A DNA stretch of 64,000 nt from Chitinophagaceae bacterium C216 (GTDB lineage Bacteria > Bacteroidota > Bacteroidia > Chitinophagales > Chitinophagaceae): the NCBI GenBank assembly GCA_028485475.2, contig CP144143.1, positions 558,001-622,000 of the forward strand. Reading direction: 5' to 3'. This document shows positions 1-64,000 of the stretch, in pieces. The notes below the pieces were generated by a model. It worked only from the letters and a program-made list of their open reading frames with translations. It ran no database searches and was not told the DNA's origin. The position numbers and the translations under genes were made by a program. Each line of letters begins with the position of its first letter. Position 1 is the first letter of the stretch.

Positions 1-330
1 AGTAATAGCGTTTTCTTCTAGCAGGCTAATATTGCCTTTGGTGGAAGAAAGAATAAGTCCTGTTTTGGGATGAGCAGGATTTACCGAAGCCTGTTCCAAT
101 ACTTTATTTACAGATTGAGCAAGCAGATATTCGAACTTAGTAAATGTTGTGTGATGGTGCTGCCAGAAGGTTTCCGGAAATAAGGAAGCATAGAAAGGAA
201 TAGGGCTTCTATTTCCAGCTTCATGTAACCGCACACTGCTTACCCCCTGCCGCAACAGTGAAAAATTCTTTTCTGTAGTATCGCCCAGTGGCGAAATAAT
301 ATTATTTGCAATGACATAAACAGGTTTCAT
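1..330 (-). CDS. beta-ketoacyl-ACP synthase (partial, 3' end outside window)
   Basis: The first 110 codons of a minus-strand gene begin at an ATG at 330 and run off the left edge. The N-terminus reads MKPVYVIANNIISPLG, followed by a TxxNFxxLRxGxS block and, near residue 90, TGLILSSTKGNI. These match the N-terminal half of FabF/FabB-type ketosynthases. The active-site Cys and the His pair lie beyond the edge. It follows a thioesterase, a secreted protein, a hotdog dehydratase and an acyltransferase on the same strand, the gene set of aryl-polyene/flexirubin clusters, so I infer chain elongation of a polyene acyl-ACP rather than housekeeping fatty-acid synthesis. A 120-bp gap separates it from the thioesterase stop. 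Confidence 0.8.
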   Translation of the reverse strand, partial: MKPVYVIANNIISPLGDTTEKNFSLLRQGVSSVRLHEAGNRSPIPFYASLFPETFWQHHHTTFTKFEYLLAQSVNKVLEQASVNPAHPKTGLILSSTKGNISLLEENAIT

Positions 331-450
331 TACTCCTCCCCGCTCAAAAGTTTGCGTGTTACAAATTAATATTAAAGAAGTAACACTTTTGCAGCGGATA
401 CAATAATATTAATAAAAAACGGTAGGACTGGCTTTTCAGGCATAAAAAAT

Positions 451-870
451 TTATATACCCTGCTGCTTTTTCCACGCATCAAAGAATGAGGGGGTGTTAA
501 GCAATAGCGTTTGAGTATCTTTATCCAAGAAAACTTGAGTAGTGGTTCCAGTAGCAACAAGGCTATTGTCGGCCTCTCTGTAAAGCTTGTATGTAAAAAT
601 AATCTTAGCCGCTTCACAAGGATGATAGGTTGTTTCCACAATTACCGTATCTCCAAACTTCAGCGATTTTTTATAGTTACACTCGGCATGCACTATTGGA
701 ACCACTACGTTTTCCTGAAAAAAATCCAGGTAGCTAATGCCGTATTTTTTCCCAAAAGCTTCGCGCCCGTCTTCGAAATAACGAATATAATGGCCGTGCC
801 ACACGATGCCCAAAGGGTCAGCCTCGTTGAAACGAACTAATATTTTGATAGTGTGGCTCAGCTCCGGCAT
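451..870 (-). CDS. acyl-CoA/acyl-ACP thioesterase, 4HBT hotdog family
   Basis: This is a 139-aa single hotdog domain. Near residue 15 it has the 4-hydroxybenzoyl-CoA thioesterase signature ADPLGIVWHGHYIRYFEDGR; the Asp of the ADPLG block is the usual catalytic position in this family. The length is typical (130-150 aa). Its ATG overlaps the stop of the upstream 213-aa gene as TAATG, so the two are translationally coupled. In aryl-polyene and flexirubin loci a thioesterase of this type sits among the ketosynthases and dehydratase, and I infer release or editing of acyl intermediates. Substrate is not readable from sequence. Confidence 0.85.
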   Translation of the reverse strand: MPELSHTIKILVRFNEADPLGIVWHGHYIRYFEDGREAFGKKYGISYLDFFQENVVVPIVHAECNYKKSLKFGDTVIVETTYHPCEAAKIIFTYKLYREADNSLVATGTTTQVFLDKDTQTLLLNTPSFFDAWKKQQGI

Positions 871-1511
871 TATTTATATTTTGATTTCCACTCGTTATAT
901 TTCTTTTTTTCAATTTGGTCTATAATCTTCTTAAAACCACTTGCCCAGTAGTTTCTAAAAGTAAAGCCTGCACTCACCGCACCCTCCATACGTTCTGTAA
1001 GTAATACTTTTTTGGATTTAATATCAAATAAAGTTACCCATAGGGAAACAGCTTTTTTGGTTTTGCTCATAGCATCGACAATAAAGAGCAATCCCACCCC
1101 AGATTTATTTCCTCCATCAAATCCTTTTATCAAAGTACTAATGTCCGACTCACTCAAATGATTGTAGTCGCCGGTGTTGGAAGATAAGATATCATCCGGA
1201 TCACGTTTTTCATTGCGCTTATCAGTATATTTTAAGTCTGTATCTAACTCTTTCCTTCTGAATGCACCTGCAATATCATATTTCTTTGGCTCATTAATCA
1301 TTAGTGCATTGATGGCGGCAAATTGTCTCTCTACAATATCACGCGTATTAGCCGATGGGTCGTTAATAAGTTTTGCTTTAGTAAAATCTATTCCATAATA
1401 AAAAATAGGAACATCCTTATCATTAAAAACATCTTTTAAGGATTGCGCCTCTAATGTTAAGCTCGCAGATAAAAAAGCAGCCACTAAAACAAAAGCAAAA
1501 ACACGTTTCAT
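870..1511 (-). CDS. secreted protein of unknown function in polyene-type cluster
   Basis: A 213-aa protein starts with a clear signal peptide (MKRVFAFVLVAAFLSASLTLEAQ, cleavage likely after AEAQ-like residue 23). The mature part has no motif I recognise: a FYYGIDFTKAKL segment near residue 40, a Lys/Arg/Asp-rich middle, then GVGLLFIVDAMS and a C-terminal FRNYWASGFKKII helix ending in a basic tail. It is not LolA-like, although a LolA homologue is the usual periplasmic member of such clusters. Its position between dehydratase (11 bp upstream) and thioesterase (1-base overlap) makes it part of the operon. I infer an envelope role linked to the cluster product, without assigning an activity. Confidence 0.75.
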   Translation of the reverse strand: MKRVFAFVLVAAFLSASLTLEAQSLKDVFNDKDVPIFYYGIDFTKAKLINDPSANTRDIVERQFAAINALMINEPKKYDIAGAFRRKELDTDLKYTDKRNEKRDPDDILSSNTGDYNHLSESDISTLIKGFDGGNKSGVGLLFIVDAMSKTKKAVSLWVTLFDIKSKKVLLTERMEGAVSAGFTFRNYWASGFKKIIDQIEKKKYNEWKSKYK

Positions 1512-1522
1512 ACAATTTGGTT

Positions 1523-1939
1523 TTAAGGATCTATAAAAATTTTCATTTCACAGGAAGCAATTTCCTGGTTGTTCACAGATATGCTTCCTTCAATAATTGT
1601 GGCGTTAAAGATCTGCTTTTTTATAGCAACTTTAGAAAAGAGCACATCCCCAATTTTGGGTAAGCGAAATATTTTTAAATTTTGTACAGCTCCTATAAAA
1701 CCAACAGGTACGGGTTTTTGCTCTTGCATGCATAAATATCCTACTCTGGCTGCCGCCGTCTGCGCAATATTCTCTATAAGCGCTGGCTCCGTAAGCCATT
1801 CGTCTTGCACGAAAATATTTTCTTTCTTTATGAGAAATGAAGTAGTAGCTCCGTTCTCATCACAAGTTTCTAATGTATCCACCATCACAAAAGGTGAACG
1901 CTGAGGAATACAGGATAAAATATCTACGGTCAGGCTCAC
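1523..1939 (-). CDS. hotdog-fold 3-hydroxyacyl-ACP dehydratase-like protein
   Basis: A 138-aa hotdog protein resembling the dehydratases of aryl-polyene/flexirubin clusters. Its N-terminus has SCIPQRSPFVMVD, aligned with LPHRYPFLLVD of FabZ. The helix TEPALIENIAQTAAARVGY keeps the Glu and Gln of the FabZ EAxAQ helix. The FabZ catalytic-His segment (GHFPxxP) is absent, replaced by FVQDEWLTEP, which I recall as a normal trait of the cluster-borne family rather than a local mutation. It starts 50 bp after the acyltransferase stop. Likely role: dehydration of 3-hydroxyacyl-ACP to build the conjugated chain, though loss of the His leaves activity to be shown. Confidence 0.75.
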   Translation of the reverse strand: MSLTVDILSCIPQRSPFVMVDTLETCDENGATTSFLIKKENIFVQDEWLTEPALIENIAQTAAARVGYLCMQEQKPVPVGFIGAVQNLKIFRLPKIGDVLFSKVAIKKQIFNATIIEGSISVNNQEIASCEMKIFIDP

Positions 1940-1989
1940 AATAATCTTGTTTAGATTGAGGAGGCTAAAAGTAAATAAACTTACTGATA

Positions 1990-2868
1990 TTATGCCCTCC
2001 AGAAGTTATAATAATTAAACCATTGAGACGGGTAAGCTTTTACCTTTTCGGTCATCGCTTCGGTAAAAGCATTCAATATATGCTGAGGTGTATTTCCCGA
2101 AATGTTTTTATATATCACTCCTTTTGTGGCAAAAAAGTGGTAATGATATAGCGTTTCCTTTAAAGCAAACACAAATGATACCGGTACTTCCAGCTTAGAT
2201 GCCAGCAGAAATGGTCCTTGAGGAAAACGGGCTTTCTCGCCAAGAAACATGGCATCAAAAGTTTTATTTCCGGGGAGAAACCTGTCGGAGTGCATGCACA
2301 CGAGCTCATTTTTGTTCAACGCTTCTATGATCTCGTAAATATGTGATAGGTCGTTTTTAATAACAATAATATTGGCATTCCTTTGTCCGGTAGTATTTTC
2401 CAGATACTGCTTTAGCTGTTCGTGTTCACCATCGAACATGACGATATTGATTTTCGTCTGAAGTCTTTTTAAAAGGTGCCCTGCAATTTCCCAATTTCCG
2501 ATATGCGCACTTAACAACAGGCCTCCTTTTCCCCGACGCACCATCTCATGCAAATGTGCTTCGCCATCAAAATTGAAAGTAAATCGATTGCTAATGCCGG
2601 CCATCATAACAATGCGATCAATAATGGCCTGACCAAACCAGTAATAGTTGCTGTACAGTTTTAATAATGATTTAAAAAATGAAAAATTGAGTCTTTTTCT
2701 AAAATAATACCAGATAGCTCGGGACGATTTCCAGCTGAACAGATAATAATAACCGGCCACAAAAACTAATAAAATATATGCAGGCAGCACTCCGGCATAT
2801 TTTAATAACGCGATAAATATGCCATAGCCTAATTTATTACCTTTGGATTTTCCTTCCCATGCTGCCAT
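1990..2868 (-). CDS. LpxL/HtrB-type lysophospholipid acyltransferase
   Basis: A 292-aa member of the lipid A biosynthesis lauroyl/myristoyl acyltransferase family. An N-terminal hydrophobic helix (YAGVLPAYILLVFVAGYYYL) anchors it to the inner membrane, and GLLLSAHIGNWE near residue 118 is the HxxxxE catalytic motif of the family. Later blocks FPQGPFLLASKLEVPVSFVF and SQWFNYYNFW near the C-terminus are also typical. As first gene of the minus-strand polyene-type operon it probably esterifies the polyene acyl chain to a lipid head group rather than acting in lipid A synthesis; that is inference from context. Confidence 0.85.
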   Translation of the reverse strand: MAAWEGKSKGNKLGYGIFIALLKYAGVLPAYILLVFVAGYYYLFSWKSSRAIWYYFRKRLNFSFFKSLLKLYSNYYWFGQAIIDRIVMMAGISNRFTFNFDGEAHLHEMVRRGKGGLLLSAHIGNWEIAGHLLKRLQTKINIVMFDGEHEQLKQYLENTTGQRNANIIVIKNDLSHIYEIIEALNKNELVCMHSDRFLPGNKTFDAMFLGEKARFPQGPFLLASKLEVPVSFVFALKETLYHYHFFATKGVIYKNISGNTPQHILNAFTEAMTEKVKAYPSQWFNYYNFWRA

Positions 2869-2941
2869 ATATTGCTCTAAACTTTGGGCTAAAGGTATAA
2901 AACAAAGAAAAAGCTAAGGGATACTTTTAATTAATACTCTT

Positions 2942-2949
2942 TAGTTTTG
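2942..2949 (+). promoter_or_regulatory. -7 box (TAGTTTTG) of the MscS gene
   Basis: TAGTTTTG fits the Bacteroidota -7 consensus TAnnTTTG and lies 16 bases before the ATG at 2966, giving a very short leader. No good -33 TTTG is seen at the expected distance. Confidence 0.4.
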
Positions 2950-2965
2950 ATTATAATTTTTAAAA

Positions 2966-4063
2966 ATGAAGGATTTTCTCCAACAAACATATCTAGATAA
3001 TACGCTACAAAGTTACTGTATCGTTGGGACGTTGATTCTTATTGTGTTTTTATTTAAAAGATACATTGCTCATTATGTAGCTTCTTTTTTCTTTTTTCTT
3101 TTAAGAAAAAGATATAGAAATCTGGACAAGGTGGCTTTTAAAAGCCTCATTGCAAAACCATTGGGATTATTTATCGCTACGTTTATTACGGTAGCTGCAT
3201 TAGACAAACTGAACTTCCCAGAAGCTCTGGATATCAAAATTTATCGAATACGGCTGCATGAGCTGCTTCGGATGATGGGAACAGCGCTTATTATTATCAC
3301 TTTTACCCGACTTCTCATTAAAACAGTCGATTTCATTATTATTCTCTTAAAAGAGCGCTATCTGCAACAGGGTGATTCTGGCAGCCATCAATTGGTTTAC
3401 TTCTTCAAAGATTTTATTAAAGTACTCATCGGTTTGCTAGGTGGCTTGCTATTGCTGAAATATGTCTTTCACTACGATGTAAAAGGATTGGTAACAGGAT
3501 TAAGTATCGTAGGAGCTGCCGTTGCTCTCGCTTTGAAGGAAAGTTTGGAAAACCTTATCGCTTCATTTATTATATTTTTTGATAAACCCTTTAAAACGGG
3601 CGACAGTGTGAAGGGCAGCAACTTTAGCGGCGTGGTAGAGAAAATTGGATTGCGCAGCACTCGCATTCGCACCGATGCCAAAACTTACATTACAGTTCCT
3701 AACAAACAAATGGTGGATAGTGTACTAGATAACCTCACCAATAGAACACTTTTCCGTGGAGATATTAAACTGGAAATAGAACCGGAGACTCCCTTAGAAA
3801 AAGTGCAGGAGCTACTCAAGGGTATTCGTGAGATATTCCAAAAACACAATGTGCGCACCTTCAGTTTATATATTAATGACATCAGCTCCAATGCTATTAT
3901 TATTGTTTCGGACTATTATGCTAGCACAGCAGAAGTGAGTAGTTTTCCGGTACTAAAAAATGCCATTAATGTAGATATATTACAATTGATGAAGGAATTG
4001 GGTATACATGTTTGTGGTAGAACTACCAATGTAAGTATACTTAATGAAAAGCCCTTTACATAG
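2966..4063 (+). CDS. small-conductance mechanosensitive channel, MscS family
   Basis: A 365-aa membrane protein with four to five predicted helices in the first 190 residues. The pore helix and beta domain follow: GLSIVGAAVALALKESLENL (alternating Gly/Ala of MscS TM3), FFDKPFKTGDSVKG, then VVEKIGLRSTRIRT and the VPNKQMVDSVLDNLTNR block. These define the MscS family. It opens on membrane tension to release solutes during hypo-osmotic shock. The gene stands alone with its own -7 box, divergent from the polyene-type operon. Its stop overlaps the 3' end of the convergent thioredoxin-like gene by 8 bp. Confidence 0.93.
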   Translation: MKDFLQQTYLDNTLQSYCIVGTLILIVFLFKRYIAHYVASFFFFLLRKRYRNLDKVAFKSLIAKPLGLFIATFITVAALDKLNFPEALDIKIYRIRLHELLRMMGTALIIITFTRLLIKTVDFIIILLKERYLQQGDSGSHQLVYFFKDFIKVLIGLLGGLLLLKYVFHYDVKGLVTGLSIVGAAVALALKESLENLIASFIIFFDKPFKTGDSVKGSNFSGVVEKIGLRSTRIRTDAKTYITVPNKQMVDSVLDNLTNRTLFRGDIKLEIEPETPLEKVQELLKGIREIFQKHNVRTFSLYINDISSNAIIIVSDYYASTAEVSSFPVLKNAINVDILQLMKELGIHVCGRTTNVSILNEKPFT

Positions 4064-4577
4064 CTTTCTTCAAAATAGTAGCCAGTTCTTCATCAAACTT
4101 TCCGGAAGGACCATATTCCACCACACGGCCTAGTTCTTTTCCATCTTTTAAAATAATAATGGTAGGGACATGCGCGATATTCATATTGGTGGCAAAATGT
4201 GCATTGTCTTTTTTGGTTCTATCCAATGCAAATACAGTAAGCCGATTTTTATCAAACCCTACCTGCTCCAAGATTTTATAAAACCGGGGAATCACATAGT
4301 GCGAATCGGCACACCAAGTACCAAAGAATATTAAGATAGATACATTGTCTTTCGTATCAGCAAACGCTTTTACAACAGTTTCTGGCGGTGTATACGCCGC
4401 TTGATGTTCTCCAAACCACTTATAATTGATTGTATCTGCACGTAAAATACTGTCAGTAACAAATCCTTTGAGCAAATTCTTTCCCGTACGGTCTTTTACT
4501 ACTTCATACTGTTGTGCTTTCGCACTCAAAACACTTATCCCGATAAATAAAGTTACAAGCAGGTATCTCATTAACAT
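4056..4577 (-). CDS. secreted thioredoxin-fold protein with CxDS active site
   Basis: A 173-aa protein with a signal peptide (cleavage after SAKAQ, residue 22) and a thioredoxin fold. The redox motif is WCADS: Cys89 is present but the second Cys is Ser92. HVPTIIILKDGKELGRVVEYGPSG supplies the cis-Pro and the C-terminal strand of the fold. From memory, CxDS versions are common among Bacteroidota envelope thioredoxins, so it is probably a monothiol reductase or isomerase-like protein rather than a broken one. It overlaps the MscS gene tail-to-tail by 8 bp, so neither has an intervening terminator. Confidence 0.85.
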   Translation of the reverse strand: MLMRYLLVTLFIGISVLSAKAQQYEVVKDRTGKNLLKGFVTDSILRADTINYKWFGEHQAAYTPPETVVKAFADTKDNVSILIFFGTWCADSHYVIPRFYKILEQVGFDKNRLTVFALDRTKKDNAHFATNMNIAHVPTIIILKDGKELGRVVEYGPSGKFDEELATILKKAM

Positions 4578-4615
4578 TCACTAATTAATATTCCTGTGGT
4601 CGCAATTTTTGTACT

Positions 4616-5389
4616 CTACAAAGATGCTTTCAATTCCAGTAAAAACGTTTTTATTTTTTGCAAAGACTGAATAGCGGCGAATTTATTTTCTGCTTTTTTA
4701 TCATTTTTCAAATACTCGCGAGCCCCTTCAATAGTGAACTTTCTGCGCCGCAGCAAGTCATAAATCAGATAAAGATTTTTTATATCTACCGGACGGAAAA
4801 AGCGATCGCCCTTACCGTTTTTCCGAGGCTTCAAAATATCAAATTCACTTTCCCAATAGCGTATCAGCGAGTGGCTTTCCTTGAACATGGCCGTTACCTC
4901 CCCCATACTGTAATATTGCTTAGAGAACAGCACCTCATCCTCCGGTATTTCTACCATGCTTGCTGCAATACTGTGCTCTTTAGCAGATTTACGCCCTCGC
5001 GTATTTTTCCTCACCTCGCCCGGCTCTTCGAGTTCCGCCTCAGTTTCGGTACTTGACGCTTCTGATGGCTTGGCCACATCAGCGCTGCTCAACTCAGTGG
5101 TATCATCTTGTGCACGCAACACTTCAGTATGTTTCGATTCAAGGGAAGGCTCAGCACTGTCCGACACCTGGGACACAGGCAGTGATTCGTTCATCGATGC
5201 CGTATCATCGATGTGTGGTGAAGGGGTGTCGTCGGTTTCTATCACAATCTGAGCCGGAGGTTTTAATACGTGCTTCCTGGGCTTAGGTTGCGGTTCTACC
5301 TTCTCTACTTCATCAAGAAAGGAAAAAGCTCCCTGCGTTTGTGATTTGCTTTTTGACATGATTGCTTTATCAAAGTCTGTATTATGCAA
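4616..5389 (-). CDS. MerR-family transcriptional regulator with long acidic N-terminal extension
   Basis: A 257-aa protein whose MerR DNA-binding domain is at the C-terminal end (about residues 155-235): YSMGEVTAMFKESHSLIRYW is the helix-turn-helix, followed by the wing (GKGDRFFRPVDIKNLYLIYD). The first 150 residues are low-complexity, rich in Glu/Ser/Thr/Pro, with a basic RKNTRGRKSAKE patch, and look disordered. No C-terminal ligand-binding domain or Cys cluster is present, so it is not a metal sensor. Two ATG starts are possible, 5389 and 5359 (MSKSKSQTQG); the inner one is closer to homologues I recall. It is divergent from alaS. Target genes are unknown. Confidence 0.85.
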   Translation of the reverse strand: MHNTDFDKAIMSKSKSQTQGAFSFLDEVEKVEPQPKPRKHVLKPPAQIVIETDDTPSPHIDDTASMNESLPVSQVSDSAEPSLESKHTEVLRAQDDTTELSSADVAKPSEASSTETEAELEEPGEVRKNTRGRKSAKEHSIAASMVEIPEDEVLFSKQYYSMGEVTAMFKESHSLIRYWESEFDILKPRKNGKGDRFFRPVDIKNLYLIYDLLRRRKFTIEGAREYLKNDKKAENKFAAIQSLQKIKTFLLELKASL

Positions 5390-5521
5390 AAATATAATGA
5401 ATGACCTTTTCTTTATTTTCTATTAAACGATTTAACATTCCGTATATTGTAGTACTTGTATGAAACTACGCAAAACATTTTAATAAATGTTCTAATTCAC
5501 CATCATACCACGGCTGCACCG

Positions 5522-5529
5522 TATCTTTG
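5522..5529 (+). promoter_or_regulatory. -7 box (TATCTTTG) of alaS
   Basis: TATCTTTG is a full match to TAnnTTTG, 18 bases before the alaS ATG at 5548, implying a leader of about 12 nt. No convincing -33 element is seen. Confidence 0.55.
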
Positions 5530-5547
5530 CAGGCCTAAAATAGTACA

Positions 5548-8187
5548 ATGACCAGCAGTGAAATAAGACAACGGTTTCTTGATTTTTTTAAGAGCAAAGG
5601 CCATACCATTGTGCCCTCGGCTCCTATTGTGGTAAAAAACGACCCTACCCTGATGTTTACCAATGCGGGGATGAATCAGTTTAAAGACTATTTTCTGGGT
5701 AACAAACAAAGCCCGCATCCACGTGTGGCCGACACACAAAAATGCCTGCGTGTGAGTGGAAAGCACAATGACCTAGAAGAAGTTGGCGTGGATACTTATC
5801 ACCACACCATGTTCGAAATGCTGGGAAACTGGAGCTTTGGCGATTATTTTAAAAAAGAAGCTATCGAATGGAGTTGGGAACTTCTTACCGAAGTATATAA
5901 AATTGATAAGGATCGTTTATACGTAACTGTATTTGAGGGTGATGAGCAGGAAGGGTTACCGTTCGACCAAGAAGCTTACGATGAATGGGCCAAATGGATT
6001 AGCAAGGATCGCATCCTCAAAGGCAAGAAAAAAGATAATTTCTGGGAAATGGGCGATACAGGTCCCTGTGGCCCCTGCTCCGAAATACATATAGACTGCC
6101 GTTCGAATGAAGAAAGAAAAGCGATTGATGGCAAAACGCTGATTAATGCCGACCATCCACAGGTGATCGAAATCTGGAACAACGTATTTATCCAGTTCAA
6201 CCGAAAGAAAGACGGCTCACTAGAGCCTTTACCTGCTAAACATGTAGATACAGGAATGGGATTTGAGCGTCTGGTGCGTGTTCTACAGGGTAAAAACAGT
6301 AACTACGATACCGATATCTTTACCGGTACTATTGCAGAGATAGAAAAAATGGTAGCGCTGCCTAATCCATCTGGTGGATTGCTGGGCGAAAGCAGCACCA
6401 AACAAGCCATTGCATTAAGAGTTGTAGCGGACCATATTCGGGCTATTGTTTTTACTATTGCAGACGGACAGTTACCTTCCAATACCGGAGCGGGTTATGT
6501 GATCCGTCGCATTCTGCGTCGTGCCGTTCGTTATTACTATTCTTATCTAGATTACAAGCAGCCTTTATTATATCAGCTGGTAAAACTGATTGCCGCACAG
6601 TTTGAACAGGTATTCCCTGAAGTAAAACAACAACAGGCCTTTATTGAAAAAGTAATTAAAGAAGAAGAAGAATCTTTCTTACGCACGCTGGAGAAAGGCC
6701 TTAGAAGAATGGATGATATTATTGCGGCCTCTGCCAAAAGCGGAATCATTAATGGTAAAGATGCTTTTGAACTGTATGACACCTACGGTTTTCCTGCTGA
6801 CCTTACACGGCTGATTGCCACCGAAAACAACTTGAAGGTGGATGAAGCGGGATTTGAAAATGAAATGAAACAGCAAAAAGATCGCTCGCGGGCCGCTACT
6901 GCCATTGATACGCAGGATTGGGTACAGGTGGCAGCGGAAGTGCCGGTAAAGTTTGTAGGATACGAAGATTTGAATGCAGGAGCAAAAGTGATCAAATACC
7001 GCAAGGTTTCGGCTAAGGGCAAAGAACAATATCAGCTGGTATTGGATATCACTCCTTTCTACGCCGAAAGCGGAGGTCAAGTGGGAGATAAAGGAAAACT
7101 GATTTTTGAGAACGGCGAAGAAATTCCTGTTACCGATACTAAGAAAGAAAACGATCTTATCATTCACTTTACCGATAAACTGCCTTCGGATGTTTCGCAG
7201 CCATTGCGTGCTGTAGTGAATGCAGAAAAAAGACTATATGCGGCATATAACCACACTGCCACCCATCTGTTGCACAGTGCTTTAAAACAGGTACTAGGAT
7301 CGCACGTCAATCAGAAGGGCTCTTTAGTATCGCCCGATATACTTCGCTTTGATGTGTCGCATTTCGCCAAAATCACCGATGAAGAAATTAGGGAGGTTGA
7401 ACGTATAGTAAACGACAAGATTAGAGAAAACTTGCCGGTTATCATCAAAGAAATGCCTAAAGATGAAGCCCTGCAAATGGGAGCCATGGCATTGTTCGGA
7501 GAAAAATACGGCGATATCGTAAGGGTAGTAAGCATCGGATCCGGCTTTTCAACAGAGCTGTGCGGAGGAACACACGTTCTTCATACCGGTATGATTGGCC
7601 TGTTTGTTATTACCAGCGAATCGGCTGTGGCAGCAGGCGTACGTCGTATTGAAGCATTAACAGGGCCCGCAGCACTGCAATATGTATATGATAAGCTGGC
7701 GCAGAATAAGGCGCTTGCCGAATTGCTCAAGACTAGTGATCCCATTAAGGCTGTTGAAAAGCTTATTGCAGATAAAGCCACTCTCGAAAAAAGAGTAGAG
7801 CGCCTGGAAGCAAAAGAGTTGGTTAGTATTCGTAACGAATTGCTACGCAAAGACGAAATCATCAATCAGATCAACTTCATAGGAGATATCGTAGAAGTAA
7901 GCAATCCTGACGCATTAAAAAGATTATGCCTCGACCTTAAAAATCAGTTGAAGGATTTCGTGGTAGTACTCTGTGCCAATATTGGCGGCAAGGCTTTTGT
8001 AGCCGTCAGCATTGCTGAAAATGTGGTAGCTGCCAGAAATCTCGATGCGGGGCAGATTATCAAACAGCAGGTAGCTCCGCTGGTTAACGGAGGAGGTGGT
8101 GGTCAGAAAACGCTGGCTACTGCGGGCGGTAAGGAAGTAGGGAACCTGCAACAAGTTATCGATACTGTAAGAAATCTCCTTCAGTAA
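5548..8187 (+). CDS. alaS: alanyl-tRNA synthetase
   Basis: An 879-aa class II synthetase that charges tRNA-Ala with alanine in the cytoplasm; length matches the family (870-880). Domains in order: aminoacylation core from FFKSKGHTIVPSAPIV and MFTNAGMNQFKDYFLG, with the GAGYVIRRILRRAVRYYY block near residue 320; editing domain with HTATHLLHSALKQVLG (HxxxH zinc ligands) and CGGTH near residue 670; C-terminal C-Ala domain ending in a Gly-rich NGGGGGQKTLATAGG loop. All key motifs are intact. It has its own -7 box and is followed by a strong terminator, so it is monocistronic. Confidence 0.98.
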   Translation: MTSSEIRQRFLDFFKSKGHTIVPSAPIVVKNDPTLMFTNAGMNQFKDYFLGNKQSPHPRVADTQKCLRVSGKHNDLEEVGVDTYHHTMFEMLGNWSFGDYFKKEAIEWSWELLTEVYKIDKDRLYVTVFEGDEQEGLPFDQEAYDEWAKWISKDRILKGKKKDNFWEMGDTGPCGPCSEIHIDCRSNEERKAIDGKTLINADHPQVIEIWNNVFIQFNRKKDGSLEPLPAKHVDTGMGFERLVRVLQGKNSNYDTDIFTGTIAEIEKMVALPNPSGGLLGESSTKQAIALRVVADHIRAIVFTIADGQLPSNTGAGYVIRRILRRAVRYYYSYLDYKQPLLYQLVKLIAAQFEQVFPEVKQQQAFIEKVIKEEEESFLRTLEKGLRRMDDIIAASAKSGIINGKDAFELYDTYGFPADLTRLIATENNLKVDEAGFENEMKQQKDRSRAATAIDTQDWVQVAAEVPVKFVGYEDLNAGAKVIKYRKVSAKGKEQYQLVLDITPFYAESGGQVGDKGKLIFENGEEIPVTDTKKENDLIIHFTDKLPSDVSQPLRAVVNAEKRLYAAYNHTATHLLHSALKQVLGSHVNQKGSLVSPDILRFDVSHFAKITDEEIREVERIVNDKIRENLPVIIKEMPKDEALQMGAMALFGEKYGDIVRVVSIGSGFSTELCGGTHVLHTGMIGLFVITSESAVAAGVRRIEALTGPAALQYVYDKLAQNKALAELLKTSDPIKAVEKLIADKATLEKRVERLEAKELVSIRNELLRKDEIINQINFIGDIVEVSNPDALKRLCLDLKNQLKDFVVVLCANIGGKAFVAVSIAENVVAARNLDAGQIIKQQVAPLVNGGGGGQKTLATAGGKEVGNLQQVIDTVRNLLQ

Positions 8188-8206
8188 TAAAAAACGGACT
8201 CTATAT

Positions 8207-8238
8207 AAACCTCACGCTTTAAACGTGAGGTTTTTCTT
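8207..8238 (+). terminator. intrinsic terminator after alaS
   Basis: A perfect 10-bp inverted repeat (AAACCTCACG at 8207-8216 and CGTGAGGTTT at 8224-8233, loop of 7) runs into a T-rich tract 20 bp after the alaS stop. Confidence 0.9.
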
Positions 8239-8275
8239 TTCTAAGAATTACCTTTAAAGTAAAATACTCAGGGTT

Positions 8276-9169
8276 ATGTCTCTTTTCCATATTATCCCCG
8301 ACAGACACGATGTAGTTCAGGACCATAATGCACCCAAAGACAAAAATAGTTTCAGACATAAGCTGTATGTAGTCATCTTTCAGAATAACACGCGTGCTGG
8401 CAGACTTTTTAATGTAGGCCTATTTCTATTCATTTTTGCCAGTATCATACTGCTCATTCTAGAAAGCGTTGAATCCATCTCCATTGCATATGATAAAGTA
8501 TTCGACATTATAGATTATGTTTTTCTGATTGTTTTCTCCATTGAATACCTATTAAGACTCTATTGTGTACGGGATGCAAAAAAATATGCACTCAGTTTTT
8601 ACGGAATCATCGATTTTCTAGCCATTGTGCCTTCGTATATGGAATTTTTCCTCCCTAACTGGCATATGTTGATGGCATTCCGTTGCTTCAGGCTCCTGCG
8701 TATATTTCGCATTTTTCGTATGGTGCGCCTGTTGGACGAAAGCCGCTACATGATGCTGGCGCTATTGCGCAACTTCAATAAAATCTTGGTATTTCTGTTT
8801 TTCATTGTACTACTCACCTTGTTTCTAGGCGTCTTGCTGTATGTAATAGAATCCCCATATAATCCCGGATTCAGCAGTATTCCGCAAAGTGTGTACTGGG
8901 CTATTGTGACGATTACCACCGTAGGCTATGGAGATGTAGCCCCTATGACTATTGGAGGCAAAATGATTGCATCTTTTATCATGATTCTGGGTTATGCCAT
9001 TATTGCCGTACCTACCGGAATGCTATCGGCAGCAGTGGTTACTAAGTACAGAGACATGGATAATGCCTCACGCACCTGTCCTCACTGTCATAATAAAAAC
9101 AACGCATCAGATGCGCTTTACTGCAAAATTTGTGGTACCCCACTATCGGACAATATGAAGCAGAAATAA
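8276..9169 (+). CDS. voltage-gated-type potassium channel with C-terminal zinc ribbon
   Basis: A 297-aa six-helix ion channel. S1 begins near residue 45; S4 carries regularly spaced arginines (FRCFRLLRIFRIFRMVRLL, about 135-153), and the selectivity filter TVGYGD is at 215-220 between S5 and S6. This predicts a K+-selective, voltage-responsive tetramer in the inner membrane. After S6, Cys268/271 and Cys283/286 form a CxxC-CxxC zinc ribbon (CPHCHNKNN, YCKICGTPL), an uncommon cytoplasmic tail for this family that could aid assembly or gating. It lies between the alaS terminator and the promoter of the PDZ gene, so it is probably transcribed alone. Confidence 0.93.
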   Translation: MSLFHIIPDRHDVVQDHNAPKDKNSFRHKLYVVIFQNNTRAGRLFNVGLFLFIFASIILLILESVESISIAYDKVFDIIDYVFLIVFSIEYLLRLYCVRDAKKYALSFYGIIDFLAIVPSYMEFFLPNWHMLMAFRCFRLLRIFRIFRMVRLLDESRYMMLALLRNFNKILVFLFFIVLLTLFLGVLLYVIESPYNPGFSSIPQSVYWAIVTITTVGYGDVAPMTIGGKMIASFIMILGYAIIAVPTGMLSAAVVTKYRDMDNASRTCPHCHNKNNASDALYCKICGTPLSDNMKQK

Positions 9170-9231
9170 GTTTAACACAACTCCTACGGCTTTTAACAAT
9201 TCCGAAACACTTCGTATTATATAAATTCCCC

Positions 9232-9239
9232 TATCTTTG
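9232..9239 (+). promoter_or_regulatory. -7 box (TATCTTTG) of the PDZ protein gene
   Basis: TATCTTTG matches TAnnTTTG exactly and lies 37 bp before the ATG at 9277. Confidence 0.5.
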
Positions 9240-9276
9240 AAATACGAAAATCGACGTAGATCTAAAATTTTGTACA

Positions 9277-10224
9277 ATGAAAAAAATATTCCTAATTACC
9301 ATGCTAGCTATGCCCGGATTCCTCTTGGCTCAGGAAAAGGAAAGTAAGGAAGCTGAACGCATTATCATTACTAAAAAAGGTAATGATAAAGAAAAACTCA
9401 ATATTGTTGTAGATGGAGAAGAAATCATCGTCAATGGCAAACCCCTGAAGGATGATGAAAATGGTAAAATAACTGTAAAACGCATCAAGATAAAAGACTT
9501 GGACAGTTACCGCGAGTGGCCGTCAGCTGATTTCAATGTCAGGAGCTTCTCCTTACCATCCACAAATAAGGCTATGTTGGGGGTAATGACCGAAAAAGTA
9601 GAGGAAGGCGCTAAAATAATTTCTGTAAATGAAGAAAGTGCTGCAGAAAAAGCAGGCTTAAAAGTGGGGGACATTATTGTAGCTGTGGACTCTGAAAAAA
9701 TCACTACGCCTGACGAGCTGTCCAAAGCATTAAAAGACAAAGAACCGGGCGACAAAGTGAATATTTCCTACATCAGAGATGGCAAAAAAAATACTGTCAC
9801 CGCCACGCTCACCAAATGGAAAGCGCCTCAAGCAATGACCTTTGAAGGTTTTCCGCGCATAGAAATGCGTGAGCTTTTCGACCGCATCCCTCAAAATCTT
9901 AGAGATGGTTCTAGAAATATTATAATTCGAGGCTTTTCTGACAATACCCCCAAACTAGGTATTGAAATACAAGACTTAGAAAAAGGTAGCGGCGTGAAAA
10001 TCATCAAAGTGCAAAAAGATTCCGATGCTTCTAAAGCAGGCCTGAAAGAAGGTGATATTATCAAAGAAGCGAATGGCAATACCATCAGCACCACGGACGA
10101 CATGCTCGCTCAAATGCGAAAAAGTCGTAGCGGGGATACATTAAAGCTGAAAGTAGATCGAAACGGACGTACCGAAAATGTTGAAGTGCATCTCAGCAAA
10201 AAAATTAAAACAGCGACCCTATAA
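9277..10224 (+). CDS. secreted protein with two PDZ domains and no protease domain
   Basis: A 315-aa protein with a signal peptide (MKKIFLITMLAMPGFLLAQ). After a Lys/Glu-rich linker come two PDZ domains: about residues 100-180 (LGVMTEKVEEGAKI, AAEKAGLKVGDIIVAVD) and 225-310 (LGIEIQDLEKGSGVKI, ASKAGLKEGDIIKEANG). These have the arrangement of the PDZ pair of DegP/HtrA, but there is no trypsin-like domain and no His-Asp-Ser triad. It is probably a periplasmic adaptor or chaperone that binds C-terminal or unfolded peptide segments. Flanked by its own -7 box and a terminator, it is a single-gene unit. Confidence 0.88.
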   Translation: MKKIFLITMLAMPGFLLAQEKESKEAERIIITKKGNDKEKLNIVVDGEEIIVNGKPLKDDENGKITVKRIKIKDLDSYREWPSADFNVRSFSLPSTNKAMLGVMTEKVEEGAKIISVNEESAAEKAGLKVGDIIVAVDSEKITTPDELSKALKDKEPGDKVNISYIRDGKKNTVTATLTKWKAPQAMTFEGFPRIEMRELFDRIPQNLRDGSRNIIIRGFSDNTPKLGIEIQDLEKGSGVKIIKVQKDSDASKAGLKEGDIIKEANGNTISTTDDMLAQMRKSRSGDTLKLKVDRNGRTENVEVHLSKKIKTATL

Positions 10225-10306
10225 TATGCTTCTATTTTAAACAAATACCGTGTTGTGTACGTTGTTTGTTAGATTATATCTGGATGGTATTAATGGGGTT
10301 AGTGAG

Positions 10307-10334
10307 GCCCGGAGTCAAAATCTCCGGGCTTTTT
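10307..10334 (+). terminator. intrinsic terminator after the PDZ gene
   Basis: GCCCGGAG (10307-10314) and CTCCGGGC (10322-10329) form an 8-bp GC-rich stem with a 7-nt loop followed by TTTTT. It sits before the true gatB start. Confidence 0.88.
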
Positions 10335-10415
10335 GCTTATCTATCTCTTAAAATATTGATATTTTCCAGATTTAAAATTTCAAATAAGAAATCCGTCTTA
10401 TTTTTACGGCCATTC

Positions 10416-11867
10416 ATGAATCCGGAATACAATCAATACGAAATTGTGGTGGGGCTTGAAGTGCATGCCCAGCTGCTCACGCAGAGCAAACTATTTTGTG
10501 GCGACAGCATCGCTTTTGGTGCCGAACCCAATACACACGTAAGTCCTATTACTTTGGGGCATCCCGGCACATTACCTAAAATGAATCGGGAGGCGATTCG
10601 TCATGCCATCAAAATGGGGCTCGCCTGCCATTGCGAGATAGAAAGAAAAAATTACTTTGCTCGTAAAAATTATTTCTATCCCGATTTGCCCAAGGGATAT
10701 CAAATATCACAGCATACTACACCCATCTGTAAAAATGGTTATATCACCATTAAAACAGCACAGGGAGAAAAAAATATTCGTTTGAACCGCATCCATCTTG
10801 AAGAGGATGCCGGTAAAAGCTTGCACGATGTGAGCGAGTATAGTACTGCCGTAGATTATAACCGTGCAGGAACACCGCTAATCGAAATCGTAACCGAGCC
10901 GGATATTCGTAGTAGCGATGAAGCGTTTGCCTATCTTACCGAGTTGAGAAAACTGGTAAGATACCTAGGAGTGTGCGATGGTAATATGGAAGAAGGTAGT
11001 TTGCGTTGTGATGCCAATATCTCCGTAAGGCGTAAAGGCGATACCCAACTGGGCACCAAAGTAGAGGTCAAAAACCTCAACTCTATTCGCAATGTAAAAC
11101 GCGCCATTGATTTCGAAAGTCAACGACTCATAAAAATGCTGGAGAACGGAGAAACCATCCGACAACAGACGCGCAGTTTTGATGCCAACACCGGTACCAC
11201 ATTCGCCATTCGCGACAAGGAAGATGCGGAAGATTACCGCTACTTCCCCGACCCCGACTTGACTCCGTTTGATCTTAAGGATGATTTTATCGAAAACATT
11301 CGTCAATCTATTCCCGCTTTACCAGCAGAGCGAATTAGTATTTATAAAGAACAATATAAGCTCAACGATTACGATGCGCAAGTACTGACTGAAGAAAGGG
11401 CTTTTGCCGACTATTTTGAAACTGTTATTCAACATACAAAAAATTATAAAGCAGCTGCCAACTGGATGCTGGGACCCATCAAAAGCTGGCTAAATGATCA
11501 CGGAAAAGAAATTGATGCTTTCCCAATTCCTCCTGCACAAATTGCAGCTGTAATCCAATGTGTGGAGGAAGGAAAATTGAGTTTCTCTACAGCATCCACC
11601 AAGCTGTTGCAATTGCTGCTGCAAAATCCTCAGGAAAATCCTGCCGTGCTGGCAGAAAGAAACAATCTGATTCAGCAGTCCGACTCTGCTGAGTTAGAAC
11701 CTGTAATCAATGAAGTATTGGAACAATTGGCCGATAAAGTTGTTGCCTATAAAAAAGGTAAAAAAGGATTGATTTCTTTATTTGTAGGAGAAGTAATGAA
11801 GCGCACTAAAGGAAAAGCCGATCCTAAAAAAACCAACCAGATGATTCTTGAAAAACTTAAACAATAA
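10416..11867 (+). CDS. gatB: aspartyl/glutamyl-tRNA(Asn/Gln) amidotransferase subunit B
   Basis: A 483-aa GatB subunit of the GatCAB complex, which amidates Glu-tRNA(Gln) and/or Asp-tRNA(Asn). Motifs: YEIVVGLEVHAQL at the start, YFYPDLPKGYQISQ, EEGSLRCDANISVR and TKVEVKNLNSIRN in the kinase-like core, and a C-terminal YqeY-like tail (GKADPKKTNQMILEKL). The frame is open for 50 more codons upstream from a TTG at 10266, but that stretch spans the preceding terminator and a -7-like box TATTTTTA (10399-10406), and the family begins at the MNPEYNQYEIVVG Met, so I start at 10416. The leader would be only a few bases. gatA and gatC are not in the window. Confidence 0.96.
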   Translation: MNPEYNQYEIVVGLEVHAQLLTQSKLFCGDSIAFGAEPNTHVSPITLGHPGTLPKMNREAIRHAIKMGLACHCEIERKNYFARKNYFYPDLPKGYQISQHTTPICKNGYITIKTAQGEKNIRLNRIHLEEDAGKSLHDVSEYSTAVDYNRAGTPLIEIVTEPDIRSSDEAFAYLTELRKLVRYLGVCDGNMEEGSLRCDANISVRRKGDTQLGTKVEVKNLNSIRNVKRAIDFESQRLIKMLENGETIRQQTRSFDANTGTTFAIRDKEDAEDYRYFPDPDLTPFDLKDDFIENIRQSIPALPAERISIYKEQYKLNDYDAQVLTEERAFADYFETVIQHTKNYKAAANWMLGPIKSWLNDHGKEIDAFPIPPAQIAAVIQCVEEGKLSFSTASTKLLQLLLQNPQENPAVLAERNNLIQQSDSAELEPVINEVLEQLADKVVAYKKGKKGLISLFVGEVMKRTKGKADPKKTNQMILEKLKQ

Positions 11868-11903
11868 ACATAGTTCATTCACACTGAACTAAAATCAGCA
11901 ATA

Positions 11904-13076
11904 ATGAAAAAGATATTATTTGCAGCGGTAGCTGCCTTATTATTAGTCGCTTGCGATAATAAATCTAAAAATACATTTACCCTGTCGGGAAAAATCAGCA
12001 ATGCTACCGGAAAAATGCTATATCTGGAAGAAGTACCTGTGGGCACTATGGATCCGGTTATTGTAGACTCTACTCCTTTATCACCCGACGGAACATTCTC
12101 GCTTCAAGCCCCGTCTTCGGAGTCGGCCATTTACAATATACGGATAGATCAGAATTTCTACCCTGTGGTAGCGGTTATCAATGACCACCCCAAAGTAGAA
12201 GTAGAAGTGGAAATGAGTAAAGAAAATAATTTGTTCTCCGAAAAATACGAAGTAAAAGGCTCTCCGGCCAGCCAGGCAATGAAAACTTTTACTACCCGTT
12301 TTAATGAAAAACTGCAAAGCATCTTTACCAGATTAAAACAGGTAGACAGCCTCCATAACAGCAAAGCTTCGGAAAATGAAATCGAATTCCTGAAACAGGC
12401 TATCGCTAACGATGCATCCACCTTAAAAGAGTATACCCTTAGCGAAATGAAAAAATCGGATAATGTAGCGTTGACCATGTTTCAGCTGGGTTACTATCAA
12501 TCTACCGCCAATAATCCGGGTTTTGGCTTAGAGCCCTTGAATAATGAGCAAGTAACCGCACTTATTGCCGATTTAGTAAAGAAAAACCCCAATCATAGCG
12601 GATTGGCGAGTCTGCATAAAAGTATGCAGGCCGAGATGGAACGCTTGAATAAAAGCAACTGGGTAGGGAAACAGGCGCCGGATTTTGTATTGCCCGATAT
12701 CAACGGCAAACCTTTAGCACTGAGCTCTTTAAAAGGGAAATATGTGCTGGTGGATTTTTGGGCTAGCTGGTGTCGTCCCTGTCGTATAGAAAACCCCCAC
12801 CTAGTAGCTGCATATAATAAATTTAAGGATAAAAACTTTACTATTCTGGGTGTTTCGCTCGACCAGACCAAAGAAGCGTGGGAAAAAGCTATCAAAGACG
12901 ACGGACTTACTTGGCTGCATGTTAGCGACCTTAAATTTTGGGAGTCCTCAGTTGTGGATTTATACGGCTTTGACGGCATTCCCTTTAATGTACTTCTCGA
13001 TCCCGACGGTAAAGTGCTGGCGCAGGGCCTGCGCGGAGTTGAATTAGAAAAGAAACTAGCAGAAGTGTTGCAATAA
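11904..13076 (+). CDS. TlpA-family thiol-disulfide oxidoreductase lipoprotein with DUF4369 domain
   Basis: A 390-aa lipoprotein: lipobox LLVAC with Cys17. Residues about 25-115 resemble DUF4369 (FTLSGKISNATGKMLYLEEV), a beta domain common in Bacteroidota thioredoxins. A helical linker follows, then a redoxin/TlpA domain from about residue 255, with the CxxC motif WASWCRPCRIENPHL near 290 and GIPFNVLLDPDGKVL carrying the cis-Pro. It would reduce or isomerise disulfides of envelope proteins or take part in cytochrome maturation. It starts 36 bp after gatB and may be co-transcribed with it. It ends 2 bp before the convergent DUF3667 gene. Confidence 0.92.
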   Translation: MKKILFAAVAALLLVACDNKSKNTFTLSGKISNATGKMLYLEEVPVGTMDPVIVDSTPLSPDGTFSLQAPSSESAIYNIRIDQNFYPVVAVINDHPKVEVEVEMSKENNLFSEKYEVKGSPASQAMKTFTTRFNEKLQSIFTRLKQVDSLHNSKASENEIEFLKQAIANDASTLKEYTLSEMKKSDNVALTMFQLGYYQSTANNPGFGLEPLNNEQVTALIADLVKKNPNHSGLASLHKSMQAEMERLNKSNWVGKQAPDFVLPDINGKPLALSSLKGKYVLVDFWASWCRPCRIENPHLVAAYNKFKDKNFTILGVSLDQTKEAWEKAIKDDGLTWLHVSDLKFWESSVVDLYGFDGIPFNVLLDPDGKVLAQGLRGVELEKKLAEVLQ

Positions 13077-13078
13077 AC

Positions 13079-14191
13079 TTAAGAAATATACAACACCAAT
13101 AACACCCCTGCAGTTAAAAACCCTACCAATACCGAGGTGAGAAAACACACTATGAGTTGTTTAAAGAAGGCTCTTCGGAAGCTTTGACCAAAGAACCGCT
13201 TCATAGAAAAAGTGAGGTACAGGAAAAGGTACACAAACACTGCCACATTGAGCCAGTTGGTAAGAGTTTCGGCCACGTGATTACTGAATATCTTTTCAAA
13301 CACATACCCCAGTAGTATGGTAAAAAGGCCTATTACGAATACATAAGCATATTGATACACCGAAAAAATAAAGTTTTCAACGTAGGTCTTTTTGGTTTTA
13401 CGGCGGTGTAACAACCATAAAAAGAACGCGAAGAAAGGAAGGCTCAGGAAAAATATTAGTGGAAGTTTTTTCTTAAGATTTTCCACTAAATCCACAATCA
13501 TTCTCTTTTCATCTCCCTCATACTGCTCCTGTAGCTTTTGGTTTTTTACATCATTTAGTTTTCTCGACAACCAGCCACGTTTTTTACCTACTCCCGAAGC
13601 CTTCTTATTTGCCGAATCTCTGCTAATCTGCACTTTAAATGCATCTCCGCCAAGTGATATGCCCTCATCCTGTAGCTCTTTCAGAGTTTGCTTTAGCGCC
13701 GAATCAGCCGTTGTATTTTCGTCTTTTAAGCGCAGTGTTTGTTGCTGCTGTTTGATGGCATTGGCTACAGAGTCCACATAAACAGCTTGTGGAAAGTCTT
13801 TAAGATATTCTTTCTCCCTTTCAAGATTGTACAGCCGTTTGCGAAAATCACGGATATCGGTTCCGGGTTTATAATCGGTATGTTTTACGAAAGAAAATAC
13901 GATAAAGAATACCGTAGAAGCAAATACATATAGCTGAATAGGCTTGAGATTTCTTACTCGCTTTCCCTCTAAATATTCCTTGGCAACAAAACCGGGTTGT
14001 GTAAAAAGATTCTTGAATGTATGCCAAAACCGATTGTCATAATGTACAAGGTCCTGAAAATAATGCGCGATCAAATGCCATAAAGAATCGTGAGGCTCAA
14101 TATTCTCCTGCCCGCAATGGGTACAGAAACGCTCTTCCACTTCTTGCCCGCAGTTAAGGCATTGTTTCTCTTTTCTCAGATGATGACGCAT
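13079..14191 (-). CDS. DUF3667 membrane protein with N-terminal zinc ribbon
   Basis: A 370-aa protein. The N-terminus has a double CxxC zinc ribbon (CLNCGQEVEERFCTHCGQ) and the DUF3667 signature that follows (LWHLIAHYFQDLVHYDNRFW, TLKNLFTQPG-like FKNLFTQPGFVAKEYLEGKR). One transmembrane helix lies near residue 90, then a long charged, Lys/Glu/Gln-rich coiled-coil-like segment (about 105-245), and three or four helices to the C-terminus. The family is widespread in Bacteroidota with no known function. The soluble insert between helix 1 and the later helices looks periplasmic. It is convergent with the TlpA-type gene. Confidence 0.85.
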   Translation of the reverse strand: MRHHLRKEKQCLNCGQEVEERFCTHCGQENIEPHDSLWHLIAHYFQDLVHYDNRFWHTFKNLFTQPGFVAKEYLEGKRVRNLKPIQLYVFASTVFFIVFSFVKHTDYKPGTDIRDFRKRLYNLEREKEYLKDFPQAVYVDSVANAIKQQQQTLRLKDENTTADSALKQTLKELQDEGISLGGDAFKVQISRDSANKKASGVGKKRGWLSRKLNDVKNQKLQEQYEGDEKRMIVDLVENLKKKLPLIFFLSLPFFAFFLWLLHRRKTKKTYVENFIFSVYQYAYVFVIGLFTILLGYVFEKIFSNHVAETLTNWLNVAVFVYLFLYLTFSMKRFFGQSFRRAFFKQLIVCFLTSVLVGFLTAGVLLVLYIS

Positions 14192-14311
14192 AACATTTAA
14201 CAGACCTAAATGACGCAGTGAAAATAGTCGATTATCGTCATTTTTGCTTCAATTGCAAAAGTTTATTCTGTAAGAGCAGTTATATTCACACTTCATTCGG
14301 AACTATTCTCG

Positions 14312-14319
14312 TAAATTTG
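14312..14319 (+). promoter_or_regulatory. -7 box (TAAATTTG) of purF
   Basis: TAAATTTG matches TAnnTTTG exactly and lies 17 bp before the ATG at 14337. Confidence 0.55.
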
Positions 14320-14336
14320 CATCTCTTTTCCAATTT

Positions 14337-16184
14337 ATGAGCGATCCAATTAAACACGAGTGTGGTTTAGCATTTATCCGACTGCGAAAACCATTTTCCC
14401 ATTATTTAAAGAAATATGGTACAGTAATGTGGGGGCTTAACAAGCTGTACCTTCTTATGGAAAAACAGCATAACCGAGGTCAGGACGGGGCAGGGATAGC
14501 TGCTGTTAAGCTGAATGTGGAGCCCGGACATCCCTTCATGCATCGCATCAGAAGCGCTGAACCACAGGCCATTTCCCTTCTATTCCAAACCATCGCAGAA
14601 GAAGTAAACGAGCTCGCTAAGTACAATCCTGATATTGTGAACCATCCTGGCCTGATGAAAGGGCATGTGAAGTTTCTGGGAGAGCTGTTGTTGGGACATC
14701 TGCGCTATGGCACTCAGGGAAAAAATAATGTAGCGTTTTGTCATCCTTTTATAAAAAGACACACCATTACTACCCGCAACCTTGCATTGGCGGGTAATTT
14801 TAATTTGGTGAATACCGAAGAGCTGTTCCAGAAACTGGGAATAGAACCGGGTCCCTTCCAGAAACAAAGCGACTTGGCCGCCATGATGGAAATCGTGCAC
14901 AAACGATTAGTGGAAGCGGATGAACAATCACCAGCCAAACCCGATATCAAACAGTTATTAAAGGATGTAATCCCACAATTCGACGGAGGATTTGTGGTAG
15001 GAGGTATTACCGGAGACGGCGTAGGATTTGTGTTCAGAGATCCGCACGGTATCAGACCCTGCTATTATTATATTGACGATGATGTAATCGTTGCAGCCTC
15101 TGAGCGAGCAGCTATTCGCACCACCTTCAATGTGGGCGAAAACGAGGTAAAAGAATTGATGCCAGCCAACGCATTAATCGTATATGAAGACGGTCAGTAC
15201 GAAGTTTCGGAAGTAACAGAGCCTAAAGAGCGCAAAGCCTGTAGCTTTGAACGCATTTATTTTTCACGCGGTAGCGATGAAAAAATTTATAAAGAAAGAA
15301 AAGCATTGGGCTTTAACCTGAGCGAACAGGTATTGAAGGCCATCGATTTTGATTTAAAAAATACCATCTTCTCATACATTCCCAATACTGCCGAAGTGGC
15401 TTTTCTAGGCCTACAGAAGGGAATGCAGATGTATCTCAATAAAGTAAAAATCGAGCGCATTTTAAGCTGGGGTAAAGACTTCGATGAAGAGAAGCTAAGC
15501 GAAATGATCAATAGGCGCATCCGGGTAGGCAAAATTGCTATTAAGGATGTAAAAATGCGAACCTTTATTACCGAAGACGCCAGCCGTAACGAAATGGTAC
15601 AGCACGTATACGATGTGACCTACGGAACCGTTCGACCCGGCATTGATACAATTGTAGTAATCGATGACTCCATTGTACGTGGTACTACACTCAAACAAAG
15701 CATCATCAAGATGCTGGCCCGTCTTCAGCCGAAAAAAATTATCATCCTTTCTTCAGCACCACAGATCCGCTATCCGGATTGTTACGGTATCGATATGAGC
15801 AAACTGGGCGATTTCATTGCCTTCAACGCTGCAGTTGAAATATTGAAAGACCGTGGTGAAGAACACATATTACAGGAACTTTGGGAAAAATGTAAAGACC
15901 TGAAAGCAAAAGGTTTGTTACATACAGAGAATGTGGTAAAACAACTTTATAAGCGTAGCACTACAGAAGAGATTTCACAGAAAATTGCCGAGATGATTAC
16001 CCCCAAAGATTTGAACATTCCTGTACAGGTGATTTTCCAAAGCATTGAAGACCTTCATAAAGCCTGTCCCAATAATCTGGGCGACTGGTATTTTACAGGC
16101 AACTATCCTACCCCGGGTGGTAACCGAGTAGTGAACCAAGCTTTCATGAATTTTATGGAAGGCAAAAACGAACGAGGCTATTAA
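14337..16184 (+). CDS. purF: amidophosphoribosyltransferase, long form
   Basis: A 615-aa PurF-type enzyme for the first step of purine synthesis (PRPP plus glutamine to phosphoribosylamine). The glutamine amidotransferase nucleophile is predicted to be Cys9 in KHECGLAFIRL, freed after removal of eight residues. KQHNRGQDGAG and LLLGHLRYGTQGKNN are class II amidotransferase blocks. The PRPP-binding loop VVIDDSIVRGTT is near residue 445. The protein is over 100 residues longer than E. coli PurF (about 505), with extra sequence around 70-120 and at the C-terminus; from memory this long form occurs in Bacteroidota alongside a shorter paralogue. It is a single-gene unit ending at a strong terminator. 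Confidence 0.9.
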   Translation: MSDPIKHECGLAFIRLRKPFSHYLKKYGTVMWGLNKLYLLMEKQHNRGQDGAGIAAVKLNVEPGHPFMHRIRSAEPQAISLLFQTIAEEVNELAKYNPDIVNHPGLMKGHVKFLGELLLGHLRYGTQGKNNVAFCHPFIKRHTITTRNLALAGNFNLVNTEELFQKLGIEPGPFQKQSDLAAMMEIVHKRLVEADEQSPAKPDIKQLLKDVIPQFDGGFVVGGITGDGVGFVFRDPHGIRPCYYYIDDDVIVAASERAAIRTTFNVGENEVKELMPANALIVYEDGQYEVSEVTEPKERKACSFERIYFSRGSDEKIYKERKALGFNLSEQVLKAIDFDLKNTIFSYIPNTAEVAFLGLQKGMQMYLNKVKIERILSWGKDFDEEKLSEMINRRIRVGKIAIKDVKMRTFITEDASRNEMVQHVYDVTYGTVRPGIDTIVVIDDSIVRGTTLKQSIIKMLARLQPKKIIILSSAPQIRYPDCYGIDMSKLGDFIAFNAAVEILKDRGEEHILQELWEKCKDLKAKGLLHTENVVKQLYKRSTTEEISQKIAEMITPKDLNIPVQVIFQSIEDLHKACPNNLGDWYFTGNYPTPGGNRVVNQAFMNFMEGKNERGY

Positions 16185-16204
16185 TTCGTTGTGTGTTATC
16201 ATAA

Positions 16205-16237
16205 AAAAATCCACGAGTCTATTGCTCGTGGATTTTT
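16205..16237. terminator. bidirectional terminator between purF and susD
   Basis: A 13-bp perfect inverted repeat (AAAAATCCACGAG 16205-16217, CTCGTGGATTTTT 16225-16237) has T runs on both strands, serving both convergent genes. Confidence 0.92.
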
Positions 16238-16258
16238 GTTTTACTAAGAACACAGCTA

Positions 16259-17974
16259 TTAATATCCTGTATTTTGAATTAATGCGCCACCGCTGCGGTC
16301 GATCTGATCCTGCGGGATAGGAAAATAAGTATCCCTATCTTCAAAGGTCAGCCCACCGTAAACGGCAATAAGACTTCCCTCGAACTGCGAATAAGACTCC
16401 AGCACCTGTTTGGCGATGCCCCAGCGCACCAAATCAAAGAATCGATGCCCTTCGAGAGCCAGCTCCAGCCTTCTTTCAAAGCGGATAGCATTTAAAGCAT
16501 ACTCCTTATTCGGGAATGATGGATAAGGATTTACCTTGTAAGCCGCTGCAGGGCTACCATTTACCATTTTCACCGGTAATTGAGCGGCACGGTTTCGTAC
16601 CTTATTCACGAGCTGGAGTGCATAATCCAGGTCATTGGTTTCTGCAGCACATTCAGCAGCCATTAAGTATACATCTGCCAAGCGGATGATATTTACATTG
16701 AGCGAAGTGATTTGTTCTGCGCCACTGGCCACATTACCCGGAAAGTCCGCTTTATCAATCATATGTTTATATCCTACAAAGGGGCCACCAAACGAAGGGT
16801 CCCGCAACCATGCATCGCCGGGCATGATACCCCAATCGTGATAGGGAACGCCTCTGCGGCCTACTGTATAGTCCACCCGAGGATCAAAAGCAATAGATTG
16901 ATTCAACTGATAATTCAGCTTATCATTTCCCGAAAGACCAAAATCTGACTTATACGGATTGTTCCGATAAGAATTATCCAGCATGGGCAATCCATCAGAC
17001 GTTACTTTGTAAGCATTTACCAGGTCGAAACTGGGATTAAAGAATCCGCAACAAGCTACAGGTGCGGAGCCGTATAAGCCCCCCAGCATATCGCCCACAT
17101 TGCCGTTATCTCCTGAACCATCAGGGTTGATGACATGCTGTACCGCCAAAATAGACTCGGGACCGTTTTCGGTTTTTACATCAAAATTGTTCAGGAATGG
17201 TAGCGTTTCCAGATCAGGTCGGGCGTCAATGACATCTTTGAACAAAGTGAGAGCTTCGGAAAAATTTTTTTGATACAAATACAGTTTTCCAAGGTATGCC
17301 TTCGCTGCAATACCGTCCACTCTTCCCACTTCGTTTTTAGGTTTTTGAGCGGTTAATGTCTGAGCCGCGAATTTGAAATCCTCTTCAATTTTCGGTAGCA
17401 CATCTATATTGTTGGGAACCTTGGCAGCATCGGTAGTAGACATTGTCTCATCGATATAAGGAATGTTTTTAAACACCCGCCACAGGAAAAAGTAATAATG
17501 GCCTCTCAGTAGGCGTGCCTCAGCCTCTATTTCTTTAGCGCGTTGTTCGGAGAATACATCGCTACTGCCTGATTCCTGTAGCACCTTTAACTGCCGTAAG
17601 GTGGTATTGCAACGGATGACTCCTTCATAGTAATTATTCCACATGGTAGAAAGATGCTCATTTACGCTAATGGGCATATGCTTTTCTATATCTAGCATGA
17701 CGGCCTGGTCGCCCAGTTCGCTCCCCTTATGTGCATTGTCTGCAGCCACTTCTCCAAAAAGCCACTGACTAGGTGCAGAGGCATAGTTACCCCAGGTACC
17801 ATCACGGTTTCCATTCATAAGGCCATAAGCACCTATTAATAACCACTCCACGGCCTTGGTGCTATTGAGTTGCTCCTCGGTAAGTTGTCCCTGAGGACTT
17901 TTTTCTAAAAAGCTTTTTCCACAGGAGGCCCCTGCTACAGCTAAAAGTATCAGATATGTTAATAATCGTTTCAT
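16259..17974 (-). CDS. RagB/SusD-family outer-membrane lipoprotein
   Basis: A 571-aa lipoprotein: lipobox VAGASC, Cys18. It has the SusD architecture: FLEKSPQGQLTEEQL start, a TPR-like helical core (EAEARLLRGHYYFFLWRVF, DGIAAKAYLGKLYLYQKNF), the C-terminal RLADVYLMAAECAAE and NAIRFERRLELALEGHRFFDLVRWG blocks, and the YFPIPQDQIDRSGG end. SusD proteins lie on the cell surface and capture glycan or peptide ligands for the partner SusC. It is 69 bp downstream of susC in the same direction. No glycoside hydrolase or peptidase accompanies the pair, so the substrate cannot be inferred. Confidence 0.95.
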   Translation of the reverse strand: MKRLLTYLILLAVAGASCGKSFLEKSPQGQLTEEQLNSTKAVEWLLIGAYGLMNGNRDGTWGNYASAPSQWLFGEVAADNAHKGSELGDQAVMLDIEKHMPISVNEHLSTMWNNYYEGVIRCNTTLRQLKVLQESGSSDVFSEQRAKEIEAEARLLRGHYYFFLWRVFKNIPYIDETMSTTDAAKVPNNIDVLPKIEEDFKFAAQTLTAQKPKNEVGRVDGIAAKAYLGKLYLYQKNFSEALTLFKDVIDARPDLETLPFLNNFDVKTENGPESILAVQHVINPDGSGDNGNVGDMLGGLYGSAPVACCGFFNPSFDLVNAYKVTSDGLPMLDNSYRNNPYKSDFGLSGNDKLNYQLNQSIAFDPRVDYTVGRRGVPYHDWGIMPGDAWLRDPSFGGPFVGYKHMIDKADFPGNVASGAEQITSLNVNIIRLADVYLMAAECAAETNDLDYALQLVNKVRNRAAQLPVKMVNGSPAAAYKVNPYPSFPNKEYALNAIRFERRLELALEGHRFFDLVRWGIAKQVLESYSQFEGSLIAVYGGLTFEDRDTYFPIPQDQIDRSGGALIQNTGY

Positions 17975-18043
17975 TGCAAAATTTTTTTAGTGGTTTTCAG
18001 ATCTTATACCTTGAACACTCATGATGCAAACGCATCACATAAA

Positions 18044-21000
18044 TTAAAAAGTAACGTTGAGCCCCAGCAAATACTGGCGGGGAACGGGATACACACCCAT
18101 ATCTACACCGGGCGCGGTAAATGTGGATGAATACTGACTTACTTCGGGATCCATACCACTATAGGAAGTAATCACAAAAAGGTTTGTTGCGCTTGCATAT
18201 AAGCGAAGATGAGAAATGCGTCCTTTGAACATTTTCTCAGCAGGAAATGTATAACCAATCTGTAAGTTTTTCATACGGAAGAAGCTGCCATCCTGTACAT
18301 AATAGCTCGATGATTGATACTCAATAGTGGGTGCTTTGGAGTGAGGCGAAGGCATCTGGCTATTGGGATTGGTTACCGGATCCCATGCATTTAATGTTCG
18401 AACACTAACCGCTCCGGGGAAAGCATAAAAGTCGGTATACTGACGGGTTAAGTCAAACAGATCATTTCCCTGCGATCCGTTAAAGAACATGCTTATATCA
18501 AAACGCTTGTAAGAAGCATTAAAGTTTAAGGAATAAATGAAGTCTGGATGTGGGTTACCGATAACAGTACGGTCAAATCCATCAATTACACCATCTGGCT
18601 TTCCATCCGGGCCCGATACATCAGCAAATTTAAATCCACCCACACGAGCTCCGTCATAGGAGGGACTATTGACAATTTCCTCTTCGCTTTTATAAAGCCC
18701 TATTACTTTATATCCATAAAAAGCACCTAGTGGAGCCCCCGCTTTCAATACAGAAGTGGTTACACCTCTGAGGGTCAAATAAGGCTGTTCTTTTACAGTA
18801 GGTGCCAGCTCAATAATGTTATTGGTATATTTTGAGAAGAAAGCGCCAATATCAAATTGAAAGGCATCGTCTCCGCCATTACCCATATAGTGATAATTCA
18901 GAGACACTTCAAATCCTTTGTTTTGAATAGTACCGGAGTTGATATATGGCGAACTTCCTGTTCCCACCGCTGCCGAAGGTTGGGGTACCGGATATAGCAC
19001 ACCGGTGGTTTTACGATTGAACCAGTCTATAGCACCATCAATTTTATTACCAAAGAGCGTAAAATCCAATCCTACGTTTAACGATTTCAGCTCTTCCCAT
19101 TTAATGTCGGGATTATCATAATTACTGGTCCATAATCCACTAGCCAAATCACCACCTGTAATAGGATAGAAAGAACTGTTGATGGAAGATGCATAACGAC
19201 GCAGGTACTGGAATGTGGGAATACGTTGGTTACCCGTAACGCCAAATCCTGCTCTCAATTTAAGATCTTTCACCCATGAAACGGATTGCATAAAGTTTTC
19301 TTTGGACAAACGCCAGGCTACGCTCCCCGCGGGAAAAACACCATAGCGATTGTTCGCTCCAAAGTTGGAAGAGCCGTCACGACGTAAGGTTGCGGAAACC
19401 AAATATTTATCTGCAAAACCATAATCTGCTCGACCAAATATGGAGAATAATGCACCAATTGATCCTTGGCTTCCTGCATTGGTAGTTGCAGCAGTATTCA
19501 GATAATAATAGTTCAAATCTCCTGCAATAAAAAAGTCGCTACCATTTCCTCGCAGCTCACGCCAGTCCGATTCCACAGCTTCTGTACCTGCGAGGAGCGT
19601 GAGATTATGCAGATTGTTGAACAATTTTTTATAAGTTAATGTATTGGTCCAGGTCCACTCAGAGTTATAGCCATGAGTTTCGGTAAGCTTATTGTTGGTA
19701 AAACTTCCTTCCGAGCGCTCAGGATTAGGATACTCAATGGATATTCCATTATATGTTTCATATCGAATACCATAAGTAGTTCTAAAGTTTAAACCTTCCC
19801 ATAGCTTAACATCAGCAAAGGCACTTCCAAAAAACTGTCCACTTTTACCCACGTTGTCCTTTGCACGATACAATACGGCCAGTGGATTATCAGCATTTCC
19901 CAGTTTATCTCCACGTGTACCTGCAAAATTGCCTTTAATGTCATACACAGGAATAATGGTTTGAATTCTATAAGCCCATCCTATTGGCGACCCTTCTCCC
20001 TGGTAGGAGCCGGCAGTATTTACATTTACTCCAAAGCCCACTCCTTTAGTAAAAGAGTATTGCATGTTTTCGCCAATAGTAACACGGTTATTCAGAAATG
20101 TAAAGCTGGTATTGCTTCGTACCGTATATCTTTCGAAACCTGTATACTTAAAGGTTCCATCCTGTTTAAAGTAACTTCCACTGATGGCATAGGTGGAGTT
20201 TTCGCCCCCTCCCTGTACACTAAGCTGATAATTTTGCATAGGCGCATTCCGGGTGATTTCTCTAAACCAGTTGGTACCTTCTTTATTGGCCCGAGTGATT
20301 TGATAAAACTGGCTTTGATCCATAACATAGTTGTATTTGGAAGGGTCGGCATCTTCCGGAGTAATTAGCTGCCCGGTTTTGCTGCCTGCCAACAGATAGT
20401 CGGGTAGTGTAGGGTTATTGGGATCCGTACCATAATTAGAGCCTGTAGTTTCAAGGGTGCCAGGAGTTTCTCCTGCATTTTTAAAACGCTTGTATACATA
20501 TTCTGCATACTGTTGCGGATTTAGAAATTTAGGAAATCGGCTTCTGTTGGGGCTTTGCATACCATAATACATATCAAGGGAAACTTTGGGTGCTCCTTTA
20601 GTTCCTTTCTTCGTAGTGATAATAACCACCCCATTATTAGCGCGGGCACCATAGATAGAAGCCGCAGAAGCATCTTTCAATACCTGCATGCTTTCTATAT
20701 CATTGGAGTTAAGCCAGCTAAGTTTACCTTCATAAGGCATTCCATCAATAATATATAGAGGATCGTTATTGTTGATGGTACTAAAGCCGCGTATACGTAT
20801 CTGTGGTGTGGCACCTGGTGCACCATCATTGATAATCTGCACACCTGTGGCTTTACCCTGCAAAGCCTCTATGGGGCTGGCGGAGGGCTGCTTTTTCAAG
20901 TCATTCATATTTACTACTGAAACGGCACCCGTCAAATCTCTTTTTCGCTGCGTGCCGTATCCCACCACAACAACACTTACCAGATTTTCTACTTCAGGAA

Positions 21001-21289
21001 TAAGAACAATATCCAATTCCGTAGCATCGCCTACAGTATAAGTTGTTACCTTATATCCAACACTAGAAAATTCGAGTACATCACCTTTAGAGGCATTAAT
21101 GGTAAACTTCCCGTTGTTATCTGTTACGGTGCCGTTGTTAGTACCTTTAATAAGTACAGACACATTTGGAAGTAACTGTTTTTTATCATCGGTTACTACA
21201 CCATTAATGGTAGTAGATTGGGCATGCGCATAGCCAACTCCAAAAAGAAGGCAAATGCACACGACAATAGCGTGCATAGATCGCTTCAT
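18044..21289 (-). CDS. SusC/RagA-family TonB-linked outer-membrane protein
   Basis: A protein of 1081 aa from the ATG at 21289 (MKRSMHAIVVCICLL signal peptide ending HAQ); nine more codons upstream are open to 21316. After the signal comes a carboxypeptidase-regulatory-like domain (INGVVTDDKKQLLPNVSVLI), then the SusC plug signature VVVVGYGTQRKRDLTGAVS and IRGFSTINNNDPLYIIDG, then a 22-strand barrel ending in GLNVTF. It imports a SusD-bound ligand using TonB energy. Two very small genes with the same 5' end lie just upstream on the same strand. No sigma/anti-sigma pair is adjacent, so regulation is not visible here. Confidence 0.95.
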   Translation of the reverse strand: MKRSMHAIVVCICLLFGVGYAHAQSTTINGVVTDDKKQLLPNVSVLIKGTNNGTVTDNNGKFTINASKGDVLEFSSVGYKVTTYTVGDATELDIVLIPEVENLVSVVVVGYGTQRKRDLTGAVSVVNMNDLKKQPSASPIEALQGKATGVQIINDGAPGATPQIRIRGFSTINNNDPLYIIDGMPYEGKLSWLNSNDIESMQVLKDASAASIYGARANNGVVIITTKKGTKGAPKVSLDMYYGMQSPNRSRFPKFLNPQQYAEYVYKRFKNAGETPGTLETTGSNYGTDPNNPTLPDYLLAGSKTGQLITPEDADPSKYNYVMDQSQFYQITRANKEGTNWFREITRNAPMQNYQLSVQGGGENSTYAISGSYFKQDGTFKYTGFERYTVRSNTSFTFLNNRVTIGENMQYSFTKGVGFGVNVNTAGSYQGEGSPIGWAYRIQTIIPVYDIKGNFAGTRGDKLGNADNPLAVLYRAKDNVGKSGQFFGSAFADVKLWEGLNFRTTYGIRYETYNGISIEYPNPERSEGSFTNNKLTETHGYNSEWTWTNTLTYKKLFNNLHNLTLLAGTEAVESDWRELRGNGSDFFIAGDLNYYYLNTAATTNAGSQGSIGALFSIFGRADYGFADKYLVSATLRRDGSSNFGANNRYGVFPAGSVAWRLSKENFMQSVSWVKDLKLRAGFGVTGNQRIPTFQYLRRYASSINSSFYPITGGDLASGLWTSNYDNPDIKWEELKSLNVGLDFTLFGNKIDGAIDWFNRKTTGVLYPVPQPSAAVGTGSSPYINSGTIQNKGFEVSLNYHYMGNGGDDAFQFDIGAFFSKYTNNIIELAPTVKEQPYLTLRGVTTSVLKAGAPLGAFYGYKVIGLYKSEEEIVNSPSYDGARVGGFKFADVSGPDGKPDGVIDGFDRTVIGNPHPDFIYSLNFNASYKRFDISMFFNGSQGNDLFDLTRQYTDFYAFPGAVSVRTLNAWDPVTNPNSQMPSPHSKAPTIEYQSSSYYVQDGSFFRMKNLQIGYTFPAEKMFKGRISHLRLYASATNLFVITSYSGMDPEVSQYSSTFTAPGVDMGVYPVPRQYLLGLNVTF

Positions 21290-21351
21290 ACGATTACATT
21301 TAGAATAGTTAAACAATTGACAAGAACACTAGAAATGGGGAGGTCGTGCGA

Positions 21352-21519
21352 TTACGTCACCACCGATATTACAGGGTATGTGAGGCAGACGACAATATCT
21401 GCAACAAGTTGTGTGTTTTCATGGCATATCTCGCTTGTATAGTTAAGAACTACACCCTGTACATATACCAATGTACAAAGGCATATGCACACGACGACAG
21501 CGTGTATTACTTTTTTCAT
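21352..21519 (-). CDS. 55-aa peptide with signal sequence nearly identical to that of SusC
   Basis: A short gene starts MKKVIHAVVVCICLCTLVY and stops at 21354-21352 after a Cys-containing tail ending PVISVVT. The first 14 residues match the SusC N-terminus MKRSMHAIVVCICL at 10 positions, and the DNA is alike over CACGCT through TGCCTT. It lies 62 bp upstream of the SusC ATG. It may be a real secreted micropeptide, a decayed tandem duplicate of the susC 5' end, or a leader peptide controlling susC. The tail shows no motif I know. Confidence 0.35.
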   Translation of the reverse strand: MKKVIHAVVVCICLCTLVYVQGVVLNYTSEICHENTQLVADIVVCLTYPVISVVT

Positions 21520-21590
21520 ATGGCTACTTTTAAATTAAAAGTGACTAATTAGTACAAAAGGAATGAACAAGAGATGATATATGCAACTCT

Positions 21591-21770
21591 TTAGCGCGGG
21601 GCTTCTTTTACTGTAGCACCCAGTCGCTCTTCATCGAGCACGAATGATTTAGAAAGAATTTGTTGCAGCGGTGTAATAGCAATGGCTGCATTTTTTTGAA
21701 ATTGAGTTTGACAATTCAAACTAGGTTGAAGGCAAGTACATGCAATAAAGAGGTGAGTGGTTTTTTTCAT
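21591..21770 (-). CDS. 59-aa peptide with related signal sequence upstream of susC
   Basis: A short gene starts MKKTTHLFIACTCLQPSLN and ends ERLGATVKEAPR. It shares the pattern M-K-K/R-x-x-H-x4-C-x-C-L with both the 55-aa peptide and SusC (His6, Cys11, Cys13, Leu14). FIAC could act as a lipobox (Cys11). The remaining 45 residues are polar and look helical (TPLQQILSKSFVLDEERL). It is 71 bp upstream of the 55-aa peptide; a -7-like TATATTTA (21811-21804, minus strand) is 34 bp before its ATG, so it could be first gene of the susCD transcript. Reality as a protein is unproven. Confidence 0.4.
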   Translation of the reverse strand: MKKTTHLFIACTCLQPSLNCQTQFQKNAAIAITPLQQILSKSFVLDEERLGATVKEAPR

Positions 21771-21884
21771 GGCTTCGTACAGAATAAGGTTAAGTAATCA
21801 CAGTAAATATAAAACAAATTCAATACAAAAAAATCGGTTTTACTAAATTCATCAAAAACTTGTTCAACATCATGTTTTAAAAAA

Positions 21885-21917
21885 TTGATAACAACAAATT
21901 TGGATGGGATATATTTG
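21885..21917 (+). promoter_or_regulatory. promoter of the sixA-like gene
   Basis: TTG (21885-21887), 22 bp, then TATATTTG (21910-21917), an exact TAnnTTTG. The ATG at 21950 is 32 bp further. Confidence 0.5.
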
Positions 21918-21949
21918 AAGCGTATCTTTTAGCAAATGCCTTCATTTTT

Positions 21950-22438
21950 ATGAAAACATTGATTGTTATTCGTCATGGTAAGGCGGAAAAAAAGAAGTTC
22001 GGAGAATTAGATAGCAAAAGAAAATTGACGAGTTCGGGAATACTAGAAGTTGAAAACATGGCAAAGAGGCTGTTGGAAAAAAACTATCAAATTGAAAAAA
22101 TCTTTTCAAGTTCTGCTGAAAGAACACGTCAAACATCAAAAATATTCGCGCTTATTCATCAGGTTGAAGACGACCGCATTCAATACTTCGATTCATTATA
22201 TCTGAGCGATGCTTCCCACATTGTGGAAACCCTTTACCACGTTCAGGATGAAGTGCAAACCCTTGCCATTGTGGGCCATAATCCCGGTGTGACACATTTC
22301 AGTTGTAGTGTAACCCATTCATATTCTGTAATACTCCCTCCTGCAGGCATAGCCGTCATCAAGGCCCACTGCGACGATTGGACACAGTTCGAAGCAGCAA
22401 ACAAAACTTTGGTTGAAGTTCTTTTGCCAACACCTTAA
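21950..22438 (+). CDS. SixA-type histidine phosphatase
   Basis: A 162-aa histidine phosphatase superfamily protein. The catalytic motif is the N-terminal VIRHGKAE (RHG with phospho-accepting His); SSSAERTRQTSKIF supplies the second Arg, and LAIVGHNPGVTHFS the second His. SixA-type proteins dephosphorylate phosphohistidine, as on ArcB or PtsI-like partners; length fits. Its stop codon overlaps the -7 box of trmB. It is preceded by its own promoter. Confidence 0.9.
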   Translation: MKTLIVIRHGKAEKKKFGELDSKRKLTSSGILEVENMAKRLLEKNYQIEKIFSSSAERTRQTSKIFALIHQVEDDRIQYFDSLYLSDASHIVETLYHVQDEVQTLAIVGHNPGVTHFSCSVTHSYSVILPPAGIAVIKAHCDDWTQFEAANKTLVEVLLPTP

Positions 22439-22443
22439 CTTTG
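22413..22443 (+). promoter_or_regulatory. promoter of the trmB operon, overlapping the 3' end of the sixA-like gene
   Basis: TTG (22413-22415), 20 bp, then TAACTTTG (22436-22443), which contains the TAA stop of the preceding gene. The trmB ATG at 22480 follows by 36 bp. Confidence 0.55.
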
Positions 22444-22479
22444 GCGGCATCTCAATGATAAGTGCAATAATATAAAAGG

Positions 22480-23190
22480 ATGGCTCATAAAAAACTAATT
22501 AGATTCGCAGAGTTAAAAACATTTCCAAACGTTTTACAGTTCCCTGAAAATATGGCAGGAAACTGGAATAAACATTTTAATAATTCCAATCCTATAGTAT
22601 TGGAATTGGCTTGTGGTAAAGGCGAATATGCTTTAGGGCTGGCCCGATTAAATCCCACCATCAATACTATTGGCGTAGATATCAAGGGAAACCGTTTGTG
22701 GGTAGGGGCTAAAAAAGCGCTGGCTGAGAACCTGAATAATGTAGCTTTTTTAAGAGTACAAATAGAACAACTAGCGCAATTCTTTGCTCCTAACGAAGTA
22801 GAGGAAATATGGATTACTTTTCCTGATCCTCAGCTCCGTTATTCAAGAGCAAAGAAAAGATTGACCCATCCTCGCTTTTTAAGAATATATAAGCAGATTC
22901 TGAAACCGGGCGGGAAGATTCACCTGAAAACCGACAGTCCTAATTTATATCGGTTTACCAAAGAGGTGTTAAACATGTATCAGTGCATTACACATACCGA
23001 TGTTGACGATCTGTATCAATGGCAAGAACGAAGCGAAGAGCTGAAGATTAAAACTTATTACGAGTCGCTGGATATTGCACAAAGCAACCGGGTACATTAC
23101 CTATGCTTTTCATTGCCCGAGCAATTGGCCGGCACAGAAATGGACCTACAACTTAAAGAAGCCATCAGATATGAGCTCAATGAAGGATGA
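22480..23190 (+). CDS. trmB: tRNA (guanine-N7-)-methyltransferase
   Basis: A 236-aa SAM-dependent enzyme that makes m7G46 in tRNA. The SAM motif is VLELACGKGEYALGLAR; IGVDIKGNRLWVGAKKA binds the ribose; the family signature EEIWITFPDPQ is near residue 108; and GGKIHLKTDSPNLYRF is the later strand. Length fits. Its 3' end overlaps the start of the DUF5522 gene, giving a tight three-gene operon trmB-DUF5522-ATL. Confidence 0.96.
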   Translation: MAHKKLIRFAELKTFPNVLQFPENMAGNWNKHFNNSNPIVLELACGKGEYALGLARLNPTINTIGVDIKGNRLWVGAKKALAENLNNVAFLRVQIEQLAQFFAPNEVEEIWITFPDPQLRYSRAKKRLTHPRFLRIYKQILKPGGKIHLKTDSPNLYRFTKEVLNMYQCITHTDVDDLYQWQERSEELKIKTYYESLDIAQSNRVHYLCFSLPEQLAGTEMDLQLKEAIRYELNEG

Positions 23191-23371
23191 GTATACTTAC
23201 ATCAATGATAAGGGGCAGGTAGTATTTACCGAACTCTATCATTTACGCCGCGGCTATTGTTGTGGCAATGGATGTCTGCATTGCCCATACGATTATAAAG
23301 CTGTTCCTGAACCTAGAAGAACCCTCTTGCTTAATGAAAGAAAACAGAAAAATAAAAACCCCGAACAGTAA
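23171..23371 (+). CDS. DUF5522 small cysteine-rich protein
   Basis: A 66-aa protein (or 63 aa from the ATG at 23180). The core VVFTELYHLRRGYCCGNGCLHCPY is the DUF5522 signature: a CC-GxGC-xHC cluster likely to bind metal. Function is unknown. It begins inside the 3' end of trmB and itself overlaps the start of the next gene by 38 bp, so the three are likely translated from one mRNA. The same frame is open further upstream, but that part is a shadow of trmB. Confidence 0.85.
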   Translation: MSSMKDEYTYINDKGQVVFTELYHLRRGYCCGNGCLHCPYDYKAVPEPRRTLLLNERKQKNKNPEQ

Positions 23372-23726
23372 ATTACCAAGCATTACACCCTCCGGAAAAA
23401 AGGACCATAATTTTTCTCAACTGGTCTTTGAAATTGTACGGCAAATACCTAAAGGAAGGGTTACTTCTTACGGTGCTATTGCTCAAAGCCTTGGCATGGA
23501 AAAATCCGCACGCATGGTAGGATGGGCATTAAGCAACTGCAGTAATGCAGCACCCAAAGTTCCCGCACACCGCGTCGTAAATAGTAGTGGAGTTCTATCA
23601 GGTAGGCATGCTTTTAAAACACCCACTCTGATGCAGGAGCTACTAGAAAAAGAAGGCATCGTTGTAAAAAATAATAAGGTAATACATTTTAAAAAATATT
23701 TCTGGGATCCTATGGAAGAACTATAA
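23334..23726 (+). CDS. alkyltransferase-like protein (Ada/MGMT fold without active Cys)
   Basis: A 130-aa protein from the ATG at 23334. It has the MGMT DNA-binding domain: VFEIVRQIPKGRVTSYGAIA (helix-turn-helix entry), ARMVGWALSN (the Arg-finger region) and KVPAHRVVNSSG. In repair enzymes the last motif is PCHRVV; here the alkyl-acceptor Cys is Ala78. Such ATL proteins bind O6-alkylguanine and, as shown for others, hand it to nucleotide excision repair. Retention of the fold with Ala rather than scattered decay says it is a true ATL, not a pseudogene. It overlaps the DUF5522 gene. Confidence 0.88.
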   Translation: MKENRKIKTPNSKLPSITPSGKKDHNFSQLVFEIVRQIPKGRVTSYGAIAQSLGMEKSARMVGWALSNCSNAAPKVPAHRVVNSSGVLSGRHAFKTPTLMQELLEKEGIVVKNNKVIHFKKYFWDPMEEL

Positions 23727-23740
23727 ATTTGCGCTGCCTC

Positions 23741-24136
23741 ATGTTTTCAAAGAAAAAAATACAATCACCATCATTACGCTTTAGAGGTTGGAGACGCAAA
23801 TCGTATGCGGCATTCCATAGCATCGGAAAACATATTACCATCGGCAAAGTAAAAGGCGTCGTTGCCGATACGCTTTTGCGTAAGCAAAATACTATTGCTA
23901 CCACCACCAAGGGCATTACTATTGATTTAAAAACAGACGTTGTAGAAGCACCCGAAGAGCCAACGAATCCTCCATCCTTACAATTGGCATTACTGGCTCC
24001 TGTGGTTTGCAGAAAAAAAACTGATTGTGAAACGATAGTCAGTATTAACGATTTTATATACTCACGAAGGCTGAAAGTGGCTGTACAGTCGCTTTCAGCC
24101 TTTTTATTTTTTACAACCCTCATAACAAAACAGCAC
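23741..24136 (+). other. leader ORF fused in frame to the TonB receptor gene, containing an intrinsic terminator
   Basis: From the ATG at 23741 a frame with no stop runs 132 codons straight into the receptor gene. Its first 50 residues are basic and well formed (RFRGWRRKSYAAFHSIGKHI, TIGKVKG), a pattern I recall, without certainty, from short N-terminal segments near Bacteroidota outer-membrane receptors. An acidic/Pro stretch and VCRKKTDCETI follow. The end of the frame passes through a strong terminator hairpin (24067-24102). So either translation reads through and makes a 768-aa protein, or this is a regulatory leader whose translation affects termination. I favour the leader. No B12 riboswitch core was found here. 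Confidence 0.45.
24067..24112 (+). terminator. strong intrinsic terminator directly upstream of the TonB receptor
   Basis: AAGGCTGAAAGTGGCT (from 24067) pairs with the segment ending 24102 in a 16-bp stem with two G-U pairs and a GTAC loop, followed by TTTTTATTTTTT. It ends only 25 bp before the receptor ATG (24137), so full termination would silence the receptor unless a promoter lies in that gap, and none is visible. Confidence 0.88.
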
Positions 24137-26047
24137 ATGAAAAAAGTATGGATTACACTGATTGGATGTATTTTATTCAAAGGGCTTTATGCACAGGAAC
24201 AAACACTAGACCCGGTTACCATTACCTCTTCTCTTATTGAAAAAAGAAGTTCGGAAACCGGACGCAACATCACTATCCTCTCTGGAGAAAGTATAGCTTC
24301 TTTGCCAGTACATTCACTTGATGAACTGTTGCGATATCTACCTGGTATAGAAGTACAATCGCGCGGTCCACAAGGTGCACAAAGCGATATCAGCCTTCGC
24401 GGAGGAACCTTTCAGCAGATATTAATTATTTTAGACGGACTTCGTATCAATGATCCCAATACAGGACATTTTACCGCATACATTCCCATTACTCCGGCAC
24501 AAATTGAACGCATCGAGGTATTAAAAGGCGCTTCTGCTGCAGTATATGGTGCAGATGCCGTAGGAGGCGTCATTAATATCATTACCAAAACAGCTCAATC
24601 TGCATCTAATGCTAATGCACAGGCAATACACGCACGTGTGGGCGCAGGTGCTCATCATCTTGTGAACACCAATGTGGGAGGCTTTTACAAAAAGGACCGT
24701 CTGATTATTGACGCTGGTGTTTTATCTAATCATTCCACAGGCGTTCCTCAAAGAGGTATCAACGGATTTTTTCATAATACATCTGCCTCAGCAGGTATTG
24801 GTTATCAGTTGAATGATTATTGGCGTCTTTCGGCAAGAACAGCACTAGACCGTCGCCACTTTGCTGCACAAAACTTTTATACCACTTTTGCTTCTGACAC
24901 TGCAACAGAGCGTGTAATCAGCTGGTGGCATCAATTACAGGCTCATTACAAAAAAAATCGTTCAGAATTGAGCTTAAACGTAGGATACAAAAAACTGGAC
25001 GACACTTACGCCTACAATAGTGCCGCATCTCCCAATCAAAATACTTCCAAATTACTGCAAGCCTTATTACTGTATCAGCAGAAATTAGGAGAAAACACTT
25101 CTCTGGTTACAGGATTTAATTTTCAGAATAAATCCATCATTTCCAACGATAGAGGTGATCATTCTTTGAATACCGCTGCTCCGTTCGCAGGCCTCATTCA
25201 AAAAATAGGTCCGCAATTTAATTTGATGCCATCTTTGCGGATAGAATGGATTGGTAGCCATAACGCAGAAATACTTCCCCAGTTAAATGCTTCTTATCAT
25301 ATTCAAAACTTACAGCTTAGAGCCAGTGGAGGTCGTACTATTCGTGATGCAGACTTTACAGAACGATATAGCAACTACAATAAACCTCTTGTGACCAGTG
25401 GTAGCATTGGTAATCCAGGGCTAATACCCGAAACCGCTTGGACTTATGAAGCAGGATTTGATTGGTTTTTTAATTCGCGCCTGAAATTATCCACCACCTT
25501 TTTTCAACGCTTTCATAGCAAGCTGATTGATTGGGTAAACACCACTTACGAAGATATGCCTAGAAAAGACAATTTGGATCCTTCGGGCATGTATGCACTT
25601 GCAAAAAATATTGCAGAAGTGAATACATCCGGTTTTGAGACAGATATCCGATATCTGGAGCAGTTTGCAGAAAATCATCACCTCACATTGAATGCAGGCA
25701 TGGTATGGTTGTATAGCAAAAGCACCGAAAGCGCCCCATCCTTTTATATTTCTTCCCATGCGAAGTTCTTGGGCAATTTCAATGCAGTATACACGGTGGG
25801 CAATCTTACACTTAGTTTCACAGGATTATATAAAAACCGCAACCCGCAAGAGGCGGCTGGTATTAATGCCTATGTAAATAAAGACTATTTTGTACTGAAC
25901 GGAAGCATTTTATACCATATCCTGCCGAGAAAGCTGGGTATTTTCTTCCAAGCAGATAATATCTTTAATCGTCAATATAGTGATCTTCTAGGGAGTGTAA
26001 TGCCCGGAAGGTGGTTACAGGGAGGTATTCAATGCTCGTTGAAATAA
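24137..26047 (+). CDS. TonB-dependent receptor, BtuB/FepA-like
   Basis: A 636-aa receptor starting MKKVWITLIGCILFKGLYAQ (signal peptide). The TonB-box region is QTLDPVTITSS; the plug has LDELLRYLPGIEVQSRG, DISLRGGTFQQILIILDGLRINDPNTGH and the LKGASAAVYGADAVGGVINIITK block. The barrel ends NRQYSDLLGSVMPGRWLQGGIQ. Length and plug resemble BtuB-type cobalamin and siderophore receptors and lack the SusC N-terminal domain. Ligand is not certain: no riboswitch, ABC transporter or BtuG-like gene is adjacent. It sits behind a leader ORF and terminator, suggesting attenuation control. Confidence 0.9.
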   Translation: MKKVWITLIGCILFKGLYAQEQTLDPVTITSSLIEKRSSETGRNITILSGESIASLPVHSLDELLRYLPGIEVQSRGPQGAQSDISLRGGTFQQILIILDGLRINDPNTGHFTAYIPITPAQIERIEVLKGASAAVYGADAVGGVINIITKTAQSASNANAQAIHARVGAGAHHLVNTNVGGFYKKDRLIIDAGVLSNHSTGVPQRGINGFFHNTSASAGIGYQLNDYWRLSARTALDRRHFAAQNFYTTFASDTATERVISWWHQLQAHYKKNRSELSLNVGYKKLDDTYAYNSAASPNQNTSKLLQALLLYQQKLGENTSLVTGFNFQNKSIISNDRGDHSLNTAAPFAGLIQKIGPQFNLMPSLRIEWIGSHNAEILPQLNASYHIQNLQLRASGGRTIRDADFTERYSNYNKPLVTSGSIGNPGLIPETAWTYEAGFDWFFNSRLKLSTTFFQRFHSKLIDWVNTTYEDMPRKDNLDPSGMYALAKNIAEVNTSGFETDIRYLEQFAENHHLTLNAGMVWLYSKSTESAPSFYISSHAKFLGNFNAVYTVGNLTLSFTGLYKNRNPQEAAGINAYVNKDYFVLNGSILYHILPRKLGIFFQADNIFNRQYSDLLGSVMPGRWLQGGIQCSLK

Positions 26048-26141
26048 TAGCAGATTATCGAGGTTTAATTTTTATGATTTAGCGGCATTAACCTAATTTT
26101 AACCGAAATAAAAATATATTTGCGCGAATCTTAATAATATT

Positions 26142-26915
26142 ATGAAGAAAATTCTATTTGCTACCCTCTCATTATTGATAACAGCCTGTCTGTTTGCGCA
26201 AGATGAAACTGCACAGTCTGTTCAGTTGAGAGATACAACCGAAAAGACAACTCTTGAAGTAAACAAGCCTGCAAAAAAACCAAAGAAAAAATACAATCTT
26301 AGCAACCGAGCCAGCGATCACTTTATGGTTCAGTTGGGATATACCAATTGGGCAAATACCCCTGATAGTATTCCTACAAGAGGTTTTTCCCGCAGTGTGA
26401 ATGTTTATTTCATGTTTGACTTCCCGTTCAAATCTTCTCCCAAACTAAGTGCAGCCATTGGGTTAGGTGTTGGTTCGGATCATGTTTTCCTGGATGATGT
26501 TTTTGCAGACGTAAAAGGAAGAACAAGCACCATGAGATTTTTAGATACCGCCAATGTAAGTATTAAGAAAACTAAGGTGGTAACTACTTATCTGGAAGTT
26601 CCTCTCGAACTTCGTTATACGGCAAATCCCGAAAACACAGATAAAAGTTTTAAGGCAGCCGTAGGTGTAAAAGTGGGTACGATGTTAAGAGGGGGTACAC
26701 GCAGTCGTATTACCACCCCGACATCCTATCCCAACTACCTCCTGAAAGAGGCTAACAAACAATACTTCAACACAACTCGTATTGTAGGAACTGCTCGTGT
26801 GGGATACGGACATCTCAGCTTATTTGGTACTTATCAGCTGACCTCTGTGCTCAAAACTGGAGCAGGACCGCAGTTGCGCCCCTATACGATTGGTATAACG
26901 TTTAGTGGCTTATAA
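26142..26915 (+). CDS. outer-membrane beta-barrel protein, PorT-like family
   Basis: A 257-aa protein with a signal peptide (MKKILFATLSLLITACLFAQ), a short charged linker rich in Lys and Pro, then alternating strands typical of a small eight-stranded barrel (DHFMVQLGYTNW, SVNVYFMFDFPF, AIGLGVGSDHVFL, VPLELRYTANP, VGYGHLSLFGTYQLT) ending in TIGITFSGL. The family is abundant in Bacteroidota with no uniform function. A -7-like box is not evident. It ends before a bidirectional terminator. Confidence 0.85.
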   Translation: MKKILFATLSLLITACLFAQDETAQSVQLRDTTEKTTLEVNKPAKKPKKKYNLSNRASDHFMVQLGYTNWANTPDSIPTRGFSRSVNVYFMFDFPFKSSPKLSAAIGLGVGSDHVFLDDVFADVKGRTSTMRFLDTANVSIKKTKVVTTYLEVPLELRYTANPENTDKSFKAAVGVKVGTMLRGGTRSRITTPTSYPNYLLKEANKQYFNTTRIVGTARVGYGHLSLFGTYQLTSVLKTGAGPQLRPYTIGITFSGL

Positions 26916-26932
26916 AAGAGCTTTTCATAAGC

Positions 26933-26958
26933 AAAAAGCGGCCGAATGGCCGCTTTTT
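26933..26958. terminator. bidirectional terminator between the barrel gene and the SDR gene
   Basis: AAAAAGCGGCC (26933-26943), GAAT loop, GGCCGCTTTTT (26948-26958). T runs face both ways; the right end touches the stop codon of the minus-strand gene. Confidence 0.92.
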
Positions 26959-27956
26959 TATTTCGCTTGCATATACATTTTACACGCTCTTTTTATGGTT
27001 TCCTCCAAAGGACGATAACTGAAACCGGGCAGCGCTTTTAATAGTTTCTCATTGCTAAATCTTGTGAAGCTGTTGGCAACCTTTGCACTTTCTTTTGTTA
27101 GTAATGGTTTTTTTCCGGTAACTATTGATTTTACCTTTTCCAGTCTCCACGCCAGACCAGCTAGAAAAGGAGTTGCCTCTTTCGATGGTCGTTTTTTCCC
27201 GAAGCAATCAGCCATTGTGTCAAACAATTTTCTAAATGGCCAATTGTCATTACATATAATAAACCGTTCGTCCGTAATATCACTCTCCATTAAAGCTACA
27301 GTGGCCCGGGCTACGTCTTCTACATCCGCAAAGCCATTCACACCTCTGCTATACCATTTAAATTCGTTGTAGGCGCTTTTGAAAAGGCCACAGCTGCCTT
27401 GATTCCAATCACCATATCCCAATACAGTAGCCGGATTTAAGATCACTCCTTGCAATCCTTCGGAAAACCCTCGCCATACTTCCAGTTCTGCATAAAACTT
27501 ACTTATGGCATAGTGCGTGTTGGCCTTATTATTTTCCCATTTGGCGGATTCATCTACTACGGTACCAGTTATTTTGCGCCCGATAGCAGCAACAGAACTG
27601 ATGTATACAAAGCGCTGCACTTGCTGCTCCAGCGCAACATTTACCACATTCTTTGTACCTTCTACATTCACTCGATACATTTGGGAACGATCAGAGTGGT
27701 GAAACGAAACAATCGCTGCACAATGGATTACGGTATCGACACCCTCCATCGCATCTGCTAAAGAAATCACATCCAGAATATCACCCTCTACCCACTCTAC
27801 TTTGCGGAGAACTTCGGCATCTATAAAAAAAGGTAGTCGAGACGACGAACGCTTTATCGCTCGAACGTTATAGCCTTGTTGAACCAATTCTTTAAGAATA
27901 TAGGCTCCCAAAAAACCGGTTCCTCCGGTTACTAATATTTTAGATGCCTGACTTAT
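26958..27956 (-). CDS. NAD(P)-dependent epimerase/dehydratase (extended SDR), non-canonical start codon
   Basis: An extended short-chain dehydrogenase. The Rossmann loop ILVTGGTGFLGAYILKEL, acidic/basic beta2 end NVRAIKRSS, and catalytic HYAISKFYAELEV (YxxxK) are present, with VDTVIHCAAIVSFH and the downstream NPATVLGYGDW block typical of dihydroflavonol-reductase/3-beta-HSD-like members. The first ATG/GTG/TTG is the TTG at 27911, inside the GxxGxxG loop, and starting there would destroy NAD binding. The frame is open back to 27986; possible starts are ATA (27956, chosen) or ATT (27980). Either a rare start codon or a base error is required. Substrate unknown. Confidence 0.85.
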   Translation of the reverse strand: MSQASKILVTGGTGFLGAYILKELVQQGYNVRAIKRSSSRLPFFIDAEVLRKVEWVEGDILDVISLADAMEGVDTVIHCAAIVSFHHSDRSQMYRVNVEGTKNVVNVALEQQVQRFVYISSVAAIGRKITGTVVDESAKWENNKANTHYAISKFYAELEVWRGFSEGLQGVILNPATVLGYGDWNQGSCGLFKSAYNEFKWYSRGVNGFADVEDVARATVALMESDITDERFIICNDNWPFRKLFDTMADCFGKKRPSKEATPFLAGLAWRLEKVKSIVTGKKPLLTKESAKVANSFTRFSNEKLLKALPGFSYRPLEETIKRACKMYMQAK

Positions 27957-27999
27957 ATCCGTATGATTTTGCGCGAAAATAGCGATTTAAGAAGATTGA

Positions 28000-28042
28000 T
28001 AAGCTGCATCTTTACAGGCGCTCGTTGTCTCGATGCAGCTTA
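28000..28042. repeat. 11-bp inverted repeat between the PQQ dehydrogenase and SDR genes
   Basis: TAAGCTGCATC (28000-28010) and GATGCAGCTTA (28032-28042) are perfect arms around a 21-nt loop. No T run follows on either strand, so it is not a classical terminator. It lies downstream of the PQQ dehydrogenase gene and about 45 bp upstream of the SDR start. Confidence 0.6.
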
Positions 28043-28069
28043 TGTGGATGCTAACAGTAGGATGTGTAG

Positions 28070-29317
28070 TTATTTCTTGCCGATGCGATAAAGACGACCA
28101 TGTGCTCCATCACATACAGCATACAAGGCTCCGTCTTTTCCTTGCTGAACATCTCTGAAACGTTGTTGCTGGCCGGTGAGTAATCTTTCTTCTCCTACTA
28201 CTTTATTATCTCGGATATCCAGTCGCAGAATATGAGAGCCACTCAAACAACCGATAAACAAGTTGTTCTTCCACTCCGGTATCAGATCGCCGCTATAGAA
28301 GGTCATACCGCTGGGCGATACCACCGGATCCCAGTAATATACAGGCTGTTCCATTCCTTCTTTTTGCGTAAGCCCGTTATTTATAGCCTCTCCAGAGTAC
28401 TCAATACCATAAGTAATGGTAGGCCATCCGTAATTCTTGCCCGGCTCAATGCGATTAATTTCATCGCCACCTCGGGGACCAAATTCACAGTTCCATAAAT
28501 CGCCCGTTACAGGATGTATGGCCAAGCCTTGAACATTACGATGACCATAGCTGTAGTTTTCGGGCATGGCATTGGGTGTATTGATAAAAGGATTGTCTGC
28601 TACAGGCTTACCCTCTTTCGTGATACGTACAATTTTGCCCAACCCTGTGCTCAAATCCTGCGCTTTAGGTCTTGTTTTCAGATCGGATCTTTCACCGGTA
28701 CTAACAAAGAGATTGCCGTCCTTATCAAACAATATTCTGCCGCCATAATGTAAAGTACCTGCAAAAGCCGGTGTAGCACGATAAATCACTACAGGGTTCT
28801 CTATTGTTTTTTCATCATCAGATAAACGACCCTTGGCTACCGCCGTAAGAGTTCCGCCATCAATATCTTCCGAAAAACACCAATACACCATGCGGTTGTT
28901 ACTAAAATCAGGATCGATGGTCAATCCCAGCAAACCTCCCTGTCCGTTTGAATTTACAGGTGGTAATCCTACAATAGGAGCAGAAAGTTCTCCTTTAGTT
29001 GTAGCAATACGCATGGTACCGCCATTTTCTGTAATAAGTAATCTTCCGTCGGGCAATACCGCAATACCCCAAGGATTTACCAGATCTTCTGTTAAAATCT
29101 GTATATCCAACTCAGTGGTTGTTTTCATGCCGGGAGCTCGAGTTTGTCCTTCGAAGGCCGGTTTATAATCTGTATTAGGCGGATTGGTTTCCACAGGAGG
29201 TAAATTGGGTAATTCCGCATCAGGCTTCGTTTGATCAGCCGAAGATTTGCCATTACAAGCGTAGAGACTGCCCATTAGCGCTGTGGCAGGCAGTATATAT
29301 TTCAATGTAAGACGCAT
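28070..29317 (-). CDS. PQQ-dependent sugar dehydrogenase (GSDH) lipoprotein
   Basis: A 415-aa lipoprotein: lipobox GSLYAC, Cys21. It has the six-bladed propeller of soluble glucose/aldose sugar dehydrogenases: NPWGIAVLPDGRLLITENGG, GGLLGLTIDPDFSNN, HYGGRILFDKDGNLFVSTGER, YSYGHRNVQGLAIHP (catalytic His-Arg region), GGDEINRIEPGKNYGWP and SPSGMTFYSGD. It would oxidise a sugar or aldose in the periplasm if PQQ is available; no pqq biosynthesis genes are in the window. It stands alone on the minus strand. Confidence 0.92.
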   Translation of the reverse strand: MRLTLKYILPATALMGSLYACNGKSSADQTKPDAELPNLPPVETNPPNTDYKPAFEGQTRAPGMKTTTELDIQILTEDLVNPWGIAVLPDGRLLITENGGTMRIATTKGELSAPIVGLPPVNSNGQGGLLGLTIDPDFSNNRMVYWCFSEDIDGGTLTAVAKGRLSDDEKTIENPVVIYRATPAFAGTLHYGGRILFDKDGNLFVSTGERSDLKTRPKAQDLSTGLGKIVRITKEGKPVADNPFINTPNAMPENYSYGHRNVQGLAIHPVTGDLWNCEFGPRGGDEINRIEPGKNYGWPTITYGIEYSGEAINNGLTQKEGMEQPVYYWDPVVSPSGMTFYSGDLIPEWKNNLFIGCLSGSHILRLDIRDNKVVGEERLLTGQQQRFRDVQQGKDGALYAVCDGAHGRLYRIGKK

Positions 29318-29539
29318 AAAAAAAATTTAAGCAATAATTAATAAAATGAACAGAGAACAATCTGTTTTATCATTCGTTAATATGTTCAGAATGTGGCAAT
29401 ATACGAATAACCGGGCAAGACGATGCTTGTTGTCTTACAAAAATAAAAAAAGCACAGCCTATCCTTTATTTTACGAATTTTGCAGCACCTTTTTATTCTA
29501 TGTTGTCAAAACATTGGATAAAATTAAATCATAATAAAA

Positions 29540-30358
29540 TTGAGCAAAAGAGGACTATACGCAGTTTTATTGGCTTCTTTATTACCGTTGGTTTGTTACT
29601 TTATCGTCAAACATTATAGCAGCGAATCGCTATCCATGCCTCGTTACTATATGCCCGATAGTACGGTAACCCGCCTAGAAAACGGAAAACTAATTGAAGA
29701 TACCATCTGGCACAAAATACCAGACTTTACGCTTACGAATCAACTGGGGAAAGAAGTAAAATTGAGCGATTATGAAGGTAAAGTAATTATCGCAGACTTC
29801 TTTTTTACACACTGCCCTACTATTTGTCCCAAACTTACCTCCAACATGAAGGAGTTAGCATCTGCTATTACCAATGCTTCAAGAGTGGGCGATAAAACCA
29901 ATTATAACATCCGTTTTTTATCTTTCTCCGTTGATCCAGAAAGAGATTCGGTACCCCAATTGAAAAAATGGGCAGATCGTTTTCAAGTAAATCCCGAGCA
30001 ATGGGATTTACTCACCGGCGATAAACAAATTATCTACGACCTTGCGCTTAATGATTTCAAACTGGGTATAGTAGATGGCAAGGGCGTTGATACCGCTTTC
30101 ATCCATACCGATCATTTTGTACTCATCGACGGCAATCGTCATATTCGGGGTTATTATCATGGTTTGGAAGAAAAAGACCTGAAACGCTTATCCCGCGATG
30201 CAGTATTACTTACACTTGAGAAAGATAGTAATAAAAAGAGTGGTCTTCCTGTAAAATCATTAGCTATCTTTTTTGTTATAGCAGCTGTTGCAGTAGGCCT
30301 ATTTATGATATTATTTAAAAACAAGAGTAATGCTAACTCCTACTTGGAAAAAAAATGA
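29540..30358 (+). CDS. SCO1/SenC-family copper chaperone for cytochrome oxidase
   Basis: A 272-aa protein read from a TTG at 29540 (no ATG is available before the conserved part). An N-terminal membrane anchor (LYAVLLASLLPLVCYFIV) is followed by a thioredoxin fold with the Cu-binding motif FFFTHCPTICP (CxxxC near residue 95) and the late His in FIHTDHFVLID. A second membrane helix near the C-terminus (SLAIFFVIAAVAVGLFMILF) is unusual but seen in Bacteroidota. It delivers copper to the CuA site of oxidase. The DUF420 gene begins inside its 3' end. Confidence 0.9.
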   Translation: MSKRGLYAVLLASLLPLVCYFIVKHYSSESLSMPRYYMPDSTVTRLENGKLIEDTIWHKIPDFTLTNQLGKEVKLSDYEGKVIIADFFFTHCPTICPKLTSNMKELASAITNASRVGDKTNYNIRFLSFSVDPERDSVPQLKKWADRFQVNPEQWDLLTGDKQIIYDLALNDFKLGIVDGKGVDTAFIHTDHFVLIDGNRHIRGYYHGLEEKDLKRLSRDAVLLTLEKDSNKKSGLPVKSLAIFFVIAAVAVGLFMILFKNKSNANSYLEKK

Positions 30359-30872
30359 TACAAAAGCCAATTGGCTTATTATAAGTTTTTCGATAATTGT
30401 GTTTCTGGTGGTTGCTGCTTTAGGTCGTGTTCAGCTTAATGTAAATGTAGGTTTTGATGTTCACATCTTTGCACAAATTAACGCTGTCATCAATTCTGCG
30501 GTGACTATCCTACTTATTGCCGCATTAATTGCCGTTAAAAAAAGAAATTATGCCTTACACAAAAAAATTATGATGTGGGCGATGGTATTGTCCATCTTGT
30601 TTTTGGTAAGCTATATTTGTCATCACCTGCTAGCCGGCGACACTAAATTTGGAGGTACCGGAGCCATAAAAACATTCTATTACATCATTCTTTTCACACA
30701 TATTCCTTTAGCCGGAATTATTCTTCCATTTATTTTATATACAGCTTATCGTGGGCTTATAGGAGAATATCCACGCCATAAAAAAATCGCACGTATTACT
30801 TGGCCTCTGTGGTTGTATGTAGCCATTACCGGAGTATTGGTATACATCTTGATTAGTCCTTATTATACATAA
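30330..30872 (+). CDS. DUF420 membrane protein
   Basis: A 180-aa protein with five predicted helices and His residues in the helices (VGFDVHIFAQINAVINS, YALHKKIMMWAM, ICHHLLAG, THIPLAGIILPF), the DUF420 pattern. This family is found beside oxidase assembly genes and is thought to aid haem-copper oxidase biogenesis (CtaM-like). It overlaps the SCO gene by 29 bp, confirming functional pairing. The oxidase subunits themselves are not in the window. Confidence 0.9.
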   Translation: MLTPTWKKNDTKANWLIISFSIIVFLVVAALGRVQLNVNVGFDVHIFAQINAVINSAVTILLIAALIAVKKRNYALHKKIMMWAMVLSILFLVSYICHHLLAGDTKFGGTGAIKTFYYIILFTHIPLAGIILPFILYTAYRGLIGEYPRHKKIARITWPLWLYVAITGVLVYILISPYYT

Positions 30873-30973
30873 TGCTCAGACCTTCGTTTGAAGTGCTATA
30901 AATATTTAAAGAAGATATAGGGATTATAACATCTTCTATTATCTTCGTTTTCGATACCAAATAATAAACACCG

Positions 30974-32278
30974 ATGAGCGTTTTTGAAGTAAATGGAGGA
31001 AATCGACTGAAAGGAACCATTGTTCCTCAGGGTGCAAAAAACGAGGCATTGCAGATTATTAGTGCAGTACTGCTCACTCCGGAGGAAGTAACGATTCATA
31101 ACATCCCCGATATACTGGACGTGAACCTGCTGATAGAACTGCTTTCCGATATGAACGTGAAAGTAAATCGTGTAAACAGAAGCACCTGTAAATTCCAGGC
31201 TGATGAAGTAAACATCGATTATCTACATAGTCCCGAATTCAAAAAGAAAAGCGGACGATTACGCGGTAGTGTTATGCTGGCTGGCGCACTGCTGGCACGT
31301 TATAAAAAAGCATTTATCCCCAAACCAGGTGGTGATAAAATCGGCCGTAGAAGATTGGACACACATGTCATCGGATTTCAGAAACTGGGTACACAGTTCA
31401 ACTATAATGCTGAGGACGGCTTCTTTCATCTTACCGCCGATGAACTAAAGGGAACCTACATGTTATTAGACGAACCTTCGGTAACAGGAACTGCCAATAT
31501 TGTTATGGCAGCTACTATGGCCAAGGGTACTACTACTATTTACAATGCTGCTTGCGAACCTTATGTACAACAGCTATGCAAAATGTTGAACCGCATGGGT
31601 GCTAAAATCAGCGGTATTGGCAGTAACCTACTTACTATTGAAGGCGTCGATTATCTTCATGGTACCGAGCACACCATGCTTCCCGACATGATTGAAGTGG
31701 GTTCTTTCATTGGCCTGGCCGCAATGACGCAAAGCGAAATCACTATCAAAAATGCGAGCATTAACGATTTAGGTATCATTCCCGAAAAATTCCGTCAACT
31801 GGGTATTGAAATGGAGTTTAGAGGAGATGATATTTACATTCCCTCTCAGGAGCTATATACCATTCAGCGCCACCTCGATGGCAGTGTACTTACCATTTAC
31901 GATCATCCTTGGCCGGGCTTTACACCAGATCTTCTAAGCATTGTACTCGTAACAGCCATTCAAGCACGAGGCAGTGTACTTATCCATCAAAAAATGTTTG
32001 AAAGCCGCCTGTTTTTTGTAGATAAGCTAATAGAAATGGGGGCACAAATCATTCTTTGCGACCCGCATCGTGCTGTTGTTATCGGACTGGAACGCGAAAC
32101 ACAGCTCAGAGGCATTACCATGAGTAGCCCCGACATCAGAGCGGGTGTGGCTTTGCTGATTGCCGCATTAAGCGCCGAAGGCAAAAGCACTATTCAGAAT
32201 ATTGAACAAATTGATCGCGGGTACCAATATATTGACACCAGATTACAAGCTTTAGGAGCGGATATTAAGAGGATATAA
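30974..32278 (+). CDS. murA: UDP-N-acetylglucosamine 1-carboxyvinyltransferase, Asp-type
   Basis: A 434-aa EPSP-synthase-fold enzyme for the first committed step of peptidoglycan synthesis. It shows VPQGAKNEALQIISA at the N-terminus (the KN pair binds substrate), GRLRGSVMLAGALLAR, SVTGTANIVMAATMAKG and the C-terminal RGYQYIDTRLQALGADI. In the active loop PGGDKIGRRRLDTH, Asp121 stands where E. coli MurA has Cys115. Asp variants are active and resist fosfomycin in other bacteria. It follows the DUF420 gene after 100 bp and precedes the bestrophin gene by 38 bp. Confidence 0.95.
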   Translation: MSVFEVNGGNRLKGTIVPQGAKNEALQIISAVLLTPEEVTIHNIPDILDVNLLIELLSDMNVKVNRVNRSTCKFQADEVNIDYLHSPEFKKKSGRLRGSVMLAGALLARYKKAFIPKPGGDKIGRRRLDTHVIGFQKLGTQFNYNAEDGFFHLTADELKGTYMLLDEPSVTGTANIVMAATMAKGTTTIYNAACEPYVQQLCKMLNRMGAKISGIGSNLLTIEGVDYLHGTEHTMLPDMIEVGSFIGLAAMTQSEITIKNASINDLGIIPEKFRQLGIEMEFRGDDIYIPSQELYTIQRHLDGSVLTIYDHPWPGFTPDLLSIVLVTAIQARGSVLIHQKMFESRLFFVDKLIEMGAQIILCDPHRAVVIGLERETQLRGITMSSPDIRAGVALLIAALSAEGKSTIQNIEQIDRGYQYIDTRLQALGADIKRI

Positions 32279-32316
32279 AAACAAAGCAGGTATTATTAAT
32301 ACAAATCCATTTTTAC

Positions 32317-33210
32317 ATGCGTTACTACAATACCAAGGACTGGCTACATACTTTGTTCAGAGTAACCAGAGCCGATGTATTGCGAAAACTATGGTGGATC
32401 CTGCTTGTAATAGCCATTTATTCTTTTTTCATTGCGTACTTGGAGCTGGAGTATTGGAAACTGTCGGAGTTAGATAAAAGTGTGCTGAAAAATATTCCCA
32501 TCATGCATTCGTTGCTGGGCTTCGCTATTTCGCTAGTGCTGGTATTTAGAACGAATACCGCGTATGACCGCTGGTGGGAAGGCCGAAAACTGTGGGGTGC
32601 ATTGATGAACAATTCCCGGAATCTAGCGCTGAAACTATCCGTTGTATTAAAAGAAGATGAAAAAGAAGAAAGAACATTATTCAAAACACTCATCCCGGGA
32701 TATGCATTAGCATTGCATCAACATCTGCAGAAAGAACGTACCCGCATAATGCTCTTTGATGAAGATGCACAAACTCGAAAGGTTATCCAATCTATCGATA
32801 CAGAGAAACATGTTCCCAATCAGGTAGCAGGTTTAATTTATGAGAATGTAAAAAAGCTGTATCGAGATGGAAAGATCAGCGGCGAAGTATTATTGTTTTT
32901 AAACAATGAATTGCAATCGTTTACCGACATCTGTGGTGCTTGCGAGCGCATTAAAAATACACCCATTCCGTCCTCATACGGAGTGTTTATTAAAAGGTTT
33001 ATTCTAATCTATCTGCTTACATTGCCTTGGGGTTATGTATTTCAGTTGGGCTACTGGGTAATTCCGGTGGTGGTAGTGATTGCTTATGTGATGACCAGCC
33101 TCGAGCTGATTGCCGAAGAAATTGAAGACCCATTTGGCAATGACGAAAACGATCTACCCACCTATAAGATGTCTGAAAATATCCGCAAAAGTGTGGAAGA
33201 GATTTTATAA
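32317..33210 (+). CDS. bestrophin-family (UPF0187) chloride channel-like protein
   Basis: A 297-aa membrane protein. The family traits are an N-terminal helix, LLGFAISLVLVFRTNTAYDRWWEGRKLWGAL (the RTN-AYDRWWEGR core) near residues 65-95, a long soluble middle, and the C-terminal helices with ELIAEEIEDPFGNDENDLP. Bacterial members form pentameric anion or cation channels. It is 38 bp after murA and may be co-transcribed with it; no clear link in function. Confidence 0.93.
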   Translation: MRYYNTKDWLHTLFRVTRADVLRKLWWILLVIAIYSFFIAYLELEYWKLSELDKSVLKNIPIMHSLLGFAISLVLVFRTNTAYDRWWEGRKLWGALMNNSRNLALKLSVVLKEDEKEERTLFKTLIPGYALALHQHLQKERTRIMLFDEDAQTRKVIQSIDTEKHVPNQVAGLIYENVKKLYRDGKISGEVLLFLNNELQSFTDICGACERIKNTPIPSSYGVFIKRFILIYLLTLPWGYVFQLGYWVIPVVVVIAYVMTSLELIAEEIEDPFGNDENDLPTYKMSENIRKSVEEIL

Positions 33211-33299
33211 TCAATTTCAAAAACCGGGTAACGACTTGTTTTCAGAAAAACCCATTATTCAAATTTTTTACTCCGGGTGCAAATACCGTAATTTGTGCT

Positions 33300-33875
33300 A
33301 TGGCTTCTGCTAATAAAAAAATCATCATTATAACGGCTCCTTCCGGAGCTGGTAAAACATCCATTACCCGATATCTGCTGGAACGCTTTCCGCAGTTGTC
33401 TTTTTCTATATCTGCCACTACACGCAGCCCGCGCGAAAATGAAGTGGACGGTAAAGACTATTACTTCATCAGCATAGACGCATTTAAGCAAAAAATACAA
33501 AGCGGCGAATTTGTGGAGTGGGAAATGGTGTACGAAGGCAAATATTACGGTACCTTGAAAACAGAATTAGTACGCCTCTGGAAAGAAAAAAAATGTCCGC
33601 TTTTGGATATTGATGTTAAAGGCGCTATCCACATCCAGCAACAATATCCTGACAGTACCCTATCGATTTTTATTGAGCCTCCATCCGTAAGAGAGCTAGC
33701 ACGTAGGCTGGCCAGTCGCGGTACAGAAACTGAAGAATCTTTACAAACCCGTATCAATAAGGCCGAATATGAAATGTCTTTCAGCCATCATTTCGATCAT
33801 ATAGTTGTAAACGACGATTTACAAGAAGCTTGTGAAGAAGCGGAAAAACTAGTTAGTGAATTTCTGAACAAATAA
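33300..33875 (+). CDS. gmk: guanylate kinase
   Basis: A 191-aa kinase that converts GMP to GDP. P-loop IIITAPSGAGKTSI at the N-terminus, GMP-binding SATTRSPRENEVDGKDYYFI and FVEWEMVYEGKYYGT, and the lid LARRLASRGTETEESLQTRI are all present. Length is normal. A -7-like stretch (GTAATTTG) ends just before the ATG. Alone in its transcription unit. Confidence 0.97.
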   Translation: MASANKKIIIITAPSGAGKTSITRYLLERFPQLSFSISATTRSPRENEVDGKDYYFISIDAFKQKIQSGEFVEWEMVYEGKYYGTLKTELVRLWKEKKCPLLDIDVKGAIHIQQQYPDSTLSIFIEPPSVRELARRLASRGTETEESLQTRINKAEYEMSFSHHFDHIVVNDDLQEACEEAEKLVSEFLNK

Positions 33876-33959
33876 TGGTTGCAAAAGACAGTTCCTTTCG
33901 TCTTTAATAATTTATGAGAGCTGGATTTTAATATAAAACCCCTTTTGTATCTTTAGGAC

Positions 33960-35207
33960 ATGGACGGAACCCTTATTGCCTGGCTTGCAGCGCTACTGTT
34001 TATGATGTTCTTTGCGGGGATAGAAATGGCTTTTTACAGCGCAAGCAGATTAAACATAGAGTTAAAACGTAAGCAGGAAACCGCCGCAGGCTTACGTCTG
34101 GGTCGTTTTATCGACGCGCCTGCCGTATTCCTAGGTGTGGCAATAGTAGGTTACATTATTGCCTTAACCATTTTTGTATTACTTACTGCAGAAGTTACTC
34201 AGCCACTTTGGCAAAAGTTGCACATTTACTCACGAGGCACACAAATCGTATTGGAAATACTGCTGAACGCGTTGATCGTATTAATCATAGCCGAGTTCTT
34301 TCCGAGAGCGCTGTTCCGTGCCAAAAGTGATGCTCTTTTAAGCGGATTCTCCTTTATAATGAACCTTTTCTTTTCGCTGTTTGCTCCTTTTGTACGCGGT
34401 TTATTTCATCTATCCAATTGGATTTTAAAATATGTATTCAATGTAAGACTGGATAAAAACCAATCCCCTTTGGGCAAAAACGAATTGCGCTTTGTCTTCT
34501 CCGACGGCATGAAGGATAATACCAAGGCAGATACCAGTGCCCAACTGCTTGAAAACGCCCAGGAACTGCCTAATATAAAAATCAGGCAGTCCATGGTACC
34601 TCGTAAGGAGATTATTGGAGTAGATGTAAAAACTCCTATCAACGAGCTGGTTCAGAAGTTTGCAGAAACTAAGCGCACCCGTATCATCATTTACGAAGAC
34701 TCTATCGATAATATTCTTGGATACGTACATCAACTGGACCTTTTCAAAAAACCCACAGATATTAGAAGTATCCTAATAGATATTATTGCGGTTCCCCAAA
34801 GCATGAATGCGGTAGACCTCATTTACAAATTCAGTAATGAAGCCAAAAGCATTGCATGGGTGGTGGACGAATTTGGAGGTACTGCAGGTATTATTACCAT
34901 GGAGGATGTGCTGGAAGAGATTTTCGGTGATATAAGAGATGAGTATGATACCGACAAGTTTGTAGAAAAGGAAGTAGGAGAAGGAGAATACATTTTTTCC
35001 GGGCGATTAGAGCTGGATTATCTGGAAAAAAAATACAATCTCAAATTCGAAGGACACGAAACCGAAACTCTTTCGGGTTATATCATCTCCCATCACGAAA
35101 CCATCCCGAATCAGAAAGAACGTATTATTATCGACGACTATGAGTTCGATATTCTGGAAGTAACCCACACCAGAATTGAAATGGTCAAGCTTAAAAAGCT
35201 GAAATAG
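33960..35207 (+). CDS. CNNM/HlyC-CorC family membrane protein
   Basis: A 415-aa protein. N-terminal DUF21/CNNM domain with four helices (GIEMAFYSASRLNIELKRKQ; small-residue helix GVAIVGYIIALTIFVL), then a CBS pair (PNIKIRQSMVPRKEIIGVDVK, RTRIIIYEDSIDNILGYVH) and a C-terminal CorC/HlyC domain (LELDYLEKKYNLKFEG, IIIDDYEFDIL). DEFGGTAGIITMEDVLEEIFGDI is the family signature. Members are magnesium-related transporters; the GldE gliding protein of this phylum belongs to the same family, but I cannot tell which this is. A hairpin separates it from tatC. Confidence 0.9.
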   Translation: MDGTLIAWLAALLFMMFFAGIEMAFYSASRLNIELKRKQETAAGLRLGRFIDAPAVFLGVAIVGYIIALTIFVLLTAEVTQPLWQKLHIYSRGTQIVLEILLNALIVLIIAEFFPRALFRAKSDALLSGFSFIMNLFFSLFAPFVRGLFHLSNWILKYVFNVRLDKNQSPLGKNELRFVFSDGMKDNTKADTSAQLLENAQELPNIKIRQSMVPRKEIIGVDVKTPINELVQKFAETKRTRIIIYEDSIDNILGYVHQLDLFKKPTDIRSILIDIIAVPQSMNAVDLIYKFSNEAKSIAWVVDEFGGTAGIITMEDVLEEIFGDIRDEYDTDKFVEKEVGEGEYIFSGRLELDYLEKKYNLKFEGHETETLSGYIISHHETIPNQKERIIIDDYEFDILEVTHTRIEMVKLKKLK

Positions 35208-35249
35208 GGTATTATAACATATCCGATAAGCCATCATTCCCCTCACCAA

Positions 35250-35275
35250 TTGCCCCAAAACTTCCTTTGGGGCAA
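35250..35275. terminator. hairpin after the CNNM gene
   Basis: TTGCCCCAAA (35250-35259), a 6-nt loop, and TTTGGGGCAA (35266-35275) form a 10-bp stem. An A run, not a T run, follows on the plus strand, so termination is uncertain. Confidence 0.45.
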
Positions 35276-35342
35276 AAAATATCACTACTTCATCCCAAAT
35301 CGGTAATTATACCGCATCTTTGCGTACTTATTTTTGCGTACT

Positions 35343-36206
35343 ATGGCTTTGATGGACTTTTTTAATAAACGGAGCAACGGCAATGATGAAATGTCTTTTG
35401 TAGACCATCTGGAAGTACTGCGCTGGCACTTAATACGTTCGATTATTGCCGTAGTGATATGTGCCGTTATGGTGTTTGTGTTTGCCGATTTTTTTGTAGA
35501 CGATATCGTATTCGGGCCTACTAAGCCCAGCTTTGTCTCCATCGAATGGTTATGTCGTACCGGCCATGCAGTAGGTGTGGGCGAAGCGCTTTGTTTTAAT
35601 AATGATACACCCATTCGATTTCAGGAAACAACACTAACCGGACAGTTTATTGCATCGTTTACGGTAGCCTTCATCGGTGGGTTTATCCTAGCATTTCCCT
35701 ATGTATTTTGGGAGTTATGGCAGTTTGTGAAACCCGCTTTATCCGATACGGAAAAGCGCCAGACCCGCGGCATCATCTTTTGGGTTTCGGTACTGTTCTT
35801 CTTAGGGGTAGCTTTCGGATATTTTATTCTAACACCGCTTATGGTTAATTTCTATTTTAACTATAAGCTGAGTGAGATGATTGATATCCGCCCTACATTT
35901 TCAGATTATCTGGAAAACCTGCTCTATACTACAGTGGGTATAGGCTTGCTATTTCAATTGCCTTTACTAATCCTGCTTTTGTCAAGAGCGGGCATCATCA
36001 CCTCCAAAACACTCCGCCGATACAGACGTCATGCATTTGTTGTAATTTTGATAGCAGCGGCCATTATTACTCCCACTACCGACCCCTTCAGTCTTGCCGT
36101 AGTGGCTATGCCGTTATATATGCTTTTTGAAATCAGCATTTCTCTGGCCGCCCGCGGAGAGAAAAAAGCAGCAGCAAACGCTGAATCCATTGAAGAATGG
36201 AGCTAA
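35343..36206 (+). CDS. tatC: Sec-independent protein translocase TatC
   Basis: A 287-aa six-helix membrane protein, the core receptor of the Tat system for folded, twin-arginine proteins. MSFVDHLEVLRWHLIRS is the conserved N-terminus (LEELRxR-like); FPYVFWELWQFVKPAL and the LxxxEKRQTRG loop, FGYFILTPLMVNFYFNY and LLFQLPLLILLLSRAGI follow. The ATG at 35343 gives MALMDFF; three further codons upstream are open. The 3' end overlaps or abuts rpiB. tatA is not in the window. Confidence 0.95.
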   Translation: MALMDFFNKRSNGNDEMSFVDHLEVLRWHLIRSIIAVVICAVMVFVFADFFVDDIVFGPTKPSFVSIEWLCRTGHAVGVGEALCFNNDTPIRFQETTLTGQFIASFTVAFIGGFILAFPYVFWELWQFVKPALSDTEKRQTRGIIFWVSVLFFLGVAFGYFILTPLMVNFYFNYKLSEMIDIRPTFSDYLENLLYTTVGIGLLFQLPLLILLLSRAGIITSKTLRRYRRHAFVVILIAAAIITPTTDPFSLAVVAMPLYMLFEISISLAARGEKKAAANAESIEEWS

Positions 36207-36670
36207 AACCACATGTAATGGAAACAACATTGGATCTTACGAAACCCATTGCCATAGGCTCGGACCATGCAGGGTTTGAGATGAAAGAATTTGTGATCTC
36301 ATATCTGGAGGGCAAGAGCTTGGCCTTTAAGGATTTTGGAACACATTCGGCGGAATCTGCCGATTATCCCGACTTTGCACATCCTGTTGCCGAAGCTGTA
36401 GCTAGTGGGGCTTTTTCATTTGGTATTCTGCTTTGCGGCAGTGGGAATGGCGTTGCTATTACTGCTAATAAGCATCAGGAAATTAGGGCCGCACTCTGCT
36501 GGGACGAAGAAATTGCCGCCCTTGCCAGAAAACACAACAATGCTAATGTCATTTGTATTCCTGCCCGGTTCGTGTCGGAAAGCGTTGCTGAAGAAATGAT
36601 TGATGTTTTCATTAAAACAGCTTTCGAAGGAGGTCGCCATGCTAATCGGGTAAATAAAATTTCCTGTTAA
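36197..36670 (+). CDS. rpiB: ribose-5-phosphate isomerase B
   Basis: A protein of 157 aa from the ATG at 36197, or 150 aa from 36218 (METTLDLTKPIAIG), which suits the family better. IAIGSDHAGFEMKEFV (phosphate and substrate binding), the catalytic-Cys loop LLCGSGNGVAITANKH, and NNANVICIPARF are typical of RpiB/LacAB. It interconverts ribose 5-phosphate and ribulose 5-phosphate. The longer start overlaps tatC by 10 bp, so the two are co-transcribed. Confidence 0.95.
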   Translation: MELKPHVMETTLDLTKPIAIGSDHAGFEMKEFVISYLEGKSLAFKDFGTHSAESADYPDFAHPVAEAVASGAFSFGILLCGSGNGVAITANKHQEIRAALCWDEEIAALARKHNNANVICIPARFVSESVAEEMIDVFIKTAFEGGRHANRVNKISC

Positions 36671-36718
36671 TAATCGGCTATTTCTACAATTTCCTGTCAA
36701 TTATTATAATATTATATC

Positions 36719-37774
36719 ATGCTCAATAACAGAATCATCAATACAGGTATTTGCTCATACGGTATGAGTGGTAAGATTTTTCATGCTCCCTTTATACACG
36801 CGCATCCTTTATTTAACCTAAGCGCTATTGTGGAAAGGCACCGCGATGAGTCGCGGGCAAAATACCCTGATTCCAAACTGTATCGCTCTTTCGAGGAGCT
36901 ACTGGCCGATAAGGATATTGAACTCATTGTGGTAAATACACCGGTGCAGACGCATTTCGAATATGCCAAAGCCGCCCTAAACGCAGGAAAGCATGTGATT
37001 GTTGAAAAGCCCTTTACCGTAACAGCAGAGGAAGCACAAATACTGGATGATCTGGCAAAAGAAAAAAACCTTTTTCTAAGCGTATATCAAAACCGTAGAT
37101 ACGACGGCGACTTTAAAGCGCTGAAAGACGTAGTGAGCGAAAATCTTCTAGGCGAGCTAAAAGAAGCCGAACTTCGCTATGACCGCTATCGTCCCGGACA
37201 TAGCGGTAAGGATCATAAAGAGGGCGATAAACCCGGCGCCGGCAACCTGCACGATTTAGGAGCCCATTTAATTGATCAGGCCATTCAACTGTTTGGATTT
37301 CCTGAAGCCGTGTTTGCCGATGTATTCACCATGCGGAAAGACATGATTGCCAACGATTACTTCGAAGTATTGTTGTACTATCCGCGACCTTTCAGGGTAA
37401 GAATCAAAGGAACTGTATTTGCACGTGAACAGTACTATGCTTATATTCTACAAGGAGAAAACGGTACGTTCATGCAACAACGCTCTGACCTGCAAGAAGC
37501 CCGCCTAATGGCCGACGAGGTTCCTTCGTTGGGCACCTGGATTCCTACCCCGCAAGGACATGATGGTATACTACATACAATAATCAACGGAGAGCCCGTA
37601 CGCAAAGAAACCCGCTCTACCATGGGTAATTACATGGATTATTATGAGGATGTATACCAAGCGCTGGTAAACGGAGCACCCAATCCGGTTCCGGCATCGC
37701 AGGCCGTGCTTACCATGCGTATTATTGAAGCAGCTTTAAAGAGCAGTGCGGAAAAAAGGGTTATAACGCTCTAG
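36719..37774 (+). CDS. Gfo/Idh/MocA-family oxidoreductase
   Basis: A 351-aa NAD(P)-dependent oxidoreductase. The Rossmann segment is INTGICSYGMSGKIFHAPFI; DIELIVVNTPVQTHFEYAKAAL leads to the catalytic-Lys motif HVIVEKPF near residue 97; the C-terminal domain has GAGNLHDLGAHLIDQAIQLFG. It resembles the YdgJ/YvaA-type sugar oxidoreductases. Substrate unknown. It starts 48 bp after rpiB, and its stop abuts the stop of the next, convergent gene with no gap. Confidence 0.92.
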   Translation: MLNNRIINTGICSYGMSGKIFHAPFIHAHPLFNLSAIVERHRDESRAKYPDSKLYRSFEELLADKDIELIVVNTPVQTHFEYAKAALNAGKHVIVEKPFTVTAEEAQILDDLAKEKNLFLSVYQNRRYDGDFKALKDVVSENLLGELKEAELRYDRYRPGHSGKDHKEGDKPGAGNLHDLGAHLIDQAIQLFGFPEAVFADVFTMRKDMIANDYFEVLLYYPRPFRVRIKGTVFAREQYYAYILQGENGTFMQQRSDLQEARLMADEVPSLGTWIPTPQGHDGILHTIINGEPVRKETRSTMGNYMDYYEDVYQALVNGAPNPVPASQAVLTMRIIEAALKSSAEKRVITL

Positions 37775-39346
37775 TTAAGGTGTTTCTTCGGACGGGTCCA
37801 GGCTACGCTTACTTTTCTTGTATTTGTCATGAATGACATCACGCATGGGCCGTCCTTCCACTTTACTTTCCAGCCATGAAATAATGTCCAAATAAGCAAA
37901 GGAACGCGTCTGGAAGCGGTCGCCCTCCAGGTGTTTTACTTTTTGGAGAAAGTTTTCAAATTCCGGTCTCAACTGACGGGTCGAAAACTTGAAGGAGTTG
38001 CGCAGGAACCGGAACATCTCCTCTTCTATAACGGTGAGGTTCTTCATGCGCGACATATAACGAAATACCGAGCGCGTGAGTGAATCCATCAGCTCCAGAT
38101 TGCCCAACTCATAATGCGCCAGCAGGTGCATCAGTCGCGAATAACATTGCAAATCGGTACGTAAATCGGAAGAATCGTTGATAATCCGCTGCAAATAATC
38201 AATACTGGTACTATAATCCCCCGACAGGTAGTACAACATGGCAATTTTGTACGTAATTACCATAATGCGGTGCTTGTCGAGGAAAAGCTCATACTCTTTC
38301 AGCTTCTGCTCAATTTCCGGAATCACCTTGAGGCCTTGCTCGCAAAGCCCCGTAATATTGTAAAAATTAATTTTGGCGCTGGCAATATATACAAAGGATT
38401 GAACCGTAAAATTTTCATTGTCTTGCACACGTTTCGTTTGTGAAAATGCTTCAAACTCTTTCAGCACACGGCTTAGCTCGCGGTAATTTCGGAGGTCGAA
38501 ATGCGCATTCAGTAAGCTGTGGTAGCCCCGAATAAAGTGGCCAGTTTCCACGCGCTGCATGTTGGGCATTTCCTTAAACAGATCCACCCATTTCTGGGCA
38601 TAACGATAGTACATCAAAAAGTCCTGACGTATAAACGCATACCAAGTATAGCTTTGATAATAATACAGCCGCTCGTAGAAACCCTTTTGCTCGGCAGAAC
38701 CCGTAGGCAGCGACTGTCTGAAAAACTTCTTCACCTTGTTCTCTTCCTCCTCATTCCGCGCGTGACCATTGGCGATAAAGAAGCCGTACATCTGCAATGA
38801 CAGATTAGACAGACGGGTAATCATATCTACCTTTTGGTTGGCTTCGTTAGCCTCTTCGGAAAGCGCTTCTATGCGGCTCTTGAAGGTATCAGTTACGTTC
38901 AAAGCCTCAATACGTTTTTCCAGCGATAGAATGAGGGGTAAAAAGAAATACTTCTGATTATTACGAGCTACCTCCTTGGCCTTGTCTATAGCCCGAAGGC
39001 TTTGGAAAAATAAACCCTTTTTATAAAGAATATGGGCCGTATCGAATAGCTCATTCAGCTGAAGGTCAAGGCTATCATTGCTTTTCAGTAGCCGAAGACT
39101 GGCTAGTACTTCCTTGTATAGGTGGGATTTCAGATTAGCCAGCTGCGGTTTTGTAACATTCTTCATTTTTTTCAGCAACACCGCTTCATCATAAGTGCTC
39201 ATCTTATCAAGAATATCAAAGAGTTTGATAATCTTAAGGTCCTCATTTCCAGAACTGCGGGTGATATAGAGCTTAAAATGCCTTTTCTCCGCCTTTTCTA
39301 AAGAGCGGATCAGCTGAAACAGAATGTCACTTGGTTTCTTCGGCAT
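37775..39346 (-). CDS. conserved helical protein of unknown function
   Basis: A 523-aa cytoplasmic protein with no signal peptide or membrane helix. It is nearly all alpha-helical with loosely TPR-like units (KAEKRHFKLYITRS, LFDTAHILYKKGLFFQSLRAIDKAKEVA, YKIAMLYYLSGDYSTSIDYLQRI, LHLLAHYELGNLELMDSL). The N-terminal 70 residues (SDILFQLIRSLEKAEKRHFK) look like a separate helical bundle. The C-terminus ends in a basic tail KYKKSKRSL. I recall similar proteins across Bacteroidota without a function. It has an AT-rich upstream region and is the last protein gene before the RNA-rich segment. Confidence 0.8.
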   Translation of the reverse strand: MPKKPSDILFQLIRSLEKAEKRHFKLYITRSSGNEDLKIIKLFDILDKMSTYDEAVLLKKMKNVTKPQLANLKSHLYKEVLASLRLLKSNDSLDLQLNELFDTAHILYKKGLFFQSLRAIDKAKEVARNNQKYFFLPLILSLEKRIEALNVTDTFKSRIEALSEEANEANQKVDMITRLSNLSLQMYGFFIANGHARNEEEENKVKKFFRQSLPTGSAEQKGFYERLYYYQSYTWYAFIRQDFLMYYRYAQKWVDLFKEMPNMQRVETGHFIRGYHSLLNAHFDLRNYRELSRVLKEFEAFSQTKRVQDNENFTVQSFVYIASAKINFYNITGLCEQGLKVIPEIEQKLKEYELFLDKHRIMVITYKIAMLYYLSGDYSTSIDYLQRIINDSSDLRTDLQCYSRLMHLLAHYELGNLELMDSLTRSVFRYMSRMKNLTVIEEEMFRFLRNSFKFSTRQLRPEFENFLQKVKHLEGDRFQTRSFAYLDIISWLESKVEGRPMRDVIHDKYKKSKRSLDPSEETP

Positions 39347-39511
39347 TAAAACAAATTTAAAGTTCTTAATAACAAAAACAATAATTTATGGTAGATATAA
39401 TGGAAGTTTTCCTCAAAATTGGCTGAAATACAAGGGTTTCAACAATGAAAACTGCTGTTTGATATGCGAATTAAGGCGAAAAGATGTAAATGAAAGCATA
39501 AAAACACAGCG

Positions 39512-39519
39512 TAAATTTG
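39512..39519 (+). promoter_or_regulatory. -7 box (TAAATTTG) of small RNA copy 1
   Basis: An exact TAnnTTTG lies 73 bp before the conserved module of copy 1. No -33 TTTG at 19-21 bp spacing. Confidence 0.45.
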
Positions 39520-39525
39520 TGTTGT

Positions 39526-39652
39526 GATTCTGATAAACGAGCGTACAGGCAGCAAAGAAAAAGAATAAGGCAAGACTAGGATTCAAGTTTTTTCATATGG
39601 CAAGCAATCGTTAGAGGTCGGTCCGTTTCTACGGAAAGACCTTTTTTGTTTT
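39526..39652 (+). ncRNA. sibling small RNA, copy 1
   Basis: Predicted transcript of about 125 nt; the start is estimated from the -7 box. Its 3' module (39585-39652) is shared with copies 2 and 3: AAG, a run of six T, CATATGGCAAGCAATCGTTAG, then hairpin AGGTC-GG-TCCG/CGGA-AA-GACCT (39615-39642) and a T tract. It differs from copies 2/3 by three substitutions, one in the loop and two facing each other across the internal loop. The 5' segment is purine-rich and unlike the other copies apart from TAGGATTCAAG. No protein gene follows closely, so it is not a 5' leader. Confidence 0.6.
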
Positions 39653-39670
39653 GGGAGTTTTATCAGCTTT

Positions 39671-39700
39671 CAAAATAAAAAATCCGGGATGAAACCCGGA
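39671..39700 (-). terminator. minus-strand terminator beside the decayed RNA copy
   Basis: TCCGGG (39683-39688) and CCCGGA (39695-39700) form a hairpin; on the minus strand it is followed by TTTTTTATTTTG. It would end a minus-strand transcript running through the decayed copy at 39715-39760. Confidence 0.6.
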
Positions 39701-39714
39701 ACAGTACATTTACC

Positions 39715-39760
39715 TTTTCATAAGCAGGCAATCGTCAGAGGCAATCAATTAGAGGTCGTC
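39715..39760 (+). repeat. decayed fourth copy of the small-RNA module
   Basis: TTTTCATAAGCAGGCAATCG, then TCAGAGG, matches TTTTCATATGGCAAGCAATCG, TTAGAGG with scattered changes. A second piece, GCAATCAATTAGAGGTC, follows directly, as if the core had been duplicated. The terminator hairpin is missing. Confidence 0.6.
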
Positions 39761-40061
39761 ATAAACATTTCCCACGTTCAGAAAATGTTCGTTAAAAACA
39801 TCTAAAACGATGTTTTTTATTATTCGGTTCTGCTAAGGTATAATAATTTTTGATATCAGTTAACTTTTTTTTAATGCTTTTTTTCAAAAAAATGGCATTT
39901 TTTCTTGTTTTAGATCAACATCCCCCCTTGTGAACAGGTGGTTGGACATAATTAAAGACACTGCCTGAAATACAATACAGGACTGATTTGTGGGTGATTT
40001 TTTAAGGGTTTGATGTCTAAAAATTAACATTAACTTATTAATACGCACACTGTATCCGTTG

Positions 40062-40069
40062 TATCTTTG
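40062..40069 (+). promoter_or_regulatory. -7 box (TATCTTTG) of small RNA copy 2
   Basis: An exact TAnnTTTG 47 bp before the conserved module of copy 2. The -33 position has only TTATTA-like sequence. Confidence 0.5.
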
Positions 40070-40075
40070 TGTAAC

Positions 40076-40178
40076 AAAAGCGCAAGGCTTTTAAAGATAT
40101 TAGGATTTAAGTTTTTTTCATATGGCAAGCAATCGTTAGAGGTCAGTCCGTGTCTACGGAAGGACCTTTTTTGTTTTT
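40076..40178 (+). ncRNA. sibling small RNA, copy 2
   Basis: Predicted transcript of about 100 nt. A 5' hairpin, AAAAGC (40076-40081) with GCTTTT (40087-40092), precedes the shared module (40109-40178). The module is identical to copy 3 apart from one extra T (seven instead of six). Terminator hairpin 40140-40167: AGGTC-AG-TCCG, loop TGTCTA, CGGA-AG-GACCT, then TTTTTTGTTTTT. The predicted start is estimated from the -7 box at 40062. Confidence 0.62.
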
Positions 40179-40385
40179 AGCCCCTTCTCTTCATTTTGTT
40201 GAAAAATATCTTTTTTACATTATTGCCGGTTTCGAAAGCAGCATTGGACAGGGCATTTTTCAGTGTATTATTCTGTTTAAATAAACCTTGGACATAAATA
40301 ATAAAAACTCCTAAAACACAGTACTGTATTGGCTTTTATAAAAATATTAAGAGCTTGAATATATCAAAATCAAGCAGAAGTTGGT

Positions 40386-40416
40386 TTTGAGCAGGCCATA
40401 AAGCGTGGTAACTTTG
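40386..40416 (+). promoter_or_regulatory. full promoter of small RNA copy 3
   Basis: TTTG (40386-40389), exactly 19 bp, then TAACTTTG (40409-40416): a complete match to the Bacteroidota consensus TTTG-N19-TAnnTTTG. Confidence 0.7.
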
Positions 40417-40422
40417 TGCCAG

Positions 40423-40560
40423 ATTCAACACCGAGAGAAAGATAAAGTGCAAGAATCAGGTGTAAGCGAATCTACAAGAAAGAAGTTTTTTAAGTTTTTT
40501 CATATGGCAAGCAATCGTTAGAGGTCAGTCCGTGTCTACGGAAGGACCTTTTTTGTTTTT
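40423..40560 (+). ncRNA. sibling small RNA, copy 3
   Basis: Predicted transcript of about 135 nt with the best promoter of the three. The 5' segment folds on itself: AGATTC (40421-40426) with GAATCT (40468-40473), and ACACC (40428-40432) with GGTGT (40459-40463). The shared module occupies 40492-40560, with terminator hairpin 40522-40549 and T tract. Sequence outside the module is unrelated to copies 1 and 2. Confidence 0.65.
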
Positions 40561-40756
40561 GGAACTTTGCTTGAAACAACTTAGCCAAGAAATTAAGCCC
40601 ATCTCTCCATCTACCCATAATCTTAACATAAAGATTTATAATAGAAGCCATATCCGCTTTTACTTTTTAATAGTGCGCATATCCCCTAACCCGAAGGCCC
40701 AGATACGCTAGAAAAGATACGCTTTGGGTAGAATTTCGACCTCTTTAATAATAGCA

Positions 40757-41497
40757 TTAAAAATTAGTGCCTACTCTTATAAGAATGCTTCTGGGAATAA
40801 GGGGAACGTGAGTAAAGGATTGCACTAATGGAGTATTGATAAAATGACTATAACCTTTTTCGTAAGTTATATTGGAAAACACAAGACCGCAGCTCCATTT
40901 TTTATTGATATTATAATTCGACTTTAACTCGAAGAAACTGAGATTATTTTGATAAGAAGAGAAGATATTATTTACATAATTCTCTGCAAGAAGCACTATG
41001 TTCATTTTTTTATCAACCATGAATGTCTGCCCAAGTGCATTCTTGATGTTTAAAATTTTACCGTTAAAACCGCTTATCGGTTTCATCTGATTTGAGTAAG
41101 AAAAATTAAGATTGGCATTGCTATAAAACTTAATATAGTACTTTTTAGCCCAATTTCTTTTCAAGGAAAAATCAAGCTCCAGTTGTGTGATTTTATTATT
41201 ATATATCTGCTCATTTATTTTACTGTATCTGTTACCATACCTGCCCGATATGGTAATATTCATCAGCGAAGAAATTGATAGCAATACTCTTTAAATATCG
41301 AGCGATAAGTTAATATCAGATGAGACTTTGTTTATTAGAGAATCTCGACTGAGAAAGAATGTATTATTGAGAAAGGAAGTATTTAAAATGCTTTTAAAGT
41401 AATGATGATAAGAAAAATAAACTCTATTACGGTTCCCAATCTTTTTTGACTCTATCAGATTTGAATAGGCAAAAGGCCTACAACACCATATTTGCAT
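40757..41497 (-). pseudogene. remnant of an outer-membrane beta-barrel/TonB receptor-type gene
   Basis: Two blocks in the same frame (41497-41294 and 41284-40757) are split by one in-frame TAA at 41293-41291; reading through gives ...INLSLDI-stop-RVLLSISSLMNITISGRYG. The sequence is strand after strand of aromatic/polar alternation (ITISGRYGNRYSKIN, YYIKFYSNANLNFSYS) ending PRSILIRVGTNF, the closing strand of an outer-membrane barrel. There is no signal peptide, plug or plausible start upstream, where another frame (ENYITICKYGVV) seems to continue the barrel, implying a frameshift. It is very AT-rich with many Asn/Ile/Lys/Tyr, unlike its neighbours, suggesting foreign origin and decay. Confidence 0.6.
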
Positions 41498-41632
41498 ATG
41501 GTAATATAATTTTCGTACCTGACACCGTTAAAAAGTAATAAGAGAATGAACAACGCAACACACTGTTGGCATCTAATTTCATTAATCATCAATTTTATTA
41601 TTCCCTCTTCATGTCCGAATAAATGACAACAA

Positions 41633-41658
41633 AAAAAGCTGCTTTGCAGCAGCTTTTT
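41633..41658. terminator. terminator of the PKD-CHAT-lipoprotein operon
   Basis: AAAAAGCTGCT (41633-41643), TTGC loop, AGCAGCTTTTT (41648-41658): 11 bp with T runs on both strands, 26 bp downstream of the lipoprotein stop. Confidence 0.9.
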
Positions 41659-41683
41659 GAGATTCGGGTTGAGGATATATTGT

Positions 41684-42760
41684 TTATTTGGTGCTCATTT
41701 GGTCAATCAAATTCAACAATTGACTTTCGGACACTTCTGTCAGATTAAAAGTATATGCAACATAGTTTTTACCGCTTTCCGGAGTAGGAATAGTCACATC
41801 GCGCATTTCAGCATAGAACTTTCCGTCTTTGGCACTCATTGCAAGGAATGTACCTTCCTGACCCACCGGAATAGAGTTTTGATAACTTAACAAGCCTTCT
41901 TTACTAGGAGCCGGATACAGAATTACATTGTACAACTTTATGAGCGTATTAGTATTCTTGGTTTTAAAGAACAATAATGTAGGATCATTGGATGTATAAT
42001 TATTGCCGGTTTCCCAGTTAAATTTATCCCCAAAGTAGCCCAATACAGTAGTTTTCGGGCGAGGATCGACATACAATGCATCACAATTCAACCAGGTACC
42101 CAGCCTATCTAACGGGAAGATAGTAGATGTTGCAGAAGCAAAGCCGACACCAGGAATTTGATCCCAAACAATACCGCGGTTTACGGACACTTGTGTTGTA
42201 CCGGTAACAAGCTGATTTTCATGATTATGTCCGGATACAGTATAGGTAATAACTGTATCTCCCTCCCACATCGGAACTTCCATTCTTTGAGGTTGTTCGC
42301 CATTAGCATTTGCAAGACCAATGGGTACTACAACAGACGGAGGTTTTACGGCATCAAGCACTAAGTCTTCACCATTTTGTCTGGCGCGAACAATGATTTC
42401 TCCGAAAGACTCCAGCATTTCTCCGCTCGAAGTAAGCGTAGGACGGTTAGCCAAAATCATGTCTGAGGCCTTTAGGATATCTCTTGCGGAAATATTTACA
42501 TTGCCGGTTACGGGAGCCCCTCCTTTTGTTCTAAATACGCCAGCCGGAAAAGTGATGGTAGTTCCACTACTTAATGTGATGGTACCGCCGGCTGCTGCAT
42601 CCAATACAAAAGCCTCTTCTTTAGGGGCGTATTTTTTAAAGAATTCGTCCATCATGCGGGCCGATGCTTTATCATTTGCTCCCGGCATGATGGGTGTATC
42701 GCTCTTTTTACAGGCTATCACAGTTGCCGCTATCGCTGCCAATAATAATATCTTTTTCAT
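41684..42760 (-). CDS. lipoprotein of unknown function in the CHAT operon
   Basis: A 358-aa lipoprotein: lipobox ATVIAC, Cys17. Residues 45-110 look like a ZU5/immunoglobulin-like beta domain (LDAAAGGTITLSSGTTITFPAG, GAPVTGNVNISARDI); the rest is beta-rich, with GEIIVRARQNGEDL and FPLDRLGTWLNCDALYVDP. No enzyme motif is visible. It is the last gene of the operon, 62 bp after the CHAT gene, and ends at a strong terminator. It may be a surface or periplasmic partner or substrate of the CHAT protein; that is inference. Confidence 0.8.
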   Translation of the reverse strand: MKKILLLAAIAATVIACKKSDTPIMPGANDKASARMMDEFFKKYAPKEEAFVLDAAAGGTITLSSGTTITFPAGVFRTKGGAPVTGNVNISARDILKASDMILANRPTLTSSGEMLESFGEIIVRARQNGEDLVLDAVKPPSVVVPIGLANANGEQPQRMEVPMWEGDTVITYTVSGHNHENQLVTGTTQVSVNRGIVWDQIPGVGFASATSTIFPLDRLGTWLNCDALYVDPRPKTTVLGYFGDKFNWETGNNYTSNDPTLLFFKTKNTNTLIKLYNVILYPAPSKEGLLSYQNSIPVGQEGTFLAMSAKDGKFYAEMRDVTIPTPESGKNYVAYTFNLTEVSESQLLNLIDQMSTK

Positions 42761-42822
42761 GGGATTCTAGTTTTATGTTTCAAAATGTTGTTCATGGGTA
42801 TATCAACACTTTGAAACATTTG

Positions 42823-45438
42823 TTACCCCCTTTTCAAAAATTTTTTTTGGCGTATAAAAAATAGGCCAACTAGTAGCATTGCGACGGCGATGACAATGTA
42901 TCCATAAGGTATTTTGGACTGAAGTATAATGGGCTGATTCACCCCTTGATAATAAAACGCAGCCCACAGCCAGGGATTTTGAGCAGCCACATGAGTATGA
43001 TTCTTCAAATACGCGATGCGTGCATTTTTTAGAGCCTGTGCCGGTGTTTTTACTTTTTCAAGTTCTTTATAAAAATGCTGAATTAGTGTCTTCGTTGCAG
43101 CATCATCTACTGCCCAGCGCGACGAAAGCACACCTCCTACACCCTTGCTAAGCAACGAACGTCCCAAACTCTGCATGCCTTCATGTTGTATCATTGTTCC
43201 TTTTCCTGTTTCACAAGCGGCTAGCACCATCAATGGACATCGGGCTGTGTTAAATTGTATCTGTCCCAGATACAGCTTTTCCTTTAAAACAATATAAGGC
43301 TGGTGGGTATTATCATCCGCCACAGCATGGGATGCCAAGTGTATAATGTCGTTACTGTTTAGCGCATCATAAAAAACCTTATTTGCTGTCTTTGCCGCAG
43401 CATATTTTTGGGTTTTAAAATGTTTTGCTAGAAAATCAACTTCATCTTTTGAAGAAGGCAATGCCGGAAACCCTAGATGTGGCTTTTCAAAAGCAAAAGC
43501 ATTAATAACTGCGCATACTTCATCGGAATGTGCATTGAGCAACTGTAATAAAGAATATTGATAGCTCACTGCCTGCTGCAACCCTAAATAGGTAAATGTA
43601 TTTTCTGATAAACAGAGGGCTTCCAACGGCAACAGATGCAGCGCTCCCGCAGGAGATACAATAAGTGACGTGTTATTAGTTATACCAATGCCAGGAAGGT
43701 ATTTTTGAAGCAAAGCATGAGAAGCTTTTGCATATGCATACGGATTATTATTAAACGCAGTCGGCCCCTCATAAAAATAAGTATTTACAAAGTCGTAAAT
43801 ATCAGCGAAGCTGCTCGTGGTATCGACGGTATGACTAACGTCCTCTTTTGATACAGAAACAATATACAATGAACGATTACCAGAGTAATAGCTAATTACG
43901 GTGTTATCTCTACGAATCTCATTAAGCCAGTCTACGAATTTTTGATAAGATGGTGCAGATAATGACTGAGCAAATACGTTTCCCTTCAAACTAAGCTGAT
44001 ATTCTTTTTCGGCGATACGCTTTTTAATAAGCGTCTTTTGTTCTTCATCGGTTGTTTGTGCCAACAAAAAATAGTCCTCCCGAAGCGCTTCAAACAAATA
44101 GGTGGTGACACTACTGTCCGATTGCCACTGCCTCGTACGTTGTTGCTCATACATCAGCTTTCGTCCTTTTGACAACTCAGCAAGCCATAAGGCTTTTATT
44201 AAATAGGCTTCTTTTTTTGTGGCATCGTATAAAGAATGATTCCATGCTATGGCTTGCTCTGTATTGGTTTCATTGAAATAAATACTTCCTTCGCTGAACA
44301 ACCAAGTGTCAATGAGCTGTTGCGTATAATAATCGTTCAGCACCGCCTGTTCATACCAATAAGATGTACTGTCTATATCGTGCAGTTGCTCATAGCATTT
44401 CGCCAATCCAAACATGGATGCAGTAACTGTATAATCAGGATATAAGCCTAAGGTGTCTAACTTAAAGTTATTTAAAGCTTGAGAAAACCAGTCTTTGCTT
44501 TCGACAAAACGATGCAACGAAAGTAAACAAATGCCTATCTCGTTGGCCACCTTAGCTCTTTCTCGTGTAGCCAGCAAATCGTTCTGCGACCAAGCTTTAA
44601 GCAAATAGCCTAAAGCTTCTGACTGTTTGTCTTCAACAGTAAGAATATATGCACGATCAATTAAAGAAGTAACAATCCAGTTATTATTGATATTGGATGA
44701 ATTAAAACGAAGTGCTTTTTCGTTCCATAAACGGGCACTATCTTTTTGCTGCATTTCTAGATAGGCTTGGGCTTTCAAGTTGTATAGCAATACAGCGGTC
44801 CCATCGTTTTGCTGTAAAGCACTAATCCCCTTGTTGCAGATTTCCTGTACCACTTCATACTCCTGCATATTCAAGTGTGTAGTAGCCATATTGGCATACA
44901 AAGCCGGTAGCATTTCATATTTACCGTTTTCGATGGCTAAAGCTATAGCCGTTTGTTGTATGAGAATGGCTTTGCTGAAATCTCCAATGCGCGTATAATT
45001 ATTTCCCAAAGGCTTGCAAACATATTCCTCTACCTCCATTTCTTGCACCAAAGTACCGTTGGTTTTTTCTTGCCGATAAAAAGCATATGCTTGCTCGTAC
45101 CACCGAGTAGAAGCTTGTATCTGCCCGCTTTGCAGCAAATGATACGCGATATTGGTGAGTAAATGATAGTAGGCTAATTTTTCCTCATCGGTGATAGGAC
45201 TTCGCCAAATTTTGGCAACAATAGAATCTGCTTTATTGGCCAAAACAGGAGCTTCATCTATTTGGTCAAAAGCCAGATTCAAATAGTCCGTTAGTGCGTC
45301 TTGTGTCTTAAGTTCGTTGTAATCTTTGAAAATCAGGTCTTGAAAAGTAGTGGCGTAAATAAAGAACAGCATTATCACAGTGCCCGCCAAAAGCAAAGGC
45401 TTCTTACACTGTCGTATTGCTTGTTTTACAATCGCCAT
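42823..45438 (-). CDS. membrane-anchored TPR-CHAT protease-like protein
   Basis: An 871-aa protein. A basic N-terminus and one helix (LLLAGTVIMLFFIYATT, about 15-31), then TPR-like repeats over about 50-480 (GNNYTRIGDFSKAILIQQTA, YANMATTHLNMQEYEVVQEI), then a CHAT domain (about 540-840) with catalytic His704 in HLASHA and Cys742 in LAACETG, plus GGVLSSRWAVDD. A second helix (843-863) and basic tail RQKKFLKRG end it. Positive residues flank the cytoplasmic side of both helices, so the TPR-CHAT body should face the periplasm. CHAT domains are caspase/gingipain-like cysteine peptidases. It overlaps the PKD gene by 13 bp. Confidence 0.92.
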   Translation of the reverse strand: MAIVKQAIRQCKKPLLLAGTVIMLFFIYATTFQDLIFKDYNELKTQDALTDYLNLAFDQIDEAPVLANKADSIVAKIWRSPITDEEKLAYYHLLTNIAYHLLQSGQIQASTRWYEQAYAFYRQEKTNGTLVQEMEVEEYVCKPLGNNYTRIGDFSKAILIQQTAIALAIENGKYEMLPALYANMATTHLNMQEYEVVQEICNKGISALQQNDGTAVLLYNLKAQAYLEMQQKDSARLWNEKALRFNSSNINNNWIVTSLIDRAYILTVEDKQSEALGYLLKAWSQNDLLATRERAKVANEIGICLLSLHRFVESKDWFSQALNNFKLDTLGLYPDYTVTASMFGLAKCYEQLHDIDSTSYWYEQAVLNDYYTQQLIDTWLFSEGSIYFNETNTEQAIAWNHSLYDATKKEAYLIKALWLAELSKGRKLMYEQQRTRQWQSDSSVTTYLFEALREDYFLLAQTTDEEQKTLIKKRIAEKEYQLSLKGNVFAQSLSAPSYQKFVDWLNEIRRDNTVISYYSGNRSLYIVSVSKEDVSHTVDTTSSFADIYDFVNTYFYEGPTAFNNNPYAYAKASHALLQKYLPGIGITNNTSLIVSPAGALHLLPLEALCLSENTFTYLGLQQAVSYQYSLLQLLNAHSDEVCAVINAFAFEKPHLGFPALPSSKDEVDFLAKHFKTQKYAAAKTANKVFYDALNSNDIIHLASHAVADDNTHQPYIVLKEKLYLGQIQFNTARCPLMVLAACETGKGTMIQHEGMQSLGRSLLSKGVGGVLSSRWAVDDAATKTLIQHFYKELEKVKTPAQALKNARIAYLKNHTHVAAQNPWLWAAFYYQGVNQPIILQSKIPYGYIVIAVAMLLVGLFFIRQKKFLKRG

Positions 45439-47396
45439 CCTGCATAAAAGTACCCAAAGCTACTGTTTTTACCGTTGTAATAATATCTAAAACCTATATG
45501 GGGGCCCAGTTTTACTTTTCCTAATTGCAGGTCAAAGAACGGACGGGCGCGCCAGTTACTGAAAGCTTTAATTCTTTCTTTATTGAAAAGGGTATATGGA
45601 TTTCGTGGAGCATTAGGATCGTTTACTACTAATAGATGATACGTTTTACTTCCTTCTATCTCTCCGGCAATATCCGCCGTCACAACAGCCCCGGCTCCGA
45701 TAGAAATATAATCGTTGATGTTGTATCGCAACTGCAGTGGTATTAGTTTAATCTGACTGATTTTGGTAGTTTGTAACGAATCTATCCTATCGTACCCAAA
45801 TCTTTTCATAAGCGAATCAATAAAAATAGAGCCCTCTTCTTGAACAGAGATTCTGGTGGTAGTAGTACGTACCGCAGCTTTATAATACAACTCTGTCTGA
45901 AAATAGGGGAGATACGGTGCCAGTGGGGCTATCCCGATTCCTGTTACGATACCATCGCTTACCTTGGCGTCGTTGCCAAAAGCCTTTTCATATCCCGCCA
46001 TAAAAATGGGCGAGGGACTTTTCTTGAAACGACCTGTGGCATAATTAGTAATTACCGGCTCGTTTTTATCAAAATAAATTGCCGTACGCGACTTAAAGGG
46101 TTTGTTTTCTAATTTCTTTCGGGTAACTACACTAAACTCCAGAAACCCTTTAGTACTGTCCTTATCTTCTACACCTTTCTGGTTGGTTCCAGGCAAGTAA
46201 ATGCCATGGAAAGTAAAGATGGCCCCGTTTTCCTTTTTCTGAAGCTCCCAGCAACCGCGTTTTACGGCAGCCAGACTATCACAGGGAGGACAGAAAGGTG
46301 ACATATCGGTAATCTGTATAGTTTCAGGATTGAGGACTGGAGCTAAGTCTATATCCAGTGCAATTTTTCGGGCAGGCCCTTTTCCATTGTTTTGAAAACG
46401 AACCTTATAATGTAGGGGTTTATATTTTTTCAAAAAGCGATAACTGATGCGCCCTCCCTTAATGTTCATCTTATTGGGATCGTGCGAGTTTACTACAGGG
46501 ATGTTCAACTTATGCATTACCGGTTGTCCTTTTTCAGGAACATACACACCGGTTATGGTAAGCGTAGCATTGGTATCCTTCAACATATCGGGGGTTACAT
46601 ACAGTTGTAGAAATGAAAATGCCGTTTGCCCCGCATCGATATTCCTAACATCGGCAGTAAAGACGCTTTTATATAAAGAAAAAGTACTGGACAAAAGCGA
46701 AGAAGCTTCCACTGCTTCTACTGTTTTACTGAAATTAGAGGCTGGACTCCCGCTCTCTGTAACCAGTAAAGCCGATTGCAACGCAAAGGGGAAATCAGTG
46801 TCTTTGTTATACGCCATTAATGGAGATGTATAATCATAACTTCTGAACTCTGATGTATCAAAACAGGTTTGTTCAAACTGTTTTTCATTTAGCAATAAAT
46901 AAAACCGACCCTTAACAGGCTCCGGCCCCGTATTACGCCACCCTGCTATTAGCACCATAGTATCGTCGGGCTTGGCCATACAATTATACTTCAGCTCAAA
47001 AATACCATTGGCCTTAAAAAAATCCCTTTCTGCAGCAGAAGCAATGAAAGAACCCGGCGGGGCTGGTTTTTTGACTTCAACCCTTTGCTTTTTTCGCTGG
47101 GGTTTTTTTCCGTCGTCATAATTATTCACTGCGTACAGATATACATCATACACCCCTTCTTTGGCATAAATATGTTCTGGACTTTCGGCAGTACTGAAGT
47201 GTCCATCACCAAAGTCCCATAGATAAGTATAAAAAGGTTCTGGAGCTCCCGGTATTTGAGTGAGTGGAGGCAATGCTATGGAAAAGGACACTTTATTGGT
47301 GCTATCCATGTTAGCAATAATGGTACTATCGGCCTGCTGTGCTATAGCACTTCTGCATAATGCTATATACAGTAAAGTCGCAATAATATATCTCAC
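45426..47396 (-). CDS. secreted PKD-domain protein with C-terminal barrel-like region
   Basis: A 656-aa protein with a signal peptide (MRYIIATLLYIALCRSAIAQ). A PKD domain lies at about 35-110 (YLWDFGDGHFSTAESPEHIY, GVYDVYLYAVN). A large middle part has conserved-repeat-like beta sequence (SHDPNKMNIKGGRISYRFL, YKVRFQNNGKGPARKIALDIDL) as in secreted Bacteroidota adhesin-like proteins. The last 150 residues contain strand-like segments ending YYNGKNSSFGYFYAGWRL, suggesting an outer-membrane barrel. It is first gene of the operon, overlapping CHAT by 13 bp and divergent from the sigma factor. It may be the surface component or target of the CHAT protein. Confidence 0.85.
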   Translation of the reverse strand: MRYIIATLLYIALCRSAIAQQADSTIIANMDSTNKVSFSIALPPLTQIPGAPEPFYTYLWDFGDGHFSTAESPEHIYAKEGVYDVYLYAVNNYDDGKKPQRKKQRVEVKKPAPPGSFIASAAERDFFKANGIFELKYNCMAKPDDTMVLIAGWRNTGPEPVKGRFYLLLNEKQFEQTCFDTSEFRSYDYTSPLMAYNKDTDFPFALQSALLVTESGSPASNFSKTVEAVEASSLLSSTFSLYKSVFTADVRNIDAGQTAFSFLQLYVTPDMLKDTNATLTITGVYVPEKGQPVMHKLNIPVVNSHDPNKMNIKGGRISYRFLKKYKPLHYKVRFQNNGKGPARKIALDIDLAPVLNPETIQITDMSPFCPPCDSLAAVKRGCWELQKKENGAIFTFHGIYLPGTNQKGVEDKDSTKGFLEFSVVTRKKLENKPFKSRTAIYFDKNEPVITNYATGRFKKSPSPIFMAGYEKAFGNDAKVSDGIVTGIGIAPLAPYLPYFQTELYYKAAVRTTTTRISVQEEGSIFIDSLMKRFGYDRIDSLQTTKISQIKLIPLQLRYNINDYISIGAGAVVTADIAGEIEGSKTYHLLVVNDPNAPRNPYTLFNKERIKAFSNWRARPFFDLQLGKVKLGPHIGFRYYYNGKNSSFGYFYAGWRL

Positions 47397-47523
47397 TGGA
47401 ACAGTATTTTCTGGTATATCAAAAAAATTGACAAAATGTTACCTGATATAGCGTGTATAAATTTAGATTAAAAACGCAGCGCTAAAAAATATTTATTACA
47501 TTGCTAGCTACAAAATCAAGCTT

Positions 47524-48075
47524 TTGCATACCGACCATAAATACATAGAGGCTCTTAAAAAGCACGATGCTCGGCTTATCGAAGAAATTTATAGCAAAAC
47601 AGCTCCGGGTATTAGAGCGTATTTGATTTCAAAAGGAGCTAAGGAAGAAGAAGCGGGAGACGTTTTTCAAGAAGCGCTGATTGATTTGTATAAGCTAGCT
47701 CAAGATGACAACTTCGTATTGACCTGCCCTTTGGAGGCCTTTCTTCTACTGATATGTAAGCGCAAATGGATCAATATTGTTGAAAAAAATGCCCGACGCG
47801 GGGTAACAAAAAGCATCGATGACGGATATACGCATATAGCCGCGAGCGATGACAGCGCAACCACTCTGTATGCCGACACATTCGAGAAAGAACAGCGTGT
47901 ACTAGAGATGCTAGAAAAAATAAGTGAACGTTGTCGAGAAATCATTGTGGCCAGCTATTCTCAAATACCCCAACAACAACTCGCGGAACAAATGGGCGTA
48001 AGCTATGCATATCTCCGTAAAAAGAAATCGCTGTGCATGGCCGAACTGATTAACCTTGTTAGAAACCACAAATAA
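47524..48075 (+). CDS. ECF-type RNA polymerase sigma factor
   Basis: A 183-aa sigma-70 family protein started from a TTG at 47524 (no ATG precedes the conserved part). Region 2: DARLIEEIYSKTAPGIRAYL, EEAGDVFQEALIDLYKLA; region 4 helix-turn-helix: ISERCREIIVASYSQIPQQQLAEQMGVSYAYLRKKK. It sits 7 bp before an anti-sigma-like gene and 127 bp from the divergent PKD-CHAT operon, which I infer it controls. The intergenic region has TAAATTTA (47458-47465), a near -7 box pointing to the sigma gene. Confidence 0.88.
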   Translation: MHTDHKYIEALKKHDARLIEEIYSKTAPGIRAYLISKGAKEEEAGDVFQEALIDLYKLAQDDNFVLTCPLEAFLLLICKRKWINIVEKNARRGVTKSIDDGYTHIAASDDSATTLYADTFEKEQRVLEMLEKISERCREIIVASYSQIPQQQLAEQMGVSYAYLRKKKSLCMAELINLVRNHK

Positions 48076-48081
48076 TGCAGC

Positions 48082-48798
48082 ATGAACAATTTTGAAAAAA
48101 TAGAAGCATATCTGGAGGGCTGGATGACGCAGGAAGAGCGTGCTGCGTTTGAAGCCGAGCTGCAAACCAATGAGGCTTTGAGAAAAGATTATGAAGATTG
48201 GCTTTACACCGAACGTGTGCTCCAAAAACAACTTTCTGCAGATGAAAAAACACAGGAATTAAAAAATATACTTACTCCGCTTACCCGCAAATATTTTAAA
48301 GTTGAAAGAAAACCGCAAGGTAAAGTGGTGTCCTTTAAGAAATATATTATTGCAGCGGCAACAGCGGCGGCTATCCTTATTATTTTCTTGTCCATTCCAG
48401 GAGGAATCGACAATTATCAGGTTCCCATAATGCCCCAAGCCGTGGTGAGAGGAGCCGAAGATTTATCGAACGAGGGCGCACAACTGTTCAATAAAGGCGA
48501 ATATGAAAAAGCATTGCCTTTGTTAAAACAACAAGCCGAGCACAATCCGGAGGATGCAACTATCCAATATTTTTATGCAATAGCTCTCATAAAAACCGCT
48601 CAATACGAAATCGCACTACCCGTTCTGGAACGACTGAGCGAGGGAGTTTCGGCATATAAGGAAGATGCTGCATTTTTTACTGCGCTGGCAGCATATAAAC
48701 TGCAGCGTAATGATACTGCCTTAAAATATGCTCAACAGGTGAGCGAACACTCCCCTTATTACAAAAAAGCTCAGAAAATTATCAGGAAGCTTAATTAG
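48082..48798 (+). CDS. single-pass TPR protein, probable anti-sigma factor
   Basis: A 238-aa protein. The cytoplasmic N-terminus (FEKIEAYLEGWMTQEERAAF) has the helix pattern seen at the start of anti-sigma factors; one helix follows at about 88-106 (YIIAAATAAAILIIFLSI), then a periplasmic tail with TPR units (LSNEGAQLFNKGEYEKALPLL, ATIQYFYAIALIKTAQYEIALPVL). It lacks a zinc-binding HxxxCxxC. Adjacent to the sigma gene, it could hold the sigma factor at the membrane and sense an envelope partner through the TPRs, perhaps the TPR-CHAT protein. Overlaps the convergent next gene by 8 bp. Confidence 0.82.
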   Translation: MNNFEKIEAYLEGWMTQEERAAFEAELQTNEALRKDYEDWLYTERVLQKQLSADEKTQELKNILTPLTRKYFKVERKPQGKVVSFKKYIIAAATAAAILIIFLSIPGGIDNYQVPIMPQAVVRGAEDLSNEGAQLFNKGEYEKALPLLKQQAEHNPEDATIQYFYAIALIKTAQYEIALPVLERLSEGVSAYKEDAAFFTALAAYKLQRNDTALKYAQQVSEHSPYYKKAQKIIRKLN

Positions 48799-49069
48799 TT
48801 TGTGTTTTCCAGAATCTGCCGAAAAGACCAATGTATTTTTCTTTAGTAGCAGCCGCTATTTTTTTTCCATCAATAGATGTAGGATTGAAATAAGTTACCT
48901 CGCCCTCGGAATAAATCAGATGGCTTTTGTACTCAATCAGCGGAGGAGATCCCGTTTTACCCAGTGTGGGCTGAATAAAACTATAAAAATCGGCCTCTTT
49001 AGGATTGGTAAAAAAGGCAATTAATATGGCAGCTATAATCAATAACGATATCAGTCTTCTGAATTTCAT
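48791..49069 (-). CDS. small membrane-anchored protein, DUF4359-like
   Basis: A 92-aa protein: basic N-terminus, one helix (LISLLIIAAILIAFFTNP) and a short external domain (EADFYSFIQPTLGKTG, HLIYSEGEVTYFNPTS, IGLFGRFW). The TNPKEADFYSFI segment after the helix resembles DUF4359. Function unknown. Convergent with the anti-sigma-like gene, overlapping by 8 bp. Confidence 0.75.
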   Translation of the reverse strand: MKFRRLISLLIIAAILIAFFTNPKEADFYSFIQPTLGKTGSPPLIEYKSHLIYSEGEVTYFNPTSIDGKKIAAATKEKYIGLFGRFWKTQTN

Positions 49070-49144
49070 ATGATCTCAAATAAAAGGACTTTTATTATAC
49101 CATAACGCACAAGTAGACATTATAGTATATATGCTTCAGACGAA

Positions 49145-52100
49145 TTAACTAAACAAATACTCTACATCTTCTTTGGTAAGCGATTTCACAAATCCGGTTT
49201 CGTCAGAGATGAGATCTTTGGCCAACGCCTTTTTCTTTTCCTGAAGTTGTAGAATTTTATCTTCTATCGTGTCTTTACAAATCATCCTATACGCGAAAAT
49301 ATTCTTGGTTTGACCAATACGATGCGTACGGTCTATTGCCTGTTGTTCTACTGCCGGATTCCACCAGGGATCCACAATATACACATAGTCCGCTGCAGTA
49401 AGGTTCAAACCTACCCCTCCGGCTTTCAGTGAAATAAGGAATACGCGTACTTCATCATTAGTCTGGAAGTTTTGAATCGCTCTTTCGCGTTCGGGAGCAG
49501 ATGTACTTCCGTCGAAATACTCGTACTTCACACCCAACTCATCGAGTTTTTTACGGATCAGGCCCAGCATTCCCAGGAATTGAGAGAAGACGAGTGCTTT
49601 ATGATCGCTCATGTCTTCGGTAATCTCGCGGGCAAGCTCTTCAATTTTGATGGAGTGATTTTCAAAAACTTCATCTTCGTTTAAGATCGCCGGTGAGTCG
49701 CAAATCTGACGCAGCTTTAACAACCCCTGTAGAATGGTTAGTTGCGATTTAGCAATACCTTGAGTATCTATCGACCCTAAAATCTTATTTCGATAATCAT
49801 TTCTATAGGCATCATAAATGCGACGTTGCTCATCACCCATTTCACACCATAAAATCATTTCCTGCTTTTCGGGTAAGTCTTTAGCTACCTGCTCTTTTGT
49901 ACGTCTTAAAATGAAAGGATACAAAAGCTTTCGCAGGTGTTCCTTTCTATCGGCTTCACCCAGCTTGTCGATAGGAATAGCAAACTCCTGACGGAAGAAC
50001 TCGATGCTACCCAGCATACCGGGGTTGAGAAAATTCATCTGCGCGTAAATATCGAAGGTATTGTTCTGCAACGGCGTACCGCTCATGCACAAACGATGCT
50101 TTGCGTTCAGCAACGATGCAGCACGTGTAACCTTGCTAGCCGGATTTTTGATTGCCTGACTTTCATCGAGCAACAGATAATCAAACTGAAGGTTTAAGAA
50201 AAACTTAATATCGCTGCGCAATGTGCCGTACGTGGTAATGGTGATATCGTATTGTAAAATATCCGCCGTATTGCGGGTGCGGGCAGCACCGTGATGAATA
50301 TAATAAGTAAGTTCCGGCGTAAATTTTTTAATTTCATTTTCCCAGTTGTAGATAAGCGTAGTGGGACATACCACCATGGCTTTCATGTTGGGATGCTGAT
50401 TTTTATAATACTGCAAGAATGATAAAGCCTGTACCGTTTTCCCCAGACCCATATCGTCTGCTAAAATACCACCCCAGTTTACCTTATTAAGATAATTCAG
50501 CCACTGGAAACCGGCCAGCTGATAGGGTCGTAATACAGCCCGTAACTGTTCTGGAGGTTCTACTTCCGGTATTTTATCAAAATCTCTCAGGCGGTTGTAT
50601 TTCTCTTCTAGTTCAAACTGCAACTCTTCTTCATTGCGCAGTTCATACAGCTCGTCAATAACACTTCTGTGATATTGAGAAAGCTTCAGCTTATTATTGT
50701 TCCCTTCTCCTACTCTGAATAGTAAAGCATATTTCTTAATCCAGTCTTCGGGCAAGATACCTAATGTACCATCACCCAGCTGCACATATTGTTGCTTAGC
50801 TGCCAGAGCCCTCTTTACTTCAGCAATGGAAACACGTTGGTCGCCAAACATTATATCCACTTTGGCATCGAACCAATCGGTATTGCTGCTGATAAATATT
50901 TTGGTTTGCGGTTTGGCTGTATTAAACCTGAAGTTGCGAAGCGCCTCATGACCAAATACAGGAACCTGCATTTCTTTCATCGCGTCCACAAACAGAAAAA
51001 ACCAGTTTTCTTTTAAAATCTCCTTGCCTTTCAAAGCAAGTGTACCATCTTCCTCATTTACGATAAAGTTGGAATGCAGGTTTTGGAGTTTTTGAACAAA
51101 AGCATTTTCCTTATCACGATTACGATGAATCGCCAAGATTTTTTCTTGATCAGGAATCAGCATAACTTGTCTTCCTGCGGTACTGGTCTCATGTCCATTG
51201 TAAGAAAACACAGGCGTGAAAACAAGATATTCTCCTTTTTCGGCAAGGAAAAGTTTTATTTCCGGATCTACACCTTTTATTACCTGTAAAAGTGATGTAT
51301 CAAAATCGGTCTTATATTCTTTTGCCAGGGGCAGCACAAACTCATGCAATTGCTGAGGCCATTCTGCTTTTGAAATGCGGATCTTACCATCTGGTAAAAA
51401 GCGTTGTACCAGCTCCACAGCGTCTGCATCGGGCATGGCAAAGATCTCGTGATTATACAAATAGATAAGTGGTGATGGCGCCTCGTTTTCTTCAAGCCCG
51501 TGTACAATGCCTTTGGTGCGAATCAACGATTCGCAAGTATAGGTATCGCCCTCTTTGTCGATGAAAAACTCCAGAGAAACGGGCGTGTCGATAGCGTCTA
51601 CGCTTTGCAGATTTTGTGTTATAAATTTTTTCCCTTGTGGTAATACGTACACCAGGGGATTTTCCCCAGGCTCGCACAAAAGTTTTTTAATGCGTGGTAA
51701 CAGGTATTCGTTTATTAGCTTTTTATCCTCTTTTCCTTCTTGCTCGTCTAAAAGATTTTCAAACGGTGTGTTTCGTGTGATATATTTTTTTACTTCCGTA
51801 TCCTGAAGTTTTCTTACTGTATTCAGAAGCGAAATATCTTTTTCATTAAACGTGGTCGTGTCGATGTACTTAGAGATATCCAGTACTTCGACTTTTCCGA
51901 CAAACTGATTCTGACTTTCATCGGCCTCTCCCGAAACAACTTCCACCGAGAAATAAGGATATTCTTTTTTATTAAAATTAAAGACAATCCCCAGACGGCG
52001 GGTAATGGTAGAAGTTTTCGTGGTTACTTCCGATTCAGCTACAGCTTCTTGCTTAGGCTGCACCGGCTTGGGTTTGGAACCATCGGCAGAAGGAGTGATT

Positions 52101-52882
52101 CTTTTAATACTCGGATCGAGTACACGTAAAAAGGGCTTTCCGTCTTTAAAAACAAATTCAAACTTCCCCTTTAGGTCATCGGCAAGCGAATATCCGTAAG
52201 CTTCCAACAACTTGTTTTTTTCTACATCACGGTTACGAATGGTATCGAAATAATTGGGACCGTGTTGTTTAATCAGCTGCATGAACACAATTACCTTGGG
52301 CAGGCATAGCGGATATTCTGTGTCTTCATAATCACAGCTGGTATCGAAGTTGCGTTCTTCATTTTTGCGGATGACCACAGTATATTCTTGCTCGCCCAGT
52401 GTTACAATAGCCTTTACTGTTTCATCCTTAGCCGAAACAATTTTGGCTTTATGCTTTTGCAGATATCTTTCGGCTTCATTAAAAGTTTCATTACTGCACA
52501 GTAGTCGCAAAGAACGTAAATCTAGGTTGCGAAGTTTTACAACAGTATGACGTTGGTCATAATATACATCTTCGCCCAACTGGCCTTTGTCTAATAGTTC
52601 TTGCAACTGAAACAATGCGGCTACTTCATGTTTGCAGATATCACCTAGGTTATATGGGCACGTACAACGAAGCGAAATCAGCTTAGGGTCGCTGTACTTC
52701 TGTATGTACACTTTATAAAAGCTGCTGTAGGTATCATCTTTAACACGAAAAGAGAGATTGCCGGTTAGCTTATCAAACTCTACCAGTTCTGCAAAACCCA
52801 AGGCATGCGTTTTTTTTCCGCGTCTGATTACTTCATCAGTGCCGTTGGTATAAACGTATTTTAAAATATGCGGTAATGCCAT
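49145..52882 (-). CDS. SWIM zinc-finger SNF2-family helicase
   Basis: A 1245-aa protein. Near residue 75-90 is a SWIM zinc finger (CTCPYNLGDICKHEVAAL: CxC...CxH). A long middle region of unknown fold follows, then the SNF2 ATPase from about residue 780: motif I DDMGLGKT near 806, motif II LLLDESQAIKNP, motif III SGTPLQNN, helicase C with SLKAGGVGLNLTAADYV and motif VI EQQAIDRTHRIGQ near 1187. Such enzymes translocate on double-stranded DNA and move or remove bound protein; bacterial RapA is a distant relative. Role here is unknown. No restriction or defence genes are beside it, so I see no reason to call it a defence gene. Confidence 0.93.
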   Translation of the reverse strand: MALPHILKYVYTNGTDEVIRRGKKTHALGFAELVEFDKLTGNLSFRVKDDTYSSFYKVYIQKYSDPKLISLRCTCPYNLGDICKHEVAALFQLQELLDKGQLGEDVYYDQRHTVVKLRNLDLRSLRLLCSNETFNEAERYLQKHKAKIVSAKDETVKAIVTLGEQEYTVVIRKNEERNFDTSCDYEDTEYPLCLPKVIVFMQLIKQHGPNYFDTIRNRDVEKNKLLEAYGYSLADDLKGKFEFVFKDGKPFLRVLDPSIKRITPSADGSKPKPVQPKQEAVAESEVTTKTSTITRRLGIVFNFNKKEYPYFSVEVVSGEADESQNQFVGKVEVLDISKYIDTTTFNEKDISLLNTVRKLQDTEVKKYITRNTPFENLLDEQEGKEDKKLINEYLLPRIKKLLCEPGENPLVYVLPQGKKFITQNLQSVDAIDTPVSLEFFIDKEGDTYTCESLIRTKGIVHGLEENEAPSPLIYLYNHEIFAMPDADAVELVQRFLPDGKIRISKAEWPQQLHEFVLPLAKEYKTDFDTSLLQVIKGVDPEIKLFLAEKGEYLVFTPVFSYNGHETSTAGRQVMLIPDQEKILAIHRNRDKENAFVQKLQNLHSNFIVNEEDGTLALKGKEILKENWFFLFVDAMKEMQVPVFGHEALRNFRFNTAKPQTKIFISSNTDWFDAKVDIMFGDQRVSIAEVKRALAAKQQYVQLGDGTLGILPEDWIKKYALLFRVGEGNNNKLKLSQYHRSVIDELYELRNEEELQFELEEKYNRLRDFDKIPEVEPPEQLRAVLRPYQLAGFQWLNYLNKVNWGGILADDMGLGKTVQALSFLQYYKNQHPNMKAMVVCPTTLIYNWENEIKKFTPELTYYIHHGAARTRNTADILQYDITITTYGTLRSDIKFFLNLQFDYLLLDESQAIKNPASKVTRAASLLNAKHRLCMSGTPLQNNTFDIYAQMNFLNPGMLGSIEFFRQEFAIPIDKLGEADRKEHLRKLLYPFILRRTKEQVAKDLPEKQEMILWCEMGDEQRRIYDAYRNDYRNKILGSIDTQGIAKSQLTILQGLLKLRQICDSPAILNEDEVFENHSIKIEELAREITEDMSDHKALVFSQFLGMLGLIRKKLDELGVKYEYFDGSTSAPERERAIQNFQTNDEVRVFLISLKAGGVGLNLTAADYVYIVDPWWNPAVEQQAIDRTHRIGQTKNIFAYRMICKDTIEDKILQLQEKKKALAKDLISDETGFVKSLTKEDVEYLFS

Positions 52883-52964
52883 AATCCTTGCCCTGCCTTG
52901 TGTACCCGCTCTTTGCCAAGAACGATCTATCCTTTTTCGGGCACGTATCTTTTTAGTTATGAGA

Positions 52965-52992
52965 AAACAAAACAGACCTTCTTAGAAAGGTC
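52965..52992 (-). terminator. probable terminator downstream of comB
   Basis: On the minus strand GACCTTTCTAAGAAGGTC folds into a 6-bp hairpin followed by TGTTTTGTTTT. It lies 150 bp after the comB stop and before the helicase gene. Confidence 0.45.
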
Positions 52993-53141
52993 AATCGGCA
53001 AAAATAAAAGAAAGATTTCCGCTCTTCCTAATGTTTTAAGGAATATTTTATTTTAGGAAAACTGATGCAGAGAATGTAGTATCTTTACAGATTTTTCCCT
53101 TTTGGAATGTATCCTATTGAGCTATTTGCGAAAATCCGGTG

Positions 53142-53867
53142 TTATCCTTTTATCAACTTTTCATCCTGATATAACGGCAACACATTGGCGATATCTTCTG
53201 TAAGACAAAACTCAATATCATCAATATATCCAAACCGGTTTACAAGGCGATGATAGTGCGTAAAGTTTTTTGAAAATTCCAACAAATGACCTTTGTGCTG
53301 TGCATACAGTCCTTCTGCCATAAACGAGCTGTCGCAATGAATGGTGAAGTGTTCTTTAACACGATGTATTACAGCCCCAGCAAAAAGCGTATCCTCCATA
53401 TTGAAGCGATCTTTCCAACCGGCACAGGCCAACACTACATTTTTCTTTTTATGAATTAAATAGTTACAAACTACAGACAGGTTGGGGAAGGAACCTGTAA
53501 CGATATCACCTGCACCATTAGCTAGAGCCATATGCAGCAATTTGGTTCCGTTGGTAGTAGTGAGCACTAGTATTTTTCCACCAATAAAATCGGGAGTGTA
53601 TTCAAGCGGAGAGTTGCCGTGGCTTAACCCCTCGGCTAACTTTCCATCACGCTCACCCGCAGCAATGCCGTTTACTTTCTTACCTATTTCAATTGCCGCA
53701 GGCACTGCATCTACAGGTATCACATACTGAGCGCCGTTATATAAAGCCGATGCTATGGTAGATGTTGCACGAAATACATCGATGATTACTACAACAGCAT
53801 CCGTCAAATCGTATAAATGCAATAACGCCGGAGACAAAGAAGTAAAAAGGGTAGGTTTTTCACTCAT
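53142..53867 (-). CDS. comB: 2-phosphosulfolactate phosphatase
   Basis: A 241-aa ComB-family protein: VVVIIDVFRATSTIASALYNGA at the N-terminus, NGIAAGERDGKLAEGLSHGNSPLEY, KILVLTTTNGTKLL, VLACAGWKDRFNMEDTLFAGAVI. These are the signature blocks with the magnesium-binding acidic residues. In methanogens it makes sulfolactate for coenzyme M; many bacteria have it without that pathway. Here it has no ComA or ComC neighbour. It is followed by its own probable terminator, and gcvT lies 68 bp upstream on the same strand. Confidence 0.9.
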   Translation of the reverse strand: MSEKPTLFTSLSPALLHLYDLTDAVVVIIDVFRATSTIASALYNGAQYVIPVDAVPAAIEIGKKVNGIAAGERDGKLAEGLSHGNSPLEYTPDFIGGKILVLTTTNGTKLLHMALANGAGDIVTGSFPNLSVVCNYLIHKKKNVVLACAGWKDRFNMEDTLFAGAVIHRVKEHFTIHCDSSFMAEGLYAQHKGHLLEFSKNFTHYHRLVNRFGYIDDIEFCLTEDIANVLPLYQDEKLIKG

Positions 53868-53935
53868 ACAGAATTACCAGATTTTAATATCTAAAAGCAC
53901 AAACAACGTTTGTCTATTCAATATTCAGTCGTTTC

Positions 53936-55024
53936 TTAGACAAACGGCATCTTTACTACGTCGGCGGCGAGCTGCTTGTCACGAACCTTTATAAAAATAC
54001 GAGTACCTATTTCGGAAAAAGCAGTTTGTACATAGCCTAATCCAATGGCTTTGCCTAAAGTAGGAGATTGCGTTCCGGATGTTACTACACCAATGGTGCT
54101 ACCTGTATCATCCACAATTTCATAGCCATGGCGAGGAATACCTTTGTCAACCAGCGCAAAACCAATGAGTTTGCGTTGTACACCTTCGGCTTTTTGTTTT
54201 TGCAGTATTTCTTTAGCGGTAAAGTCTTTAGTAAATTTCGTAATCCATCCTAAGCCAGCTTCCAGTGGTGTGGTGGTATCATCCAGGTCATTGCCATACA
54301 GACAATATCCCATTTCCAAGCGAAGAGTATCGCGCGCGGCCAATCCTATTGGCTTCAGCCCTTTCGGCGTGCCCACTTCAAAAATAGCGTTCCAGATTTT
54401 TTCGGCTGCATCATCTTTATCTTCAAAGTAAATTTCCACACCGCCGGCTCCGGTATATCCCGTGGCACTTATTAATACATTGTCTACACCAGCAAATTTG
54501 CCTTTCGTGAATGTATAATATTTAAGATTGATAATATCCAAGTCCGTCAAAGGTTGCAGTATAGCAGTAGCCATAGGCCCTTGCACCGCCAGCAGTGCTG
54601 TTTTATCAGAGATATTGTGTATTTCTGCAGGAGCTTCTGTATTGTGCTGGACAATCCAGTTCCAATCCTTTTCAATATTCGCGGCATTCACCACTAACAT
54701 ATATACTTTATTCTCTTCGATGCAGTATACCAGCAAATCATCAATAATACCGCCCTTTTCGTTGGTCAGGGCACTGTATTGTGCCTGTCCGCTTTTTAGC
54801 TTTGATGCATCATTAGTTGTCAAACGCTGAATAAGCGGTAAGGCATTCTCGCCCTTTAGAATAAATTCGCCCATGTGGCTTACATCAAAAACCCCCGCGT
54901 TTTTTCGTACGGTATGGTGTTCTTCATTAATACTGCTGTAGCTGATGGGCATGTTGTACCCAGCAAAAGGAGCCATTTTTGCTCCCAACGCCATATGCTT
55001 TTGTGTAAACGGAGTTGACTTCAT
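53936..55024 (-). CDS. gcvT: aminomethyltransferase, glycine cleavage T protein
   Basis: A 362-aa T protein of the glycine cleavage system, moving the methylene group from the lipoyl H protein to tetrahydrofolate. Conserved blocks: [13 protein letters not shown] (folate side), [39 protein letters not shown] and [19 protein letters not shown]; the C-terminal barrel has [17 protein letters not shown]. Length is standard. gcvH and gcvP are not in the window. It may share a transcript with comB downstream. Confidence 0.97.
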
Positions 55025-55113
55025 CGGTTCTTTTTTAAGAAAGATTTTTTCGCGCGCTAAAGGTAATTGCTATTTCTGATTTGCATTTCAGTTTTCTGAC
55101 TTATCTTTTACCT

Positions 55114-56412
55114 ATGAAAAAAAATGCCGACAGCCCTGTACAAGTGTTGTATCCAATGGAAATGCACCCCTATCTATTACTCCTTTTCTATTTTGTATTT
55201 TTAATGACAATGAACACTAACGCTCAGGTTAAAAACGACAAGTGGTTGGAAGACCTTTTGAGGAATCAGGCTTCACCGCTTTTACAAAGCGTGCTGGACC
55301 GGCCCGAGGAGTATCGGTATCAGGTTATTTATACCCGTATTGACCGCGATGCTAACAATCAGCCGCATTTTACCAACTATTACTTAAATGTCGATAATGA
55401 GAGGTATTTCTACCCCGCCTCTATGGTAAAGCTACCCACGGCACTGGTTGCGTTGGAAAAAATTAATTCGTTGAAACAGAAAGGCATAGATAAATATACC
55501 GCGATGCTTACGGATAGTAGTTATAGCGGCCAAACTGCCGTAATCGAAGACAGCACCTCTCCTACAGGATTGCCATTTATCGACCACTATATTAAAAAGA
55601 TTTTTGTTGTAAGCGACAATGATGCCTATAACCGCCTCTATGAGTTTTGCGGACAACAATATCTTAACGAAACGCTTTGGGCTAAAGGATATAAAGACAT
55701 GCGTATTACGCGCCGTTTTGTGAAAATGACTTTTGAAGAAAACAAACACACCAATCAAATTCGCTTTGTAAAAGACGGACACACTATTTATACACAGCCT
55801 CCAGCCACAAGTAAGGCCCAGTTTGATTTCAGTAAGAAAATACTAATGGGACATGCTCACTGGGACGCCGATGATAACATCATCAACGAACCCTATGATT
55901 TTACCATGCACAACAAAGCTACTCTGGAAGATTTGCTGCTGATGATGCGTTCAATACTATTTCCACAGTCGGTAGCACCGCAGCGCAGATTTGCTTTAAC
56001 GGAAGATGACTATCAGAAATTATATCAGTATATGTCTGAAAAGCCTTCGGAGAGCCGTTATCCCCAATACGATACCTCTGCATTTTTCGATAGCTATACC
56101 AAGTTTTTCTTCTTTAGAGACGGAGAACGCAAAATTCCGGATTACATCCGCAGCTTTAATAAAACCGGCTGGAGCCATGGTTTTCTTACAGATGTATGCT
56201 ATATCGTAGATTTCAAAAATAATGTGGAGTTTATGCTCAGTGGAAATATTTATGTAAACAGCGACGGTGTATTAAACGACAATAAATACGAATACAAAGA
56301 AATAGGATACCCGTTTTTTCGAGAGGTAGGTGAAAAAATTTATCAATATGAGCTTCAGCGAAAACGGTCTCATCGTCCCAATCTGGAACAATGGAAGCTG
56401 AAATACGATTAA
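55114..56412 (+). CDS. serine hydrolase of the class A beta-lactamase fold
   Basis: A protein of 432 aa from the ATG at 55114; the signal peptide proper (LLLLFYFVFLMTMNTNAQ) suggests the real start could be the ATG at 55156 or 55162. The active-site motifs are ASMVK (SxxK, Ser103/Lys106), VSDNDAYN (SDN) and NKTGWSHG (KTG). These are the three class A elements, but at 432 aa it is far longer than true beta-lactamases (about 290), with inserts after SDN. It is probably a cell-wall or peptide-processing hydrolase; a beta-lactamase role is unproven. Divergent from gcvT. Confidence 0.85.
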   Translation: MKKNADSPVQVLYPMEMHPYLLLLFYFVFLMTMNTNAQVKNDKWLEDLLRNQASPLLQSVLDRPEEYRYQVIYTRIDRDANNQPHFTNYYLNVDNERYFYPASMVKLPTALVALEKINSLKQKGIDKYTAMLTDSSYSGQTAVIEDSTSPTGLPFIDHYIKKIFVVSDNDAYNRLYEFCGQQYLNETLWAKGYKDMRITRRFVKMTFEENKHTNQIRFVKDGHTIYTQPPATSKAQFDFSKKILMGHAHWDADDNIINEPYDFTMHNKATLEDLLLMMRSILFPQSVAPQRRFALTEDDYQKLYQYMSEKPSESRYPQYDTSAFFDSYTKFFFFRDGERKIPDYIRSFNKTGWSHGFLTDVCYIVDFKNNVEFMLSGNIYVNSDGVLNDNKYEYKEIGYPFFREVGEKIYQYELQRKRSHRPNLEQWKLKYD

Positions 56413-56552
56413 ACTAAGTGCGCGAATGTCATCATTGATAAAAATCAACATTTCGGACAAATTTTTGTCATATATAAGCAAACAAATTTTGAAGATCTTA
56501 GCGTTTTCTTAAACCTAAACAGAGTAGACAAGTTTTACTATATTTTTGTGCT

Positions 56553-57224
56553 ATGAAATTTGATAAGATTCATAACAAAGGGCAGGCCCGACTTTTTAAG
56601 AATGACTATCTGGAAATGCTTACCAAAACCCACCCGCTGGTGATTTGGGGCATGTATATTCCGGTGATTACATATATGCTATACTACAGTGCTACGCATT
56701 TACACTTTTCAACCGGATTCGTATTTTTAATCTTCTTCTGTGGCATGTTTTTCTGGTCTTTTTTTGAATACCTAGCCCACAGATTTATTTTCCACTGGGT
56801 GAGTGATAATCCTACTATTCAGAAAATCTCTTATGTGCTGCACGGTAATCACCATCATTATCCGCGCGATAGGCAGCGTTTATTTATGCCTCCGGTTCCC
56901 AGCATCATCATTGCATCGGTTTTGTTCAGCATATTTTACCTGATCATGCGCCAGCATGCTTTCATGTTCTTCCCCGGGTTTATCCTCGGTTATCTGATGT
57001 ACGGAACCATGCACTATGCCATTCATGCCTGGAACCCGCCGTTTAAATGGATGAAAGGTTTGTGGCGTAACCACCACTTGCATCACTACAAAGACGAAAG
57101 CAAGGGCTTTGGGGTGAGCAGTACATTATGGGACCATGTGTTTGGAACCATGTTTGATTTGAAAAAAGAAAAAGAAGATAAGGAAAAGGTAAAAGAGTTG
57201 ATGTTTGAGAAAAAAAGAAAATAA
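56553..57224 (+). CDS. fatty acid 2-hydroxylase/sterol desaturase-family membrane enzyme
   Basis: A 223-aa di-iron membrane hydroxylase. His clusters: EYLAHRFIFHW, LHGNHHHYPRD, MHYAIHAWNP and RNHHLHHYKDES, matching the FA2H pattern. Four hydrophobic helices surround them. It would 2-hydroxylate acyl chains, which in Bacteroidota appear on sphingolipids, sulfonolipids and ornithine lipids. It is followed by a bidirectional terminator. Confidence 0.92.
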   Translation: MKFDKIHNKGQARLFKNDYLEMLTKTHPLVIWGMYIPVITYMLYYSATHLHFSTGFVFLIFFCGMFFWSFFEYLAHRFIFHWVSDNPTIQKISYVLHGNHHHYPRDRQRLFMPPVPSIIIASVLFSIFYLIMRQHAFMFFPGFILGYLMYGTMHYAIHAWNPPFKWMKGLWRNHHLHHYKDESKGFGVSSTLWDHVFGTMFDLKKEKEDKEKVKELMFEKKRK

Positions 57225-57254
57225 ACAACATTACACATTTTTCTTTTCATATAT

Positions 57255-57290
57255 AAAATACTGAAGGACGATACTACCCTTCAGTATTTT
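57255..57290. terminator. bidirectional terminator overlapping the end of the TIGR02757 gene
   Basis: AAAATACTGAAGG (57255-57267) and CCTTCAGTATTTT (57278-57290) form a 13-bp stem with T/A tracts both sides. The right arm lies inside the last codons of the minus-strand gene. Confidence 0.9.
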
Positions 57291-58066
57291 TCTATTACGC
57301 CCAATCCAAATAAAGCAAAATCGTACTTTACAGGATCTTTTGCATCGAGTTGTTTTAAATTTCTCGTCAGCTCTACTGCAGCCTGCCAATCATTAGGAAT
57401 ACGTTGCAATAGCTGAAAGTGCTTAGCTACTCTTTCCACATGCACATCTAAAGGACACACCAGCTGAGAAGGTTGTATGTTTTTCCAAATACCAAAATCG
57501 ACACCCTTTTTATTGCTACGTACCATCCATCTTAAAAACATATTCAATCTCTTGCATGCCGATTTTTTAGCAGGCGAAGCAATATGTTTTACCGTGCGTC
57601 GAGGGAAGTCGGGAAAAAGTTTTTCATTAAAGAAAGAATAGTGAAAGCCGGTAAGCGCCTGCTCTACATTTTCATCGTCCTTTTGCATGAACGCAGTGAA
57701 TGCCGTTTCAAGAGTAGCTGCCCCGCGATCTCTGTAATGCCATCTCAAAAAATCGAAAAAATGAAAAAGGTCTGTAGCATTAAAGGTACGATGCGCAAAA
57801 TTTACAAAAGGACGTAAATCACTTTCTTCAAAGTTCATGATAAAATCATAGGGCGCATGATCCATCCCATGAAGCAACCGATCGCAAGAGTTGATAATAC
57901 TCTTACGATTTCCCCAGGCTAAAATGGCAGCAAAGAATCCGGCAATTTCGATATCCTGCTTTTTCGTAAATCGATGCGGTATACAAATAGGGTCGTCTTT
58001 TATGAAACCGGCCTGTTCGTATTGGGCAGCCTTTTTATCCAAAAACTCCTTGAGTCCGCTATCCAT
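57281..58066 (-). CDS. TIGR02757 (DUF2400) family protein
   Basis: A 261-aa protein with the family blocks DPICIPHRFTKKQDIEIAGFFAAILAWGNRKSI, AHRTFNATDLFHFFDFLRWHYR, and CKRLNMFLRWMVRSNKKGVDFGIW, LVCPLDVHVERVAKHFQL near the end. This last region resembles the HhH-DNA glycosylase fold, which suggests nucleic-acid binding, but no activity is established. Its 3' end carries a terminator arm; its start overlaps the Fic gene by 8 bp. Confidence 0.9.
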   Translation of the reverse strand: MDSGLKEFLDKKAAQYEQAGFIKDDPICIPHRFTKKQDIEIAGFFAAILAWGNRKSIINSCDRLLHGMDHAPYDFIMNFEESDLRPFVNFAHRTFNATDLFHFFDFLRWHYRDRGAATLETAFTAFMQKDDENVEQALTGFHYSFFNEKLFPDFPRRTVKHIASPAKKSACKRLNMFLRWMVRSNKKGVDFGIWKNIQPSQLVCPLDVHVERVAKHFQLLQRIPNDWQAAVELTRNLKQLDAKDPVKYDFALFGLGVIEKY

Positions 58067-59330
58067 TGTTTTGCATCAGTTGTTCGTACTGATCGCCTTT
58101 GACGAAGGCGTAAGTTTTTTTGTTGATATGATAATACTTAATCCAGCCTTTGTTTACCAGCGCAATCAAATCGGTACGAGCTGTTTCTTTGGAAATACCG
58201 TATACCGAACGCAGTTCACGAATAGTAACAACTTTTTCGGCATCTTCTTTCAGCCATTGTATTACGGCGGTTTGACGTTCATTATAACCCGGCAGCTTGA
58301 CGGCAGCACTTTCCGACTTTTCTTTAGTGATGCGTTGTACAAGATCCTTCAATGAACGCAAGGCCATTTGAAGCGACTGAATATAAAAATGGATAAAATA
58401 TCCAATATTGTTTCCATCGGTCTGCGACTGTACAATCGCTTTATGATATTGGGTGCGCAACTTGGATATTACATTGGACACTGATAAAAACTCAGCAACC
58501 CAATAGCCTTTTTTCAGCAGATACATTTGTGCCAGAATGCGCCCCATTCGTCCGTTGCCGTCTTTGAATGGACGAATACTCAGGATGAGGTAATGAAGAA
58601 TGCCAGCTTTTACCAATGGATGAATAAAAAAGGGTGTTTGATCATTATTATACAACTCAAATACAACAGACATGAGTTGATTCAGCTGGGCTGCTTGTGG
58701 TGGTTTGTATCCGGCTGCCCCATCAATCAAGCTTTCATCTACCTTATTATTGGTACGATAGCGTCCAATACCTTTCTGCTTAATGGTGTCCTTAGTAAGT
58801 GTTTGATGTATCTGAAGCAACAACGCTTCTGTGAGCACTTCGTCCTTTTGTGAAAAAGCAAACTGTAAAGTACGATAAATATTTACACAGACTTGTTCTT
58901 CGGTATTTTGAGGAGGACGTTTTTTCAACAGCATTTCCTTAGCCATTTTTTTAGAAACGGAAATGCCGGCCAGCAATGCAGAGGTAATGCTTTCTTCGAG
59001 TAAGGCGTGAGTTTTGTGCCGATGGGTTTGCTTGTTTTCTAACAATACATCCATCCCTCGCCCTCCAGCCAGATCAATATCCATGCGATGTAGCTGAGCC
59101 TCCAAAGCATTGCTAAGCCACCAAGAAATATGCTGATTGTGATAATATAGTTTTCGAGTATAGCCCTGTTCTCTCTCTTTCACCACTTGTTGCCAAATCT
59201 CCTCTCTGTTTCCAGAAAGGGGCAACTGCATATCCTTGAACTTATCCCAATGAACGTAATTATTATTTAAGTTTTGAATAAACAAACGTAATGGATCTTC
59301 TATCGTTGATCTATGATTCTCTCCTTCCAT
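58059..59330 (-). CDS. Fic-domain protein lacking catalytic His and inhibitory Glu, with C-terminal winged helix
   Basis: A 423-aa protein. N-terminal helical region, then the Fic core (about 105-330) and a C-terminal DeoR-like winged helix (VTIRELRSVYGISKETARTDLIALVNKGWI). The Fic motif, normally HPFxDGNGRxGR, reads RPFKDGNGRMGR, so the catalytic His is Arg253. The inhibitory helix, normally SxxxEG, reads SALLAG, so the auto-inhibitory Glu is Ala121. The rest of the loop (DGNGR, anion-binding) and the frame are intact. Loss of both together argues for a functional shift, perhaps nucleotide binding with the winged helix acting as a regulator, rather than random decay. AMPylation is not expected. 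Confidence 0.88.
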   Translation of the reverse strand: MEGENHRSTIEDPLRLFIQNLNNNYVHWDKFKDMQLPLSGNREEIWQQVVKEREQGYTRKLYYHNQHISWWLSNALEAQLHRMDIDLAGGRGMDVLLENKQTHRHKTHALLEESITSALLAGISVSKKMAKEMLLKKRPPQNTEEQVCVNIYRTLQFAFSQKDEVLTEALLLQIHQTLTKDTIKQKGIGRYRTNNKVDESLIDGAAGYKPPQAAQLNQLMSVVFELYNNDQTPFFIHPLVKAGILHYLILSIRPFKDGNGRMGRILAQMYLLKKGYWVAEFLSVSNVISKLRTQYHKAIVQSQTDGNNIGYFIHFYIQSLQMALRSLKDLVQRITKEKSESAAVKLPGYNERQTAVIQWLKEDAEKVVTIRELRSVYGISKETARTDLIALVNKGWIKYYHINKKTYAFVKGDQYEQLMQNNG

Positions 59331-59452
59331 TATTGATAAATATGGGCAAATAAATGCAAAATTAGCTGGTTTGCTTCACTTTTAGAGCAGCAAAGCCCTG
59401 TAATAATGCGGTGCATTATTTATAATAACAAGCATCCTCTTTTATAACGATC

Positions 59453-60592
59453 TTACCCGATAGCTTGCTGCAGATCGGCAATTAAATCTTCAGCATCTTC
59501 GATACCAATGCTCAAACGCATGAGCGAATCGCTTAAGCCGTTGGCGAGTCTTTCTTCGCGGGGAACAGAAGCGTGCGTCATGGAGGCAGGATGGTTGATT
59601 AAAGACTCGACTCCACCCAAACTTTCTGCTAGGGCTATAATTTTGGTTCCCTTTAAAACTTTCAAGGCCGCTTCGATGGAGGCGTCTTTTAATTCAAAGC
59701 TCATCATTCCACCGAAATCACGCATCTGCTTTCTGGCTATTTGATATCCGGGACTATCTTCAAATCCGCACCAATACACATTTTTTACTTTGGGATGAGC
59801 TTTTAAAAATTGTGCTACTTTTCTTCCGTTTTCGCAATGCCGCTGCATGCGTACGTGTAGCGTTTTGATACCCCTTAATACCAAAAAGCAATCGAAGGGT
59901 CCGGGTACCGCTCCGGAGCTTTTTTGAATATAATATAATTTATCGCGCAGCTCTTGGCTGTTCATCATCAGCGCACCCATAATCACATCACTATGGCCAC
60001 CCAGATATTTTGTGGCAGAATGCATAACAATATCAGCTCCTAAATCCAATGGGTTCTGCAAATAGGGCGAAGCAAATGTATTATCCACAACGAGCAATGC
60101 CCCGGCTTTTTGAGAAAGAGCAGCCATCGCTTCGATATCGGTAATTTTCATTAGTGGGTTGGTGGGCGTCTCCACCCATAACATTCGGGTGTTGGGAGTT
60201 AGGGCTTTTTCCACATTAGCCACATCCGTTGTATCAACATAAATAAACTTAATACCAAAATCGGCCCAGAGCGTAGCAAACAATCGGTATGTGCCTCCGT
60301 ACATATCTTTTGCAGCAATCACTTCATCTCCCGGTTTCAACAGTCGCAATACAGCATCGGTAGCAGCTACCCCACTACTAAAAGCCAAACCATATTTACC
60401 ATTTTCCAATTCGGCAAAAGCTTTTTCCAATGCCGTACGCGTTGGATTTCCGGCACGGGAATAATCATATCCTTTGTGTTCATTAGGGGCACTCTGCACA
60501 AATGTGGAAGACTGAAATATGGGAGTCATAATAGCTCCGGTAGAGGGATCTGGCTCTACCCCGGCATGAATGATTTTAGTATCGCGATTCAT
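59453..60592 (-). CDS. PLP-dependent trans-sulfuration enzyme (cystathionine gamma-synthase/lyase type)
   Basis: A 379-aa Cys/Met-metabolism PLP enzyme: IHAGVEPDPSTGAIMTPIFQSSTF, YDYSRAGNPTRTALEKA (active-site Tyr/Arg pair), GDEVIAAKDMYGGTYRL, LLVVDNTFASPYLQNPLDLGAD and the PLP-Lys motif SATKYLGGHSDV, with ESLGGVESLINHPASMTH near the end. Sequence alone does not separate synthase from lyase. It has a clear promoter and stands alone. Confidence 0.92.
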   Translation of the reverse strand: MNRDTKIIHAGVEPDPSTGAIMTPIFQSSTFVQSAPNEHKGYDYSRAGNPTRTALEKAFAELENGKYGLAFSSGVAATDAVLRLLKPGDEVIAAKDMYGGTYRLFATLWADFGIKFIYVDTTDVANVEKALTPNTRMLWVETPTNPLMKITDIEAMAALSQKAGALLVVDNTFASPYLQNPLDLGADIVMHSATKYLGGHSDVIMGALMMNSQELRDKLYYIQKSSGAVPGPFDCFLVLRGIKTLHVRMQRHCENGRKVAQFLKAHPKVKNVYWCGFEDSPGYQIARKQMRDFGGMMSFELKDASIEAALKVLKGTKIIALAESLGGVESLINHPASMTHASVPREERLANGLSDSLMRLSIGIEDAEDLIADLQQAIG

Positions 60593-60623
60593 CTCATTAT
60601 TCTTTTAAGAACATTGAAGGTAG

Positions 60624-60654
60624 TAAAAATAGCAACCCGAATAACCTCTACAAA
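60624..60654 (-). promoter_or_regulatory. promoter of the trans-sulfuration gene
   Basis: On the minus strand TTTG (60654-60651), exactly 19 bp, then TATTTTTA (60631-60624), one mismatch from TAnnTTTG. The ATG at 60592 lies about 30 bp on. Confidence 0.65.
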
Positions 60655-61076
60655 AATGTTAATTGATTACATTCTCAAAATTTTTTCGGTTTTAACGTGT
60701 AACATTTGAGCCTTCTCTCACGTATAAGAAATGTCAATGAGCATAAATGGTTTTGTGAAGAGCTCTTATAACCGTGCATCCAAAAATCAAAATCATAATA
60801 AAAAATCTGATTTTGTTTTGTTGCCGTTTAAAAAACAATAAAACCGTTCGTTGAGAAAAAACAACGAATTCTTATTCTTTAAAATTGTTTAACAAAGCTC
60901 AGCATACCGCTGGTCCTCATTTCGCTTGTATATAGGTAACTGCCGGCTTTACCTTTACAATGAACAAGGAGCGCTCTTTGATTATACAAGCACACATCGG
61001 TGATGATAAAAATATCTTTTCACGGTCGAAAAAACGTCGTTCACCGAGTATTTACAGGGGTTTTACCAGTAAACAC
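60655..61076. other. intergenic region without a supported gene
   Basis: AT-rich sequence between the promoters of the trans-sulfuration gene and the PepSY-like gene. It contains a 7-bp hairpin (TTCGTTG 60847-60853, CAACGAA 60862-60868) followed by a T-rich but broken tract. A short basic frame at 60960-61145 overlaps the next promoter and is not convincing. Confidence 0.5.
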
Positions 61077-61108
61077 TTGACTGAAGGAGCCTTGCTGAAG
61101 TATGTTTG
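61077..61108 (+). promoter_or_regulatory. promoter of the PepSY-like gene
   Basis: TTG (61077-61079), 21 bp, then TATGTTTG (61101-61108), an exact TAnnTTTG; ATG at 61157. Confidence 0.6.
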
Positions 61109-61156
61109 TGTTACAATAAACAAAAAACAATTAAACAACCTTTAAACTTTTAAGAG

Positions 61157-61612
61157 ATGAAAGCCTTAATTCTGTCTGCTGTATTATTTGTTAGCGTTGC
61201 TGCCAACGCTGCTTCCATAAATCTTCCCGACAACGAAAAAGTGGTGAAAACGTTTAATGAGCTTTTTAAAGGAGCTAGTAATGTTACATGGAACAACGTA
61301 GGAAAACAGTATGAAGCATTTTTCACGCTGGCGTCTATTAAAACCCGGGTTACTATTGATCAAAAAGGAAGACTGGTGCAGACCATTCGTTATTACGGGG
61401 AAAGCGAATTGCCAGCAAACATCCTTTATAATGTTAAAAATCAATATTTAGGAAAAGAAATTTTTGGTGTAACAGAAATATCCAATAAATTTGGGACTCA
61501 ATACCAAATTGTATTAAAGGATAACAGTCATTATATCCATCTCAATGCTAATAGCAAAGGGGATCTAGAACTTGCCGGAAAATACAAAAGAGGGGATTCC
61601 ACCAAAAAATAG
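61157..61612 (+). CDS. small secreted PepSY-like protein
   Basis: A 151-aa protein with a signal peptide (MKALILSAVLFVSVAANA). The mature part has the short beta-alpha-beta pattern of PepSY-like periplasmic proteins common in Chitinophagaceae: VVKTFNELFKGASNVTWNNVGKQYEAFF, RVTIDQKGRLVQTIRYYGESELP, and GTQYQIVLKDNSHYIHL. No enzyme motif. Function unknown; such proteins are often abundant and stress-responsive. It has its own promoter and a strong terminator. Confidence 0.82.
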   Translation: MKALILSAVLFVSVAANAASINLPDNEKVVKTFNELFKGASNVTWNNVGKQYEAFFTLASIKTRVTIDQKGRLVQTIRYYGESELPANILYNVKNQYLGKEIFGVTEISNKFGTQYQIVLKDNSHYIHLNANSKGDLELAGKYKRGDSTKK

Positions 61613-61680
61613 CCTAGAATAGACACTTTTTGTCTTTCATAAGACAAATATGAACTTTTTTTTCTCATGTAAAACTATAC

Positions 61681-61710
61681 GGAGGGGGTATTCTTATCTC
61701 CTCCCTTTTT
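61681..61710 (+). terminator. terminator after the PepSY-like gene
   Basis: GGAGGGGGTA (61681-61690), TTCT loop, TATCTCCTCC (61695-61704): a 10-bp stem with two G-U pairs, then CTTTTTGTTTTT. Confidence 0.85.
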
Positions 61711-61759
61711 GTTTTTACATAAGAAATGTCTTACTCTTTTAAAAGTGTTAAAGCCTGTT

Positions 61760-62431
61760 CTAAAATTTAATAGGAAGCTTGGCTACAACATCATCCCATG
61801 CAATTATCAGGTTCGCTCCATAATCGGCTTTTTCAAAAACCATAGTAAAATATTCCAGTTGCGGATTGTAGTAAGTAACCGGTACCTGCACTCTCACTAA
61901 ATCTTTGGCTTCGTTTTGCTTTAATCCCCACATGTCCAGCTCTTCGTTTACCACAATTGTCCAATAGCCTGCTTTGGGAATAGCATATAATGTATAACGA
62001 CCGGGGGCTAGTTTTTTATCTCCGATAGTAACCGGTTGAAATATATCGAGTTCTGTAGCTTCGTTGGCACCCAAACGCCAATTTTCACCGAACTTTATTA
62101 TATCTTCAAAAAGATTACGCCCCTGCAAATGAGGACGACTATATATTACCCTCATCACGGGTAGGGAATCTCCGGAACCTGCCATTTTTAATTGCGGAAA
62201 TTTATGCGGATAATAACTCATATCCATTGGAGAAAGGTCTACTTCTGCATAAATTCCTGGTTCTTCTTCTGTTTGTTGTAGCGGTTGGGGCCGCTGAGGT
62301 GTTAAGTTAGCAATACTATCATTCTTCACCTGTTGTTCCGCATCCATATTTTCAGCGGCAGTCTTACTATTTTCCTTACAACCGGAAACGAGTATCCATA
62401 AAAACAAAACAGCAACCGAAAGACTCTTCAT
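61760..62431 (-). CDS. DUF2911 lipoprotein
   Basis: A 223-aa lipoprotein: lipobox LVSGC, Cys18. The DUF2911 signature is plain: VIYSRPHLQGRNLFEDIIKFGENWRLGANEATELD, GDKKLAPGRYTLYAIP, and WTIVVNEELDMWG. A 50-residue acidic/Gln-rich linker follows the lipid anchor. Function is unknown. It starts 47 bp after the ACP phosphodiesterase stop and is the last of a three-gene minus-strand run. Confidence 0.92.
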   Translation of the reverse strand: MKSLSVAVLFLWILVSGCKENSKTAAENMDAEQQVKNDSIANLTPQRPQPLQQTEEEPGIYAEVDLSPMDMSYYPHKFPQLKMAGSGDSLPVMRVIYSRPHLQGRNLFEDIIKFGENWRLGANEATELDIFQPVTIGDKKLAPGRYTLYAIPKAGYWTIVVNEELDMWGLKQNEAKDLVRVQVPVTYYNPQLEYFTMVFEKADYGANLIIAWDDVVAKLPIKF

Positions 62432-62478
62432 CTTAAAGATTTTACAAATGTTTCTTGCTAATAAATATTATTAATTCT

Positions 62479-63072
62479 TTATTGCTGCAATAACGTTTCA
62501 AAAGTATAGCGGGCAAAGGGTTTCATGTCCTGCCACAACGCATCAAAACATTCCTTCAAGAAGTCGTAATGCAGCTCGAAAATTTCCACAGCCTGCGAAC
62601 TGTCATGCAAATATGCGGCTCTTTTTACTAAGCCACCAAAACTTTGATAAATTCCTTCTCTTGTTCTGTAACTATACAGCCAGTTCTGGCTACGCATATA
62701 GAAAAACATGCGCCGGAAAGCTTCGGGCATAACAGCTTCTTGTTTTTCTAAAAGATGATACGTTGTTTGGGAAAACTCGAACAGCGAGTCTTTGGTAAAG
62801 GTTGCGGTGTCTAAAGCAAGAAAATGATCGTTTACTACATCAATAAACGCTCCGCTATATAAACGATAGGCTTTTTTAAAAACAGTTTTAGCCTCTTTAG
62901 TTGCAGCATGAATATCGGCAAATGCATCGATGGCTCTATGCAATACAATCCCTTTATGAACAGATTGGGGATAATTATATTGTTGTTTGCCCTTTACAAA
63001 ATCGCTGATCATATTCCCCAGTAAAATCTGTTCATGGTTGAAGGATAAATATGCATGTGCCAAATAGTTCAT
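62479..63072 (-). CDS. acpH: acyl carrier protein phosphodiesterase
   Basis: A 197-aa ACP phosphodiesterase, which removes the phosphopantetheine arm from holo-ACP. Family blocks: MNYLAHAYLSF, LLGNMISDFVKG, VHKGIVLHRAIDAFADIH (HD-like metal ligands) and YSGAFIDVVNDHFLAL. It starts 3 bp after the stop of the upstream alpha/beta hydrolase gene. Confidence 0.9.
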   Translation of the reverse strand: MNYLAHAYLSFNHEQILLGNMISDFVKGKQQYNYPQSVHKGIVLHRAIDAFADIHAATKEAKTVFKKAYRLYSGAFIDVVNDHFLALDTATFTKDSLFEFSQTTYHLLEKQEAVMPEAFRRMFFYMRSQNWLYSYRTREGIYQSFGGLVKRAAYLHDSSQAVEIFELHYDFLKECFDALWQDMKPFARYTFETLLQQ

Positions 63073-63075
63073 ATA

Positions 63076-64000
63076 TTATTTCTTAATGAATGTTACTATA
63101 TCTGCAACCAATTGCTGGGGAATGGGCAAATCGGGGCTACTGTAGGACGCGGCTTGTGCTATTCTGTTTCCTGTTGCTTTTTTTAAAACATGATTCATTT
63201 CTTCGATCATTGATAAAGACGATTGTTTATTGCAAGTATGAAGAGCTTCTCCTTCGCTTTGCTGCACCTGCAAATCAGTTGTTCCTTGAATAATTAGCAC
63301 GGGGATGGTCAATTTACCGATTTCTTCGCAAGGATTATACTTCATCCATGAAATGAGATATGGCTGTACACTAGGTCTAAATAGTATATTCAACTCAGGA
63401 GAAATGTTTGCTACAGTTTGTCCATTTTTCAATTGTGGTAGAATAGAATCGGCAGCGGATGCTAATGCTGGCGCTTGTTGTTTCAACTGCCAACTGAGAA
63501 TTTCATCAATGGGTTTGGAAGGGCCGGCAATGGAAATATATTTATCAGCTTTTACTCGTTGCGCGGCTACCATAGCAATCAGAGAGCCTTCGCTATGACC
63601 GGCTAAAACGATCTGCTTCACCCGGCTGTCCTTTCTTAACAATTGTGACCACTCTTCTAAATCTTTTATATAATCTTCGAAAACTATTTTGGATTCATCT
63701 GTAAAAGATTTAGCGCTTGCAGCAATACCGCGCTTATCAATTAACAATGTGGCTATATCGTATCTTGCCAGCGAATCGGCCAGCATACGATAACTATTGG
63801 CTTTTACACCCATTGGGTTATTTCCGTTTCTGTCGGTAGGTCCGGATCCTGGTTGAATGATGACTACATCGAATGAGTTGGTATTGGCAGGAACAATGAG
63901 ACTTCCATATAAATCGCCAGAGGATGTGTGTAAAGTAAGAGAGTCTTCCTTGTATTGTGCAAATGCTACACTACATAGTATCAGTGAAAAGAATAATAAA
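63076..64000 (-). CDS. secreted alpha/beta hydrolase (5' end cut by window edge)
   Basis: At least 307 residues. The frame is open to the right edge and there reads LLFFSLILCSVAFAQ, a signal peptide lacking only its first residues. Then GSLIVPANTNSFDVVIIQPGSGPTDRNGN (oxyanion-hole loop), LLIDKRGIAAS, the nucleophile elbow LAGHSEGS, Asp in LIIQGTTDLQV and His in MNHVLKKA: a full Ser-Asp-His set. It is the first of the run with acpH and the DUF2911 gene. Substrate unknown; many relatives are acyl or peptidyl esterases. Confidence 0.88.
   Translation of the reverse strand, partial: LLFFSLILCSVAFAQYKEDSLTLHTSSGDLYGSLIVPANTNSFDVVIIQPGSGPTDRNGNNPMGVKANSYRMLADSLARYDIATLLIDKRGIAASAKSFTDESKIVFEDYIKDLEEWSQLLRKDSRVKQIVLAGHSEGSLIAMVAAQRVKADKYISIAGPSKPIDEILSWQLKQQAPALASAADSILPQLKNGQTVANISPELNILFRPSVQPYLISWMKYNPCEEIGKLTIPVLIIQGTTDLQVQQSEGEALHTCNKQSSLSMIEEMNHVLKKATGNRIAQAASYSSPDLPIPQQLVADIVTFIKK

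Follow-up and report, generated by a model that had tools for sequence, protein, structure and literature searches.

An apparently undescribed family of sibling small RNA modules in Chitinophagaceae, with candidate anti-core elements and virus-borne copies

Sibling sRNAs are sets of more than one highly related sRNA in the same bacterium, and no heading of a review devoted to them names the Bacteroidota (PMC4211561). Two described systems serve as points of comparison here. The alphaR8 RNAs SisA-D of Caulobacter are reported as siblings, each with a Rho-independent terminator and a shared short core that is single-stranded, opposed by a sponge RNA, CrfA, that is complementary to the core; one copy is anchored beside a conserved gene, and the promoters are unrelated (PMC12559287). 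The FopS/GibS RNAs of Bacteroides are reported to be multicopy, with 12-15 members per genome, one of them derived from a 3' UTR, and their sequence also occurs in phage (PMC11697453). According to the same source, the partner protein of FopS is RbpB and not Hfq, the seed lies at the 5' end and pairs near susC start codons, and the family, described in Bacteroidaceae, has been deposited in Rfam. The Bacteroidota small-RNA literature that we found concerns gut Bacteroides.

Our analysis of a Niabella locus produced a module family that is real, extends throughout the Chitinophagaceae and seems not to have been described before. By type it counts as a sibling sRNA family. Its unusual features are a conserved hairpin loop, an anti-core hairpin in certain 3' UTRs, a probable antisense sponge inside the tandem array, and virus copies. 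By analogy, the logic of the family resembles that of both SisA-D/CrfA and FopS.

Like the alphaR8 system (PMC12559287), the family has siblings with a shared core and terminator, unrelated promoters and a conserved gene beside one copy, and a candidate complementary element, predicted from its promoter-like block and terminator, may correspond to the sponge. Unlike alphaR8, whose core is the 10-nt UUUCCUCCCU and whose Alphaproteobacterial members are Hfq-assisted, the present family has a different core of over 20 nt and occurs where no Hfq was found in 20 genomes searched; moreover, the proposed sponge lies within the tandem array and virus copies exist. FopS (PMC11697453) shares with the family its phylum, its multicopy nature, a 3' UTR-derived member and occurrence in a phage. 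In FopS the seed occupies the 5' end, whereas the Niabella core directly precedes the terminator and is accompanied by a conserved hairpin loop and anti-core elements. The FopS description includes a single-stranded segment before the terminator; here the evidence is divided, the core being open in the consensus fold and six of its bases being paired when copies 2 and 3 are folded singly. FopS pairs near susC start codons; our start-region test, run over genes in general, was negative. FopS is in Rfam and our locus has no Rfam match, although the Rfam copy searched may lack the FopS model.

The window, by which we mean the whole 64-kb stretch of DNA that was analysed, contains three near-identical modules of 68-70 nt on the plus strand of a gap without genes (Table 1). 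The gap is bounded by the 523-aa gene listed there and by an ORF at 40757-41284, also on the minus strand. Within 39346-40757 no convincing ORF was found, and one 67-aa ORF overlaps the edge. The initial annotation had described these copies and the differences among them, and both descriptions are borne out by direct reading: copies 2 and 3 differ by a single T (seven versus six after AAG), and copy 1 carries three substitutions, all within the hairpin. A repeat finder groups the copies as family D1. In a search of the whole genome (3.34 Mb, one contig) at E ≤ 0.001, they are the sole matches. A covariance model, for which family members including copy 1 served as input, gives them E-values of 1.1e-17 to 2.1e-18. 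The genome has several highly similar predicted sRNA genes, as siblings do, here in three copies. The covariance model also detects a degenerate fourth copy, a core without hairpin, at about 39715-39757 (E = 0.0016); the initial annotation had overlooked both this copy and the minus-strand terminator-like hairpin next to it. Neither tRNA genes nor Rfam matches, the latter a check that the initial annotation had proposed, were found in the 64-kb window, and a permissive Rfam scan of the gap returned sub-threshold matches only.

Table 1. Positions of the modules, promoter-like boxes, candidate antisense elements and neighboring gene in the window
Feature	Position	Strand	Basis
Divergent 523-aa TPR-type gene, recurrent neighbor of the sRNA	37775..39346	-	distant NCBIfam BT2802 family
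-7 box TAAATTTG of copy 1, without TTTG 19 nt upstream	39512..39519	+	sequence
Module copy 1, core and terminator hairpin	39585..39652	+	covariance model, 79.0 bits
Linear core of copy 1	39590..39617	+	alignment and covariance model
Terminator-like hairpin TCCGGG-TTTCAT-CCCGGA then T6, downstream of the anti-core block	39683..39700	-	consensus scan
Anti-core block, complementary to two degenerate cores; proposed sponge pairing region	39727..39757	-	
Promoter-like block TTATACCTTAGC, imperfect relative to TAnnTTTG	39832..39843	-	identical in 6 Niabella genomes including the window's own
-7 box TATCTTTG of copy 2	40062..40069	+	sequence
Module copy 2	40109..40177	+	covariance model, 76.2 bits
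Linear core, identical in copy 2	40115..40142	+	
Promoter-like TTTG-N19-TAACTTTG of copy 3	40386..40416	+	sequence
Module copy 3	40492..40560	+	covariance model, 76.2 bits
Linear core, identical in copy 3	40497..40524	+	

Each copy resides behind a TAnnTTTG box, as had been annotated, and this is the -7 consensus quoted for Bacteroides (PMC7366714). Copy 3 is the sole copy with the complete arrangement: its -7 box occupies 40409-40416, and a TTTG at 40386-40389 lies exactly 19 nt upstream. Across the family, TAnnTTTG occurs 28-140 nt upstream of 93 of the 135 modules outside lipoprotein 3' UTRs (100 shuffles gave a mean of 8.65 and a maximum of 17) and upstream of none of the 38 modules inside such 3' UTRs. 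This division suggests that some modules are sRNA genes standing alone and others the 3' ends of mRNAs. The view that the window holds three separate short transcription units sharing a 3' domain is supported at the level of predicted units. Each copy would be transcribed on its own into an RNA of about 105-145 nt that ends at an intrinsic terminator.

The variable 5' segments seem to be dispensable. They are unrelated to one another within the window, as noted initially, but this does not hold in other Niabella species, where siblings in tandem are often almost identical in their 5' segments (two rows of locus L014, for instance). A third sibling type in the genus starts only about 20 nt ahead of the core, and 11 of the 38 lipoprotein-linked modules begin no more than 12 nt after the stop codon. 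The -7 box of copy 2 is followed by a small GNRA-like hairpin that, by eye, seems to vary in step in five other Niabella loci.

The module consists of UUUUCAUAUGGCAAGCAAUCGUUAGAGG, then a hairpin with a variable stem and a conserved apical UNUCYA, and usually a U tract. Its invariant core spans 23-28 nt, with 22 invariant columns in an alignment of 38 sequences, which were chosen from 68 non-redundant modules for similar hairpin length. In these sequences, six of the seven predicted hairpin pairs have both sides changed with pairing kept. A UNUCYA-type loop, by a slightly wider pattern, is present in 154 of 173 genome modules and 17 of 20 virus modules, and a T tract follows 170 and 14 of them, respectively. 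The UNUCYA loop, by the narrower pattern, was found in only 2 of 204 other terminator-like hairpins of the GTDB loci, so core and loop seem to be conserved for more than termination. A terminator scan of the gap missed all three module hairpins, whose stems contain mismatches. In the consensus fold the core is unpaired. However, when copies 2 and 3 are folded as single sequences by RNAfold, the U tail pairs with six bases of the core; thus, the core may not be fully single-stranded. A micro-ORF within the core, ATGGCAAGCAATCGTTAG (MASNR-stop), was attractive because the relative G146 has TAA where others have TAG, and was rejected, since several virus copies lack the stop and genome G020 lacks the ATG.

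The 38 aligned modules, from hosts and viruses, were used to build covariance model R1. Such a search in Bacteroidota had been suggested by the initial annotation. Of the 147 Chitinophagaceae genomes sampled, 106 have the module at E ≤ 0.01, with 1-11 copies each. The best E-value is below 1e-8 in 101 of these genomes and between 2.5e-4 and 0.0063 in the remaining five. In a sample of 296 Bacteroidia, R1 finds the module in five of eight Chitinophagaceae, and among the 288 genomes outside that family three reach only E 0.0067-0.0083, which is about chance level. An exact-pattern search allowing one mismatch in 395 Bacteroidota gave 10 matching genomes, all Chitinophagaceae. At least 120 stretches of GTDB contigs match, and the 80 listed among them are all from Bacteroidota, mostly from Chitinophagaceae. 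With copy 2 as a DNA query (E ≤ 1), 51 of 59 genomes match, including all 16 other genomes of the genus at E 2.7e-24 or better; outside family f1, matches are at noise level (best E 0.024). PLSDB plasmids gave no match at E ≤ 1, and INPHARED two weak partial matches (E 7). For the comparisons that follow, 193 modules were kept, 173 from genomes and 20 from viruses, after removal of duplicates and of modules with less than 200 nt upstream, less than 80 nt downstream or more than three mismatches. The literature on small or noncoding RNA of Chitinophaga and Chitinophagaceae yielded no paper on this family within a scope that left out most subscription journals and all preprints, and of six core and anti-core strings searched in full texts, one occurs in each of five papers, none of them on this subject, judged by title and the start of the abstract.

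Two genomic addresses recur among 134 partly redundant loci with 785 ORFs. At one, found in 55 loci, the module is divergent from a TPR-type gene at a median distance of 229 bp. At the other, found in 33 loci, a sigma-factor-like gene is nearby (one member tested matches Sigma70_r2, E 2.1e-5) and the module lies in the 3' UTR of a small lipoprotein-like gene, so named by eye from its start, MKKLLFVLAIGAFAAC.... Genes for prephenate dehydratase, aminotransferase and prephenate dehydrogenase follow in 14-18 loci. In all, 38 of the 173 genome modules reside in the 3' UTR of the lipoprotein-like gene. By eye, a GTATTAA block recurs upstream of this small, D/T/K/A-rich gene in loci L030 to L151.

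Between copies 1 and 2, at about 39830-39675 of the window, we predict a minus-strand antisense RNA that contains the anti-core block and ends in its own terminator-like hairpin. A terminator scan gives one minus-strand terminator where shuffles give 1.0, and with the scan at chance level it is conservation in six Niabella genomes that carries the argument. The double-core block of the window is present in 14 of 17 Niabella genomes; a 15th match, in G016, sits elsewhere, and locus L440 was omitted from the comparison since it matches something other than the anti-core block. Among the 14 loci compared, six, including that of the window, share the minus-strand TTATACCTTAGC, a 30-nt anti-core and the terminator hairpin, and the other eight keep the short block alone. 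Calculated duplexes of the antisense RNA with the window copies reach -57 to -62 kcal/mol (2, 0 and 3 of 200 dinucleotide shuffles were as good), and in five congeners the duplex with the module reaches -46 to -56 kcal/mol versus minima of -35 to -40 in 100 shuffles. Two observations speak against the antisense reading: the minus-strand -7 box is imperfect, and outside Niabella the double core occurs in sense orientation, without hairpin, within the 5' part of the TPR-linked sRNA, according to an alignment of 31 of 45 intergenic regions. A core-like match lies within 190 nt upstream of 41 of the 193 modules. As an alternative, the anti-core block was considered as a leader of the TPR-type gene. 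This candidate was rejected: in 13 of 45 loci a -7 box precedes the start codon used by 4-6 nt, which probably leaves the block outside the TPR-type mRNA.

A second kind of anti-core element is found in lipoprotein 3' UTRs. GCUUGC, the complement of GCAAGC in the core, or a close variant of it occurs in the last 60 nt before 24 of the 27 lipoprotein-linked copies that begin 13-110 nt after the stop codon, two of these 24 rows (L142 and one from L030) being doubtful. The string is present at none of the 11 lipoprotein-linked copies with a shorter 3' UTR and at none of the 135 other modules. A narrower form of it, sought in the last 100 nt, precedes 23 of 193 modules, compared with a mean of 2.56 and a maximum of 5 in 50 shuffles. 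GCUUGC is usually in a hairpin loop whose stem sequence changes between loci, a comparison that omitted 3 of the 24 rows (the distal L030 row, L133 and L142). Summed over 20 chosen sequences, the inner stem scores 179 versus 117 ± 12 and the outer helix 334 versus 249 ± 11, and neither score was equalled in 500 mononucleotide shuffles; the sequences include relatives and so are not independent, and L147 and L150 are nearly without the inner stem. These are 20 of the 24 rows (class B), two L030 rows, the near-duplicate L133 and L142, which has no true anti-core, having been left out. The minimum-energy fold pairs GCUUGC with the core in all six sequences tested, although the L115 centroid does not. 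Stability of these six anti-core 3' UTRs is not exceptional relative to shuffles (z -1.1 to -1.8). The module, its covariation and distribution, and the anti-core elements with their complementarity to the core are computational observations.

Viruses also carry the module. In IMG/VR, 38 contigs contain ATATGGCAAGCAATCG; among these, a 26-nt search with up to five mismatches gives 24 matches in 23 contigs, most with a hairpin behind them, and a looser pattern gives mostly chance matches, from which further real ones were picked partly by eye. R1 recognizes each of the 35 records selected from these pattern searches. In the virus modules, the bases after AAUCGUU vary. Ten of 20 well-placed virus modules lie within 20 nt behind the stop codon of an ORF, and for seven a tRNA gene is no more than about 150 nt away; some lie immediately before a tRNA and have no T tract. 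Among ten large ORFs from ten module-bearing contigs, four match phage protein families. In contigs L170 and L172 the stop codon of related small proteins is followed 3 nt later by the module, and L161 appears alike by eye.

We lean, at slightly less than even confidence, toward a multicopy family of base-pairing sRNAs that share a core, are independent of Hfq and have anti-core RNAs as brakes. The working part would be the constant 3' module, in which a linear core precedes a terminator hairpin whose UNUCYA loop is fixed. This core would pair with complementary RNA, and anti-core RNAs would set its activity: in Niabella, the minus-strand antisense sponge from between copies 1 and 2 would restrain it, and in other genera the loop of the lipoprotein 3' UTR could pair with it either in cis or in trans. 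Hairpin and U tail would terminate the RNA and probably stabilize it independently of Hfq. Transcription, sponge action, targets and the direction of regulation are inferred. The chief rival is a protein partner for core and loop, which could coexist with pairing, and to which the fixed loop and the sharing with viruses are equally well suited. In this alternative the module would be a 3' protein-binding tag, read through its core and UNUCYA hairpin by a Chitinophagaceae RNA-binding protein that stabilizes or localizes sRNA, lipoprotein mRNA, tRNA and phage mRNA. Such a tag is a serious but rather unlikely explanation. It would account for the invariant core and conserved apical loop, for one module behind very different upstream genes, for the exact core kept with differing stems in virus contigs and for the repeated core of some sRNAs; anti-core loops with supported stems and the antisense element, however, point to RNA pairing, double cores exist without the hairpin, and neither of the two candidates examined, the neighbor gene and Hfq, provides the protein.

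The initial annotation proposed that the constant part either recruits a protein or stops transcription. Its role as a stop signal is consistent with the T tract behind 170 of 173 genome modules, with the module's position at the ends of mRNAs and with its position after a tRNA-like 3' end in L077 and L045 (by eye), but the constant part looks like more than that, since the core recurs without the hairpin and is mirrored by anti-core elements. Nor does termination need 22 invariant bases or a fixed loop, which only 2 of 204 other terminator-like hairpins possess, and 6 of 20 virus copies, some directly before a tRNA, have no T tract. We therefore regard a merely unusually conserved intrinsic terminator, or an RNA-processing element, as improbable. 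The annotation's further model, in which variable 5' segments choose the targets and the constant module is a scaffold, is more doubtful still. It draws on the three differing segments of the window and on the small hairpin that the copy-2 type keeps, by eye, in five further Niabella loci, but siblings in congeners are often near-duplicates in their 5' parts, one type has only about 20 nt there, and lipoprotein-linked copies have an ORF instead, some of them (11 of 38) within 12 nt of its stop codon. Shared segments, the short type and the 3' UTR copies together make the variable segment an unlikely carrier of a common function. A mobile repeat or phage attachment site could explain several copies per genome and virus copies with an identical core, yet it is hardly credible given covarying stems, the modules' own promoter boxes, the lack of any plasmid match, and two recurrent addresses (55 of 134 partly redundant loci at the TPR-type gene and 33 at the sigma-factor-like gene); the family shows no sign of the mobility that the annotation had named as a possibility.

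Searches for targets of the favored base-pairing core gave negative or weak results. For pairing of the core with start regions, 21 of 40 shuffled cores were as good in mean energy and 4 of 40 in the top 5%. Lipoprotein start regions have no special complementarity to the core, and that of the rRNA operon is not above shuffles. Besides the modules, the window's own genome contains 11 anti-core near-matches with up to three mismatches, versus 6 for a reversed control. No Hfq was detected in any of 20 genomes searched, this one included, by a search whose control was positive in 5 of 14 known genomes.

Phage-derived AgvB also interferes with a core-genome sRNA, but it mimics the sRNA's target, whereas in the present case the virus copies are similar to the module of the sRNA itself (PMC4104026). 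It is conceivable, although we judge it speculative and unlikely, that the family embodies an Hfq-free code of its own, in which one core acts as sRNA seed, as a 3' UTR switch with its own anti-core loop and as sponge target, and that phages, apparently of the same hosts, have copied the core into tRNA arrays and downstream of protein genes, where it would tap the host network or jam it. If the base-pairing account is true, relatives without Hfq would have a separate family-wide system with a likely sponge and virus-borne copies. A ready covariance model, an invariant core longer than 20 nt and a natural tandem array within a small genome make pairing, sponge action and phage mimicry directly testable.

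The TPR-type neighbor was also considered as the protein partner. Its protein matches BT2802 with E 5.7e-38 and 131 bits, against a cut-off of 550, and is predicted to form a helical TPR superhelix, with weak matches to LGN and Rap-type proteins; the neighbor-protein set comprised 20 of 28 full-length proteins and the window's own. This candidate was rejected: no function could be assigned, and relatives occur in genomes without an R1 module (for example, G022 and G030). The TPR-type protein has at least 25 matches in G043, and G020 has two paralogues with a module beside each. In Chitinophagaceae contigs L077 and L045, the module directly follows what appears by eye to be a tRNA-like 3' end. 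In many TPR-linked loci, the stretch from the start of the TPR-type gene to the promoter of the sRNA also contains a conserved block around TTGGCATGATAAAAT, possibly a regulator site.
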